DNA from: Anaerolineaceae bacterium
GTDB lineage: Bacteria > Chloroflexota > Anaerolineae > Anaerolineales > Villigracilaceae
Length of the DNA: 44,742 nucleotides
NCBI GenBank assembly: GCA_009885945.1
Contig: VFJR01000076.1
Coordinates: 1-44,742, forward strand
Direction: 5' to 3'
This document shows, piece by piece, positions 1 to 44,742 of this stretch (positions within the stretch are counted from its first letter, which is position 1; each line of letters opens with the position of its first letter). A model generated the notes under the pieces. That model did no database searches. It saw nothing but the letters and a program-made list of their open reading frames with translations, and was not told the DNA's origin. Both the position numbers and the translations under genes were made by a program.

Positions 1-1
1 C

Positions 2-724
2 TATTCTGCCATTGCGTTGGTACGCATTGATGTATCCAAAGTACAACTTCACCTGCACCCCGGGCAAATTGAACCAGAGCGCCCCTCCGACATTAAGTTA
101 TTAAAACCTGCAGGGCTCATTCCAATAGCAGATCAAGAAAAAACAATCGCGGCTTTTAATGGCGGCTTCAAAGCCATTCATGGACATTTCGGCGTGATGA
201 TAGATCACCAAACTTTGATTAAGCCCACACGAGGGCTTGGTACCATTGCGATCTATGATGATGGGCATATTGAAATTGGCGAGTGGGGCAAAGAGATTAT
301 AGAGTCCCTAGAGATTACTTCCCTGCGCCAAAACTGTCCGCCCCTCATCATCAACGGCGCCGCCAACCCCGCCGTCTTTATAGATGACCGTGACACCTGG
401 GGCTTTATCCTTAACAGTGACATCACCTGGCGCACTGCGCTGGGCATAACACAGGATCAAAAGTATTTGATCTACGCCGTAGGCAACGACCTCACTGCGC
501 CGACTCTGGTTAACACACTATTGGACGCCGGCGCGTACTCTGCCATGCAAATGGATGTTGGTAAATATTTTGCTCATTTTTACACCTACACCCCCAATAC
601 AGACTCCGTCACATCTAAAACCTATAAACTAACAGAAGAAAGTTTGCTGGCACAAATGACCAACAACCCGCACCTATATTTAAAACAAGCCCCTCGCGAT
701 TTCTTTTATCTTACTATGCCTTAA
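2..724 (+). CDS. phosphodiester glycosidase family protein (NAGPA-like), 5' truncated by window edge
   Basis: The reading frame is open to the first base of the window, so the visible 240 residues are the C-terminal part of a longer protein; the TTG at 17 is just an internal Leu codon. The sequence fits the NAGPA (DUF2233, phosphodiester glycosidase) domain: an early VRIDVS strand, the AFNGGF motif, GTIAIYDDG, PLIINGAANP, an RTALGI stretch and a late MQMDVG segment. Members are usually exported and remove sugar-phosphodiester caps or act on cell-envelope glycans; any signal peptide would lie upstream and cannot be seen. No operon partner is visible, as the next gene runs convergently. Family assignment is fairly safe; substrate is unknown. 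Confidence 0.75.
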   Translation, partial: YSAIALVRIDVSKVQLHLHPGQIEPERPSDIKLLKPAGLIPIADQEKTIAAFNGGFKAIHGHFGVMIDHQTLIKPTRGLGTIAIYDDGHIEIGEWGKEIIESLEITSLRQNCPPLIINGAANPAVFIDDRDTWGFILNSDITWRTALGITQDQKYLIYAVGNDLTAPTLVNTLLDAGAYSAMQMDVGKYFAHFYTYTPNTDSVTSKTYKLTEESLLAQMTNNPHLYLKQAPRDFFYLTMP

Positions 725-741
725 CATTCATCACCGCTAGC

Positions 742-821
742 AGGGGCGACCCGCCCAGCGTGAATCAACTACTTGATCATCCAGACGGGCGCCCCTACAA
801 AACGCCGCCGAGGACGGCGGC
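742..821. repeat. intergenic palindromic repeats between convergent genes
   Basis: Two inverted repeats lie between the glycosidase and the citE-like gene. The first pairs 742-755 with 784-796 (core aggggcg / cgcccct, one bulge). The second pairs gccgcc at 804-809 with ggcggc at 816-821. GC-rich hairpins of this sort between convergent genes may stop transcription from both sides, although no strong T-run follows. The first has the look of a dispersed REP-like element. Confidence 0.5.
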
Positions 822-868
822 TTGAGCTCAAAAAGGTTTTATCTATGTTCATCTCCGTTCATCTCTGG

Positions 869-1729
869 TTAAATCACCTTCGCCCGCGCCAACACTTTCT
901 GCGCATTCCTCAACAACGGCATGTCCACCATCTTGCCGTCCAATGAATACGCGCCCTTGCCCTCTTGTTGACTCGCCTCAAAAGTTTCCACAATCCTCTT
1001 TGCATACGCTACAGCTTCAGCTGATGGAGTAAACGCCTCTTGCGTCACCGCAACTTGATTCGGGTGAATGATCTGCTTCCCACTGAATCCGAGTCTTGCC
1101 CCAAATTCCGCCTCAATGCGCAAGGCTTCTTCATCTTTATAATTGATCGTCACAATGTCAATTGGCTGAATATCAAACGCCGCGCAAACCGTGATGACCG
1201 CCTGGCGCGCATACAAAAGTTCAACTGCATCTTTCGTACGTGTTGCGCCGATCGAAGCCGCAAAATCTTCCCCGCCAAAAATGATTGCATCCAAACGCGG
1301 GTGCCCAGCAATTTCTGTAAGATTCAAAATTCCCTTCGCAGTTTCCACTCCCACCAAAATCCGCACTGAATTAATCGCCCAGCCGTTCTTTAACTCCGCC
1401 GCCTCAATGATTTCACTCGCCCATTGAATCTGACTGACATCTTCCAGTTTCGGAATCACGATGCCATCAGGATGAAATGGCAAAACAGATTCAATATCCT
1501 CTTTTTCCCAGCCTGAGCCAACTGAATTAATGCGCGCCAATTTTTCGCTTGTGCCAAAATCCAATTCACGCAAAGCCTTGGCGATCGTCTCGCGCGCTTC
1601 CACCTTTTTATTGATCGCCGCCCCATCTTCCATATCCATACAAATTGAATCCACACCCAAAGTAATAGACTTGGAAATCATCTTCCAATTATCCCCAGGC
1701 ATATACAACAAAGCTCTGCGTGTTCTCAT
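869..1729 (-). CDS. CitE-like CoA-ester lyase (HpcH/HpaI aldolase / citrate lyase beta family)
   Basis: A 286-residue TIM-barrel lyase of the CitE family, which splits beta-hydroxyacyl-CoA esters such as malyl-, citramalyl- or methylmalyl-CoA using Mg2+. Visible motifs are LYMPGDNW at the N-terminus, DMEDG (Mg/CoA site), ARINS (catalytic Arg), GVETAKG, FGGEDFAASIGATRT and GKQIIHPNQV. The start at 1729 is preferred because AAGGAG lies six bases upstream; the longer form starting at 1744 would bury this ribosome site inside the gene. It is the last gene of the block with maoC, the biotin carrier, biotin carboxylase and mccB. In that setting it may perform the final C-C cleavage of leucine breakdown (inference); citramalyl-CoA or malyl-CoA lyase are alternatives. 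Confidence 0.85.
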   Translation of the reverse strand: MRTRRALLYMPGDNWKMISKSITLGVDSICMDMEDGAAINKKVEARETIAKALRELDFGTSEKLARINSVGSGWEKEDIESVLPFHPDGIVIPKLEDVSQIQWASEIIEAAELKNGWAINSVRILVGVETAKGILNLTEIAGHPRLDAIIFGGEDFAASIGATRTKDAVELLYARQAVITVCAAFDIQPIDIVTINYKDEEALRIEAEFGARLGFSGKQIIHPNQVAVTQEAFTPSAEAVAYAKRIVETFEASQQEGKGAYSLDGKMVDMPLLRNAQKVLARAKVI

Positions 1730-1735
1730 AAATTT

Positions 1736-1741
1736 CTCCTT
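1736..1741 (-). promoter_or_regulatory. ribosome binding site that sets the citE-like start
   Basis: AAGGAG on the minus strand, six bases before the ATG at 1729. It overlaps the codons of a longer in-frame start at 1744, so the shorter protein is favoured. Confidence 0.7.
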
Positions 1742-1755
1742 CAACGTGTCAACCT

Positions 1756-2232
1756 TTACACTGCTTGCCCTGAGTTTGTCGAAGGGTTCGAACGTTTGAA
1801 AAACATCGCCGTTCTCTCAAACTCCAACACAACCGTACCATCTGGTTTTTTGCCCCAGCATTTAATTTTCACAATGCCCGCATCCTGGCGTGACTTTGAT
1901 TCGCGCTTCTCCACAATTTCACTTTCAGCGTAGATCGTATCACCATGAAACACAGGCGCAATATGATTCAACTTATCATAGCCAAGGTTTGCCACGATCG
2001 TGCCTTCGGTTAATTCAGCCACGGTCAAGCCAACCACCAACCCAAAGGTAAAAATGCCATTCACCAGCCGCTGACCAAACTCGGTTTTCGCCGCAAAATC
2101 TTCATTGATGTGCAATGGCTGAGTATTCATCGTCAAGGCAGAGAACAGCACATTATCCATCTCGGTCACGGTGCGCCCGCCATGTTTAAACTTCATACCC
2201 ACTTCAAGCTCTTCATAATACTTTCCAGTCAT
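1756..2232 (-). CDS. MaoC family acyl-CoA hydratase/dehydratase
   Basis: A 158-residue single hot-dog MaoC protein. The motifs are YYEELEVGMKF, the hydratase signature around residues 37-60 (FSALTMNTQPLHINEDFA, with the catalytic Asp position replaced by Gln-Pro, then His) and GDTIYAESEIVEKRESKS. Relatives hydrate mesaconyl-CoA or other branched enoyl-CoAs. It overlaps the biotin carrier gene by four bases and precedes the CitE-like lyase, so all are probably translated from one message. In the MCC setting it could hydrate 3-methylglutaconyl-CoA, replacing a crotonase-type LiuC (inference). The last ten or so residues (NPSTNSGQAV) are encoded by a dispersed repeat and look like an extension. 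Confidence 0.85.
   Translation of the reverse strand: MTGKYYEELEVGMKFKHGGRTVTEMDNVLFSALTMNTQPLHINEDFAAKTEFGQRLVNGIFTFGLVVGLTVAELTEGTIVANLGYDKLNHIAPVFHGDTIYAESEIVEKRESKSRQDAGIVKIKCWGKKPDGTVVLEFERTAMFFKRSNPSTNSGQAV
1759..1790. repeat. dispersed repeat of the cctgagtttgtcgaaggg type
   Basis: A copy of a short repeat known from many bacterial genomes (general recollection) covers the 3' end of the maoC gene and encodes its last residues in frame. A related but longer element occurs at 8190-8256. Confidence 0.55.
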
Positions 2233-2723
2233 AATGCATCTCCGATCTCTACAAGAATTTGCTCACGTTCCACGGTCTGCCCCTGTTTCACATGCACAAC
2301 TTTCACAACCCCATCTGCGCGCGCTTGAATGCGAATTTCCATCTTCATCGCCTCTATTGTTAACAAAGTCTGACCTTTCTTAACGGACTCTCCTACGCTC
2401 ACAGCCACGCTTCTTACCTGACCCGGCATCGGCGCCGCCAACCCTCCAGCATGATCTACGCCTGAGCCTTTTCGGCGCGCGCCCGCAGATTCTTTCGTCA
2501 ACATAAACGTGCGCCCGCGAATCGTTACCCAGCGTTTGGCATTATCCACAGAAACATAAGCCGTCACACGCTGATGATTAATCAACAAATCCAGCTTTCC
2601 ATTTTCTGCGCGCAAAACTTCGGCATCCAATGTTTGATCTCCAATTTGAATTTGATAGCCCTTACCAGCAGGCGTCAAATCTAACGAAGAAGATTGCGAA
2701 TTATATTGAAAAGATGTTTTCAT
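2229..2723 (-). CDS. biotin carboxyl carrier / BT-domain subunit of acyl-CoA carboxylase (separate C-terminal part of MccA)
   Basis: A 164-residue protein. Residues 1-90 resemble the small beta-rich BT linker of MccA/PccA alpha subunits; residues 94-164 form a biotinyl domain with the biotin-accepting Lys127 in the AMKM motif and the APMPG start typical of carboxylase carriers. It carries CO2 from the biotin carboxylase to the carboxyltransferase. The gene overlaps the biotin carboxylase stop by four bases (ATGA). Together the two proteins total about 660 residues, the usual size of one methylcrotonyl-CoA carboxylase alpha chain, so the subunit is split exactly between its BC and BT-BCCP halves. 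A sequencing indel in the AAAA run at the junction is an alternative explanation. Confidence 0.88.
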   Translation of the reverse strand: MKTSFQYNSQSSSLDLTPAGKGYQIQIGDQTLDAEVLRAENGKLDLLINHQRVTAYVSVDNAKRWVTIRGRTFMLTKESAGARRKGSGVDHAGGLAAPMPGQVRSVAVSVGESVKKGQTLLTIEAMKMEIRIQARADGVVKVVHVKQGQTVEREQILVEIGDAL

Positions 2724-4210
2724 TTTCCAACCCCAATCCTAAACCCGTTCTGACTCTTCCACGGGCTGTACACCTCATGACCAAGACCTGCAACCTGCAA
2801 CCTTTGACTTAACTTCAAGTCTCCCAGTTCTGCCGCAATTAACACTTCATTCGCTAAGCCCAAAGGTTTCCAATCAAATTTTGTTTCTACCCATCTTGTC
2901 GTCACTTTACCTTGCGTAAAATCTTCGTGCGCAATCACATCCTGCATAAAATCAATATTCGTTATCACGCCATGCACAATAAACTCACGCAGCGCCGTTT
3001 GCATTCTTTGAATCGCCGCTTCACGATTCTCAGCATAGACGATCAACTTTGCCAGTAAGGGGTCATAAAAATGCGTCACTTCATCGCCCGCCGCAAAGCC
3101 AGAATCCACGCGCATGTTGGGACCATGCGGCTCAATGAATTGCAAGAGCTTGCCCGTGCTGGGTAAAAATCCATTGGCTGGGTCTTCTGCATACACGCGG
3201 CACTCAATCGCATGTCCACGCTGAGTCAATTGAGTTTGGTTAAACGGAAATTTCTCACCCGCGGCGACGCGAATTTGCCAATGGACGAGATCAAGCCCGG
3301 TAGTTAACTCTGTTATAGGGTGTTCTACTTGCAGGCGGGTGTTCATTTCTAGAAAATAATATGAAGAAAGTTGTGGGTCAAAAATAAATTCAACTGTGCC
3401 TGCGTTGTAATAATTAACCGCTTTAGCAGCGCTAACGGCGGCTTGTCCCATTTCATCGCGCAGTTTCGCGGTCAATAAAGGCGAGGGTGTTTCTTCGATG
3501 ATCTTTTGATGTCTTCTTTGCACAGAACACTCGCGCTCAAAGAGATGCACAAGGTTACCGTGTGTATCGCCAAAGATTTGAAACTCAATATGATGCGCGG
3601 CTGGCAGATATTTTTCAATTAATAATCCTTCATCGCCAAAAGAATTTAACGCCTCACTGCGCGCGGATTCAATTGCCTCGCCCAATTCATTTTCTGCGTT
3701 GACCACGCGCATACCCTTGCCCCCGCCTCCTGCCGCGGCTTTAACCAAGACAGGATAGCCAATTTCTTTGGCGGCTTTTTTAAATTCTGCTTTTGTTTGC
3801 AAACCTTCAAAGCCCGGTACGGTGGGCACGCCCGCTTTTTTCATGGCAATCTTCGATTCGGCTTTATCGCCCATCGCGCGGATCGAATCGGCTGAGGGAC
3901 CGATAAAAGTTAAATGGGCTGATTCAACTGCGAGGGCGAAGGAGGCGGACTCGGAGAGAAATCCATAGCCTGGATGAATGGCATCTGCTTTTGAGTCGAG
4001 CGCGGCTTGGATGAGTTTTTCTACATTTAAATAAGATTCTTTTGGCGCGGCATCGCCCAGCAAAATAGCTTCATCGGCAAATTGAACATGCTGTGCATTT
4101 TTATCTGCGCTTGAATATACGGCGACAGTTTTTATGCCGAGTTCTTTGCAGGCGCGCATAATGCGGATGGCGATCTCGCCGCGGTTGGCGATTAAGATTT
4201 TATTGAACAT
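2720..4210 (-). CDS. biotin carboxylase subunit of acyl-CoA (methylcrotonyl-CoA) carboxylase
   Basis: A 496-residue ATP-grasp enzyme that carboxylates biotin with ATP and bicarbonate. Visible features are the KILIANRGEIA N-terminus, HPGYGFLSE near 79-87, the Gly-rich ATP loop GGGGKGMR at 161-168, FERECSVQRRHQK, and the catalytic EMNTRLQVEHP with Arg292. It is about 45 residues longer than stand-alone AccC; the extra C-terminus (HEVYSPWKSQNGFRI) is the region that leads into the BT domain in fused MccA proteins. The start overlaps the upstream epimerase gene by 11 bases, and the stop overlaps the carrier gene. With mccB at 6440-8050 it most likely forms methylcrotonyl-CoA carboxylase; a role in a wider acyl-CoA carboxylase cannot be excluded. 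Confidence 0.9.
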   Translation of the reverse strand: MFNKILIANRGEIAIRIMRACKELGIKTVAVYSSADKNAQHVQFADEAILLGDAAPKESYLNVEKLIQAALDSKADAIHPGYGFLSESASFALAVESAHLTFIGPSADSIRAMGDKAESKIAMKKAGVPTVPGFEGLQTKAEFKKAAKEIGYPVLVKAAAGGGGKGMRVVNAENELGEAIESARSEALNSFGDEGLLIEKYLPAAHHIEFQIFGDTHGNLVHLFERECSVQRRHQKIIEETPSPLLTAKLRDEMGQAAVSAAKAVNYYNAGTVEFIFDPQLSSYYFLEMNTRLQVEHPITELTTGLDLVHWQIRVAAGEKFPFNQTQLTQRGHAIECRVYAEDPANGFLPSTGKLLQFIEPHGPNMRVDSGFAAGDEVTHFYDPLLAKLIVYAENREAAIQRMQTALREFIVHGVITNIDFMQDVIAHEDFTQGKVTTRWVETKFDWKPLGLANEVLIAAELGDLKLSQRLQVAGLGHEVYSPWKSQNGFRIGVGK

Positions 4211-5192
4211 TCATCATCAATTCCAACAATTCTTTTTCGCGTTCTGGTTTTAATCCTGCTTTTAATTCATAATCCATTGGGCGTGTGATTGCCCATGCAA
4301 GTGTATCTTTGATTGTTTCATCTAACGGACGAAATGTTAAACCTGCGTTCATAGCTTTGGAAATATTCACGCGTGAGAAACCCGCGTATTCTTCGGTGTC
4401 TGGCAGCCAAACGGGCATGTCGCTCCACGGCTCAATATTGTTTTTCTCTAAAAATTCAACAGACGCCCATTTGAAATTTGCATCACTTTTGCTAACGCGC
4501 TTGCAGGCTTCCAACATCTCGCCAAAAGGAATCGGCTGTTGAGGTCCAGTGGCGTTGTATATTCCTGTTGATTTTTGTTCAACTTGTTTGATGATGAATT
4601 CGGAAAGATCGCGCACATCAATGATCTGCACAGGCACGTTTGGATTTTCGGGCGCAAGCACATCACCGCCGCGCGCAACGCGCAGGGACCAATAACTAAA
4701 TCGATCTGTGTGATCGTGCGGTCCAACAATCAAGCCCGGGCGAATGATGAGCGCGCGTTCGCCAAAAATATTTTGGACAGTTTGCTCGCATAACGCTTTT
4801 AGCGCGCCATACGATTCGCCTGTAATTTCTTCCATTGTTTCATCTTCAATTTTTGCAACGGCATAATTTTCATCCATGCCGATGGTTTTGTTATCAGCAT
4901 ACGCAGATATGCTAGAAATAAAAACATAAGAATCAGCAGAGTTTTTCAACGCCTGCGCTGATAAGCCAACCACGCGCGGAAAATATCCGCATGTATCAAT
5001 GACCGCATCATATCTCCCTGTGAGTTGATGCAGATCTTTTTCGCGATCCCCGCTGATGGTTTTAATATTCGGAAAAAGATTCGGGTTGGTTTTGCCGCGA
5101 TTGAAGAGCGTGAGATCATGTCCGCGTGCGAACGCGGCATCTACTAAATTTCTGCCAAGAAAGCGTGTGCCGCCGATAATTAATATTTTCAT
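4200..5192 (-). CDS. NAD-dependent epimerase/dehydratase family protein (extended SDR)
   Basis: A 330-residue atypical or extended short-chain dehydrogenase. The N-terminal MKILIIGGTRFLGRNL is a Rossmann nucleotide-binding loop, followed by DAVIDTCGY and VFISSISAY. The usual YxxxK is represented by ESYGALKALCE, with Tyr and Lys three apart. RALIIRPGLIVGPHDHTDR is the substrate-binding segment. It resembles the CSP41-like reductase group, which includes isoflavone-reductase-like and nucleotide-sugar enzymes. It overlaps the biotin carboxylase start by 11 bases and the upstream hypothetical gene by four, so it shares their transcript, but no role in leucine breakdown is obvious. Substrate unknown. 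Confidence 0.8.
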   Translation of the reverse strand: MKILIIGGTRFLGRNLVDAAFARGHDLTLFNRGKTNPNLFPNIKTISGDREKDLHQLTGRYDAVIDTCGYFPRVVGLSAQALKNSADSYVFISSISAYADNKTIGMDENYAVAKIEDETMEEITGESYGALKALCEQTVQNIFGERALIIRPGLIVGPHDHTDRFSYWSLRVARGGDVLAPENPNVPVQIIDVRDLSEFIIKQVEQKSTGIYNATGPQQPIPFGEMLEACKRVSKSDANFKWASVEFLEKNNIEPWSDMPVWLPDTEEYAGFSRVNISKAMNAGLTFRPLDETIKDTLAWAITRPMDYELKAGLKPEREKELLELMMNVQ

Positions 5193-5674
5193 TTTATTAC
5201 TCTGGTTAATTTCATCTCTGTGGCTTGCGCTTCCTCTCCTTCGGGAGTGATATTAAAAGCGCTGATGATCAATTGATCACCGAGCAATTGCACTTCAGTG
5301 CGCCAGCCCCAATCGGGACCGTCGGCGGGGTCGGGGTAACTGCCTAAAACGAAAAATCCATTTTCTTTTTCTGCGCCAATACAAAACATGATGCCTGTAC
5401 TATTGTGAAAAGAATCTACCCACGATGCTTCATATTGCTCCAGCGTAGTGTTATATCCAAACGTGAACATACCATGCTGAGTTTCGCCATCAATAGATGA
5501 TTCGTAAAGGAAGAGTGCAAAGCGCCCTTCGAGCAAGAGCTGGACAGTTCCAATAACTGGGGTTTCATTGGCAAGCTTGTCGGGCTCAAGCCAGAGTTTA
5601 CTAGTACCTTTCCAATTACCTGCCAACAGTGCCAAAAAGTGATGCGGGGTATTGCTTGAGTTTTTGATGGTCAT
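5189..5674 (-). CDS. DUF1579-like hypothetical protein
   Basis: A 161-residue soluble protein that looks like the DUF1579 beta-barrel family: HHFLALLAGNWKGTSKLW, a LLLEGRFALFLYES strand, MFTFGYNTTLEQYEASWVDS, and a C-terminal MKLTRV strand. The family is thought to be lipocalin-like, but function is unknown. AGGAA lies before the ATG. The stop overlaps the next gene by four bases, so it is co-translated with the epimerase. No signal peptide or membrane segment. Confidence 0.65.
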   Translation of the reverse strand: MTIKNSSNTPHHFLALLAGNWKGTSKLWLEPDKLANETPVIGTVQLLLEGRFALFLYESSIDGETQHGMFTFGYNTTLEQYEASWVDSFHNSTGIMFCIGAEKENGFFVLGSYPDPADGPDWGWRTEVQLLGDQLIISAFNITPEGEEAQATEMKLTRVIK

Positions 5675-5728
5675 AATTAATTCCTACTGTTAGACTTATT
5701 TGCAACCATAAACAAAGATGATAATTTT

Positions 5729-6391
5729 TTATGATGTTAGGATGTTTTCAATAAGCGGAAAACCTGATGGACAATTGTTTCGGCTAATTGCTACATTTTG
5801 CGGGCTATTTAATTTATAGACATATTTATAACTTTTTAATTCTTGAACTGATTCAAACCAAAATTTTTGACTTCTCATAACAATCACAATAGCTTTCTGC
5901 GAAATAGCTTTTTGAACAAGGTGAAAGCTATAATTTTGCGAATCAGCGATGTTCTTCAACCGAGCAAATTTACGGGAGTGATATGGAAACCACTCAATAC
6001 AACAAATTCTATTCGCAACTTTTTGGAGTCCCGCAATTTGAATCGGCTGCTTGAGTTTAGTTTGCCACCACTTTGCTCCTCCAACCGTCACATCCAAACT
6101 TGGATCTAAAAACCAAAAGGGATAATCCATCGGGCTATGCTGTATATTTTTCTTCCAGAGGGTTCGTACATGTTTTTGATTATAGAAACCAATATCTTCT
6201 TCGGCATATCCTGGGTTAAGATTCAATAAAACAATTGGCGCATTATGGTCACCAATATAAGGTTCTGGGAAAATGTGATGTTGGATTTTAGTATCATCTG
6301 ACAGTGTTTGATTTTCCGAATCTATCAGCTCATAATCTAATGGCAATATATATGGTTCTATCTCAGGTAAATCTTTCCAAGGATTATTCAT
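5729..6391 (-). CDS. hypothetical protein, possible uracil-DNA-glycosylase-like fold
   Basis: A 220-residue protein with a good ribosome site (GGAG) before the ATG. No firm family was recognised. The segment PIVLLNLNPGYAEED near residues 51-66 resembles the first motif of the uracil-DNA glycosylase superfamily (GxNPG-type loop). Later, IEWFPYHSRKF and AIVIVMRSQKFWF could be the central and second strands. This is only a fold guess. Lower GC than its neighbours and the lack of overlap with the flanking genes suggest it entered the mcc block separately (inference). Confidence 0.6.
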   Translation of the reverse strand: MNNPWKDLPEIEPYILPLDYELIDSENQTLSDDTKIQHHIFPEPYIGDHNAPIVLLNLNPGYAEEDIGFYNQKHVRTLWKKNIQHSPMDYPFWFLDPSLDVTVGGAKWWQTKLKQPIQIAGLQKVANRICCIEWFPYHSRKFARLKNIADSQNYSFHLVQKAISQKAIVIVMRSQKFWFESVQELKSYKYVYKLNSPQNVAISRNNCPSGFPLIENILTS

Positions 6392-6439
6392 TAACCATTC
6401 TCCACTTTCTACTTTCTATCTTTCATCTTTCTTCTTCTC

Positions 6440-8050
6440 CTACATCCTAAACACCCCAAAGCCACCCTCTTCCCCCGGCGCATTCAACACAACCGACAAA
6501 GCCAATCCCAAAACTTGACGAGTATCAATGGGATCGATCACGCCATCATCCCATAATCGCGCAGTGGAATGATAAGGGTTGCCTTCGGTTTCATATTTTT
6601 CCAAAATGGGACGTTTGAACTCATGCGCTTCTTCTGCTCTGAGGGCTGGTTTGCCTTCTCGAGCAAGTTGATCCTGCTTAATGGTTAAGAGTACATTCGC
6701 GGCTTGTTCCCCACCCATCACGCTGATTCTGGCATTGGGCCACATCCACAAAAAGCGTGAGCCGTACGCGCGTCCGCTCATGGCGTAATTGCCCGCGCCA
6801 AAAGAGCCACCGATCACAACGGTCAATTTTGGCACACGTGTATTCGCCACCGCATGAACCATCTTCGCACCATCGCGCGCGATACCGCCTGATTCATATT
6901 CACGCCCCACCATAAAGCCTGTGATGTTTTGCAAAAAGATCAGCGGGATATTACGCTGATCACATAATTCAATGAAGTGAGCCGCCTTCAAAGCGGATTC
7001 GCTGAACAGCACGCCGTTATTGGCAATGATGCCCACCTGATAAGCATGAATGCGCGCAAACCCGCACACAATGGTGGTGCCATAACGCGCCTTGAACTCA
7101 CGGAATTCGCTTCCATCCACAAGCCGCGCAATAATTTCACGCACATCGTACGCTTCTTTAAATGTAGATGGCAGAATGCCGTAGATTTCTTCGATAGGAT
7201 ACAAAGGCTCTTGGGGAGTTTGTACGTCCAACGTTTTCACATTCAAACGCGGCAACGTTTCAACGATATTCCTCAACAACTCAATGGCATGGTCATCATC
7301 CTCTGCAAAGTGATCTGCTACTCCGCTTTTACGGGTATGCACATCTGCGCCACCTAATTCCTCGGCTGTCACATCTTCCCCAGTCGCAGCTTTGACCAAG
7401 GGAGGTCCGCCCAAAAAGATAGTGCCTGTTCCTTTAACAATGATCGCTTCATCGCTCATAGCGGGCACATACGCGCCGCCCGCCGTGCAACTGCCCATCA
7501 CCGCAGCGATCTGCGGAATTTTTTTCGCGCTCATACGCGCTTGGTTATAAAAAATACGCCCAAAATGATTCACATCTGGAAAGACTTCATCTTGCAAAGG
7601 CAAAAATGCCCCGCCAGAATCAACAAGATACAAGCAAGGCAAATGATTCTCTTCTGCGATTTGCTGGGCGCGCAAATGTTTTTTAACCGTCATTGGGAAA
7701 TATGACCCGCCCTTCACCGTTGCATCATTGGCAACAATTAACACTTCGCGATTCGATACCCGCCCAATGCCTGTCACAATGCCTGCGCCGGGCGCTTCGC
7801 CGTCGTACAAGTCAAAAGCCGCCAGCGTGGATAACTCTAAAAATGGCGAGCCGACATCCAGCAGGCGTTCGATGCGTTCGCGCACAAAGAGTTTGCCCTG
7901 GTCTTCATGCCGTTTGCGATATTTCTCGCCGCCGCCTTGTCGAATCAGCGCAAGTTTTTCTTTAAGCTCTTTGGCAATGGCGCGATGATGCTCGGCGTTT
8001 TGTTTGAATTCTTGGCTATCGGGGTTGAGGTTGGTGTGAATGATTTCCAT
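6440..8050 (-). CDS. mccB: methylcrotonyl-CoA carboxylase, carboxyltransferase (beta) subunit
   Basis: A 536-residue crotonase-fold carboxyltransferase that moves CO2 from biotin to the gamma carbon of 3-methylcrotonyl-CoA in leucine catabolism. Sequence features are typical of MccB/LiuB rather than PccB: an N-terminal LNPDSQEF region, [78 protein letters not shown] and [15 protein letters not shown]. The frame is open further upstream to 8278, but residues encoded there are non-conserved and cross a terminator, so the ATG at 8050 is chosen; it gives the family length although no clear ribosome site is seen. It is separated from the biotin carboxylase genes by three small genes on the same strand. 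Confidence 0.93.
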
Positions 8051-8124
8051 GAGGTTTTTAGAGTGGAATGGGGAGAAAAGAAGAAATGAGGAAAGAGGAA
8101 AGAAATTGTATTGTGAGTTTAGCA

Positions 8125-8163
8125 TAAAAAAGAGACTTCCGAAACATTTTCGATTCGGAAGTC
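8125..8163 (-). terminator. rho-independent terminator upstream of mccB
   Basis: Ten-base perfect arms at 8134-8143 and 8154-8163 with a ten-base loop, followed on the minus strand by six T (8126-8131). It would stop transcripts coming from the TIR-STAND gene before mccB. Confidence 0.75.
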
Positions 8164-8189
8164 CCTCAAAAACTCTCCATTCACGACGG

Positions 8190-8315
8190 TGGTTGAGTCG
8201 CCCTGAGCGAAGGTTGTCGAGTTTATCGAGACATTGCGAAGAGCGTATCGAAACCACGTCTTCGAATGTTAAGTTCACTTTCTATTGCTGGTTTCGACTG
8301 CTTGCGCCTCAACCA
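8190..8315. repeat. dispersed palindromic repeat pair (tggttgag ... gaaacca type)
   Basis: A 67-base element at 8190-8256 begins tggttgag and ends gaaacca. A shorter copy in the opposite sense at 8289-8315 begins tggtttcga and ends cctcaacca. Outer 8-base arms (8190-8197 / 8308-8315) pair. It looks like a REP/MITE-type repeat and encodes nothing. Confidence 0.5.
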
Positions 8316-8364
8316 GCGGAGTATTTCTTTTACTTTAATTTCTCCAACATCCGCCCCCACCCGT

Positions 8365-8432
8365 CCTCCCCCAAATACGACAACTAAAATTAAACTTGTC
8401 ATCTAAAGTTTCTATGTCGTATTTGGGGGAGG
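8365..8432. repeat. perfect 18-base inverted repeat between mccB and the TIR gene
   Basis: Arms at 8365-8382 and 8415-8432 are perfect reverse complements (cctcccccaaatacgaca). Weaker pairing continues outward between about 8350-8364 and 8441-8455. Together with 8125-8315 this accounts for almost the whole 420-base gap 8051-8471; no gene was seen in it. Confidence 0.65.
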
Positions 8433-8471
8433 TGTCCGAAGGACGGAGGGGGCTGCTTTTGACCTTAACCT

Positions 8472-11222
8472 TCAAACCTTCAAACGTTCCAACATCGCCT
8501 CCGCCTCATCATACGCCACCTTATACGTATACTCTCCCCCATCGCAAGTCGCCAACCGCAGCGCCTCCTTCGCATGGAAAATCGCCGCCTCTTTCAGCGA
8601 CTCGTATCCCGTATCTTGTAACTTGCCTGCCATCGCCATCTCCGCCAAAAACAAATTCACATCCGCCCCCTGCAAGACATACCCGCTGCGCTCCGTGATC
8701 ACCAGCGCCTCAGACGCTTTTTCCTGCGCGTCTTTGAAATCGCCTTGAGCATAACGCAACCGCGCCAGGTCGAGCAGGATGTTGGCTTCGGTTTCAACAT
8801 TATTGATTTGCCGACAGAGATCGAGCGCTTTGGACAGGTTTTCTTCTGCCAGAGTCAATTCGTTACTGGCGCAATACGCCGCGCCAAGCAGCCAGTGAGC
8901 GCGAACATAATCACGTGGAGTTGGAGAATCTGTTCTTGCGTCTTCATCTGCCATTTCAAGAGCACGTTGGGCACATTCGATTGCCGATTTTAGATTTTCG
9001 ACTTGCGATTGATTACTGCCAACCGCCTCCCTTGCCACGAACAGGAAACGCAGGGCACGGTATGACCAGATAATACCTTGCGCTTGAATATGGTTCGTTT
9101 TCTTCTTTATTTCTTCGCCAGTGTTCAAAGCCTTTTTTGATTCTTCCCATTGTCCAGCATAAGCAAGAACTCTACCGCGTTCATAGTGTCCATTGCCTTC
9201 TAACCCTTCATCTCCAATTTCACGACTCAGTTCAATTGCGCGGCTCAGGTTGCTCTCGGCTTCGCTCAACGCGCCGATGACCAGTTGCTGTCCCGCCACG
9301 TTCCCCAGCCCTCTAGCGAGATTTTTCTTGTCGCCTGCTTTTTCTAAAATACCATTTACCATTTCAAACAGCGGAACGGCGCGGCGCGGCTGTCCGCTCA
9401 TGGCGTAGGAGTTGGCGAGCGCATTGAGAGTCCATGCTTGGTCGCCTTCTTTTTTCAAGCGCGGTAGTTTATCTTCGCCGTCAGGAAATAAAGCGCGTTT
9501 CAATTCAATCATTAGTTGATATGCGCCAAATTGAAAATGCAAAGGGTTTGGAACAAGACGTTCAGATAATAAATCACATGCCTCATCCAAATTCCCCGCC
9601 CTGACCATGTGATGATAAAGTTCGATGACGGGCGCGAGGTCTTCCAGCGTGTTAACTTTTTGGGGTGTGGGAACAGCCTCAAAGTAGTTAACGAGGCGTG
9701 TGTGTGCATCCGTTTTATCGGGCGCGGCAAATTTATCGTAGGCATAATGCCGCACGATCGGGTGCATATCGTAGCGTTGGGACTCGCCCGTGTATTGCAG
9801 TAGTCCGCGCTTGCGCAGGTCGAGCAGGGCTTTGTCCAGGTCGGGGCTGGGGAAGACCTTTTTGAGGACAGCGTATTCCATCGAGCCGCGAAAGCAGGAA
9901 ATCCTGCTCAGCAAATCCCTGCGCTCGGGGGCTAAACTTCCGTAGGCGCGTTCCAAAACGTGATGTCGTCTGGCTCTCACGTCCGCGAAGATTTCCAGAT
10001 TCTTCACCGCCGCAATATCGCCCTGATGTTCATGGTCTTCGTTGATCAAACCGACCAGCAGGCTCAAACTCAACGGGTGATAGCCGTACGCGGAACAGGC
10101 AGCGAGAATCTCCGCGCGCGTGGCGGCAATGCCTTCGTTGTGGAAGTACGTCACCGCGTCATCGGGCGAGAAGGCGGAGAGCGACTCATCGCGGCAGCCT
10201 TTGAGCAGTTTGCCATTGGCGCTCTCCAACACGCGCGGACACAGGCGCGTGGTCATCAAGACTTTGGACTTCATCCCCGCGCCGCTCAAGCCGCGCAGGA
10301 AGGTTTCCGTCAGCGGGGAGGAGCAATCGCGCTGGGATGGGTCAATGTCGGCGTCTTCGTCATCGGATTGAAGCGCGGCATCCATCCTCCCGTATTGACG
10401 CAATAACCGCTCGAAGCCGTCCAGCACGATCAGGATGTTCGCCCCGCGCATCGCTTCCAGCAGATCATTGACCTGCTGCCGCGCGGACTCTTTGACCTCC
10501 ACTCCGAGATGTTTCAGCGTCTCGGACAGAAAACTCTCAAAGCCCGATTCCTTTTCATAGAACGACCACCAGACCGCCGTCTGCCATTTTTGTTTATCAA
10601 CATTGTTATTGAACCATTGCCAGGTCAATGCCGATTTACCAAATCCGCCAAGTGCGCGAAGCATCAGCAGATTTTCTGTGTCGTTATTAAGCCAGTTCGT
10701 GAGCATTTGGAATTCATCGGCTCGTCCAGTAAATGCCGCCAAATCACCGTAACGGTGTCCATAAAACCAATTCAATCTTGAAGGTTTCAAGTTGCCAGGT
10801 TTTCCGAGCGTGTCAAAAAGTTGTTTCCATGCAATCTCTTCACGGTCTTTGCGCGTGAAGTCCACCCAAGTCCGCATGGAAATGAAAGGATTGATGTCTT
10901 TTTGAATTCCATCTTCGCAGAGCAAAGGAATCAGTTTTTTCTGCAAGCCAGCAGGGTCTTGTGTCCCGCCCAGCAATGCTTCAAAGAGCGACCATTCGCT
11001 GTTCAGCCAATTTCGAGTTATGACCAGGACAACATGTTTACTTTCTTTTGCGGCATCCTGCATATTGAGTAATGCCATTTTCCCCGCTTCAAAATCGCGA
11101 TAATCAATACAGACTCTCAGTCCAGCATCGTCAAGTCGTTGACGCAAAACCTTATCAGCCCACGCTTCATCCTTGTGGCTGTATGAAATGAAAACATCGT
11201 ATTGGAATTCGGTCTCTGCCAT
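8472..11222 (-). CDS. TIR domain - STAND NTPase (NB-ARC-like) - TPR protein, candidate defence receptor
   Basis: About 916 residues. Positions below count from the TTG at 11231; subtract three for the ATG at 11222. Residues 8-140 are a TIR domain: DVFISYSHKDEAWA, then the W-x3-E pattern of NAD-cleaving TIRs in SEWSLFE with the likely catalytic Glu84. Residues 165-420 are a STAND NTPase: FTGRADEF, Walker A ALGGFGKS at 193-200 (first Gly replaced by Ala), Walker B ILIVLDGFERL at 266-276 and the MTTR sensor near 326-329. The C-terminal third (about 560-919) is TPR repeats, a likely ligand sensor. Bacterial TIR-STAND proteins are known anti-phage receptors that deplete NAD+. The ATG at 11222 follows a GGTGAT ribosome-like site; the TTG at 11231 is possible. 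It has a terminator downstream and no obvious partner. Confidence 0.88.
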   Translation of the reverse strand: MAETEFQYDVFISYSHKDEAWADKVLRQRLDDAGLRVCIDYRDFEAGKMALLNMQDAAKESKHVVLVITRNWLNSEWSLFEALLGGTQDPAGLQKKLIPLLCEDGIQKDINPFISMRTWVDFTRKDREEIAWKQLFDTLGKPGNLKPSRLNWFYGHRYGDLAAFTGRADEFQMLTNWLNNDTENLLMLRALGGFGKSALTWQWFNNNVDKQKWQTAVWWSFYEKESGFESFLSETLKHLGVEVKESARQQVNDLLEAMRGANILIVLDGFERLLRQYGRMDAALQSDDEDADIDPSQRDCSSPLTETFLRGLSGAGMKSKVLMTTRLCPRVLESANGKLLKGCRDESLSAFSPDDAVTYFHNEGIAATRAEILAACSAYGYHPLSLSLLVGLINEDHEHQGDIAAVKNLEIFADVRARRHHVLERAYGSLAPERRDLLSRISCFRGSMEYAVLKKVFPSPDLDKALLDLRKRGLLQYTGESQRYDMHPIVRHYAYDKFAAPDKTDAHTRLVNYFEAVPTPQKVNTLEDLAPVIELYHHMVRAGNLDEACDLLSERLVPNPLHFQFGAYQLMIELKRALFPDGEDKLPRLKKEGDQAWTLNALANSYAMSGQPRRAVPLFEMVNGILEKAGDKKNLARGLGNVAGQQLVIGALSEAESNLSRAIELSREIGDEGLEGNGHYERGRVLAYAGQWEESKKALNTGEEIKKKTNHIQAQGIIWSYRALRFLFVAREAVGSNQSQVENLKSAIECAQRALEMADEDARTDSPTPRDYVRAHWLLGAAYCASNELTLAEENLSKALDLCRQINNVETEANILLDLARLRYAQGDFKDAQEKASEALVITERSGYVLQGADVNLFLAEMAMAGKLQDTGYESLKEAAIFHAKEALRLATCDGGEYTYKVAYDEAEAMLERLKV

Positions 11223-11289
11223 AATCACCAACCTTAGACCTTCAACTTACAACCTTCGACCTTCAACCCTCAACTCACTCCAAATAAAA

Positions 11290-11598
11290 TTACATGAAGC
11301 TAATCGCCAAAACAAGCATAACTAACGGCACCAACAATAAAGCGGAGAGAATTGCGGCAAGCGCATTTTTGCGTTTGTTGTATGAAACCCATGCACCGAC
11401 GATGATTACAATCAGGAAGATCGGATAGGACCAAACTGCGATCATCCACATGGGGATTCCATCACTGCCGCCCCCAGCCGCCAATGACATGATCGTCGCG
11501 ACAGACCATGGCACAAGCGAGACGGCCGCCAACAATTGCGTGAGAATCATCCAAATCAACAAACCGATACGTTTAGGTTGCACAGTAGTTTCAGTCAT
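11290..11598 (-). CDS. small hypothetical membrane protein, three transmembrane segments
   Basis: A 102-residue protein with AAGGAG six bases before the ATG. Hydrophobic spans lie near residues 12-37, 50-70 and 78-102, with a Gly-rich AAGGGSDG loop between the first two and a basic SYNKRKN turn before the last. No family recognised. It lies 67 bases upstream of the TIR-STAND gene on the same strand and could share its transcript, but a functional link is only a guess. Confidence 0.7.
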   Translation of the reverse strand: MTETTVQPKRIGLLIWMILTQLLAAVSLVPWSVATIMSLAAGGGSDGIPMWMIAVWSYPIFLIVIIVGAWVSYNKRKNALAAILSALLLVPLVMLVLAISFM

Positions 11599-11811
11599 TA
11601 AAAACTCCTTTGTCTATTTAGAATTTATGCATTACAACAGTGAAGTCACAACTTTAGCACAAAACATTATCAACGCAGGTATTTTGCTTAACCTAGATTC
11701 GGCGGGCTGAATCCGACTCAACCTTCAACATTCCAACCTGTAACTCTTCCTATTTTACAATCTTCTTTCCACATTTCTCTTTCCACCATCCACTTATGAT
11801 GCGATACCCCC

Positions 11812-12015
11812 ATGGACTTCTCCCCCATCACCAACGACCTAATCGTCGGCACAACCCCTTCCATAAACGATTTCAATATCCTGCGCGAACTTGGCATCCA
11901 ACTTGTGATCAACATGCGCATGGAATCGCGCCCTGATGCAGAAGCGCCTATCCCAGTGCTTTGGCTGCCCACTCTCGATATCCCGCTGATTACTCACCTT
12001 ACGCACTTTTGCTAA
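11812..12015 (+). pseudogene. truncated dual-specificity/tyrosine phosphatase-like remnant
   Basis: A 67-codon frame matching only the N-terminus of small dual-specificity phosphatase-like proteins: FSPITNDLIVGTTPS, INDFNILRELGIQLVINMRME and the PVLWLPTLDIP strand. The catalytic HCxxGxxR loop, which should follow about 40 residues later, is missing. The frame ends ten bases before a MITE-like repeat (12025-12125), and nothing of the rest is found before the EamA gene. Probably a dead gene cut by the repeat; a start at 11812 without a clear ribosome site supports decay. Confidence 0.65.
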
Positions 12016-12024
12016 AAAGTGGAT

Positions 12025-12125
12025 GTCGTTGTGAGCCGCGCTCTTGGTTTTTGCGGCGAAGCAATCTCTGACATGCTAAGCGGGATTGCTTCGGGCGAAG
12101 AACAAGAACTCCCTCGCAAAGATAT
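12025..12125. repeat. degenerate copy of the 90-120 bp atgtcattgcgagg palindromic repeat (MITE-like)
   Basis: Starts gtcgttgtgag and ends ctcgcaaagatat, with the internal gcggcgaagcaatctc and gggattgcttcgggcgaag blocks that also occur in the copies at 15651-15742 and 25686-25803. It directly follows the broken phosphatase gene. Confidence 0.65.
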
Positions 12126-12150
12126 GTCTTAACTGCATAAGGTGTGTTAA

Positions 12151-13026
12151 TTACTGCTTTCCTTTCCAATTCACCACCACCAAACTTGCGATCACCAAGA
12201 CAGTACCAGCAATTAATTGCCAGGTAATTTTTTCGTCCAAGAAAATTACCCCAAGGATTACGCCTCCTGGAGGAAAGATATAAGTTACCAAAGTTGTACG
12301 TGTGGGCCCAATTTCATGAATCAAATAATACAACATAATGGTTGCCAAGCCCGAGCCTAAAACACCCAACCATAAAGCGGCAATCCATGTGATCGGCAAT
12401 TGCGGAAATGTAAATGGTCTTTGAATCACAGGACCCAAGCTCCACATAAAGGCTGTGGCTGTGATCAACACACCGGCACTACGTACATTCCCAGGAATAT
12501 GCTGCGTTGTCTTGCGTCCATAGACCGCGCTCCACGCATAAAAAACAGAAGCGAGAATCACTGCCGCTTCCCCCATAATAGAACTGTTGGATGTGCCAGC
12601 CAAATCTTTGCTTAACAAAACAACAATGCCCGCAAAGCCAACCAGCAACCCGATCAATTTTTGCGCATTGATCTTATCGTCTTGCAGCCAAAAATTTGCA
12701 ATGATCAATGTAAACAAAGGCACAGTCGCATTGAGAATAGACGCAACAGCAGAGTCAATGCTCAACTCACCCCATGAAATTAAAAATATTGGAATGGCAG
12801 TACTGGCAGGGCCTAATACAAGTAGCACCTTCCAAGTCTGCCAGTCACGCGGTAATTTTGCTTTTTGGATGATGGCGATTGTCACTACTGTTAACATGCC
12901 AAACAACATGCGAAAAGCCACCAAGACCATCGGCGATACTTCCTGCACGCCGATCTTGATCCACAAAAATGACGAACTCCAAATCAACCCTAAGGCGATA
13001 AAAACGACCCAATGTTTAGTTTTCAT
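12151..13026 (-). CDS. EamA/DMT family transporter
   Basis: A 291-residue membrane protein with about ten hydrophobic helices arranged as two EamA repeats (roughly residues 5-135 and 150-287). Family marks are the GLIWSSSFLWIKIGV first helix, WGELSIDSAVASILNATVPLFT, and in the second half LGSGLATIMLYYLI followed by TTLVTYIFPPGGVILGVIFL. Such drug/metabolite transporters export amino acids or other small metabolites; the substrate cannot be read from sequence. AAGGAA lies before the start. It is divergent from the lipid kinase gene. Confidence 0.88.
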   Translation of the reverse strand: MKTKHWVVFIALGLIWSSSFLWIKIGVQEVSPMVLVAFRMLFGMLTVVTIAIIQKAKLPRDWQTWKVLLVLGPASTAIPIFLISWGELSIDSAVASILNATVPLFTLIIANFWLQDDKINAQKLIGLLVGFAGIVVLLSKDLAGTSNSSIMGEAAVILASVFYAWSAVYGRKTTQHIPGNVRSAGVLITATAFMWSLGPVIQRPFTFPQLPITWIAALWLGVLGSGLATIMLYYLIHEIGPTRTTLVTYIFPPGGVILGVIFLDEKITWQLIAGTVLVIASLVVVNWKGKQ

Positions 13027-13125
13027 TTATTTTTCCTTTTGCTAAAATTGAGTTTATCATATTGAATATCATCCAACATTCTAAATTGTAAGATGTTATC
13101 ATTGCCTAAATAACAAGGAGCCACC

Positions 13126-14049
13126 ATGTCCAAAAAAGTAAAACTAATCCTTAATCCCATGGCTGATATGGGGCGTGCATCGAAGACCGCCAACACCTTG
13201 CGCCCGATCGCGCAGGAATTTAAAGGCGAGCTTACTTGGTCTGGTACTGTCTATCCCGGTCATGCTGTTGAACTAGCCAAACAAGCCGCAGAAGAAGGCT
13301 ATGATATGGTCGTTGCCCTTGGCGGCGATGGAACCGTACACGAAGTAATGAACGGCTTAATGCAGGTTGCAGAAAATAAACGTCCAGCCATGGGTGTTGT
13401 GCCTATCGGTTCAGGAAATGATTTTGCTTATGCCATTGGTATCACCCAAAAACCAGATCGCGCATTAGCACACGCACTTCAATCTGAAAATATTCAAGCC
13501 ATAGATATTGGCTTGCTCACCGATGAACATGGGCGCAAAGAATTTTTCGATAACACCCTCGGCATGGGCTTTGATGCAGTGGTTACGATTCGTTCGCACA
13601 CACTGCCTATCCTCAAAGGCTTTTTGATGTATCTCGCCGCTGTGATCCAAACCATTATCTTAAATCACAGCCCCGCCCGCGTACAAGTGGAAACCGATTC
13701 AGAAAAATGGGAAAACAGCCTGCTCATGCTCACTCTTTGCAATGGTGCGCGTGAAGGCGGCGGCTTTATGCTTTCTCCCAACTCAAAAAATGATGATGGC
13801 AAAATGGAATTTGTGGCGGTTACAAATGTTTCACGTCTCACTATGTTTCGCCTTGTACCCGAATTTATGAAGGGCACACATATGCGCTTCAAACAAGTGC
13901 GCATGGGTGAATTTAAAAAACTGACACTCACCTCCGACCGACCTCTCTACATCCATGCTGATGGCGAAATCTTCACCAGCTTTGGCAGTAACCTGCGCAA
14001 AGTGTCTTTTGAGATTTTGCCCAAAGCCTTGCGCGTGGTCAAAGGCTAA
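13126..14049 (+). CDS. diacylglycerol/lipid kinase family protein (YegS/BmrU/DgkB type)
   Basis: A 307-residue soluble lipid kinase: VKLILNPMADMG at the N-terminus, the ATP-binding GGDGT at 66-70, VVPIGSGNDFAYAIGI near 96-112, and the C-terminal beta-sandwich ending in YIHADGEIF, where Asp-Gly-Glu is the conserved substrate-binding signature. It likely phosphorylates diacylglycerol or a related lipid for recycling into phospholipid synthesis. AAGGAG stands seven bases before the ATG. The next gene begins nine bases after its stop, suggesting co-transcription. Confidence 0.87.
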   Translation: MSKKVKLILNPMADMGRASKTANTLRPIAQEFKGELTWSGTVYPGHAVELAKQAAEEGYDMVVALGGDGTVHEVMNGLMQVAENKRPAMGVVPIGSGNDFAYAIGITQKPDRALAHALQSENIQAIDIGLLTDEHGRKEFFDNTLGMGFDAVVTIRSHTLPILKGFLMYLAAVIQTIILNHSPARVQVETDSEKWENSLLMLTLCNGAREGGGFMLSPNSKNDDGKMEFVAVTNVSRLTMFRLVPEFMKGTHMRFKQVRMGEFKKLTLTSDRPLYIHADGEIFTSFGSNLRKVSFEILPKALRVVKG

Positions 14050-14058
14050 AATCATTTC

Positions 14059-15651
14059 ATGCCAGACCTACATCACACTTTCCTCAAGCATGATCTCGGA
14101 CACTTAAACATCATTGCCGATTTTTGGGGACTCGAACTGGAATCACATACTGCAGATGCCGCTGCTGATGAACTAAGCGCCTCAATTCTCAAGCCTGAAC
14201 CTGTGCGCGAAACCCTAGAAATTCTCTCCCCTGATGCACGCTCCGCCATTCACGCCCTCATTGAATCAACTGGCAAAATAGAGTGGGTCATTTTTACCCG
14301 CAAATACGGAACCATCCAAGAAATGGGAATAGCCAAACGCGAACGCGAGCGCCCCTTTCAAAATCCAACTTCTGTTACAGAAGGGCTTTTCTATCGCGGC
14401 TTAATAGACAAAGCCTTCTTCGAAACAGAGAACGGCGCGCAAGAGTTTGCTTTTATTCCCGATGATTTATTCGAAGTGATAAGGCAAGTAATCAAAGATG
14501 AGAAGAAAGAGGAAACAAGAAAGAATCTTTCTGAACCTTTAGGGCGTCTTGCAATTTCTGTTGAAAAAGCATTTGAACTCCCTGCCGATGATTCCATATT
14601 GGATGACGCAACAACATTACTTGCCGCCATACGAATGGGGCAAGATCAAATAAACGTCAAGCGTGATCTTTACGAGTTATTAAGTTCTGCAAAAATAATT
14701 AAGAAAAACACATTTCAAACAGAAGAAACAAAAAACTTCTTAGGCATATCTCGTGCAGAAGCTTTAAATTTACTTTACACATCCTGGACAGCATCCAAGA
14801 CCTTCAATGAATTGCGCCTGCTCCCAAACATTCTCTGTGAAGGAGAATGGAAAAACGACGCGTATAACACACGTCAGTTTTTACTTAACTTGATCCATGA
14901 CCTGCCAAAAGATAAATGGTGGAGCATTCCTGCCTTTGTGCGTGATATTAAAGAGAAAACACCAGATTTTCAACGTCCCGCTGGTGATTATGATTCTTGG
15001 TTCATCAAGCGCATTTCAGATGGACAATATCTGCGCGGATTTGCCCACTGGGATGAAATTGACGGCGCGTTGATCAAATATTATATTTCGCTGTTACATT
15101 ATCTTGGACAAGTGGATTTGGCATCACCCCAAGCAGGGAAAGAAGCTGCTGCTTTTAGAATTAAGCATTTCAAGCAAACAAAAAAGGAAACAGGAAAGAT
15201 TACTGTTTCTTCAAATGGGAAAATTATCATTCCACAGTTATTATCGCGGGCAATACGCTATCAAGTAGCGCGGTTTTGTGAATGGGACGATAAAAAAGGG
15301 GATGATTATGTATACCGCGTCACAGCCCGATCATTGAAACACGCCAACGAACAACGCCTTAAGGCTGAGCAATTATTATCATTATTAGTAAAACATACCA
15401 GCGGAAGCGTGCCCCCACCCTTAGTGAAAGCTCTAAAACGGTGGGATGCGCAAGGTAGTGAAGCGCACCTAGAAACCCAAACTATTTTGAAATTAAGCAA
15501 ACCAGAAATGTTGGTTGAGTTACGTAAATCCAAAGCCGCCCGTTTTTTAGGAGATGTACTCAATCCCACCACCGTAGTCATTAAAAGCGGCGCACAGGAT
15601 AAGGTGCTTGCGGCGCTGGCAGAGTTGGGTTTGTTTGCAGAAATTTTGTGA
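14059..15651 (+). CDS. helicase-associated domain protein (XPB/Ssl2 N-terminal-like, helicase lacking)
   Basis: A 530-residue protein with no helicase motor motifs. It resembles proteins annotated as helicase-associated (Helicase_C_3, related to the N-terminal region of XPB/Ssl2): LGHLNIIADFWGLELE, then LSPDARSAIHALIESTGKIEWVIFTRKYG, a winged-helix-like segment, and a C-terminal VVIKSGAQDKVLAALAELGL strand-helix that matches the end of this domain. It may bind nucleic acid or act with a separate helicase, but its role is unknown. The gene follows the lipid kinase after nine bases. Its TGA stop shares its last base with the first base of a MITE-like repeat. Confidence 0.6.
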   Translation: MPDLHHTFLKHDLGHLNIIADFWGLELESHTADAAADELSASILKPEPVRETLEILSPDARSAIHALIESTGKIEWVIFTRKYGTIQEMGIAKRERERPFQNPTSVTEGLFYRGLIDKAFFETENGAQEFAFIPDDLFEVIRQVIKDEKKEETRKNLSEPLGRLAISVEKAFELPADDSILDDATTLLAAIRMGQDQINVKRDLYELLSSAKIIKKNTFQTEETKNFLGISRAEALNLLYTSWTASKTFNELRLLPNILCEGEWKNDAYNTRQFLLNLIHDLPKDKWWSIPAFVRDIKEKTPDFQRPAGDYDSWFIKRISDGQYLRGFAHWDEIDGALIKYYISLLHYLGQVDLASPQAGKEAAAFRIKHFKQTKKETGKITVSSNGKIIIPQLLSRAIRYQVARFCEWDDKKGDDYVYRVTARSLKHANEQRLKAEQLLSLLVKHTSGSVPPPLVKALKRWDAQGSEAHLETQTILKLSKPEMLVELRKSKAARFLGDVLNPTTVVIKSGAQDKVLAALAELGLFAEIL

Positions 15652-15742
15652 TGTCATTGCGAGGAGCGCTCTTTCTCTTTGCGACGAAGCAATCCCTCAG
15701 AGTTGGAGATCGCTTCGGGCGAGTACGCCCTCGCAACGACAT
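15651..15742. repeat. atgtcattgcgagg palindromic repeat (MITE-like), copy between convergent genes
   Basis: 92 bases with 14-base ends (atgtcattgcgagg at 15651-15664; cctcgcaacgacat at 15729-15742, one mismatch). It fills the whole gap between the stop codons of the convergent helicase-associated gene and era, so it probably acts as a shared hairpin at both 3' ends. Confidence 0.75.
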
Positions 15743-15745
15743 GGA

Positions 15746-16654
15746 CTATTTCTGTTTCCCATACCCAAACTGTTTTAAAGCATTCGGGTTATTGCGCCAA
15801 TCTTTGAGAGTCTTGATACGCAACTCCAAATATACTTTTTTTCCACCCATCTCTTCAATTTCTTTACGCGCCGCAGAGCCTATATCTTTGAGCATCTTGC
15901 CGCCCTCACCAATCACAATTCCCTTTTGCGATTCACGTTCCACGAAGATGGTAGCGGCAATATAGTTCATGCCATTATCTCGCTCTTTGAATTCATCAAT
16001 GCGCACAGCAATACCGTGAGGCACTTCATCACGTAAGCGAATCAAGGCGGCTTCACGAATCAAGTCTGCGGCGATGTCTTTTTCGTAAATATCGGTAACT
16101 TGCTCTGCGTCAAAATCAGCGGGGCGTTCTGGTAAAACAGAGATCAATAAAGTTAGCAAATCATCCAAATGTTTGCTTTTTAATGCAGAGATGGCGATTA
16201 CTTTTGCATCACGTGTAATGAGGGATTGATAGGCGCTGATGCGCGTGGTTAAGGCGTCAGCGGAGAGGGCGTCCATTTTGTTCAAAGCAAGTACCAGCTG
16301 AATCTGAGGCGGCAATCTATTCATCAAAGAAGCGATGTGCGTATCTTCTTCTGTTGGCTGGCTGGATAAATCTACCAGAAAGAGAATCACATCTACGCCA
16401 TCCAGCGCTTCAGATGCTTCTTGATTTAAAAATTCACCAAGTTTATGATGCGCGTTATGAATGCCGGGCGTATCTACAAAGACAAGCTGTGCCTGCTCGT
16501 TGGTCAGAATACCAAGCTGGCGTTTGCGCGTAGTTTGCGGACGCGGCGAAACAGCCGCAATTTTTTGCCCAAGCAATGCATTGATCAGCGTAGATTTGCC
16601 CACATTGGGTTTGCCAATCACGGCAATAAAACCAGAGTGAAAATTATTTGTCAT
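15746..16654 (-). CDS. era: GTPase Era
   Basis: A 302-residue GTPase needed for 16S rRNA processing and 30S subunit assembly. G1 is GKPNVGKS at 14-21, G2 lies in the SPRPQTTR segment, G3 is DTPGIHNA, G4 is NKMD, and the C-terminal KH RNA-binding domain contains VIGEGGKMLKDIGSAARKEIE, the GxxG loop used to bind the 3' end of 16S rRNA. Length is normal for Era. No good ribosome site is visible before the ATG. The gene ends four bases from the palindromic repeat that separates it from the convergent upstream gene. Confidence 0.95.
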   Translation of the reverse strand: MTNNFHSGFIAVIGKPNVGKSTLINALLGQKIAAVSPRPQTTRKRQLGILTNEQAQLVFVDTPGIHNAHHKLGEFLNQEASEALDGVDVILFLVDLSSQPTEEDTHIASLMNRLPPQIQLVLALNKMDALSADALTTRISAYQSLITRDAKVIAISALKSKHLDDLLTLLISVLPERPADFDAEQVTDIYEKDIAADLIREAALIRLRDEVPHGIAVRIDEFKERDNGMNYIAATIFVERESQKGIVIGEGGKMLKDIGSAARKEIEEMGGKKVYLELRIKTLKDWRNNPNALKQFGYGKQK

Positions 16655-16724
16655 ATGAGCAGTGTATCATAATTAGGAATTTGGGTTAGGTATAATAGAA
16701 TTATCACATCTGGATAGGAAAACA

Positions 16725-17624
16725 ATGCAACTATTGATCAAAGCCCGTCGTCATCTTTTAAATAATTTGCAACCTCAATATGGAGACGCTCTTAGGAAAA
16801 CAGTCTACCGCATCGAAGGTCACCTGCATCGAATGCGGTATAAAAATTTAAAAGAGCCTTCAAACGGGTGGCCCATTTTGCTGGGAGTTTCTCTTCTAAA
16901 GAGCGGCACTCATTTGCTAGACCAAATTCTAACTGGCTTTTCCCGTGTATCTCCTTTTACTCCGCATATTCCATATGTTGTAACCACCCGGAATGCAAGC
17001 GGAAATTATTACACTCCAGATGAACTTATTGAAATAATAGATACTTTTAAACCCTTAGATGTGATCAAAGCACATTTGGTAGCAAGCCCACAAGTTTGCG
17101 CACGGGTAGCTTCTGCTGACTTTGTTTCGTATTTTCTTTACAGGGATTTGCGAGATATTGTAGTTTCATACTCTTATTACATGAAAAGTTACGCTTTTCT
17201 TCGTCACCATGTTCATTACAAAGATTTGCCAATTAACGAGTGCATTAAATTGACAATATGCGGGTTGACGGAATCAAGACCTCCTGTCACAGGCATAAGG
17301 CAAATGGCATTACCTTTTACTGGTTGGCTTGACCAGCCTGGGGTATTGCCTTTGCGATTTGAAGACCTCGTTCACAATCGCCGCGAAACACTTGGAAAGA
17401 TTGTCGATCATTTCCTGCGCCGCGTTGACACACTATCTACACCTCGCGAAAAAATTATTGACGAATTACAAGCCAACATTGACCCAAAAAGGTCTCCTAC
17501 TTTCCGTTCAGGAAAAACAGGAAGTTGGCGCGAACACTTTACAGAAGAACACAAGAGATTATTCAAAGATGAAGCTGGGGATTTGTTGGTGAAATTTGGC
17601 TATGAAAAAAATAATGATTGGTAA
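16725..17624 (+). CDS. sulfotransferase domain protein
   Basis: A 299-residue PAPS-dependent sulfotransferase-like protein. The 5'-phosphosulfate loop is LLKSGTHLL at about 57-65, with Lys58 and Ser60-Gly-Thr in the expected order; the 3'-phosphate site is YRDLRDIVVSY near 138-148; the C-terminal RSGKTGSWREHF matches the conserved GxxGxWK-like loop. Such enzymes sulfate surface glycans or lipids. AGGAA lies before the ATG and a TATAAT-like box is at 16691-16696 without a matching -35. It begins a three-gene plus-strand group with a capsule-type glycosyltransferase and a membrane glycosyltransferase, so the acceptor is probably a cell-surface sugar (inference). Confidence 0.82.
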   Translation: MQLLIKARRHLLNNLQPQYGDALRKTVYRIEGHLHRMRYKNLKEPSNGWPILLGVSLLKSGTHLLDQILTGFSRVSPFTPHIPYVVTTRNASGNYYTPDELIEIIDTFKPLDVIKAHLVASPQVCARVASADFVSYFLYRDLRDIVVSYSYYMKSYAFLRHHVHYKDLPINECIKLTICGLTESRPPVTGIRQMALPFTGWLDQPGVLPLRFEDLVHNRRETLGKIVDHFLRRVDTLSTPREKIIDELQANIDPKRSPTFRSGKTGSWREHFTEEHKRLFKDEAGDLLVKFGYEKNNDW

Positions 17625-17630
17625 TAAGAG

Positions 17631-19283
17631 ATGAAAGAATTCTTCACTCAACGAGTCAAACGCAGATTTGTCCGCAGATTTAATAACCTGAAGATCGCAT
17701 CAATGGCGCGAGCTGTGGCGCACCAAGAACCTGTGCCCCAAGGCGCTCCTGTTATTTTCTTCAAGGCATCTACTGGCATTGACGATCTCTCATGGAACAG
17801 CGGTTTTCATTTGCTGGCTTCGTGGGCGTTTCGGTTGCAAGGCATCCCTGTCATTTATTTTGCATGTAACTCCGGCATGAGTCATTGTGTGCTAGGAACA
17901 AATCGGGATGATGTGCAAAAAGAAATGCCGTGCAAAACATGTGTGACACAATCACGGACGTTGTATAAAAATGTTTTAACGTTTGAACGTTCTAACGTTA
18001 AAACATCTGCCGTTAATTGGTTTGGTTTTCAACGTGACTTGAAACTTCAAAGCAATATCAAAGATTTAAATATTGAGCAATTATCACGCTTTACGCATTA
18101 CGAGCTTCCGCTTGGTGCGTTATGTTTACCAGCGTTGAGATGGGTATTGAGGATTCACCACCTTAATGATGATGAATCCACGCGCTATCTTCTTCGTGAA
18201 TATATTCTATCGGCGTGGAATGTGGCGCAGAAATTTGATGAAATGCTCGTTCAGACTCAGCCTCGGGCTGTGCTTGTTTTCAATGGGCAGTTCTTCCCTG
18301 AGGCAACAGCGCGCTTTATGGCATTGAAGCGCGGCGTCCGCGTAATAACGCATGAAGTAGGTTTACAACCCGCGACAGCATACTTCACCGACGGCGAAGC
18401 GACGGCGTACCCGATTCACATTCCAAATGATTTTGAAATGAGCGCTGAAGAAAACGAAAAATTAGATACATATCTTGCCAAGCGTTTTCAAGGCGATTTC
18501 AGCATGGCGGGCATTAAATTTTGGGCGGAGATGAAAGGACTCGACGACATTTTTCTCAAAAAAGCCGCGGGCTTCAAACAGATTGTGCCAATCTTTACCA
18601 ATGTTATCTTTGATACCAGTCAGCCGCACGCGAACACTGTTTTTGAAGATATGTTTGATTGGTTAGATTTGGCGCTGGAGGAAATTAAATTACACCCTGA
18701 AACGCTCTTTGTCATCCGCGCACACCCCGACGAATTGCGTGTAAGAAAATCCAGCCGCGAGACGGTTGAGGGTTGGGTAGCAAGTCGCAGCGTAGATAAA
18801 GAAGCGAATGTAGTCTTCGTCAGCCCGAAAGAAACACTTAGTTCATATGAATTAATTTTAAAATCAAAATTTGTAATGGTTTATAACTCAACAATTGGGT
18901 TGGAAGCTTCCATCATGGGCGCGGCGGTATTATGCGCAGGCAAAGCAAGATTTACTCAATATCCAACAGTGTTTTTCCCGCAGACTGTTGATGAAGTAAG
19001 AAGAAAGATGAAAGAGTTTTTGACTTCTGCTGAGATTGATGTGCCTTTGGAATTTAAACGAAATGCACGCAGGTTTTTATATTATCAATTGTTTAAAACA
19101 TCTTTACCGTTTGAAGATTTTCTTGAGCCGTCAGTGAGAACTACGCAGACGAAATTAAAGGAATTTAGGTTGGATGAACTAACGAGGTCAGAGACTTTGG
19201 CAATAATAAAAAATGGGATACTCAACAATGGTGATTTTTTATTAAAAGATAAAGCGCAAGCAAGCAAAAAAGTGGAGCTTTAA
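17631..19283 (+). CDS. capsule polysaccharide-type glycosyltransferase-like protein
   Basis: A 550-residue protein not assigned to an exact family. The C-terminal half looks like the GT-B region of capsule synthesis or CDP-glycerol transferases: LFVIRAHPDELR, VVFVSPKETLSSYEL, and a typical donor-site stretch near residues 417-435, FVMVYNSTIGLEAS followed by MGAAVLCAGKARF. The N-terminus has VIFFKASTGI and a Cys cluster (CPCKTCVTQ-like) near residues 83-107. It starts six bases after the sulfotransferase gene and is followed six bases later by a membrane protein, so the three form one unit. A palindrome at 17971-18006 is translated in frame and may be an insertion. Confidence 0.68.
   Translation: MKEFFTQRVKRRFVRRFNNLKIASMARAVAHQEPVPQGAPVIFFKASTGIDDLSWNSGFHLLASWAFRLQGIPVIYFACNSGMSHCVLGTNRDDVQKEMPCKTCVTQSRTLYKNVLTFERSNVKTSAVNWFGFQRDLKLQSNIKDLNIEQLSRFTHYELPLGALCLPALRWVLRIHHLNDDESTRYLLREYILSAWNVAQKFDEMLVQTQPRAVLVFNGQFFPEATARFMALKRGVRVITHEVGLQPATAYFTDGEATAYPIHIPNDFEMSAEENEKLDTYLAKRFQGDFSMAGIKFWAEMKGLDDIFLKKAAGFKQIVPIFTNVIFDTSQPHANTVFEDMFDWLDLALEEIKLHPETLFVIRAHPDELRVRKSSRETVEGWVASRSVDKEANVVFVSPKETLSSYELILKSKFVMVYNSTIGLEASIMGAAVLCAGKARFTQYPTVFFPQTVDEVRRKMKEFLTSAEIDVPLEFKRNARRFLYYQLFKTSLPFEDFLEPSVRTTQTKLKEFRLDELTRSETLAIIKNGILNNGDFLLKDKAQASKKVEL
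17971..18006. repeat. in-frame palindromic element inside a coding region
   Basis: Perfect 13-base arms (atgttttaacgtt at 17971-17983; aacgttaaaacat at 17994-18006) around a ten-base centre. The reading frame passes through it, giving NVLTFERSNVKT. Similar aacgttcaa words occur in the leuS leader (31176-31213) and near 1785. Confidence 0.6.
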
Positions 19284-19289
19284 TTAAAA

Positions 19290-20747
19290 ATGCCGCAAGA
19301 TAAAAAAACAACTCTTTACTCACAGGCTATCCTTTTTACAGCCGCTTTTGGGACATTTATATTAATCATAGCAAATGTCATCAAGAAACGCCTTGATACT
19401 CCAAAACAATCTATTTGGATTCTCGAAGAGTTTTTTCATTCAGTTTTTAAAGAATATCTACTTCCAGGAATACTACTAAGTATTATCATCATCGGCACGC
19501 TTTGGCTTGCCAGAATAAAACCAGCGCTTAAGGATAAATTTTTTCTTTGGGCAACTACATTGTCTATCTTTTTAACAACATGGACAATCTATATTGTTTC
19601 AGCTTATTTCATTAACATTAAATGGTGGACACCCAAAAAATCTTATTTCCCAGACTTAGCAAGCGCTTTTTTACAAGGCAAGACCTACCTTGATACCCCG
19701 CAAGCATTTGTAGATTTAACCAGATTTAATGATCACTGGTATGTTTCTTTCCCGCCATTGGCTTCTTTGCTCATGTTGCCGCAAACACTGGCATTTGGAG
19801 CAAATTCAGTTAATACAATTTACTTTACAATTTTTTTTGGCGCAGTTAATACAGCATTGGTCTATGTTCTTCTTTACACCTTGACAGAGATGCAATGGAT
19901 AAAATTAAAAAATAACGATAATTTGTGGATGACCGCGTTATTTGGGCTGGGAACAGTACATTGGTATATGTCACTGGCTGGGCAGGTATGGTATATCAGC
20001 CAAATACTGACTGTCACATTTGCTGCGCTGGCTGTAATTTTAGCGCTTCGAGGACATTCCCCAATCAGCATAGGCATAGCTTTAGCGATTGGTATACTCG
20101 CGCGTCCCAATATTATTCTGCTCTGGTTTTTACTATTTGCAATTTTTTGGAATCGTAAAGGTACAGATAGATTTCTAAATCCAAATCAAATCCGCTGGGT
20201 TGTTCTCTCAGGCGTTCCACTTTTGACAGCAATACTGGGTTTGTTATGGTACAACGCGATTCGATTTAATAATCCCTTTGATTTTGGCTATGCTCTTATG
20301 AATGTTGGTGACCATCTTAAGCCTGATCTAAAAAACTATGGACAATTTAACATCCATTTTCTTTTGCGAAACCTGACCGTTTTTTTATTTGGTATGCCTT
20401 ATTGGAATTCAGAATGCGGATTCTGGGGAATAAACGGAAATGGATTAAGTGTACTAATCACCACCCCTTCATTAATCTATCTTTATCACGCCCGCAAGAA
20501 CCAACCCTGGGTCTTAGGCGCATGGACATCAACAATTTTATTATTTTTTACACTCATGCTTTACTTTAATACAGGCGGGCTGCAATTTGGATATCGCTTC
20601 CTTATGGATATGATCATCCCAATCATTATGCTCTTAGCTTTCGCAGCCGGAGAACGTCTTTCTCTAACAATGAAGCTCTTGATTTTATGCGGTATTCTTG
20701 TGAATTATTATGGAATACTTTGGTTTTTCACAAACTTTTGCAACTGA
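19290..20747 (+). CDS. multi-pass membrane protein, probable GT-C type glycosyltransferase
   Basis: A 485-residue protein with roughly eleven hydrophobic segments, the first near residues 10-28 and 55-72. A long extracytoplasmic-type loop after helix three contains PDLASAFLQGKTYLDTP and FNDHWYVSFPPLASLLMLP, a pattern seen in dolichyl-phosphate-mannose-type GT-C enzymes in which the loop carries catalytic acids. It likely transfers a lipid-linked sugar outside the membrane, perhaps onto the same glycan served by the two genes before it. No ribosome site before the ATG; translational coupling to the gene six bases upstream is likely. Confidence 0.65.
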   Translation: MPQDKKTTLYSQAILFTAAFGTFILIIANVIKKRLDTPKQSIWILEEFFHSVFKEYLLPGILLSIIIIGTLWLARIKPALKDKFFLWATTLSIFLTTWTIYIVSAYFINIKWWTPKKSYFPDLASAFLQGKTYLDTPQAFVDLTRFNDHWYVSFPPLASLLMLPQTLAFGANSVNTIYFTIFFGAVNTALVYVLLYTLTEMQWIKLKNNDNLWMTALFGLGTVHWYMSLAGQVWYISQILTVTFAALAVILALRGHSPISIGIALAIGILARPNIILLWFLLFAIFWNRKGTDRFLNPNQIRWVVLSGVPLLTAILGLLWYNAIRFNNPFDFGYALMNVGDHLKPDLKNYGQFNIHFLLRNLTVFLFGMPYWNSECGFWGINGNGLSVLITTPSLIYLYHARKNQPWVLGAWTSTILLFFTLMLYFNTGGLQFGYRFLMDMIIPIIMLLAFAAGERLSLTMKLLILCGILVNYYGILWFFTNFCN

Positions 20748-20805
20748 TTGTTGATGCGGGAATAAAAAATAGGCTTCATCCGTAATAAAATTTGCCGCTT
20801 ATTTT

Positions 20806-20863
20806 ATCCGCAGATTACGCAGATTTTTCTCTACAAAATTTATAATCTGCGTAATCTGCGGAT
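20806..20863. repeat. perfect 20-base inverted repeat (atccgcagattacgcagatt)
   Basis: Arms 20806-20825 and 20844-20863 pair perfectly around an 18-base loop in the gap between convergent genes. The word is one I recognise as a widely dispersed repeat in bacteria. It could form a strong hairpin at both 3' ends, though no T-run follows. Confidence 0.7.
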
Positions 20864-20918
20864 TGTTTCGGATAATGTCAAATATCTTCTCACATCAATA
20901 ATCGAGCATCTACTTCTC

Positions 20919-21368
20919 TTATTCAACAGCTATTTTCACAACTATTTTCTTCACAAATGAAGGAGCACCAATTGCCATGCTAGGCATATGCGCATCTTGT
21001 GGAAATACCAGAGCAAAAGAACCACCAGACACAGTGACAAAATCGCCTTCGCCTTCAAGAGGCAAAAAGTCTTTGGCTGTATCATATTCCCCTTGTTGAA
21101 GTCGGTGGATATTTGCATACCCAAATGCCTCAACACCTTGCGCAACATACTGTAAATCAATATAACGGCGATGGGCTTCCCAAGAACCTTGTTCTTGTAG
21201 CTTTGTATTATAGTGCTGCACTAAAGCAAAGATGGATTCGCCGTCTATTTCATATTTACCTACAGCAATAGCGTCTATATCTAGCTGGCGGACGTACTCA
21301 AAGGCGCGTTTAAATTTGGTGTGAACAGAATAATAAAGTTGTGCATTTTCAATTCGATCGACAATCAT
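20919..21368 (-). CDS. YhcH/YjgK/YiaL family protein (cupin-like)
   Basis: A 149-residue single-domain protein of the YhcH/YiaL family: EIDGESIFALVQHYNTK, WEAHRRYIDLQYVAQGVE with the metal-site His and Glu, and the C-terminal GSFALVFPQDAHMP with a further His followed by KKIVVKI. These double-stranded beta-helix proteins bind a metal ion and are linked to sialic-acid or sugar metabolism (for example anomerisation), but no sugar catabolic genes lie nearby. AGGAG sits eleven bases before the ATG. It follows the acyltransferase gene on the same strand after about 26 bases. Confidence 0.88.
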   Translation of the reverse strand: MIVDRIENAQLYYSVHTKFKRAFEYVRQLDIDAIAVGKYEIDGESIFALVQHYNTKLQEQGSWEAHRRYIDLQYVAQGVEAFGYANIHRLQQGEYDTAKDFLPLEGEGDFVTVSGGSFALVFPQDAHMPSMAIGAPSFVKKIVVKIAVE

Positions 21369-21394
21369 ATGTTTTGGTCTCCTGTATTAAATAT

Positions 21395-21997
21395 TTAATT
21401 ATCTTTCCAGACAGTCTGTTTTTTTGATGGGTTTATACCGATGATTCCGTCAAAAGAAAACTTAATGGCTTTGAAGTCTTCATCTGTGTTTTCTGTAGGG
21501 TTGAGCATTTTCCCAAGACCAACTATTTTTTCTTTTCCATTTACCAGCGCCATCACGATCGGAACACCTGCGTTTTTGGCGATATGATAAAAACCTGTTT
21601 TCCATTCATTAATCTGATACCGTGTACCTTCGGGCGCAATTGCCAAAATAAAATCATCTGACTCTTTGAATGCCGTCACCATTTGCTCCACTAGCCCCGC
21701 AGATTGTGAGCGACGAACGGGGATACCACCACACCAATAAAAGAACCATGCAAAAGGTCCGCGAAACAATTCTTCTTTCCCCATGAAATGCATAATAGAT
21801 CGCGTATAAAAAGTAAGCCCAAGAAACAAAACAAAATCCCAATTGGATGTATGCGGCGCGCCGATAAAAACATATTTTTGAATATCAGGCAATTGCCCTT
21901 CAATACGCCAACCTGCAAGATATAACAGCCCTCTTGCGCAATAATGTAAGAGTGCGCTTAAGATCGGCGTATTGAAGATCGTTCTTTTTACTTTCAA
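21395..21997 (-). CDS. plsC: 1-acyl-sn-glycerol-3-phosphate acyltransferase family protein
   Basis: A 200-residue PlsC-like acyltransferase. The catalytic HxxxxD is HTSNWD at 49-54, the glycerol-phosphate motif EGTR is at 123-126, and AGVPIVMA near 145 is the third conserved block. It transfers an acyl chain from acyl-ACP or acyl-CoA to lysophosphatidate, or to another lysolipid, at the membrane. A hydrophobic stretch in residues 10-30 could anchor it. It overlaps pheT by four bases (ATGA), placing it in the phenylalanine-tRNA synthetase transcript. Confidence 0.85.
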   Translation of the reverse strand: MKVKRTIFNTPILSALLHYCARGLLYLAGWRIEGQLPDIQKYVFIGAPHTSNWDFVLFLGLTFYTRSIMHFMGKEELFRGPFAWFFYWCGGIPVRRSQSAGLVEQMVTAFKESDDFILAIAPEGTRYQINEWKTGFYHIAKNAGVPIVMALVNGKEKIVGLGKMLNPTENTDEDFKAIKFSFDGIIGINPSKKQTVWKDN

Positions 21998-24513
21998 CTT
22001 CTCAACTTCGCGCTAAATTCATTTTCTAAGCGTTTGACGATTTTATTTCTGATAGTAGCCGCGTCAGAGTCGGTCATGGTTTTTTCGGCTTGATACGTGA
22101 GACTATACGCCAGAGATTTTTTGCCTGCGCCGATTTTTTCATCACGATAGACATCAAATAAACGAACCGAGCTCACGCTTCTTCCGCCTGTTTGCTTGAT
22201 CAGGCTTTCAACAGCAGTTGCCAACACTGATTCATCCACGATGATGGCGATATCTTCATACACTGGCGGAAACTCTGGGACGGGGATAATGCCATACGTG
22301 GGTGCAGATTTACGGAGCAGCGCAAGGTCAAATTCAGCAACTAAGACTGGAGAAGCCCCCAACTCATATTTTTCTTTGGCTGATGGATGCAATTCACCGA
22401 AGACGCCCAAGACCTGTCCATTGACTGTGATTTCTGCGGATTTGCCTGGGTGTAGGTGAGGTGTTGATTCTGTTGAAGTGTAGGTAACACCCGTGAGTCT
22501 GAGTCCGCTCAACAGGAGTTCGATGCGTCCCTTCATATCAAAGAAGTCTAATGTGGCTGATTCTTTTACATCCCACGCGGTAGCATCACGAAGCCCGCTC
22601 ATGGTAATAGCGAGTTTGCGAGGTTCGTTTGGTAAATTATTTTTAACAGGTTCAAAAATGGGGCCGATTTCAAATAATGCCAGCGACTCGCCGAGACGAA
22701 TATTTTTTTCGAGCACACTCAACACAGACGCGGTGAGACTGCGGCGCAAAACATTTTTTTCTGGTGCAATCGGATTCGCAATGCGCACATATTCGGTGTA
22801 TTGCGTGATGCGCGATTCTTTTTCAACAGAAGTCATGCGATAGGTAACAACTTCCTGTACACCTAAAGCAACCAGTAAATCACGCAGATGTTCTTCCCAT
22901 TCGTGAATGGGATTGCCAACCTGCGGCGGAAGCGCATCTGCCATTGTAGTGACGGGAATATTATCGTAGCCATAACTGCGCGCAACTTCTTCAAGCACAT
23001 CTGCAAGCCCGACAACACCTTCAGCAATATCCATACGATGGGGCGGGGTTTTTGCTTTGACAGTATTTTTATCTACTACACATTTGAATTCTAAGCGCGT
23101 GAGTAACTCTGCAATTTTTTTAGCAGTGAGCTCAATGCCAAGCAAACGTTTTACATCTTGCGGTGTGACTATAATAGTTGGGTCTTTAGGCTTAAGTGGA
23201 TATTCATCCACAAGCCCGGGCGCAATATTTCCATTTGCCCATTCAGCCATATATTGGAGCCCGCGTTTGACGCCTGTTTCTGCAACGGCTGGATGTACGC
23301 CGCGTGAAAAACGGAAGGATGCTTCGGACGGCAAGTTATGTTGTTTTGCAGTGCGCCGAATGTTAATGAAGTTCCATGCCGCACCTTCGAGTAAAACGTT
23401 TTTGGTTTTTTCCGTTACTTCAGATTCAGTGCCGCCCATTACACCTGCAATAGAGAGCGAGCCTTTTTCATCACAGACAAGCACGTTCATTGGTGTGAGC
23501 GTGCGTTCAGCGCCATCTAATGTGGTAAGTTTTTCGCCATCACTTGCGACACGGGTGCTAATCTTTATTTTCTTTTTTCCAGCGCGTTCTTTCAACACGT
23601 CATAGTCAAATGCATGTAGAGGCTGACCCAATTCGATCATGGCGTAGTTGGTGGCATCCACAATGTTGTTGATCGGACGCTGACCCGCGTGCTTGAGCCT
23701 GCGTTGAATGTGATATGCGCTTGGCTTAATTTCCACATTGCGGATCAAGCCCGCCACAAAACGCGGATTTAACTCCGCATTGGTAATTTGTATTGAGACT
23801 AGATCTTCGACCGAATCGCCTGATGTTTTAAATTTGATGGTCGGTTTCTGAAGTTCGCGCCCAGTCAGCGCAGAAAGTTCACGCGCAATACCGACCACAC
23901 TTGCATTGCGTGCCATGTTTGGCAAAATAGAAATATCCAAAACTGCGTCGCCAATGTAATCAGCGAGAGGCATGCCTACTGGCGCGGCATCATCAAGGAT
24001 GATAATGCCATCACTTTCTGTGCTAATCCCCAGTTCTTTTTCAGAACAAACCATTGAGTATGAATCTACGCCGCGAATTTTGGCACGTTTAAGAGTCATC
24101 AATTGCAAGCCATCGGCGTGACCATCATACAAAACCGAACCTTCTTTGGCATATGCAACTTTGATCGGTTTGGCAAGTTTACCTGTGCCTTTTAGATCAA
24201 AAATATTAGGAGCGCCCGTCAGCACCACTTGATCTTGCTGACCATCGAACAGATCAAGCAAAGTTAATCTATCGGCATTGGGGTGCGCCTTCACTTCGCG
24301 GATTTCTGCCACCACAATTTTTTCTCTGTCCCAAGCAATGCCGTTTGTCTTGAATTCATGTTTCTCGCCGTCTTTATAGATCGGCATAGCAAGACCAGCA
24401 TATAAAATCTCGTCCACTTCCATGCCAGCGAGAGTGAGTTTACGGGCAATATCTTCAATGGATAAGCCGTCGAGATCGATAAAATCTTTTAACCAAGAGA
24501 TGGGTATTTTCAT
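21994..24513 (-). CDS. pheT: phenylalanine-tRNA ligase beta subunit
   Basis: An 839-residue beta subunit. It has the MKIPISWLKDFIDL N-terminus, the OB-fold tRNA-binding region (VAEIREVKAHPNADRL, VVLTGAPNI), the B3/B4 region with RPINNIVDATNYAMIELGQPLHAFD, the catalytic-like core (VLRRSLTASVLSVLEKN, LALFEIGPIF) and the C-terminal anticodon-binding domain ending SDAATIRNKIVKRLE. It forms the alpha2-beta2 enzyme that charges tRNA-Phe. The ATG at 24513 is used because AAAGGTG precedes it and it gives the conserved N-terminus; a start at 24543 would add ten unconserved residues. Transcribed after pheS and controlled by the T-box leader. Confidence 0.96.
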   Translation of the reverse strand: MKIPISWLKDFIDLDGLSIEDIARKLTLAGMEVDEILYAGLAMPIYKDGEKHEFKTNGIAWDREKIVVAEIREVKAHPNADRLTLLDLFDGQQDQVVLTGAPNIFDLKGTGKLAKPIKVAYAKEGSVLYDGHADGLQLMTLKRAKIRGVDSYSMVCSEKELGISTESDGIIILDDAAPVGMPLADYIGDAVLDISILPNMARNASVVGIARELSALTGRELQKPTIKFKTSGDSVEDLVSIQITNAELNPRFVAGLIRNVEIKPSAYHIQRRLKHAGQRPINNIVDATNYAMIELGQPLHAFDYDVLKERAGKKKIKISTRVASDGEKLTTLDGAERTLTPMNVLVCDEKGSLSIAGVMGGTESEVTEKTKNVLLEGAAWNFINIRRTAKQHNLPSEASFRFSRGVHPAVAETGVKRGLQYMAEWANGNIAPGLVDEYPLKPKDPTIIVTPQDVKRLLGIELTAKKIAELLTRLEFKCVVDKNTVKAKTPPHRMDIAEGVVGLADVLEEVARSYGYDNIPVTTMADALPPQVGNPIHEWEEHLRDLLVALGVQEVVTYRMTSVEKESRITQYTEYVRIANPIAPEKNVLRRSLTASVLSVLEKNIRLGESLALFEIGPIFEPVKNNLPNEPRKLAITMSGLRDATAWDVKESATLDFFDMKGRIELLLSGLRLTGVTYTSTESTPHLHPGKSAEITVNGQVLGVFGELHPSAKEKYELGASPVLVAEFDLALLRKSAPTYGIIPVPEFPPVYEDIAIIVDESVLATAVESLIKQTGGRSVSSVRLFDVYRDEKIGAGKKSLAYSLTYQAEKTMTDSDAATIRNKIVKRLENEFSAKLRS

Positions 24514-24546
24514 AATTTCACCTTTTTCACCACGAAGTGTCACGAA

Positions 24547-24592
24547 GGGTCACAAAGGTTTTAATTTTTTCCTTTGTATACCTTTGTGATCC
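24547..24592. repeat. imperfect inverted repeat between pheS and pheT
   Basis: ggtcacaaagg-type arm at 24547-24558 pairs with cctttgtgatcc at 24581-24592, with one G-U-type mismatch. The surrounding cacgaagtgtcacgaaggg text looks like a dispersed repeat. It lies inside the pheST transcript just before the pheT ribosome site. Confidence 0.5.
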
Positions 24593-24608
24593 TTAGTAGT
24601 TAATCATT

Positions 24609-25667
24609 TTAGAATTGTTCCAAAAACCTCACGTCATTTCCCCAAAAATAACGGATGTCGTTAACTTTATTTCTCAGCATTAACTGACGCTCAGGTCCCA
24701 TGCCCCAGGCAAAGCCTGAATAGACATTGGGATCATATCCGCCGTTTTGCAAAACATTTGGGTGTACCATGCCGCATCCGAGAATTTCTAACCAGCCAGA
24801 GTTTTTACAAACCTGACAACCCTTACCGCCGCACACAAAACATTCCACATCCACTTCGGCAGACGGCTCAGTAAAAGGAAAATAGGAAGCGCGGAAGCGA
24901 AGCCTTGCACCCTCGCCAAACATGCGCCGCACAAAATCTGCAATTGTGCCCTTCAGATCGGCAAATGTAATATTCTTGCCAACGGCGAGACCTTCCACTT
25001 GATTAAATTGAATCTCAGAACGCGCCGTAATTTGCTCATAGCGAAAGCACATACCCGGTAATGCGATTCGAATCGGAGGCGGGTTTTGCGGGTTGGTTGC
25101 GGCAAATTCTCTCATCGCATGTATTTGTCCTGGCGAAGTATGCGTACGCATCAAAATGGGATTATCGCCGCGATTCTCTGCTTCCACAAAAAAAGTATCT
25201 TGCATATCGCGCGCAGGGTGATGTAATGGGAAATTTAACATCTGAAAATTAATATCGTCTGTTTCAACTTCGCGCGACGTATAAACCTGAAATCCCATCT
25301 CCGCTAAAATTGCTAAGACGCGCCGCAACTGCTGCGTGGATGGGTGCAAGCGCCCAATATGTTTGGTGCGCCCGGGTAAAGTAATATCCAATTTTTCTTC
25401 GGATAATGATTTAGCCAACACAACAGTTTTCAACGCCTCAGCCTTTATTTGCAAAGCGGCTTCTAACGCCGCCTTGACACGGTTCGCCGCCGCGCCGATC
25501 ACTGGTCGCTCTTCCTTCGACAGTTTCCCAAACTCAGCGAAAACCATCATCAGCGCAGAACTGCGTCCCAGCGTAGAGATACGCCACGCATCCAACGCCG
25601 CCTGCTCCGTGATGGATTGTAATGACTCCAATGCGGCTTGTTCAATTTCATTTAATTTATCTTGCAT
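24609..25667 (-). CDS. pheS: phenylalanine-tRNA ligase alpha subunit
   Basis: A 352-residue class II synthetase alpha chain. The N-terminal coiled coil (residues 1-90) binds tRNA; LPGRTKHIGRLHPSTQQLRRV opens the catalytic domain. Motif 2 is the PIRIALPGMCFRYEQITA stretch with FNQVEGLAVG, and motif 3 is GFAWGMGPERQLML at the C-terminus. A CxxC-CxxC cluster (VECFVCGGKGCQVC) near residue 277 is found in many bacterial PheS and may bind zinc. GGAGG precedes the ATG. The gene lies behind a promoter, a T-box leader and an inserted MITE-like repeat. Confidence 0.96.
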   Translation of the reverse strand: MQDKLNEIEQAALESLQSITEQAALDAWRISTLGRSSALMMVFAEFGKLSKEERPVIGAAANRVKAALEAALQIKAEALKTVVLAKSLSEEKLDITLPGRTKHIGRLHPSTQQLRRVLAILAEMGFQVYTSREVETDDINFQMLNFPLHHPARDMQDTFFVEAENRGDNPILMRTHTSPGQIHAMREFAATNPQNPPPIRIALPGMCFRYEQITARSEIQFNQVEGLAVGKNITFADLKGTIADFVRRMFGEGARLRFRASYFPFTEPSAEVDVECFVCGGKGCQVCKNSGWLEILGCGMVHPNVLQNGGYDPNVYSGFAWGMGPERQLMLRNKVNDIRYFWGNDVRFLEQF

Positions 25668-25685
25668 ATAGCCTCCGATATTTCT

Positions 25686-25803
25686 ATGTCATTGCGAGGA
25701 GAGCTCTTGCTCTTGACGACGAAGCAATCCTCAACAGTGTAGGAGATTGCTTACTCTAAAGAGTACCTTGTTGGGCAGAAGAACACCGCCCTCGCAATGA
25801 CAT
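25686..25803. repeat. atgtcattgcgagg palindromic repeat (MITE-like) inside the pheST leader
   Basis: 118 bases with perfect 14-base terminal inverted repeats (25686-25699 and 25790-25803) and internal gacgaagcaatcc / ggagattgctt blocks shared with the copies at 12025 and 15651. It lies between the T-box terminator and the pheS ribosome site, so it is transcribed as part of the message. Confidence 0.8.
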
Positions 25804-25810
25804 AAATACA

Positions 25811-25845
25811 AACAAAAACCTCCCGTCCACTTATGGGACGAGAGG
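25811..25845 (-). terminator. conditional terminator of the pheST T-box
   Basis: Ten-base stem (25819-25828 / 25836-25845) with a seven-base loop, followed on the minus strand by a T-rich tract. It is the off-state hairpin of the T-box. Confidence 0.85.
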
Positions 25846-26109
25846 AAGATTCTCGTGGTACCACCCAGATTGCTGCATAAGCAGCCTCTTTATGTCTGAC
25901 TTTTGATTTTGAATATCGAGTATCAAACAACCCTCATAACGCGGGGAATGCGTCTCAAACTACTATGTTCAACGTATAACATGTTCACTTGAGAGGCTCT
26001 AGAGGGAACTTCAACTTGCTTCAGCCGAGTGCAACTTTCAGCGTTTGCGATGCACATCTCTATCGGATTCCAGCAGTTTACTTTCCTCTGTCATTGCCTT
26101 TATTTAATT
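25811..26109 (-). promoter_or_regulatory. T-box riboswitch, tRNA-Phe responsive, controlling pheST
   Basis: On the minus strand, Stem I opens with agagg-aaagta near 26080 and closes with cctct at 26001-26005. The specifier TTC (Phe) is at 26006-26008, directly before the closing strand. The T-box bulge GGGTGGTACCACG is at 25854-25866. The competing terminator stem is 25819-25828 with 25836-25845, followed by a T-rich run at 25811-25818. Uncharged tRNA-Phe should pair with TTC and with the T-box, favouring the antiterminator and allowing pheST to be read. Boundaries of Stem I are approximate. Confidence 0.93.
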
Positions 26110-26115
26110 AATATA

Positions 26116-26143
26116 ATTATCTGCGGAATTGTAACAATGTCAA
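26116..26143 (-). promoter_or_regulatory. sigma-70-type promoter of the pheST leader
   Basis: TTGACA (26138-26143) and GATAAT (26116-26121) on the minus strand, 16 bases apart. A start near 26109 would begin the T-box leader at the right place. Confidence 0.75.
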
Positions 26144-26226
26144 GGCTTGGATTCTGCTCGGATGGCTATTGCAAAATTAAAACATTTAACACGAATTACG
26201 CAAAAGGGCGAATTGCACGAAAAAAT

Positions 26227-26285
26227 AAAACAAAAAACGCGCCTTTGCAGACGCGTTTTCCTGTGGCGGGGAAGGGGGATTCGAA
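26227..26285 (-). repeat. partial tandem duplication of tRNA-Ser 3' end plus terminator
   Basis: 59 bases nearly identical to 26316-26375, 90 bases away, which is one tRNA-Ser length. It holds a terminator hairpin (arms 26236-26241 / 26252-26257 and a T-run on the minus strand) and the 3' acceptor strand, CCA and T-loop half of the tRNA (26264-26285). The remaining 5' tRNA sequence is absent or too diverged to read at 26286-26315. Confidence 0.7.
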
Positions 26286-26320
26286 TAATATCTCCCCTGT
26301 GGAGGCGCACGACCGAAAAC

Positions 26321-26346
26321 AAAAAACGCGCCTTTGCAGACGCGTT
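26321..26346 (-). terminator. terminator of the tRNA-Ser genes
   Basis: aacgcg (26325-26330) pairs with cgcgtt (26341-26346), and on the minus strand a run of T follows. It stands a few bases after the tRNA-Ser(GCU) 3' end; a duplicate lies at 26231-26257. Confidence 0.65.
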
Positions 26347-26352
26347 TTCCGG

Positions 26353-26442
26353 TGGCGGGGAAGGGGGGATTCGAACCCCCGACCGAGTTACCCCGGCACT
26401 CACTTAGCAGGCGAGCCCATTCAGCCACTCTGGCACCTCCCC
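26353..26442 (-). tRNA. tRNA-Ser(GCU), CCA encoded
   Basis: 90 nt with a 7-bp acceptor stem (GGGGAGG with CTTCCCC), discriminator G, encoded CCA at 26353-26355, anticodon loop CTGCTAA giving anticodon GCU, a long variable arm as expected for serine, and the T-loop TTCGAAT. It follows tRNA-Ser(UGA) on the same strand. Confidence 0.95.
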
Positions 26443-26524
26443 AATTCAATTGTCTATCGCCGTTCCGCTTGAACAATTCTGATTCTAATTGTAAATTCAA
26501 AATCGTCAACTGTAAACGGCTGAG

Positions 26525-26609
26525 CGGAGGGAGTGGGATTCGAACCCACGTTGGTGTGACCCAAACATGTTTTCAAGACATGCGCCTTCAGCCGCTCGGC
26601 CATCCCTCC
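26525..26609 (-). tRNA. tRNA-Ser(UGA), CCA not encoded
   Basis: 85 nt with acceptor GGAGGGA / TCCCTCC, discriminator G, anticodon stem CATGT/ACATG around CTTGAAA giving anticodon UGA, a long variable arm and T-loop TTCGAAT. The bases after the discriminator are CTC, so CCA must be added. A TAAAAT box at 26622-26627 may be the -10 of its promoter. Confidence 0.95.
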
Positions 26610-26647
26610 AGTGCGGACGAGATTTTACCATAACACGGTTAAGCACC

Positions 26648-27436
26648 CTATTCTTTCCAATATTCTTTATTTCTCGGCTTGCGATCAAGGTTAACGGTTG
26701 GATCAATCTTTTCTACTACCCAAAAATGCGATAAGCCCAATACATTCAAAGGAGTTGTCTCAAGCCACTGCAACATATTGCGCAACAATCTACCAAATAT
26801 GCCAAAGCGCACAATCAGATTATCGTAAGCGCCAAAAATAACAGTTTGTGTAACAATTCTTACTGGCAAATCGATAAATAGTTTTTGCATATCTTTTTTG
26901 GAATACACCCTCACATGCGGGGCTAATTTATTTCTTAATAAACGCGGTAAATAATTTATAAATAATTTATTGCCAAAATAATATTTCCCCTTCCAATAAA
27001 TGCCGTGTGTTTCAAAAGGGTAGCCGCGATTAGGACAAAAAATAATCGCCCGCCCGCCTACTTTTAGAACGCGTATCATTTCCGCAACCGCAGTACGGTC
27101 GTCTTGTACGTGTTCGATCACCTCATGACTCAGAATCAAGTTGCAGGTCGAGGCGGGAAGCGGAATAAATTCTCCAGCGGCATTGAAAATATGAGGCGAC
27201 GCTAATCCTGCTGTACGCGCTCTATCAAAATCATATTCCAAGCCGTAAATCTTTCCGCCAAAGGACGTAAGATGCTCAATGTACATCCCAACTCCACATC
27301 CGTTTTCCAAAATAGTTTTGGCGGCACGGTCGCCTGCCGCGCGCAAGATCATATTTAATCTTCGTTGTTGACCATCTCGCCATACATACGATGGCTCTCC
27401 GCGCAATGCCGCTTTTTCCAAATCTCTACTTGTCAT
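26648..27436 (-). CDS. class I SAM-dependent methyltransferase
   Basis: A 262-residue methyltransferase with Rossmann motif I ILENGCGVGMYIEHL near residues 42-56, the acidic loop GLEYDF for SAM ribose binding, NLILSHEVIEHVQD as motif II (UbiE/Coq5-like EVIEH), and VLKVGGRAIIFCPNRGYPFETHG as motif III. The C-terminal part has several aromatic and basic stretches of unknown role, possibly for a membrane-linked or glycan substrate. AGGAG lies before the ATG. No clear partner gene; its 3' end faces tRNA-Ser(UGA) on the same strand. Confidence 0.85.
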   Translation of the reverse strand: MTSRDLEKAALRGEPSYVWRDGQQRRLNMILRAAGDRAAKTILENGCGVGMYIEHLTSFGGKIYGLEYDFDRARTAGLASPHIFNAAGEFIPLPASTCNLILSHEVIEHVQDDRTAVAEMIRVLKVGGRAIIFCPNRGYPFETHGIYWKGKYYFGNKLFINYLPRLLRNKLAPHVRVYSKKDMQKLFIDLPVRIVTQTVIFGAYDNLIVRFGIFGRLLRNMLQWLETTPLNVLGLSHFWVVEKIDPTVNLDRKPRNKEYWKE

Positions 27437-27480
27437 TTTTCTCCTGCAATATCAAAGATTATATCTTCCAAAAATTAAGC

Positions 27481-27509
27481 TTGAAACTCTTATTCAAATC
27501 TTGTACAAT
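27481..27509 (+). promoter_or_regulatory. sigma-70-type promoter of spoVS
   Basis: TTGAAA (27481-27486) and TACAAT (27504-27509) separated by 17 bases, about 42 bases upstream of the spoVS ATG. Confidence 0.65.
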
Positions 27510-27550
27510 CTTAATAACGTTAGCCCCTTCTTATTCATTGGGAGACCACT

Positions 27551-27811
27551 ATGGATACGATTAAAGTCTCAGCCACCTCCCGCACCTCTGCAGTAGCCGG
27601 GGCAATCGCGGGTGTCATTCGCGAACATAAACGGGCAGATGTGCAAGCCATTGGCGCTGGTGCTGTAAATCAGGCAGTCAAAGCGCTGGCACTAGCGGCA
27701 ACCTACCTCAAGGGTGATAATATTATCATTGCTTGCATCCCAGAATTTGTGGATGTGGAAATTGAGGATAAGGTACGCACTGCCATCAAGTTCGTCGTTG
27801 AACCGCGATAA
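27551..27811 (+). CDS. spoVS: stage V sporulation protein S (SpoVS)
   Basis: An 86-residue full-length SpoVS: MDTIKVSATSRTSAVAGAIAG, the GAGAVNQAVKALALAATYL helix and the KFVVEP end. The family is Alba-like in fold and influences sporulation and division in Bacillus, but it is found widely in non-spore-formers such as Chloroflexota and Deinococcota, where its target, possibly nucleic acid, is unclear. GGGAG before the ATG and the promoter at 27481-27509 show that it is a stand-alone transcript, divergent from the methyltransferase. Confidence 0.95.
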   Translation: MDTIKVSATSRTSAVAGAIAGVIREHKRADVQAIGAGAVNQAVKALALAATYLKGDNIIIACIPEFVDVEIEDKVRTAIKFVVEPR

Positions 27812-27931
27812 CAAATTTAGATTGATCTAAAACATAGGGCGGTGATTTTAACGGACAGGCGCTTCAAACTACCCGTAAGTTGGCGCACGCTTCCGATCAT
27901 TTCTCTCGCCTCAACTTTTAACCAACCCATC

Positions 27932-27968
27932 AAAAAAGCCCTTGAAGGTTATTACCCCTCCAAGGACT
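27932..27968 (-). terminator. rho-independent terminator of leuS
   Basis: On the minus strand a 13-base imperfect stem (27937-27949 with 27956-27968) is followed by six T. It lies about 25 bases after the leuS stop and may also slow plus-strand transcription from spoVS. Confidence 0.8.
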
Positions 27969-27991
27969 TTTCTACTTTATATTTTCTATCC

Positions 27992-30931
27992 CTATACCAC
28001 CAAACTCACCAACCTGCCCTTTGCCACAATCACTTTCTTTGGCTCTTTGCCTTCCAAATATTTCTGGATGATTTCAGATGCCAAAGCGGCGGCGCGAATT
28101 TCGTCTTCACTGGCATCTGCGGCGACAACGACTTTGTCGCGTACTTTGCCGTTGATTTGCACAGGAATTTCGATGGTGTCTTCTTTTGTGGCGGCTTCAT
28201 CCACTTGGGGCCATGATTGCTGATGAATGGAATAGGGCTTGCCCAAACGCATCCATAATTCTTCTGCCATGTACGGAGCCACAGGAGCCAGCATATGTAA
28301 ATAAATTTCCAGGGCTTCTTTCCATGCAGTTGAACCAACAGCACCTGCTTCACGGGCTTTATATAATTCATTCATCAATTCCATCAAAGAAGAGACAACC
28401 GTGTTGAATTGGAAATTCTCAAAGTCATTGGTGATGCGTTTGAGGGTTTGATGTAGGTGTCGGCGTAAGTCACGCCCATCGTAAGCAGAAGCAGGCTCAC
28501 CCGCTGGCGATGAATCGGTGAACAATGTCCATGTGCGGCGAATCCAACGGGCAGTGCCTTCTATACCTTTTGAATCCCAGGGTCCGCCCAATTCCCAGCG
28601 TGCAAAGAACATAATGTATGCGCGGACAGTATCTGCGCCGTATTTTTGCACCAAGACGTCGGGCGCAACAACATTGCCTTTGCTCTTCGACATTTTGCTG
28701 TGATCTTCAGCCAGCACCATGCCCTGATTGCGCAATTGCATCATAGGTTCGTTGCCCTTCACGATACCGATGTCGCGTAAAGCCTTATGGAAGAAGCGCG
28801 TGTACAGCAAATGCATGGTTGCATGTTCAATGCCGCCAGTATAGGTATCTACGGGCATCCAATAGTTATATTCTGTTTCATCGAAAGGCGCAGAATTATT
28901 TTGAGGAGACAGATAACGCAAGTGATACCAAGACGAACACATGAAAGTATCCATGGTGTCTGTTTCACGAGTAGCAGCTCCGCCGCAGACGGGGCAGGCG
29001 GCATCTTTCCATGTTGGGTGCAGTTTCAGCGGAGATTCACCAGTTGGTTTCCATTCAACATCATCTTCTGGTAAGACCATTGGCAGTTGATCATCAGGCA
29101 CGGGATTCCACTTGTGTTCTTCGCAATAGATCATCGGGATAGGCGCGCCCCAAAAACGCTGACGTGAAATCAACCAATCGCGGTATTTATAGTTAACTGT
29201 TTCCTTGCCAATATTTTTTTCGGTCAACCAATCGATCACCTTACTAATACCTGGGTTTTTACGCCCCTTCTCGGTATTGACCACTGTTCCATTAAACAGA
29301 ACAGAATTGATCATTAGACCGGCGCCGCCATACGCCCCAGTCATGGTTTCGCCATTCAATGGTTCCATATTTGCAGGTTGAATCACAGGTGTGATTTTTA
29401 AACCGAATTTTCTTGCAAACGCAAAGTCACGTTCATCATGCGCGGGTACAGCCATGATCGCACCTGTGCCATAAGACATCATTACGTAATCTGCGATCCA
29501 TATGGGAATGCGCTTTTGATTAACTGGATTAATAGCATAACCGCCAGTAAATACACCCGTCTTTTCTTTATCCACGTTACTGCGCTGAATTTCGTTTTGC
29601 TTGGCGGCTTGGGCTTTGTATTCTTCAACTGAATTTTTTTGCTCGGGTGTTGTAATCGCGTTCACCAACGGGTGTTCGGGCGATAAGACCATAAAGGTCG
29701 CGCCCCATAAAGTATCGGGACGGGTAGTGAATACAGTTATCTGCGGGTGATCACCATCAACTGTAAAATGGACCTCTGCGCCTTCGCTTCTTTCGATCCA
29801 ATTGGTTTGCATGGTCTTTACAGTTTGGGGCCAGTCAATACCGTCGAAGCGCAGTAATTCATCTGCATATTTTGTGGCTTTAAAAAACCATTGCTCCAAG
29901 TTTTTCTTGATGACAGGGGTACCGCAACGATCACAAACTTGTTCATCGCCTTTTTGTTTTACTTGCTCACGTGCCAGCGTAGTATTATCTTTTGGACACC
30001 AATCTACAGTCGCCATTTTACGGTATGCCAAACCATTCTTAAACAATTGGATGAAAAACCATTGCGTCCATTTGTAATAAGAGGGATCTGCTGAAGCCGC
30101 TTCGCGCTCCCAATCGAACATGGTGCCCATCGAACGCATTTGTTTGCGCATGCGTTCAATGTTTGCAAATGTCCAAATACGCGGGTGAATATTATTTTTT
30201 ATCGCCGCGCCTTCTGCCGGCAGACCGAATGCGTCGAAACCCATCGGGAACATTACGTTATAGCCTTGCATACGCTTAAAGCGCGCACGCGCGTCTGGCG
30301 GGGTCATTGAAAACCAGTGACCAATATGTAAGTCACCGCTAGGGTAAGGCAGCATGGTCAGCGCATAATGTTTCGGTTTGCTATGATCGATCACAGAACG
30401 ATATAACTTATCTGCTTCCCATTTTTTTTGCCATTTTGCTTCAAAACCCTGAGGATTAAACGAAGTGTCTTTTTCAACAGGAGATTCTTCCTTTTTCACA
30501 GACACAATTGGTTTATTCATTGAGTCTATTGGAACAATGTCTTTTTGCTTTTTCTCAGCTGGAACAATTGCCTTAGCTGGTATAGGAGGTACTGTTAAAG
30601 CCATCTGTTTAACCCGCTCAATTGCCATCACAGGCTTTGAATTTTTTTTCTGGGGCTGTACACGAGTCTCTAGCTTGCTCGATTTAGCGCGCATTGGCTC
30701 AGGCTTTACAGATGCGATTACTTTATCGTATTGTGGTTTGGCAATTTTCTTCCGTTTTACAGGCGCAACAATAGCCTTGGCAGAATTTTTGTTCGCCACT
30801 ATCTTCTTTGGTTTAGCAGGCTTTGACTTCACTGCTTTTTTATTTTTTGCAGCAACAACCTTTTTCTTTTTAACAATTGGTTTTGCTTTTGCAGTTATTT
30901 TCTTTTTGGTCTTCTTTTTTGCTGTAGCCAT
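27992..30931 (-). CDS. leuS: leucine-tRNA ligase with a basic N-terminal extension
   Basis: A 979-residue LeuRS. Residues 158-979 are a complete enzyme: FNPQGFEAKWQKKWE start, HIGH at 202-205, the CP1 editing domain with TRPDTLWGATF, zinc-like CDRCGTP and CPVCGG clusters, KMSKS at 746-750 and the anticodon-binding C-terminus. Residues 1-157 are an extra Lys/Ala/Pro/Val-rich tail with many KK and AK pairs, resembling histone H1-like or topoisomerase tails and probably disordered. The start is supported by AGAGG seven bases before the ATG at 30931; no better site is seen near residue 158. Expression is controlled by a T-box leader. The tail may bind tRNA or nucleic acid (inference). Confidence 0.95.
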   Translation of the reverse strand: MATAKKKTKKKITAKAKPIVKKKKVVAAKNKKAVKSKPAKPKKIVANKNSAKAIVAPVKRKKIAKPQYDKVIASVKPEPMRAKSSKLETRVQPQKKNSKPVMAIERVKQMALTVPPIPAKAIVPAEKKQKDIVPIDSMNKPIVSVKKEESPVEKDTSFNPQGFEAKWQKKWEADKLYRSVIDHSKPKHYALTMLPYPSGDLHIGHWFSMTPPDARARFKRMQGYNVMFPMGFDAFGLPAEGAAIKNNIHPRIWTFANIERMRKQMRSMGTMFDWEREAASADPSYYKWTQWFFIQLFKNGLAYRKMATVDWCPKDNTTLAREQVKQKGDEQVCDRCGTPVIKKNLEQWFFKATKYADELLRFDGIDWPQTVKTMQTNWIERSEGAEVHFTVDGDHPQITVFTTRPDTLWGATFMVLSPEHPLVNAITTPEQKNSVEEYKAQAAKQNEIQRSNVDKEKTGVFTGGYAINPVNQKRIPIWIADYVMMSYGTGAIMAVPAHDERDFAFARKFGLKITPVIQPANMEPLNGETMTGAYGGAGLMINSVLFNGTVVNTEKGRKNPGISKVIDWLTEKNIGKETVNYKYRDWLISRQRFWGAPIPMIYCEEHKWNPVPDDQLPMVLPEDDVEWKPTGESPLKLHPTWKDAACPVCGGAATRETDTMDTFMCSSWYHLRYLSPQNNSAPFDETEYNYWMPVDTYTGGIEHATMHLLYTRFFHKALRDIGIVKGNEPMMQLRNQGMVLAEDHSKMSKSKGNVVAPDVLVQKYGADTVRAYIMFFARWELGGPWDSKGIEGTARWIRRTWTLFTDSSPAGEPASAYDGRDLRRHLHQTLKRITNDFENFQFNTVVSSLMELMNELYKAREAGAVGSTAWKEALEIYLHMLAPVAPYMAEELWMRLGKPYSIHQQSWPQVDEAATKEDTIEIPVQINGKVRDKVVVAADASEDEIRAAALASEIIQKYLEGKEPKKVIVAKGRLVSLVV

Positions 30932-31101
30932 TTTTCCTCTTTATATATTTCAGGTATTAGATATTAGGTTTCAGGTTTTAAAGTTTAGGTGAGGTTCACC
31001 ATTATTCATATACTTCGCAAAACAAGAGACTCGTAAGCAAAGGTCCCTGTTTCCAAAACATTTTTACACTTTTCATACAAGCCTCCTTTATGAGTTATTA
31101 A

Positions 31102-31138
31102 ATAAAAAAATCCATCATCCACATCAGGGACGAAGGAT
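31102..31138 (-). terminator. conditional terminator of the leuS T-box
   Basis: Stem 31110-31120 / 31128-31138 with one mismatch and one wobble pair, followed on the minus strand by seven T. It is the off-state hairpin of the leader. Confidence 0.8.
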
Positions 31139-31400
31139 TTCCTCCGCGGTACCACCCGAATTACGTTGGCAGTTGAAGCGTTCAAACGTTTCAACGTTCA
31201 AACCTGCAAACGTCTCTCTTGTTGCTATAACGGGCGCTCCCGTCACCGACTACTTAATTTCATCAGTGAAGTCCTCTTGCGAGAAACAGACGAGTTCAGT
31301 CTTGGTATTATTTTGGCATTCTCGTTAGATACCGTTGAAGGGCTTCCACCTTGCCTTCCCTTCTCGCTGACGAGATGACCTACTACTTCTGTTATAACAT
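31102..31400 (-). promoter_or_regulatory. T-box riboswitch, tRNA-Leu responsive, controlling leuS
   Basis: On the minus strand, Stem I begins aacaga-agtagtag near 31398 and its base is closed by tctgtt at 31285-31290. The specifier CTC (Leu) is at 31292-31294. The T-box bulge GGGTGGTACCGCGG is at 31144-31157, and the terminator lies at 31102-31138. An alternative register by one base would read TCG (Ser), but CTC matches the downstream gene. The leader starts only about 15 bases after tRNA-Ala(GGC). The stretch 31176-31213 has repeated cgttcaaacgtt words. This covers most of the 480-base gap upstream of leuS. Confidence 0.92.
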
Positions 31401-31413
31401 TTTATATATTTAG

Positions 31414-31486
31414 TGGACCCAGAGGGATTCGAACCCTCGACCTTCTCAATGCCATTGAGACGCGCTCCCAACTGCGCTATGGGCCC
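31414..31486 (-). tRNA. tRNA-Ala(GGC), CCA not encoded
   Basis: 73 nt; acceptor GGGCCCA / TGGGTCC (one G-U), discriminator A, anticodon stem TCTCA/TGAGA around ATGGCAT giving anticodon GGC, T-loop TTCGAAT. Second of a tandem alanine pair on the minus strand and directly before the leuS T-box. Confidence 0.96.
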
Positions 31487-31544
31487 CTTTGTGAAACAAT
31501 CAGTTTTTAGTGTGCATTGTTCAGCATATTATAAACTGAACAGG

Positions 31545-31617
31545 TGGACCTGAGGGGATTCGAACCCCTGACCTCCTCAGTGCGATTGAGGCGCGCTCCC
31601 AACTGCGCTACAGGCCC
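31545..31617 (-). tRNA. tRNA-Ala(CGC), CCA not fully encoded
   Basis: 73 nt; acceptor GGGCCTG / CAGGTCC, discriminator A followed by CCT, anticodon stem CCTCA/TGAGG around ATCGCAC giving anticodon CGC, T-loop TTCGAAT. Very similar to the neighbouring tRNA-Ala(GGC), suggesting an old duplication. Confidence 0.96.
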
Positions 31618-31635
31618 ATGTTAAAGGTGACCGAC

Positions 31636-31664
31636 ATTCTACCTGAGGGATATGCGAATGTCAA
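31636..31664 (-). promoter_or_regulatory. near-consensus promoter for the tRNA-Ala pair
   Basis: TTGACA (31659-31664) and TAGAAT (31636-31641) on the minus strand with 17 bases between. Predicted start near 31629, about 12 bases before tRNA-Ala(CGC). With no terminator before the leuS T-box, it may also serve leuS. Confidence 0.8.
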
Positions 31665-31670
31665 TGAAAA

Positions 31671-32852
31671 CTACGAAAACGCCTGCAATCCTGTTTGCGC
31701 TCTGCCTAAAATTAGTGCATGAATATCGTGTGTGCCTTCATAAGTGTTCACAGCTTCGAGATTCATCATATGTCGAATCACATGAAATTCATCCGAGACG
31801 CCGTTGCCGCCGTGCATATCGCGTGAGGTACGCGCAATCTCCAGCGATTTGCCGCAAGAATTGCGTTTGATGAGCGAGATCATTTCAGGTGTGGATTTAT
31901 CTTCATCCATTAATCGACCAACACGTAATGCGCCTTGCAATCCCAATGTAATTTCAGTCATCATGTTTGCCAGCTTAAGCTGAATCAATTGATTCGCGGC
32001 AAGCGGTCTGCCAAATTGGGGGCGATCCAAAGTATATTGTCTTGCGGCATGCCAGCAAAATTCTGCGGCGCCTAACGCGCCCCACGCAATTCCATAACGC
32101 GCTTTGTTGAGACAACCAAAGGGACCTTTCAGCCCACTGACATTTGGGAGTAAATTTTCATCGGGAACAAAGACTTCGTTCATCACGATCTCACCTGTGA
32201 CACTGGCGCGCAAACTGAATTTGCCGTTAATCTTGGGCGCGCTTAACCCTTTCATTTCTTTTTCAAGAATATAGCCGTGAATTTCGCCGTCTGTGCTTGC
32301 CTTTGCCCATACAATAAAAATATCCGCAATTGGGGAATTGGTGATCCACATTTTATTACCTTGCAAAATCCAGCCGCCATCTACTTTTTTAGCGCGTGTT
32401 TCCATACTGCCGGGATCACTGCCATGATTGGGTTCTGTTAAACCAAAACAACCAACCCACTTTCCACTTGCTAAATTCGGTAAATATTTTTTACGCTGCT
32501 CTTCTGAACCATACGCATATATGGGATGCATGACCAATGAACTTTGCACGCTCATTGCAGAACGATAACCACTATCCACACGTTCTACTTCGCGGGCGAT
32601 CAAGCCATAGGTTACATAATTCAAACCTGCACAGCCATATTCTTCGGGCAGCGTTGAGCCGAGCAAACCCAAAGCACCCATTTCGCTCATAATGGAGCGA
32701 TCAAAGGTTTCGTTTCGATTCGCTTCGAGGATGCGCGGCATTAATTTATCTTGACAATATTTTCGCGCAGTGTCGCGGATCATGCGCTCTTCGTCTGTTA
32801 TTTGGTCGTTGAGCAGAAAGGGATCTTCCCATTTGAAGGTTTGCTTGGTCAT
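31671..32852 (-). CDS. gcdH: acyl-CoA dehydrogenase, glutaryl-CoA dehydrogenase type
   Basis: A 393-residue FAD enzyme. Family marks are the [14 protein letters not shown] start, [50 protein letters not shown], the [15 protein letters not shown] helix and the C-terminal [20 protein letters not shown] with catalytic Glu372. This matches glutaryl-CoA dehydrogenases, which oxidise and decarboxylate glutaryl-CoA to crotonyl-CoA in lysine and tryptophan breakdown; other short-chain activities are possible. AGAGG lies before the ATG. The glutamate dehydrogenase gene is just upstream on the same strand. Confidence 0.9.
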
Positions 32853-32972
32853 GTAGTCCTCTTTTAGCCTTTAGTATTTAGGTGAATGTCTAATGATTGT
32901 ATCAAATGTGTGAGTGAAGTTACTGTTGCAGAAAACAGGAACAGGTTCAAGATTAAGAATGAGGCGTGAATC

Positions 32973-33006
32973 AGAAGAGGGCTTGTCGTCAGACAAGCCC
33001 TCTTCT
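32973..33006. terminator. 15-base perfect hairpin after gdhA
   Basis: Arms 32973-32987 and 32992-33006 are fully complementary around a four-base loop. Neither side has a good T-run, so it may be a stabilising or weak terminating hairpin at the 3' end of the gdhA message, before gcdH. Confidence 0.6.
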
Positions 33007-33026
33007 GTATGTTCTATATTCTAATA

Positions 33027-34325
33027 TTACGCGTTGCCGGATAACCAGCCGCGCATTGCCATGGCATTCACCACGCGGTCAATCGCAACCATATAAGCGG
33101 CATCGCGCATGTATACTTTTTCACCTTTACTACGATCAAGCACGGCATTAAAGGCGTGTGTCATTTTTGTATCAAGGCGTTCGAGCACCGCATCTCGGGT
33201 CCAATAGTAGTTCATATCGTTTTGGACTTGTTCAAAATAAGAGGTGGTCACGCCGCCAGCATTACATAGAAAATCGGGAATGTTGAATATATTCTGTTTC
33301 TTAAAATATTCGTCGGCTTCAGGGGTACAAGGACCATTCGCGCCTTCCGCAACGATCTTGATGCCCTTTGACATCTTGGCAACTGTATCAGAATTAACCT
33401 GACCTTCCATTGCGGCAGGGATCAATACATTAGCTTCCTTGGAAATCCACGCGTCACCATCTTCTACAATATAGCCTGCATCCTGAGCCTTTTGCTTATT
33501 GATGGTGCCATACTCATCAACAATAGTGAGCAGGAAGCGCGGGTCAATGCCGCCTTTTTTACTATAGGTATAGGCTTTCTTATCATGGCGGTCGTAACAG
33601 GAAACACAAGCAACTGTGCCGCCAAGTAATTCCACAAAACCGATAGAAGCATATTGTGAAACATTCCCAAAGCCTTGAATAGCCGCAACAGAATTCTTGG
33701 GATCAATTTTGAGATGGTTCATAGCTTCTCGCACAGTGTAGATGACGCCGTACCCTGTAGCTTCGGTACGGCCAAGAGAACCGCCGCCGCCAATTGGTTT
33801 TCCAGTAAATACACCTGGGGTATATTGACCCACCAGACGAGAATATTCATCCATCATCCAGCCCATCATTTGAGGTGTGGTGCCAATATCCGGCGCAGGC
33901 ACATCATTGCGCGGACCAATGTTCTTCCACATGGCACGTACCCAGCCGCGGCACATTTCTTCTTTTTCATTCAAAGTCAGTGTAGATGGGTCTACAATAA
34001 TTCCGCCTTTACCGCCGCCCAAAGGGATATCTGCTACGGCGCATTTCCAAGTCATCCAAGTAGCAAGCGCGCGCACTGTATCCATAGTCTCATTGGCAGC
34101 AAAACGAATACCGCCTTTATTGGGACCACGCGCATCATTATGCTGTACACGAAAACCTTGAAAAACCCTCAGCGAGCCATCGTCCATACGCACCGGAATA
34201 CGAAATGAAAATTCGCGCATGGGCCAGCGCAAAACTTCAGCCACGCCGGGGTCTAGGTGCAATTGCTTTGCAACGCTATCAAATTGCTTTTGTGCCATTT
34301 CAAACGCATTGATCTGTCCTGCCAT
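33027..34325 (-). CDS. gdhA: Glu/Leu/Phe/Val dehydrogenase (probable NAD(P)-glutamate dehydrogenase)
   Basis: A 432-residue dehydrogenase. PVRMDDGSLRVFQGFRVQHNDARGPNKGGIRF and MTWKCAVADIPLGGGKGGI hold the substrate and catalytic Lys residues. APDIGTTPQMMGWMMDEYS leads to GKPIGGGGSLGRTEATG, and AAIQGFGNVSQYAS is the Rossmann nucleotide loop. It links glutamate and 2-oxoglutarate with ammonia. The normal bacterial or archaeal length of about 420-430 fits. AGGAG precedes the ATG, and a structured leader hairpin is found at 34360-34387. Cofactor preference was not determined. Confidence 0.92.
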   Translation of the reverse strand: MAGQINAFEMAQKQFDSVAKQLHLDPGVAEVLRWPMREFSFRIPVRMDDGSLRVFQGFRVQHNDARGPNKGGIRFAANETMDTVRALATWMTWKCAVADIPLGGGKGGIIVDPSTLTLNEKEEMCRGWVRAMWKNIGPRNDVPAPDIGTTPQMMGWMMDEYSRLVGQYTPGVFTGKPIGGGGSLGRTEATGYGVIYTVREAMNHLKIDPKNSVAAIQGFGNVSQYASIGFVELLGGTVACVSCYDRHDKKAYTYSKKGGIDPRFLLTIVDEYGTINKQKAQDAGYIVEDGDAWISKEANVLIPAAMEGQVNSDTVAKMSKGIKIVAEGANGPCTPEADEYFKKQNIFNIPDFLCNAGGVTTSYFEQVQNDMNYYWTRDAVLERLDTKMTHAFNAVLDRSKGEKVYMRDAAYMVAIDRVVNAMAMRGWLSGNA

Positions 34326-34359
34326 GTTATTCTCCTAATAAAGAGTTTGAGAAAATATA

Positions 34360-34387
34360 AGCGGGCATCCCGGACGGGGAGCCCGCT
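34360..34387 (-). promoter_or_regulatory. GC-rich hairpin in the gdhA leader
   Basis: Outer arms agcgggc / gcccgct (34360-34366 and 34381-34387) and an inner cccg-ga-cggg stem form one long hairpin 35 to 62 bases before the gdhA ATG. No T-run follows and no known riboswitch class was recognised; it may be an mRNA stabiliser or protein site. Apart from it, the 230-base gap 34326-34555 shows no gene. Confidence 0.45.
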
Positions 34388-34555
34388 CAACTATGCGATT
34401 ATGTAATTCGAAAAACTCATAAAAATATACCTGCGAGTAACAACTACCCATTAACCTTAATCGAGATTTGATGCTTCGTCAATAATATTAAACCCCGTCC
34501 TTTAGAGAAAGATACACTTGCACATCCCATCAAGTTCAGGCAAAATACAGCTACC

Positions 34556-35689
34556 ATGAAAATAGCTGTCATTACAAATTCGCGTATCCCATCGCTTACC
34601 GCAAATTCCATTCAAGCCATGAAAGTAACACAGGCGTTAATGCAGTTGGGGCATGATCTACAGCTCTTTGCACCTGCTGAGACTGAACCTGTGACTCGCG
34701 AATCACTGCTTACACATTACGGACTGCGCCTCCTGCCCAGCCTAACATTGCTTCCGTCCATCAAACTACTCAAACGCTTCGACTTTATTCTGCATGCCCA
34801 GCGTGCCGCCAAAAATTTTGACGCAGACTTGATCTACACCTGGCTGCCTCAATCCGCTGTGCTGGGATTATGGCTGGGATACCCCGTTGTATTAGAAATG
34901 CATGCAAATGTTGCCGGCAGAATGGGCGCATGGTGGCTGCGTCAGTTTTGGAAAGCAAAGGGACAAAAGGTGATGACCGTAACTACCTCGGCGTTGAAAA
35001 ATGTTTTAGAACGCTCGACCAAACTCAAGTTTAAAGAAGAAGCGTTAATCATCGCACCCAATGGAGTCGAGTTAGAAAAATATGAAAATTTACCAACTGC
35101 AGATGAAGCGCGCCGCCAATTAAATCTGCCGAATGGTTTGACAGTTGGATTCACAGGTCACATTTACCCCGGGCGCGGCGCGGATCTAATATTTGAACTT
35201 GCGAAGCAAATGCCTCAAACAAATTTTTTATGGGTAGGCGGCACCCCTGAGTTGGTTGAATTTTGGCGTAAAAAATTAAGCGAATCGAAAATGAAAAATG
35301 TAACTATGACAGGTTTTGTAAAACATGAAAGTATCCCGCTCTATCAAGCATCATCAGATATTTTGTTAATGCCATACAGCAACTCTATCTCTGCCAGCAG
35401 CGGGCAGGATATTGCTGAAGTGATCAATCCTATGAAGATGTTTGAATACATGGCGGCGGCACGCGCTATTGTGTGCGCAGACTTGAGCGTACTTCGCGAA
35501 GTTTTAAATGATGGGAATGCGGTATTTTGTGAGCCGGGAGATGTTAGAAAGTGGAAATTGGAAATTGAGGCATTGCTTGACAGCGAATCACGGAGGCGTC
35601 AACTGGGAGATCGAGCAAGGGATGATGTTGAGCTATTTACATGGAGCAAAAGACAGGGCAGGGTGATAAATGGTTTTAAAACTTTATAA
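34556..35689 (+). CDS. glycosyltransferase family 4 protein
   Basis: A 377-residue GT-B enzyme. The N-terminal domain starts MKIAVITNSRIPSLTANSIQ; the hinge holds APNGVELEKYENLP; the donor domain has VGFTGHIYPGRGADLI, VTMTGFVKHESIPLYQASSDILLMPYS and a terminal EVINPMKMFEYMAAARAIVCADLSVLREVL with the EX7E-type acid pair. Likely transfers a sugar from a nucleotide donor during surface glycan synthesis. The ATG has no ribosome site; a possible TTGCAC / CAAAAT promoter (34518-34546) would put the transcript start almost on the ATG, suggesting a leaderless message. The next gene, a membrane protein, follows after 21 bases. Confidence 0.87.
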   Translation: MKIAVITNSRIPSLTANSIQAMKVTQALMQLGHDLQLFAPAETEPVTRESLLTHYGLRLLPSLTLLPSIKLLKRFDFILHAQRAAKNFDADLIYTWLPQSAVLGLWLGYPVVLEMHANVAGRMGAWWLRQFWKAKGQKVMTVTTSALKNVLERSTKLKFKEEALIIAPNGVELEKYENLPTADEARRQLNLPNGLTVGFTGHIYPGRGADLIFELAKQMPQTNFLWVGGTPELVEFWRKKLSESKMKNVTMTGFVKHESIPLYQASSDILLMPYSNSISASSGQDIAEVINPMKMFEYMAAARAIVCADLSVLREVLNDGNAVFCEPGDVRKWKLEIEALLDSESRRRQLGDRARDDVELFTWSKRQGRVINGFKTL

Positions 35690-35710
35690 CTTCATGGTAA
35701 AAGTGGGGAT

Positions 35711-37306
35711 ATGAAGAATTTCAATTCACGCGATCTTTTTTGGGCTTTACCGTTCTCGCTTAGTTTTGGTGGAGTTTTATCCTCCTTACAGCCTGGGAAT
35801 TGGTTCAGCGGCTGGCTCAGCTTATCTTTCATCTTTCTCCTTTGCTTCTTCCTTTTAACTCTTTCGATCAATTGGGCAAAAGATAATCTTTCTGCCAACA
35901 ACCAAAAAACATTAGTATGGATGGTCGTCCTTGCCTTCGCCTTACGTTTTGCAGGAGGCGTGGCAACTTATTTGGCATTGCCGATAAACGGTTTTGAAGA
36001 CGAAGACGATAAAGCGGGCTTTATCTTCACAGACGCGCATCGACGTGATACGCAAGCGTGGGAGTTGTCTCAATCGGAACATCCTATTATCGATGCTTTT
36101 AATAAAAAATTTGCATACGATCAATACGGCGGCTTATTAGCCTTTAGTGCATTTACATATCGCTATCTTTCACCAGATGCGCATCGCCCATTATTACTGG
36201 TATTGCTGGCTTCTTTGGCTGGCGCTTTGGGCTTACCCTTTTTATGGAAAGCCATCTCCTTACAATGGGATATAAAAACAGCCTTTGCTTCAAGCTGGAT
36301 TTTTGCTTTATATCCAGAAAGTATTCTGCTGGGCGGCTCTTCTATGCGTGAGCCTTATTTGATGTTATTCAGCACATTTGTATTATGGGGATTCGTAAAC
36401 TGGATTTTAGGGATACACAATCGTCAATCTATTGTATGGGCTGGGATCGGGATTGCCGGCATGTTATTGGTTTCGCCTGTCATGGCGCTTGTAACAATGC
36501 TGATCTTGGCAGGATGGCTATATTTTTCCAATGAACACAGCCGTATTTCTTGGTGGGCAATCATTCTTACGATAGTGATTTTTATTGCAGGGCTTTTTCT
36601 TCTTTCTGCTGGATTAAATCGCTCCGGACAATTCGAAACATCATCACCACTGAGAATTCTTGCCGAATGGATGAATAAGGCTGTCGAGTGGGATGTATAT
36701 CAATTGGAACGGGATTCGGGATGGGTGCAAAAAGTTTTTAGGGCAATGCCAAATTGGCTTCATTTGCCGTTTGTAATGGTGTATGGGATTTTTCAGCCGG
36801 TACTCCCGGCAACACTAGTTGAACCAACTACATTAACATGGCGCATCATCTCTGTTTTAAGGGCGCTCGGTTGGTATGCCCTACTGCCAGTGTTGGTATT
36901 TTCCCTCGTAGCGGCATCCAGCCAACAGGAGAAAAAGATGCGGCGCTTGTTAACCTGGATCACATCTGTGGTGTGGATCTGGATTCTGATCACTGCCCTG
37001 CGAGGGGGAGGAGATCAATGGGATAACCCACGCTATCGGGCTTTTCTCATGCTTTGGCAAGCGCTTCTCGCTGGATTTGGGCTTGGGTGGTGGATCCAAA
37101 CGCGCAATGCGTGGCTGATGCGGATTCTTGCAATGGAAGGAATCTTTCTATTATTTTTCAGTCAATGGTATGTTTCGCGTTATCTTCAAATCGGTTCACG
37201 TATGTCTTTTGAAGCAATGGTGATTTTGATATTATTTTCATGGGGTGCTGTAATAGGTTTTGGAATATGGCGAGATATAAAGATAAAAATAACTGACAGG
37301 AGTTGA
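35711..37306 (+). CDS. large multi-pass membrane protein of unknown function
   Basis: A 531-residue protein with about twelve hydrophobic spans. After the second or third helix a soluble loop (roughly residues 85-140) contains GFEDEDDKAGFIFTDAHRRDTQAWEL, rich in acids. Such a loop near the N-terminus occurs in GT-C glycosyltransferases and some O-antigen enzymes, so a role in glycan transfer or assembly is possible but not shown. It is preceded by a GT4 gene, and its stop lies two bases before the next start, so these genes are likely one operon. Confidence 0.65.
   Translation: MKNFNSRDLFWALPFSLSFGGVLSSLQPGNWFSGWLSLSFIFLLCFFLLTLSINWAKDNLSANNQKTLVWMVVLAFALRFAGGVATYLALPINGFEDEDDKAGFIFTDAHRRDTQAWELSQSEHPIIDAFNKKFAYDQYGGLLAFSAFTYRYLSPDAHRPLLLVLLASLAGALGLPFLWKAISLQWDIKTAFASSWIFALYPESILLGGSSMREPYLMLFSTFVLWGFVNWILGIHNRQSIVWAGIGIAGMLLVSPVMALVTMLILAGWLYFSNEHSRISWWAIILTIVIFIAGLFLLSAGLNRSGQFETSSPLRILAEWMNKAVEWDVYQLERDSGWVQKVFRAMPNWLHLPFVMVYGIFQPVLPATLVEPTTLTWRIISVLRALGWYALLPVLVFSLVAASSQQEKKMRRLLTWITSVVWIWILITALRGGGDQWDNPRYRAFLMLWQALLAGFGLGWWIQTRNAWLMRILAMEGIFLLFFSQWYVSRYLQIGSRMSFEAMVILILFSWGAVIGFGIWRDIKIKITDRS
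37298..37302 (+). promoter_or_regulatory. ribosome binding site that sets the start of the GarR-like gene
   Basis: AGGAG six bases before the ATG at 37309. An in-frame TTG at 37303 sits too close to this site to be the start. Confidence 0.7.
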
Positions 37307-37308
37307 TC

Positions 37309-38193
37309 ATGAAAATTGGATATATTGGCTTGGGATTAATGGGCAAATCTATTGCTCGTAATATTATGAAGGCTGGGTTTGAAGTAGTTGTACATAATCG
37401 TTCACGCGCGGCAGTAGAAGAATTGGTTGCCGAGGGTGCAATTGCCGCAAACTCGCCAAAAGAGGTTGCGGCGCAAGTGGATGTGATTTTCACCAACCTG
37501 CCAGATACCCCTGACGTGGAGAAAGTAATTCTCGGCGAAGATGGAATCATCACAGGCGGGCGCAAGGGTTTGATCGTTATCGATAACTCAACTATTAAAC
37601 CTGCCTCTGCGCGTATGATCGCAGAAACATTAAAATCAAAAGGCATTTTTTCTTTGGATGCGCCTGTTTCTGGCGGTGATATTGGCGCGCGCAATGGCAC
37701 GTTAACGATCATGGTCGGTGGCGATTCATCTGCCTTGGAAAAAGTGATGCCAGTATTAATGGCAATGGGCAAGACAGTAACGCATGTTGGAGATGCAGGT
37801 GCAGGACAAGTTGCCAAAGCCGCCAATCAAATTATGGTTGCCGCGCAAATGGTGGCAATGGGCGAGTTACTGGTCTTTGCAAAGAAAGCAGGCGTTGACC
37901 CTCAAAAAGTAGTAGATGCGATCAAAGGCGGTGCGGCGCAATGCTGGAGTTTAGACGTGAAACCTGCACGCTTATTTGCCGGCAACCGTACACCTGGTTT
38001 TAAGGCGCGTATGCAATTAAAAGACATGAAAATCATTTTAGAAACCGCAAAGGAATATAATGCCCCCGTTTCCAGTGCAGAGGAACATACAAAGTTCTTT
38101 CAGCAAATGATAGACAATGGCATGGGCGAGTTGGATAATTCTGCAGTGGTGGGAGTCATTGAGAAATTGGCAGGCGTGGGAATTTTGGATTAA
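37309..38193 (+). CDS. beta-hydroxyacid dehydrogenase (GarR / 3-hydroxyisobutyrate dehydrogenase-like)
   Basis: A 294-residue NAD(P)-dependent oxidoreductase: GLGLMG nucleotide loop at 7-12, HNRSRA after the second strand (Arg suggests NADP), substrate motif DAPVSGG at 117-123, and the catalytic Lys170 in AGQVAKAANQ. Family members reduce tartronate semialdehyde (GarR/GlxR) or oxidise 3-hydroxyisobutyrate in valine breakdown; neither can be chosen from sequence alone, though branched-chain amino acid genes elsewhere in the window make the latter worth testing. It lies two bases after the membrane protein gene and its TAA overlaps the next ATG by one base. Confidence 0.85.
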   Translation: MKIGYIGLGLMGKSIARNIMKAGFEVVVHNRSRAAVEELVAEGAIAANSPKEVAAQVDVIFTNLPDTPDVEKVILGEDGIITGGRKGLIVIDNSTIKPASARMIAETLKSKGIFSLDAPVSGGDIGARNGTLTIMVGGDSSALEKVMPVLMAMGKTVTHVGDAGAGQVAKAANQIMVAAQMVAMGELLVFAKKAGVDPQKVVDAIKGGAAQCWSLDVKPARLFAGNRTPGFKARMQLKDMKIILETAKEYNAPVSSAEEHTKFFQQMIDNGMGELDNSAVVGVIEKLAGVGILD

Positions 38194-39086
38194 TGAAAAA
38201 ATATCTGCCGACCTTGCGTGATTTCACAATTATCGGTATTAGTTCTATTATTCAAGCATTAAGCTTGCAAATTTTCTTTGTGCCTGCCAATCTTGCATCG
38301 GGAGGCGTGAGCGGCATTTCACAGTTGATCAATCACTACACAGGCTGGCCCATCGGCTTGATGGTCTTGATTGGCAACTTGCCTTTGTTTGTACTTGGCT
38401 GGAGATTTCTCGGCGGAAAACGGTTTGCTTTTCGAACAGCCTTCGCAATTGTGACCTATTCAATTGTCACTGATCTTTTGTTGAAATTACCTTTATTCGG
38501 TGTGAATGGTGCGGCAACTAGATTAATTAGTGAATTAAGCGGGGATATTTTTCTTAATTCATTATACGGAGCTATCGTCAGCGGAGTTGGATATGGTCTT
38601 GTCTATCGAGCCCGCGGCACAAGCGGCGGGTCAGATATTTTGGCACGCATTTTGAACAACTGGCGCGCGATTCCAATGACACAAAGTTATCTGATTGTCG
38701 ATACGGCTGTGATTCTTTCGGCGGGCTTTGTCTTTGGCTGGAAGCAGGCGTTATATGCAATGATCACACTCTATGTGAGCGGCATCGTCTCAGAAACAAT
38801 TCTCGAAGGCGGAGCAACTGTGCGCACGGCAATGATCGTTACCGCTCACCCAAAACAAATCGCAGACCGCATCATGGATGAATTAAGTCGCGGCGTTACT
38901 CTGCTGGATGGCACCGGCGCGTACACAGGCGAGAATCGTCCCGTTGTATATTGTGTGATTACCCGCGCAGAGGTAACCGCGCTTAAAGAAATTGTGCATG
39001 AAGCAGACCCAGATGCTTTCATGGTGATCGGCGTTGCTCATGAAGTTTTGGGCGAAGGCTTTCGCCCGTTAAAAAGCCAATCATAA
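38193..39086 (+). CDS. YitT family membrane protein (DUF161 plus DUF2179)
   Basis: A 297-residue protein. Five or six N-terminal helices contain the family words FFVPANLASGGVSGISQLIN, GNLPLFVLGWRFLG, and YRARGTSGGSDILARIL. The C-terminal 80 residues form the soluble DUF2179 domain (MDELSRGVTLLDGTGAYTGE, PVVYCVITRAE, DPDAFMVIGVAHEVLGEGF). YitT proteins are abundant in bacteria, yet their transport or sensing role is unclear. The gene overlaps the dehydrogenase stop by one base and ends at a strong bidirectional terminator. Confidence 0.92.
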   Translation: MKKYLPTLRDFTIIGISSIIQALSLQIFFVPANLASGGVSGISQLINHYTGWPIGLMVLIGNLPLFVLGWRFLGGKRFAFRTAFAIVTYSIVTDLLLKLPLFGVNGAATRLISELSGDIFLNSLYGAIVSGVGYGLVYRARGTSGGSDILARILNNWRAIPMTQSYLIVDTAVILSAGFVFGWKQALYAMITLYVSGIVSETILEGGATVRTAMIVTAHPKQIADRIMDELSRGVTLLDGTGAYTGENRPVVYCVITRAEVTALKEIVHEADPDAFMVIGVAHEVLGEGFRPLKSQS

Positions 39087-39122
39087 AAAAAGGCGCCGTC
39101 TTTACGACAGCGCCTTTTTTTA
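39085..39122. terminator. bidirectional terminator between yitT-like and cytochrome b561 genes
   Basis: aggcgc-type arms (about 39091-39100 and 39106-39115) flanked by seven A before and seven T after, so it should stop transcription from both strands. Confidence 0.88.
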
Positions 39123-39129
39123 TCTTATT

Positions 39130-39657
39130 TTATTTTCCGAACCACATCCGGGATAACAAGTTGTCTTTTTTAATAAATTGATGATACATTGCCGCACCAA
39201 AATGCAAAAGAATCAGAGCGAGCATACTATTTCCCAAAATTCCATGGATAAATCTAGGTTGAAAGATGAACAAGTCTTCGGGGATGGCAACACTCCCTTT
39301 TAAAACACCGTCCAAGTTGTACGCCATGCTTAATGCTCCGCCGGAGAACATCATTGCAAAAACACCTATATAAAGAAGCAAATGCACTGCTGAGCTTAAA
39401 TAATTCAACAACGGATGTCCAGCATCTGCAGGCTTTGGGCGTTTGAAAAAAAAGCGGGTGATTAAGCGCACAATGATGAGCAAGCCAATCACTTTTCCGA
39501 AAAGAGAGTGGAGACCCAACAAGGGAACTTCTGCCGAGTTTTGCATAGGACTCATCACAAAAGTCCCCGACAATACGATAAAAATCACAAAGATGGCAAT
39601 CAACCAGTGTAATATTACGTGAACAGGGTGGTATCTCTTAGGTGCTGATTCAGACAT
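39130..39657 (-). CDS. cytochrome b561 family protein
   Basis: A 175-residue four-helix diheme b-type cytochrome: RYHPVHVILHWLIAIF (haem His in helix one), LLGLHSLFGKVIGLLI, HLLLYIGVFAMMFSG in helix three, and LALILLHFGAAMYHQF in helix four provide the expected histidines. It likely passes electrons within the membrane between quinol and a partner not present here. The ATG at 39657 is used because GGAGG lies six bases before it; a longer frame to 39723 adds 22 residues unlike the family. Confidence 0.9.
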   Translation of the reverse strand: MSESAPKRYHPVHVILHWLIAIFVIFIVLSGTFVMSPMQNSAEVPLLGLHSLFGKVIGLLIIVRLITRFFFKRPKPADAGHPLLNYLSSAVHLLLYIGVFAMMFSGGALSMAYNLDGVLKGSVAIPEDLFIFQPRFIHGILGNSMLALILLHFGAAMYHQFIKKDNLLSRMWFGK

Positions 39658-39793
39658 GGGTTTCCTCCGAGGAATGATTTTTATAAAGACGTTATCCTCT
39701 TGCAATCTCTTACAATATAACATGGTGTAAAATACACATGTTCAACAAAAACGTCGCGACTGCGGCGTTCCCTTAACCCTAAAGGAGTACACC

Positions 39794-40222
39794 ATGTATC
39801 ACACAATTATTATCGTTGGCAATGTAGGTAAGGACCCAGAGATGCGTTACACCCCCTCGGGTCAGGCGGTCACCTCTTTTTCTGTGGCTACCAATCGGCA
39901 ATACACAGCAAGCAATGGGGAACAAGTGAAAGAAACCATTTGGTTCCGCGTTTCAACTTGGGGAAAAACAGCAGAAGTTTGCAACACTTATGTTAAAAAA
40001 GGCTCAAAAGTTTTAGTAGAAGGCCGCCTAACACCGGATAAAAACACCGGTGGTCCGCGCATTTGGACTAAACAAGATGGCACTGCCGGCTCATCCTTTG
40101 AAGTAACAGCATCTACGGTACGCTTTCTTTCTTCACGCGGTGAAGGAGATAGTGGTCCCGTTGCGGGTGGCGGCGGTATGGAACATGCCGAAATGCCCCC
40201 AGAAGACGAAATTCCTTTCTAA
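39794..40222 (+). CDS. ssb: single-stranded DNA-binding protein
   Basis: A 142-residue SSB. The OB-fold (residues 1-110) has MYHTIIIVGNVGKDPEMRYT, VTSFSVATNR, ETIWFRVSTWGKTAEVCNTYVKKGSKVLVEGRL and FEVTASTVRFL. A short Gly-rich linker leads to the acidic tip PPEDEIPF, used to dock DNA-repair and replication proteins. AAAGGAG precedes the ATG. It is the first gene of a five-gene operon with DUF3467, translin, a membrane protein and a DNPH1-like hydrolase. An inverted repeat at 39720-39741 overlaps the region where a promoter is expected. Confidence 0.95.
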   Translation: MYHTIIIVGNVGKDPEMRYTPSGQAVTSFSVATNRQYTASNGEQVKETIWFRVSTWGKTAEVCNTYVKKGSKVLVEGRLTPDKNTGGPRIWTKQDGTAGSSFEVTASTVRFLSSRGEGDSGPVAGGGGMEHAEMPPEDEIPF

Positions 40223-40251
40223 GCGTAGCATTGCGCTATTAGGATATTCGT

Positions 40252-40587
40252 ATGACTACTCCCACACCTACACCTAAAGCTCAAGGACTGATGCTGGAAG
40301 TTCCGGCAAACCTTGAAATTATTTACGCCAATCTTGCGCGCATTGCACATTCACCATCCGATATCGTCATGGATTTTGCACATTTACTGCCTGGCGAAGC
40401 CCGTGCAAAAGTGGGCGCGCGCATTGTAATGACTCCACTCAGCGCCAAACTTCTTATGCGCGCATTGCACGAGAATCTGGCGCGCTATGAAGCGGCATTT
40501 GGCGAGATCTCCATCCCCGCCAATAGCACACTGGCAGAGAATCTCTTCCGTCCCTTTCAGCCGCCGGAAGCGCCCAAAGAACCGTAA
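40252..40587 (+). CDS. DUF3467 family protein
   Basis: A 111-residue protein that fits DUF3467 over nearly its whole length: LEVPANLEIIYANLARIAHSPSDIVMDFAHLLPG, ARIVMTPLSAKLLMRALHENLARYEAAFGEI. The family is small, widespread and without known function. The gene lies 29 bases after ssb and its TAA overlaps the translin ATG by one base (TAATG), so coupled translation with translin is likely. The Pro-rich ends are probably flexible. Confidence 0.87.
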   Translation: MTTPTPTPKAQGLMLEVPANLEIIYANLARIAHSPSDIVMDFAHLLPGEARAKVGARIVMTPLSAKLLMRALHENLARYEAAFGEISIPANSTLAENLFRPFQPPEAPKEP

Positions 40588-41279
40588 TGCAAAAGTTGGA
40601 ACAGATCACCGAAGAAATACGAAAAAGTTTTGATGCGCGCACCATTGCGCGTGATCAGGCATTGGCACAGGCGCGGCAACTCACCCGCGCCTGTTCTCTT
40701 GCCATTCGGGCTGTTCACCGAGACGAAGAAAATGTAATGAACGAACACCTAGCCCAAGCGCGCACCCTCGCCGATAAACTGCGCGCCGACCTTGCGCAAT
40801 ACCCTGATCTTTTTTATGCAGGATACACACAAGACGCGCTTAAAGAATTTGTGGAAGCAAATATCACCTGCGCGCTGATACGAAATGAAGCGCTTCAGAC
40901 TCCCGAGAGCCTGCGCGTTGAACCATCAACTTTTCTCAACGGGCTGGCAGAGGTGGTCGGTGAACTGCGCCGCCGCACATTAGACATTCTCCGTCACGGC
41001 TATTCACAAGAGGCAGAACGCTTGCTGGGCGTGATGGACGAAATTTATTCTGTGCTGGTTACCATGGATTACCCTGATGCCATCACAAATGGATTAAGAA
41101 GACAAACTGATCTAGCGCGCAGTATCATTGAAAAAACACGCGGCGATATTACCTTTAGTTTGCGCGGCGAACATTTGGAGCAGGCGCTGGGAGAGGTAAT
41201 CCGCCGATTAAATGGCGATCAAGCCGAGGGTAAGGAAAGAGGCGTGGGTTCTATATCAGTTACGCAGGATGAAAAATAA
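40587..41279 (+). CDS. translin family protein
   Basis: A 230-residue helical protein. The match to translin (and TRAX) is clear in TFLNGLAEVVGELRRRTLDILRHG, LLGVMDEIYSVLVTMDYPDAITNGLRRQTDLARSIIEKTRGDITFSLRGEHLEQAL, which carries the core helices and the C-terminal basic surface. Eukaryotic translin forms rings that bind single-stranded DNA or RNA; its TRAX partner provides RNase activity, and archaeal relatives have been shown to be RNases or binders. The acidic residues E and D in the GEL and MDEIY helices could be active-site residues; this was not checked. Position behind ssb and DUF3467 and before a nucleotide hydrolase suggests a nucleic-acid processing role (inference). Confidence 0.88.
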   Translation: MQKLEQITEEIRKSFDARTIARDQALAQARQLTRACSLAIRAVHRDEENVMNEHLAQARTLADKLRADLAQYPDLFYAGYTQDALKEFVEANITCALIRNEALQTPESLRVEPSTFLNGLAEVVGELRRRTLDILRHGYSQEAERLLGVMDEIYSVLVTMDYPDAITNGLRRQTDLARSIIEKTRGDITFSLRGEHLEQALGEVIRRLNGDQAEGKERGVGSISVTQDEK

Positions 41280-41282
41280 ATC

Positions 41283-41900
41283 ATGGCAAAATTCGTCAGT
41301 AAAAAATATCCGTTGGTTGTTTACACTCACATGATCAATCGCTGGTGGCCCTCCATTTTTTGGTTAGGCGCAGGCTTGCTGGCGTTGGCATGGATACAAA
41401 GCCGCTGGGGCGTTTACATAGAATCACAATGGTGGGGGCTGGTGTTATTTGGGGCCTTTGTAATATTAGTTAGTTTTATAATGTTGATCTTTCGCAAAGC
41501 CGCTTATGTGCGTTTGTATTCTGACCACCTGATGCTGGCAACTCCTTTTTTACGTTTGAATATTTCTTACAAACGAGTGCGCCGCGCAATCACAGCACAA
41601 ATGGCTGGCTTGTTTCCGACAAAGGGTATGTCTAACCGTACGCTGGACATGATGGAACCTTTGTTAAAACGAACAACGATCGTTGTAGAATTAAATGGAT
41701 TCCCCACCAGCCAGACCATGCTGCGTATGTTCCTTTCCCCTTATTTTTTTAAAGACACCACACCTCATTTTGTATTTTTGATCGATGATTGGATGGGCTT
41801 TAGCTCACAACTAGAAAGCCTGCGCAGCGGTGAAGGCATTAACAGCGCGGCGCAAAAGAAAACAGATCAATCCATCCTTTCTCGTTTGCCGCGCAAATGA
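41283..41900 (+). CDS. hypothetical membrane protein with two helices and a soluble C-terminal domain
   Basis: A 205-residue protein. Hydrophobic helices lie near residues 20-40 and 50-70, followed by a soluble part (75-205) starting AAYVRLYSDHLMLATPFLRLNISYKRVRRA, which resembles a PH-like membrane-protein domain such as bacterial PH domain DUF304 proteins. No firm family. It starts three bases after translin and overlaps the next gene by four bases, so it is part of the ssb operon and would place that operon at or near the membrane. Confidence 0.65.
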   Translation: MAKFVSKKYPLVVYTHMINRWWPSIFWLGAGLLALAWIQSRWGVYIESQWWGLVLFGAFVILVSFIMLIFRKAAYVRLYSDHLMLATPFLRLNISYKRVRRAITAQMAGLFPTKGMSNRTLDMMEPLLKRTTIVVELNGFPTSQTMLRMFLSPYFFKDTTPHFVFLIDDWMGFSSQLESLRSGEGINSAAQKKTDQSILSRLPRK

Positions 41901-42313
41901 ATATTTATTTTGCCTGTTCGATCACTGGGGGACGTGAATTTGAAACTGTGTATCAACAGCTTGTTTCTGCCTTGCTGGCAGATGGACACGAACTGCCTAC
42001 TGCGCATTTGGCTGAAAGCAATGTGATGCACATGGAGCAGATCATCGGCGCAGATGAAGTGTATGCACGTGATATACAATGGATCCGAGGCTGTGATGTG
42101 TTAATCGCTGAAGTGAGCGTGCCATCGCATGGCGTAGGTTATGAAATTGCATACGCGTTGAATCTTGGCAAACCTGTATTGTGTTTGTCTCAACAAGGCA
42201 GGAAAGTATCCAAGATGATTACGGGGAATCCTGATGAGAAGTTGAAAAAGTATGAATATGTTTCTGTAGGGGATGCAATCAAGATTTCGCGAGAATTTAT
42301 AGCAAATCATTAA
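41897..42313 (+). CDS. nucleoside 2-deoxyribosyltransferase-like / DNPH1-like nucleotide N-glycosidase
   Basis: A 138-residue enzyme. MNIYFACSITGGREFETVYQQLVSALLADGHELPT is the N-terminal nucleotide-binding region; ARDIQWIRGCDVLIAEVSVPSHGVGYEIAYALNLGKPVLCL holds the conserved Asp and Glu catalytic pair of the NDT/DNPH1 superfamily. The short size and the ACSITGGR start match DNPH1 (Rcl), which cuts 2'-deoxynucleoside 5'-phosphates into base and deoxyribose phosphate, a nucleotide pool cleaner. Last gene of the ssb operon, overlapping the membrane gene by four bases and followed by a strong terminator. Confidence 0.85.
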   Translation: MNIYFACSITGGREFETVYQQLVSALLADGHELPTAHLAESNVMHMEQIIGADEVYARDIQWIRGCDVLIAEVSVPSHGVGYEIAYALNLGKPVLCLSQQGRKVSKMITGNPDEKLKKYEYVSVGDAIKISREFIANH

Positions 42314-42337
42314 TGCAATTAGGCTGTTTAAAAGATT

Positions 42338-42372
42338 AAGCGCTTTGGCGTTTTCGCCAAAGCGCTTTTTTT
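42338..42372 (+). terminator. rho-independent terminator of the ssb operon
   Basis: Perfect 13-base arms (42338-42350 and 42355-42367) around a TTTT loop, followed by seven T on the plus strand. It also lies just past the stop of the minus-strand GT2 gene and may serve both. Confidence 0.93.
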
Positions 42373-42375
42373 ATT

Positions 42376-43281
42376 CTATATCAGTGTGTTTTTTGATTTT
42401 ATGCGTCCGTATAGATACCCATAAATGTAGGAGAGAAATAAAAGAATGGACATTGGCGCAGACAGTATCATATAAAAAGGATGCTTCCAATCACTAAACA
42501 TAATCTTAAAAAATTTAGAAAGAAAGTGGGATATTCTGATACCCCATAATCCTTTCGTTCCAAGTGTGTTTTTGCCTTGTTTGCTTAATAACCACGTATC
42601 CCTGCCATTTGAAAAAAGGATTTTGAAAATATATTTCAATTTCGGCACTTGATGATATGCTCTAGCGCGCGGCTGAGACCATATTTGAACGTTTCTTTGC
42701 CGAAGACGGTGAGCATGTTCAGATTGTCCTGTGCGATAATTTTCCCCTGAGCCCACAAAAGGAATCTCCAACAACACTTGTCGCCGCACAGCCAAATTGT
42801 TAGCATAGTAAGATGCTACTTCTGTGATTTGCTTTCCATATGTGAAAGGTCTAAGTGTCCAAAGCAACCCAACAGAAAGATCGTATGGGGTCCTGATCTG
42901 GTGCCAGGTTTCGCCGGTGACGATTTGTATCTGCGGATTATCGAATGGCTGGAGGATGCTTTCCAGCCATTCTGAATTGATGGTGCAATCTGAGTCAACA
43001 AAAGCGACAATATCGGCTGTTGTATACTTGAAGCCTTCTGCTTTTGTCAAATAATAATCCAAATTAGTTTGCGCCCTTACAATCTGAATATTTGCATACT
43101 GCCTACAAACATCTTGAATTTCCTGTATAGGTACCAATCCTGTATCTACAACGATAACCTCTTTTGCATTCGAGACGGATAAAGTCTGGTTGTACAACGT
43201 ATCCAATGCAGATTTAAGTTGAGCGAGATCGTTGATGGCAAGATTTGCTGTTTCAAGTACGATAGAAAAGGTATTTGACAT
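42376..43281 (-). CDS. glycosyltransferase family 2 protein
   Basis: A 301-residue GT-A glycosyltransferase. The N-terminus FSIVLETANLAINDLAQLKSALDTLYNQTL and EVIVVDTG bind nucleotide sugar; ADIVAFVDSDCTINSEWLESIL has the DxD-like DSD metal site. A late segment near residues 230-255 reads RDTWLLSKQGKN, and the C-terminus (262-296) has two hydrophobic stretches that could anchor it. It starts exactly where the truncated GT4 gene ends (one-base overlap), so the two made one unit before the IS1 element inserted. Likely surface polysaccharide synthesis. Confidence 0.87.
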   Translation of the reverse strand: MSNTFSIVLETANLAINDLAQLKSALDTLYNQTLSVSNAKEVIVVDTGLVPIQEIQDVCRQYANIQIVRAQTNLDYYLTKAEGFKYTTADIVAFVDSDCTINSEWLESILQPFDNPQIQIVTGETWHQIRTPYDLSVGLLWTLRPFTYGKQITEVASYYANNLAVRRQVLLEIPFVGSGENYRTGQSEHAHRLRQRNVQIWSQPRARAYHQVPKLKYIFKILFSNGRDTWLLSKQGKNTLGTKGLWGIRISHFLSKFFKIMFSDWKHPFYMILSAPMSILLFLSYIYGYLYGRIKSKNTLI

Positions 43282-43916
43282 TATTGTTTATTCCTTAAAG
43301 AAATTTGAATTGCTTCTACAAAATTTTCGGCACTTTTAAAAAGTGGATTTGAAATTACCTTGGCTCGCCTACTATTACCCAATCCTACACGGTTTGAATT
43401 AGTTAATATTTTACACATAGCTTCAACAAGTGCCGCATGGTCTGTTGGGTCAGCAATATACCCATTTACACCAGCTTCAATAAAATGTTCACTAGCCCCG
43501 GCATAGGGCGTGCTAATGAGCGGCAAACCGCTCGCGGCAGCTTCAGCAAGTACCACGCCAAAAGTATCATCAAGCGTAGGCAACACGAACAAGTCAGCGC
43601 CAGCGTACAGTTGAGGCAGGTCAATTGGTTGAATAAACCCTGCAAAGTGAACTGCATGATCAATGGATAGTTCAACACTTCGCTTTTGTAATTCATCTTT
43701 CAATGGTCCGTTGCCTGCCAGCAACAAAGTAGCTGTTGGAAATTTCTGATGAACATGAGCAAATGCTTCTAAAAGATACTCGACGCCTTTTCTTTTGGAA
43801 AGAAAACCAACAAATAAAATGACGGGGGCGCTTAATTGATGCTGCCATGCATAGGTTGCTTCGCGATTGTTTCTGAATTTTTGACAAGCTTCAATAAATG
43901 GTAGTGGGTTTATCTA
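43281..43916 (-). pseudogene. glycosyltransferase family 4, N-terminus removed by IS1-family insertion
   Basis: Only the C-terminal donor domain remains. Reading the minus strand from the insertion, FIEACQKFRNN leads to VILFVGFLSKRKGVEYLLEAF, ATLLLAGNGPLKDEL and VHFAGFIQPIDLPQLYAGADLFVLPTLDDTFGVVLAEAAASGLPLIST, the full GT4 signature. The coding frame runs open to 43913 and meets a TAG inside the inverted repeat of the IS. A TTG at 43727 could give a 148-residue fragment, unlikely to be active. The missing half is not visible beyond the other end of the element, where only 63 bases are available. Confidence 0.8.
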
Positions 43917-43936
43917 AATGATGTTATAAAGAGCAG

Positions 43937-44200
43937 ATGATAAGTAAAGTGGTAGTTTTTCATTGTCCTGAGTGCGAAAGTACAAATGTTGTCAAAAATG
44001 GCAAGAATAGCGCAGGCAGTCAACAGTTTTTATGCAAAGATTGTCATAAGTCGGCAGTTATGTATCCGCAAAACCAGCGTAGCGAGGAAGAGAAAAACCA
44101 GATTCTATCTATGTACCATGAACGGCCCAGTATGCGTGGAATAGCACGTCGGTTTCATATTTCTCGCAACACCTTGAAGAAAATGCTGAAAAAAAAGTGA
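43937..44200 (+). CDS. IS1-type InsA-like protein (zinc ribbon plus helix-turn-helix)
   Basis: An 87-residue DNA-binding protein. CPECESTNVVKNGKNSAGSQQFLCKDC holds the CxxC-CxxC zinc ribbon and MRGIARRFHISRNTLKKML is the helix-turn-helix that binds the element ends. In IS1, InsA alone represses transposition, and a -1 ribosomal frameshift joins it to InsB to give the transposase. Here the gene ends in eight A (44189-44196) just before its TGA, a fitting slip site. It overlaps the next frame by four bases. Confidence 0.9.
   Translation: MISKVVVFHCPECESTNVVKNGKNSAGSQQFLCKDCHKSAVMYPQNQRSEEEKNQILSMYHERPSMRGIARRFHISRNTLKKMLKKK
44189..44196 (+). promoter_or_regulatory. probable -1 programmed frameshift site of the IS1-type element
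   Basis: Eight A immediately before the InsA stop. A -1 slip here moves from ...AAA AAA AAG TGA into AAA GTG AGC and continues in the InsB frame, giving an InsAB' fusion as in IS1. Confidence 0.7.
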
Positions 44201-44670
44201 GCGAACAACCGACGGTCAAGGAAAGCTTGTTACCAGCGGAAAGCGAAGATGTGCTGGAATTGGATGAGGTTTGGTCATTTGTGTTCATCAAAACAGACAA
44301 ATATTGGTTGTGGACAGCTATTTGTCGGCGGACCCGCCAAATTGTGGCGTTTGTGATTGGCGATCGCAGCGCTGAAACATGCAGGCGTTTATGGCGGAAG
44401 ATCCCAAAACAATATCGTGCAAGTCATACTTTCAGTGATTTTTGGGATGCATACGAGAAAGTTTTCCCGAAAGAAACTCACCGAAGCGTTGGCAAGGAAA
44501 CAGGCGAGACCTGCCATATGGAACGCTGGAACTGCACACTTCGCCAGAAGCTGGCCCGATATGTCCGCAAGACATTATCCTTTTCCAAAGTCGAGTATAT
44601 GCATCATCTTGTGACTCGCTGGTTCATCGTTGAATACAACTTGGCGATTACTCACAATCATATGCTTTGA
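44197..44670 (+). CDS. IS1-type InsB-like transposase domain
   Basis: A 157-residue DDE transposase domain: LELDEVWSFVF supplies the first Asp, the central VIGDRSAETCRRLW and SDFWDAYEKVFP the second, and GETCHMERWNCTLRQKLARYVRKTLSFSK the Glu with the basic patch typical of IS1 InsB. A GTG at 44197 could start it alone, but translation by frameshift from insA is the more likely route. Full length, with no stop inside, so the element may still be active. Confidence 0.92.
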   Translation: MSEQPTVKESLLPAESEDVLELDEVWSFVFIKTDKYWLWTAICRRTRQIVAFVIGDRSAETCRRLWRKIPKQYRASHTFSDFWDAYEKVFPKETHRSVGKETGETCHMERWNCTLRQKLARYVRKTLSFSKVEYMHHLVTRWFIVEYNLAITHNHML

Positions 44671-44742
44671 CCCACTACCGAAAATATTTTTGTCCATATG
44701 TGCTTTTTTCTTGCCACTATAGTGTTCTTTTTGCTTTTTGCC

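Follow-up and report, generated by a model that had tools for sequence, protein, structure and literature searches.

A conserved ssb-DUF3467-TRAX gene core in Anaerolineae as a candidate single-strand-processing module

Introduction

What brings an SSB, a DUF3467 protein and a member of the translin/TRAX superfamily together in one bacterial operon? The question is raised by a locus in the window, by which we mean the whole analysed stretch of 44,742 nucleotides (Anaerolineaceae bacterium, contig VFJR01000076.1). Chromosome breakpoints first brought translin and TRAX into connection with recombination; a link to RNA cleavage followed later. A direct role in genome stability has been argued only recently, for yeast translin (PMC9246224). 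An operon that joins TRAX to a dedicated SSB and, ancestrally, to RecN and a Cas4-like nuclease would allow this old question about repair to be tested in a simple system of single-copy genes.

Results

The sequence-only reading had described five packed genes that end at one strong terminator, and the ORFs, their gaps and the terminator were all confirmed in the window (Table 1). The five ORFs occupy 39794-42313 on the + strand with gaps of 29, -1, 3 and -4 bases, the start codon of TRAX overlapping the stop codon of DUF3467 by one base, and the terminator (-24.9 kcal/mol, z -7.0) forms a hairpin on the opposite strand too. In an alignment of 27 leaders, whose selection by eye makes the covariation counts flattering, the leader hairpin of ssb had 92% of its cells paired and compensatory changes in seven of eight pairs, and none of 500 shuffles was equally good. 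A less biased test found the hairpin in 25 of 48 own-family leaders versus 2.5 in shuffles, while 18-38% of the regions 5' of other operon genes carry such a hairpin, and we regard it as a possible autoregulatory site. Upstream of ssb, no LexA-type box (GAACN4GTTC, CTGTN8ACAG) was present and a sigma-70 consensus scan gave no site better than chance; Rfam returned nothing at gathering score around the operon, its weak matches being terminators. Near the contig end, at 43937-44670, two overlapping ORFs of 87 and 157 aa resemble an IS1-type transposase pair, judged from sequence only.

Table 1. Features of the ssb operon and its flanks in the window
Feature	Position	Strand	Evidence
Leader hairpin of the ssb operon, 8-bp stem, directly 5' of the RBS	39750..39769	+	
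RBS of ssb, AAGGAG	39782..39787	+	sequence
ssb, dedicated paralogue, 142 aa, acidic tail ending EDEIPF	39794..40222	+	PF00436, E 7e-32
DUF3467 protein, 111 aa	40252..40587	+	PF11950, E 2e-20
Predicted TRAX-type nuclease, 230 aa	40587..41279	+	profile of 16 relatives vs AfTRAX 3zc1, E 7e-33
Membrane protein (ORF4), TM hairpin + PH-like domain, family-specific	41283..41900	+	AF2 model, weak Foldseek match
DNPH1/Rcl-like protein (ORF5), predicted 2'-deoxynucleoside 5'-phosphate N-hydrolase, family-specific	41897..42313	+	PDB 2khz, PF05014
Intrinsic terminator	42338..42367	+	13-bp stem, then U-run

Among 101 related genomes, TRAX was found in 94 and DUF3467 in 90, and wherever both were present (88/88 genomes), they lay within ~0.6 kb of each other on the same strand (coordinates compared by eye; two genomes have another small gap or gene in between). 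An ssb gene stood 5' of the pair in 30/30 own-family loci read and in 34/36 TRAX loci from the order's remaining families, with both exceptions at contig ends, and all three genes occurred together in 75 of 80 named loci, which are Chloroflexota records labelled mostly Anaerolineales or Anaerolineae and overlap with the order-wide set. The window genes upstream of the operon that were tested, HIBD and YitT, are not kept: YitT appears in no locus of the order, and a HIBD-like gene appears once, on the other strand. Because the core stays together across the order while these upstream genes do not, the arrangement is far beyond chance. The concern, raised when only the sequence had been read, that the gene order might be unique to this genome is thus answered by the neighbourhood check across Chloroflexota, in which the core proved to be order-wide. 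The operon is single-copy, lies outside variable islands and is found, with vertical-looking similarity, in almost every genome of the order. Beyond the order, in the same class, each pair also persists without the third gene: ssb-DUF3467 without TRAX at four loci, DUF3467-TRAX without ssb at three, and ssb-TRAX without DUF3467 at seven. No single-gene fusions among the three were found. At the level of the phylum, TRAX was present in 221 of 400 Chloroflexota genomes; in most of those sampled outside Anaerolineae, the loci read show TRAX adjoining neither ssb nor DUF3467, its neighbours including thiamine-synthesis and pyrophosphatase genes. Collectively, these counts support a conserved ssb-DUF3467-TRAX link in Chloroflexota.

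The genome from which the window comes encodes three SSBs, and the operon ssb is separate from rpsF-ssb. In a tree of 46 sequences, the operon SSBs formed a clade of their own with 100/100 support, which holds neither canonical nor third SSBs. The acidic C-terminal tail of an SSB is the site through which partners are recruited, and both this tail and the OB-fold SSB domain are present in the window SSB. Operon SSB tails mostly end in EDDIPF or EDEIPF (DIPF-type), and these proteins therefore retain the partner-recruiting tail; the SSB encoded after the rpsF-like gene ends in EFPF. On this phylogeny, the operon ssb is an ancient dedicated paralogue. The third SSB of the genome (L075, 6781-7164, contig C196) is divergent and without a PF-ending tail, and across the order its relatives group in a separate clade.

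The third gene had been read from the sequence as a prokaryotic translin; it is better placed as TRAX-type, on the catalytic side of the superfamily, its best matches being the archaeal AfTRAX and Neq131. The Pfam translin/TRAX model PF01997 matched the window protein with an E-value of 6e-5 and 23.4 bits, just below the cut-off of 25.9, and a PF01997 search of the genome returned no match because the protein scores just below this cut-off, not because it is absent. NCBIfam PRK14562.1-5 matched at E 2e-74, under the threshold that this model sets, and a direct comparison with AfTRAX (PDB 3zc1) gave E 3.5e-24. With the profile of 16 relatives, Neq131 (E 5e-15) and human TRAX (E 1.5e-4) were recovered besides AfTRAX; translin chains were absent from the matches at E <= 0.01. 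Homology to TRAX is beyond doubt given PRK14562 and the archaeal TRAX structures. The genome has one translin-superfamily gene, and a separate translin subunit, such as C3PO has, was found in it neither by the relatives search nor by the PF01997 search.

The catalytic residues of human TRAX are E126, E129, D193 and E197 (PMC9753400), which by alignment and spacing correspond to E87, E90, E122 and E126 of the window protein. All four are invariant in 192/192 loci, comprising 154/154 proteins with ssb or DUF3467 nearby and 38/38 TRAX proteins from other Chloroflexota loci, and the third acid, Asp in human TRAX, is Glu in 192/192, a conservative change. At this position the chains of 3zc1 and 3zc0 have D and A, respectively, a difference that looks like a catalytic mutant. 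Since the four acids are invariant, the window TRAX is likely an active homo-oligomeric nuclease, and, like archaeal TRAX, it probably forms a ring.

Neighbour clustering further revealed a same-strand continuation of the operon beyond TRAX in at least 10 other families of the order, with genes for a Cas4-like PD-(D/E)XK protein (PF01930, E 7e-11; PF12705, E 1e-7), an NAD kinase (PF20143, E 2e-33), a B-box product that is a zinc-finger membrane protein, and RecN (PF02463, E 9e-18). Longilinea arvoryzae (L245), a cultured Anaerolineae bacterium, is one organism in which the operon extends to RecN. In the genome of the window, recN is not 3' of TRAX; the Cas4-like, NAD kinase, B-box and RecN genes lie contiguously on another contig (C90; L256, 3364-7177). 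Read most simply, this points to a single long ancestral operon that came apart in the window's family, with the genes for the membrane protein and DNPH1 filling the place 3' of the core. A literature search found no description of a Chloroflexi RecN-Cas4 operon. In sister families, the Cas4-like nuclease itself looks split into two adjacent ORFs (L038, 5658-5897 and 5901-6419; L234, 1788-2300), of which the first (79 aa) has one Cas4-like Cys and the second (~170 aa) a PD-(D/E)XK motif and CxxC...C, each with a predicted membrane segment. An iron-sulphur cluster might be completed between the two proteins.

The last two genes of the window operon are confined to its family, with ORF4 in 28/30 own-family loci and ORF5 in about 20/30. 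ORF4 belongs to no Pfam family, and its AF2 model (pLDDT 90) matched PH domains weakly in Foldseek (best E 0.014). ORF5 matched PF05014 (E 2e-14) and DNPH1/Rcl (PDB 2khz, E 2.6e-22, residues 2-122). The DNPH1-like hydrolase was considered as part of the core pathway and rejected, as it is found only in the window's own family. We treat both genes as family-level additions that do not bear on the function of the core.

DUF3467 matched PF11950 with 73 bits against a gathering score of 25. Its AF2 model (pLDDT 82) has a beta-beta-beta-alpha fold of three strands and a long helix, with weak structural matches to COMM (Z 5.9), PC4 (5.2), MoSub1 (5.2) and Borrelia PUR (5.0), then PURA and MRP1/2; a Foldseek search of the PDB gave no E below 0.2, and viral structure libraries gave no significant match. 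Many of these matches are single-strand binders made of intertwined dimers, and at Z ~5, with COMM scoring as well, the modelled resemblance to them is only a lead. A C-terminal LA-xx-LF motif was present in 135 of 137 DUF3467 proteins from loci with ssb as well as TRAX, and in 6/6 from loci with operon-type ssb alone; at TRAX-only loci it was changed to FF in three and missing in one, and it was missing from DUF3467 proteins with neither ssb nor TRAX (a regular-expression match at L124 was spurious). This pattern, for which common ancestry is a confounder, suggests that LA-xx-LF may be a docking motif.

Outside the core, DUF3467 has varied neighbours. In one other Chloroflexota family it lies 5' of genes for a CT398-like Zn-ribbon protein and RNase HI (4/5 genomes), in another it overlaps RadC by one base, and at another Chloroflexota locus it stands between ribonucleotide reductase and a DNA methylase, whereas in Bacteroidota (Bacteroides, Parabacteroides) it is found near rpoC or before rpsL-rpsG-fusA. 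DUF3467 is also present in Staphylococcus phages, and viral contigs yielded one distant DUF3467 and none with a Bacteroides query; PHROGs gave nothing informative beyond one unnamed PHROG. On an Anoxybacillus plasmid (L248, 5983-6653), DUF3467 overlaps by one base a PBECR2-like gene (a sub-threshold match), the pair sitting just after a lexA-like gene; the genes 3' of DUF3467 in the Staphylococcus phage and in Anoxybacillus are unrelated to each other. In the literature searched, DUF3467 was named only in unrelated proteomics work, without a function, and the genomic context described here offers the first concrete functional leads for it.

Discussion

We consider it an evenly balanced prospect that the core is an Anaerolineae single-strand-processing module serving recombinational DNA repair. 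In such a module, the dedicated SSB would coat ssDNA at a break, gap or R-loop; DUF3467, probably a dimer and maybe single-strand-binding itself, would bridge SSB and TRAX; and TRAX, probably as a homo-oligomeric ring, would use a metal site of four acids to cut RNA, possibly ssDNA too, so that RecN- and RecA-type steps could proceed on a cleared strand. Genes for a Cas4-like nuclease and for RecN follow in that operon in most sister families. More tentatively, and with clear reservations, TRAX may assemble with the dedicated SSB and with DUF3467, which would be a new adaptor that binds single strands, into a complex that acts in recombinational repair or removes R-loops, in company with RecN and a Cas4-like nuclease that is split and anchored in the membrane. 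The sequence-only reading had proposed a joint ssDNA/RNA clean-up pathway; its conserved ssb-DUF3467-TRAX link stands, and we found no description of it, but nothing speaks for a part of the hydrolase or the membrane protein, and the wider operon with its Cas4-like nuclease and RecN favours DNA repair over general RNA/DNA clean-up. Several observations weigh against the repair reading: the NAD kinase shares the operon, and operon membership is not function; TRAX has unrelated neighbours in other classes, as DUF3467 does in Bacteroidota; and the catalytic Asp is replaced by Glu, the PC4/PUR match is weak and no known LexA-type box precedes ssb.

The main rival, which we regard as rather unlikely, takes TRAX for an RNA-turnover or tRNA-processing nuclease like eukaryotic C3PO and the ssb neighbourhood for an accident of operon assembly kept by co-regulation. 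Eukaryotic C3PO is indeed an RNase, and the NAD kinase of the long operon and the many Chloroflexota TRAX genes outside Anaerolineae that are not beside ssb or DUF3467 fit an accidental association. Archaeal TRAX, moreover, adjoins SepRS, a tRNA enzyme, in an ancestral operon (PMC5424206). An accident accounts poorly, however, for a core that many families keep despite changes in the gene order around it, for pairs that persist without the third gene, and for an SSB that is a dedicated paralogue. The ribosomal and rpoC neighbours of DUF3467 in Bacteroides and Parabacteroides would suit another explanation, in which DUF3467 acts as a factor linked to transcription or translation and the ssb operon is a growth-related housekeeping cluster without a joint biochemical step; this we find improbable, as the partners of DUF3467 in other Chloroflexota are RNase HI, RadC, a DNA methylase and ribonucleotide reductase, and the housekeeping ssb is encoded elsewhere. 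An anti-phage or stress-abortive system would explain why a nuclease and a nucleotide hydrolase occur together, why some phages carry DUF3467 and why it lies beside a PBECR2-like nuclease, below the Pfam cut-off, on the Anoxybacillus plasmid. It is nevertheless very improbable for a single-copy, nearly order-wide operon with vertical-looking similarity and no variable island, in which the sole PADLOC match was a weak one of the ORF5 hydrolase to a ThsB-type model. The repair reading accordingly remains the one that we prefer.

A strand-processing complex of this kind, if true, would mean that the translin/TRAX superfamily serves DNA repair in bacteria, and for prokaryotic TRAX, about which little is known, the operon provides a role in nucleic-acid repair that can be tested. 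TRAX in Chloroflexota is already known: Gupta et al. in 2012 reportedly catalogued the TRAX of Chloroflexi, the same proteins, in a study said to treat their sequence and phylogeny and not the ssb-DUF3467-RecN operon. In the literature searched, we found neither a description of the ssb-DUF3467-TRAX operon nor anything joining translin, SSB and ribonuclease in bacteria.

Among known systems, DNPH1/Rcl aligns with ORF5 over nearly its full length, and ORF5 occurs only in the window's family. The housekeeping SSB of rpsF-ssb shares with the operon SSB the OB-fold family and an acidic PF-ending tail, but the operon SSB has a tail that is mostly DIPF, not EFPF, and is encoded with DUF3467 and TRAX. 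Eukaryotic C3PO (translin-TRAX) has a TRAX-type catalytic subunit, and the positions of its four human catalytic residues are acidic here; unlike C3PO, the window TRAX has no translin partner gene found in its genome, and no RNAi pathway is implied. Closest are AfTRAX (Archaeoglobus fulgidus archaeal C3PO; PDB 3zc0/3zc1) and Neq131 (Nanoarchaeum equitans; 5jr9, 5jrc, 5jre), which belong to the same TRAX branch and share with the window protein a single translin-superfamily gene per genome and the four catalytic acidic positions, whereas the window TRAX is bacterial, lies in an operon with ssb and DUF3467, and has Glu as the first acid of the D-x3-E pair, as do all 192 loci.
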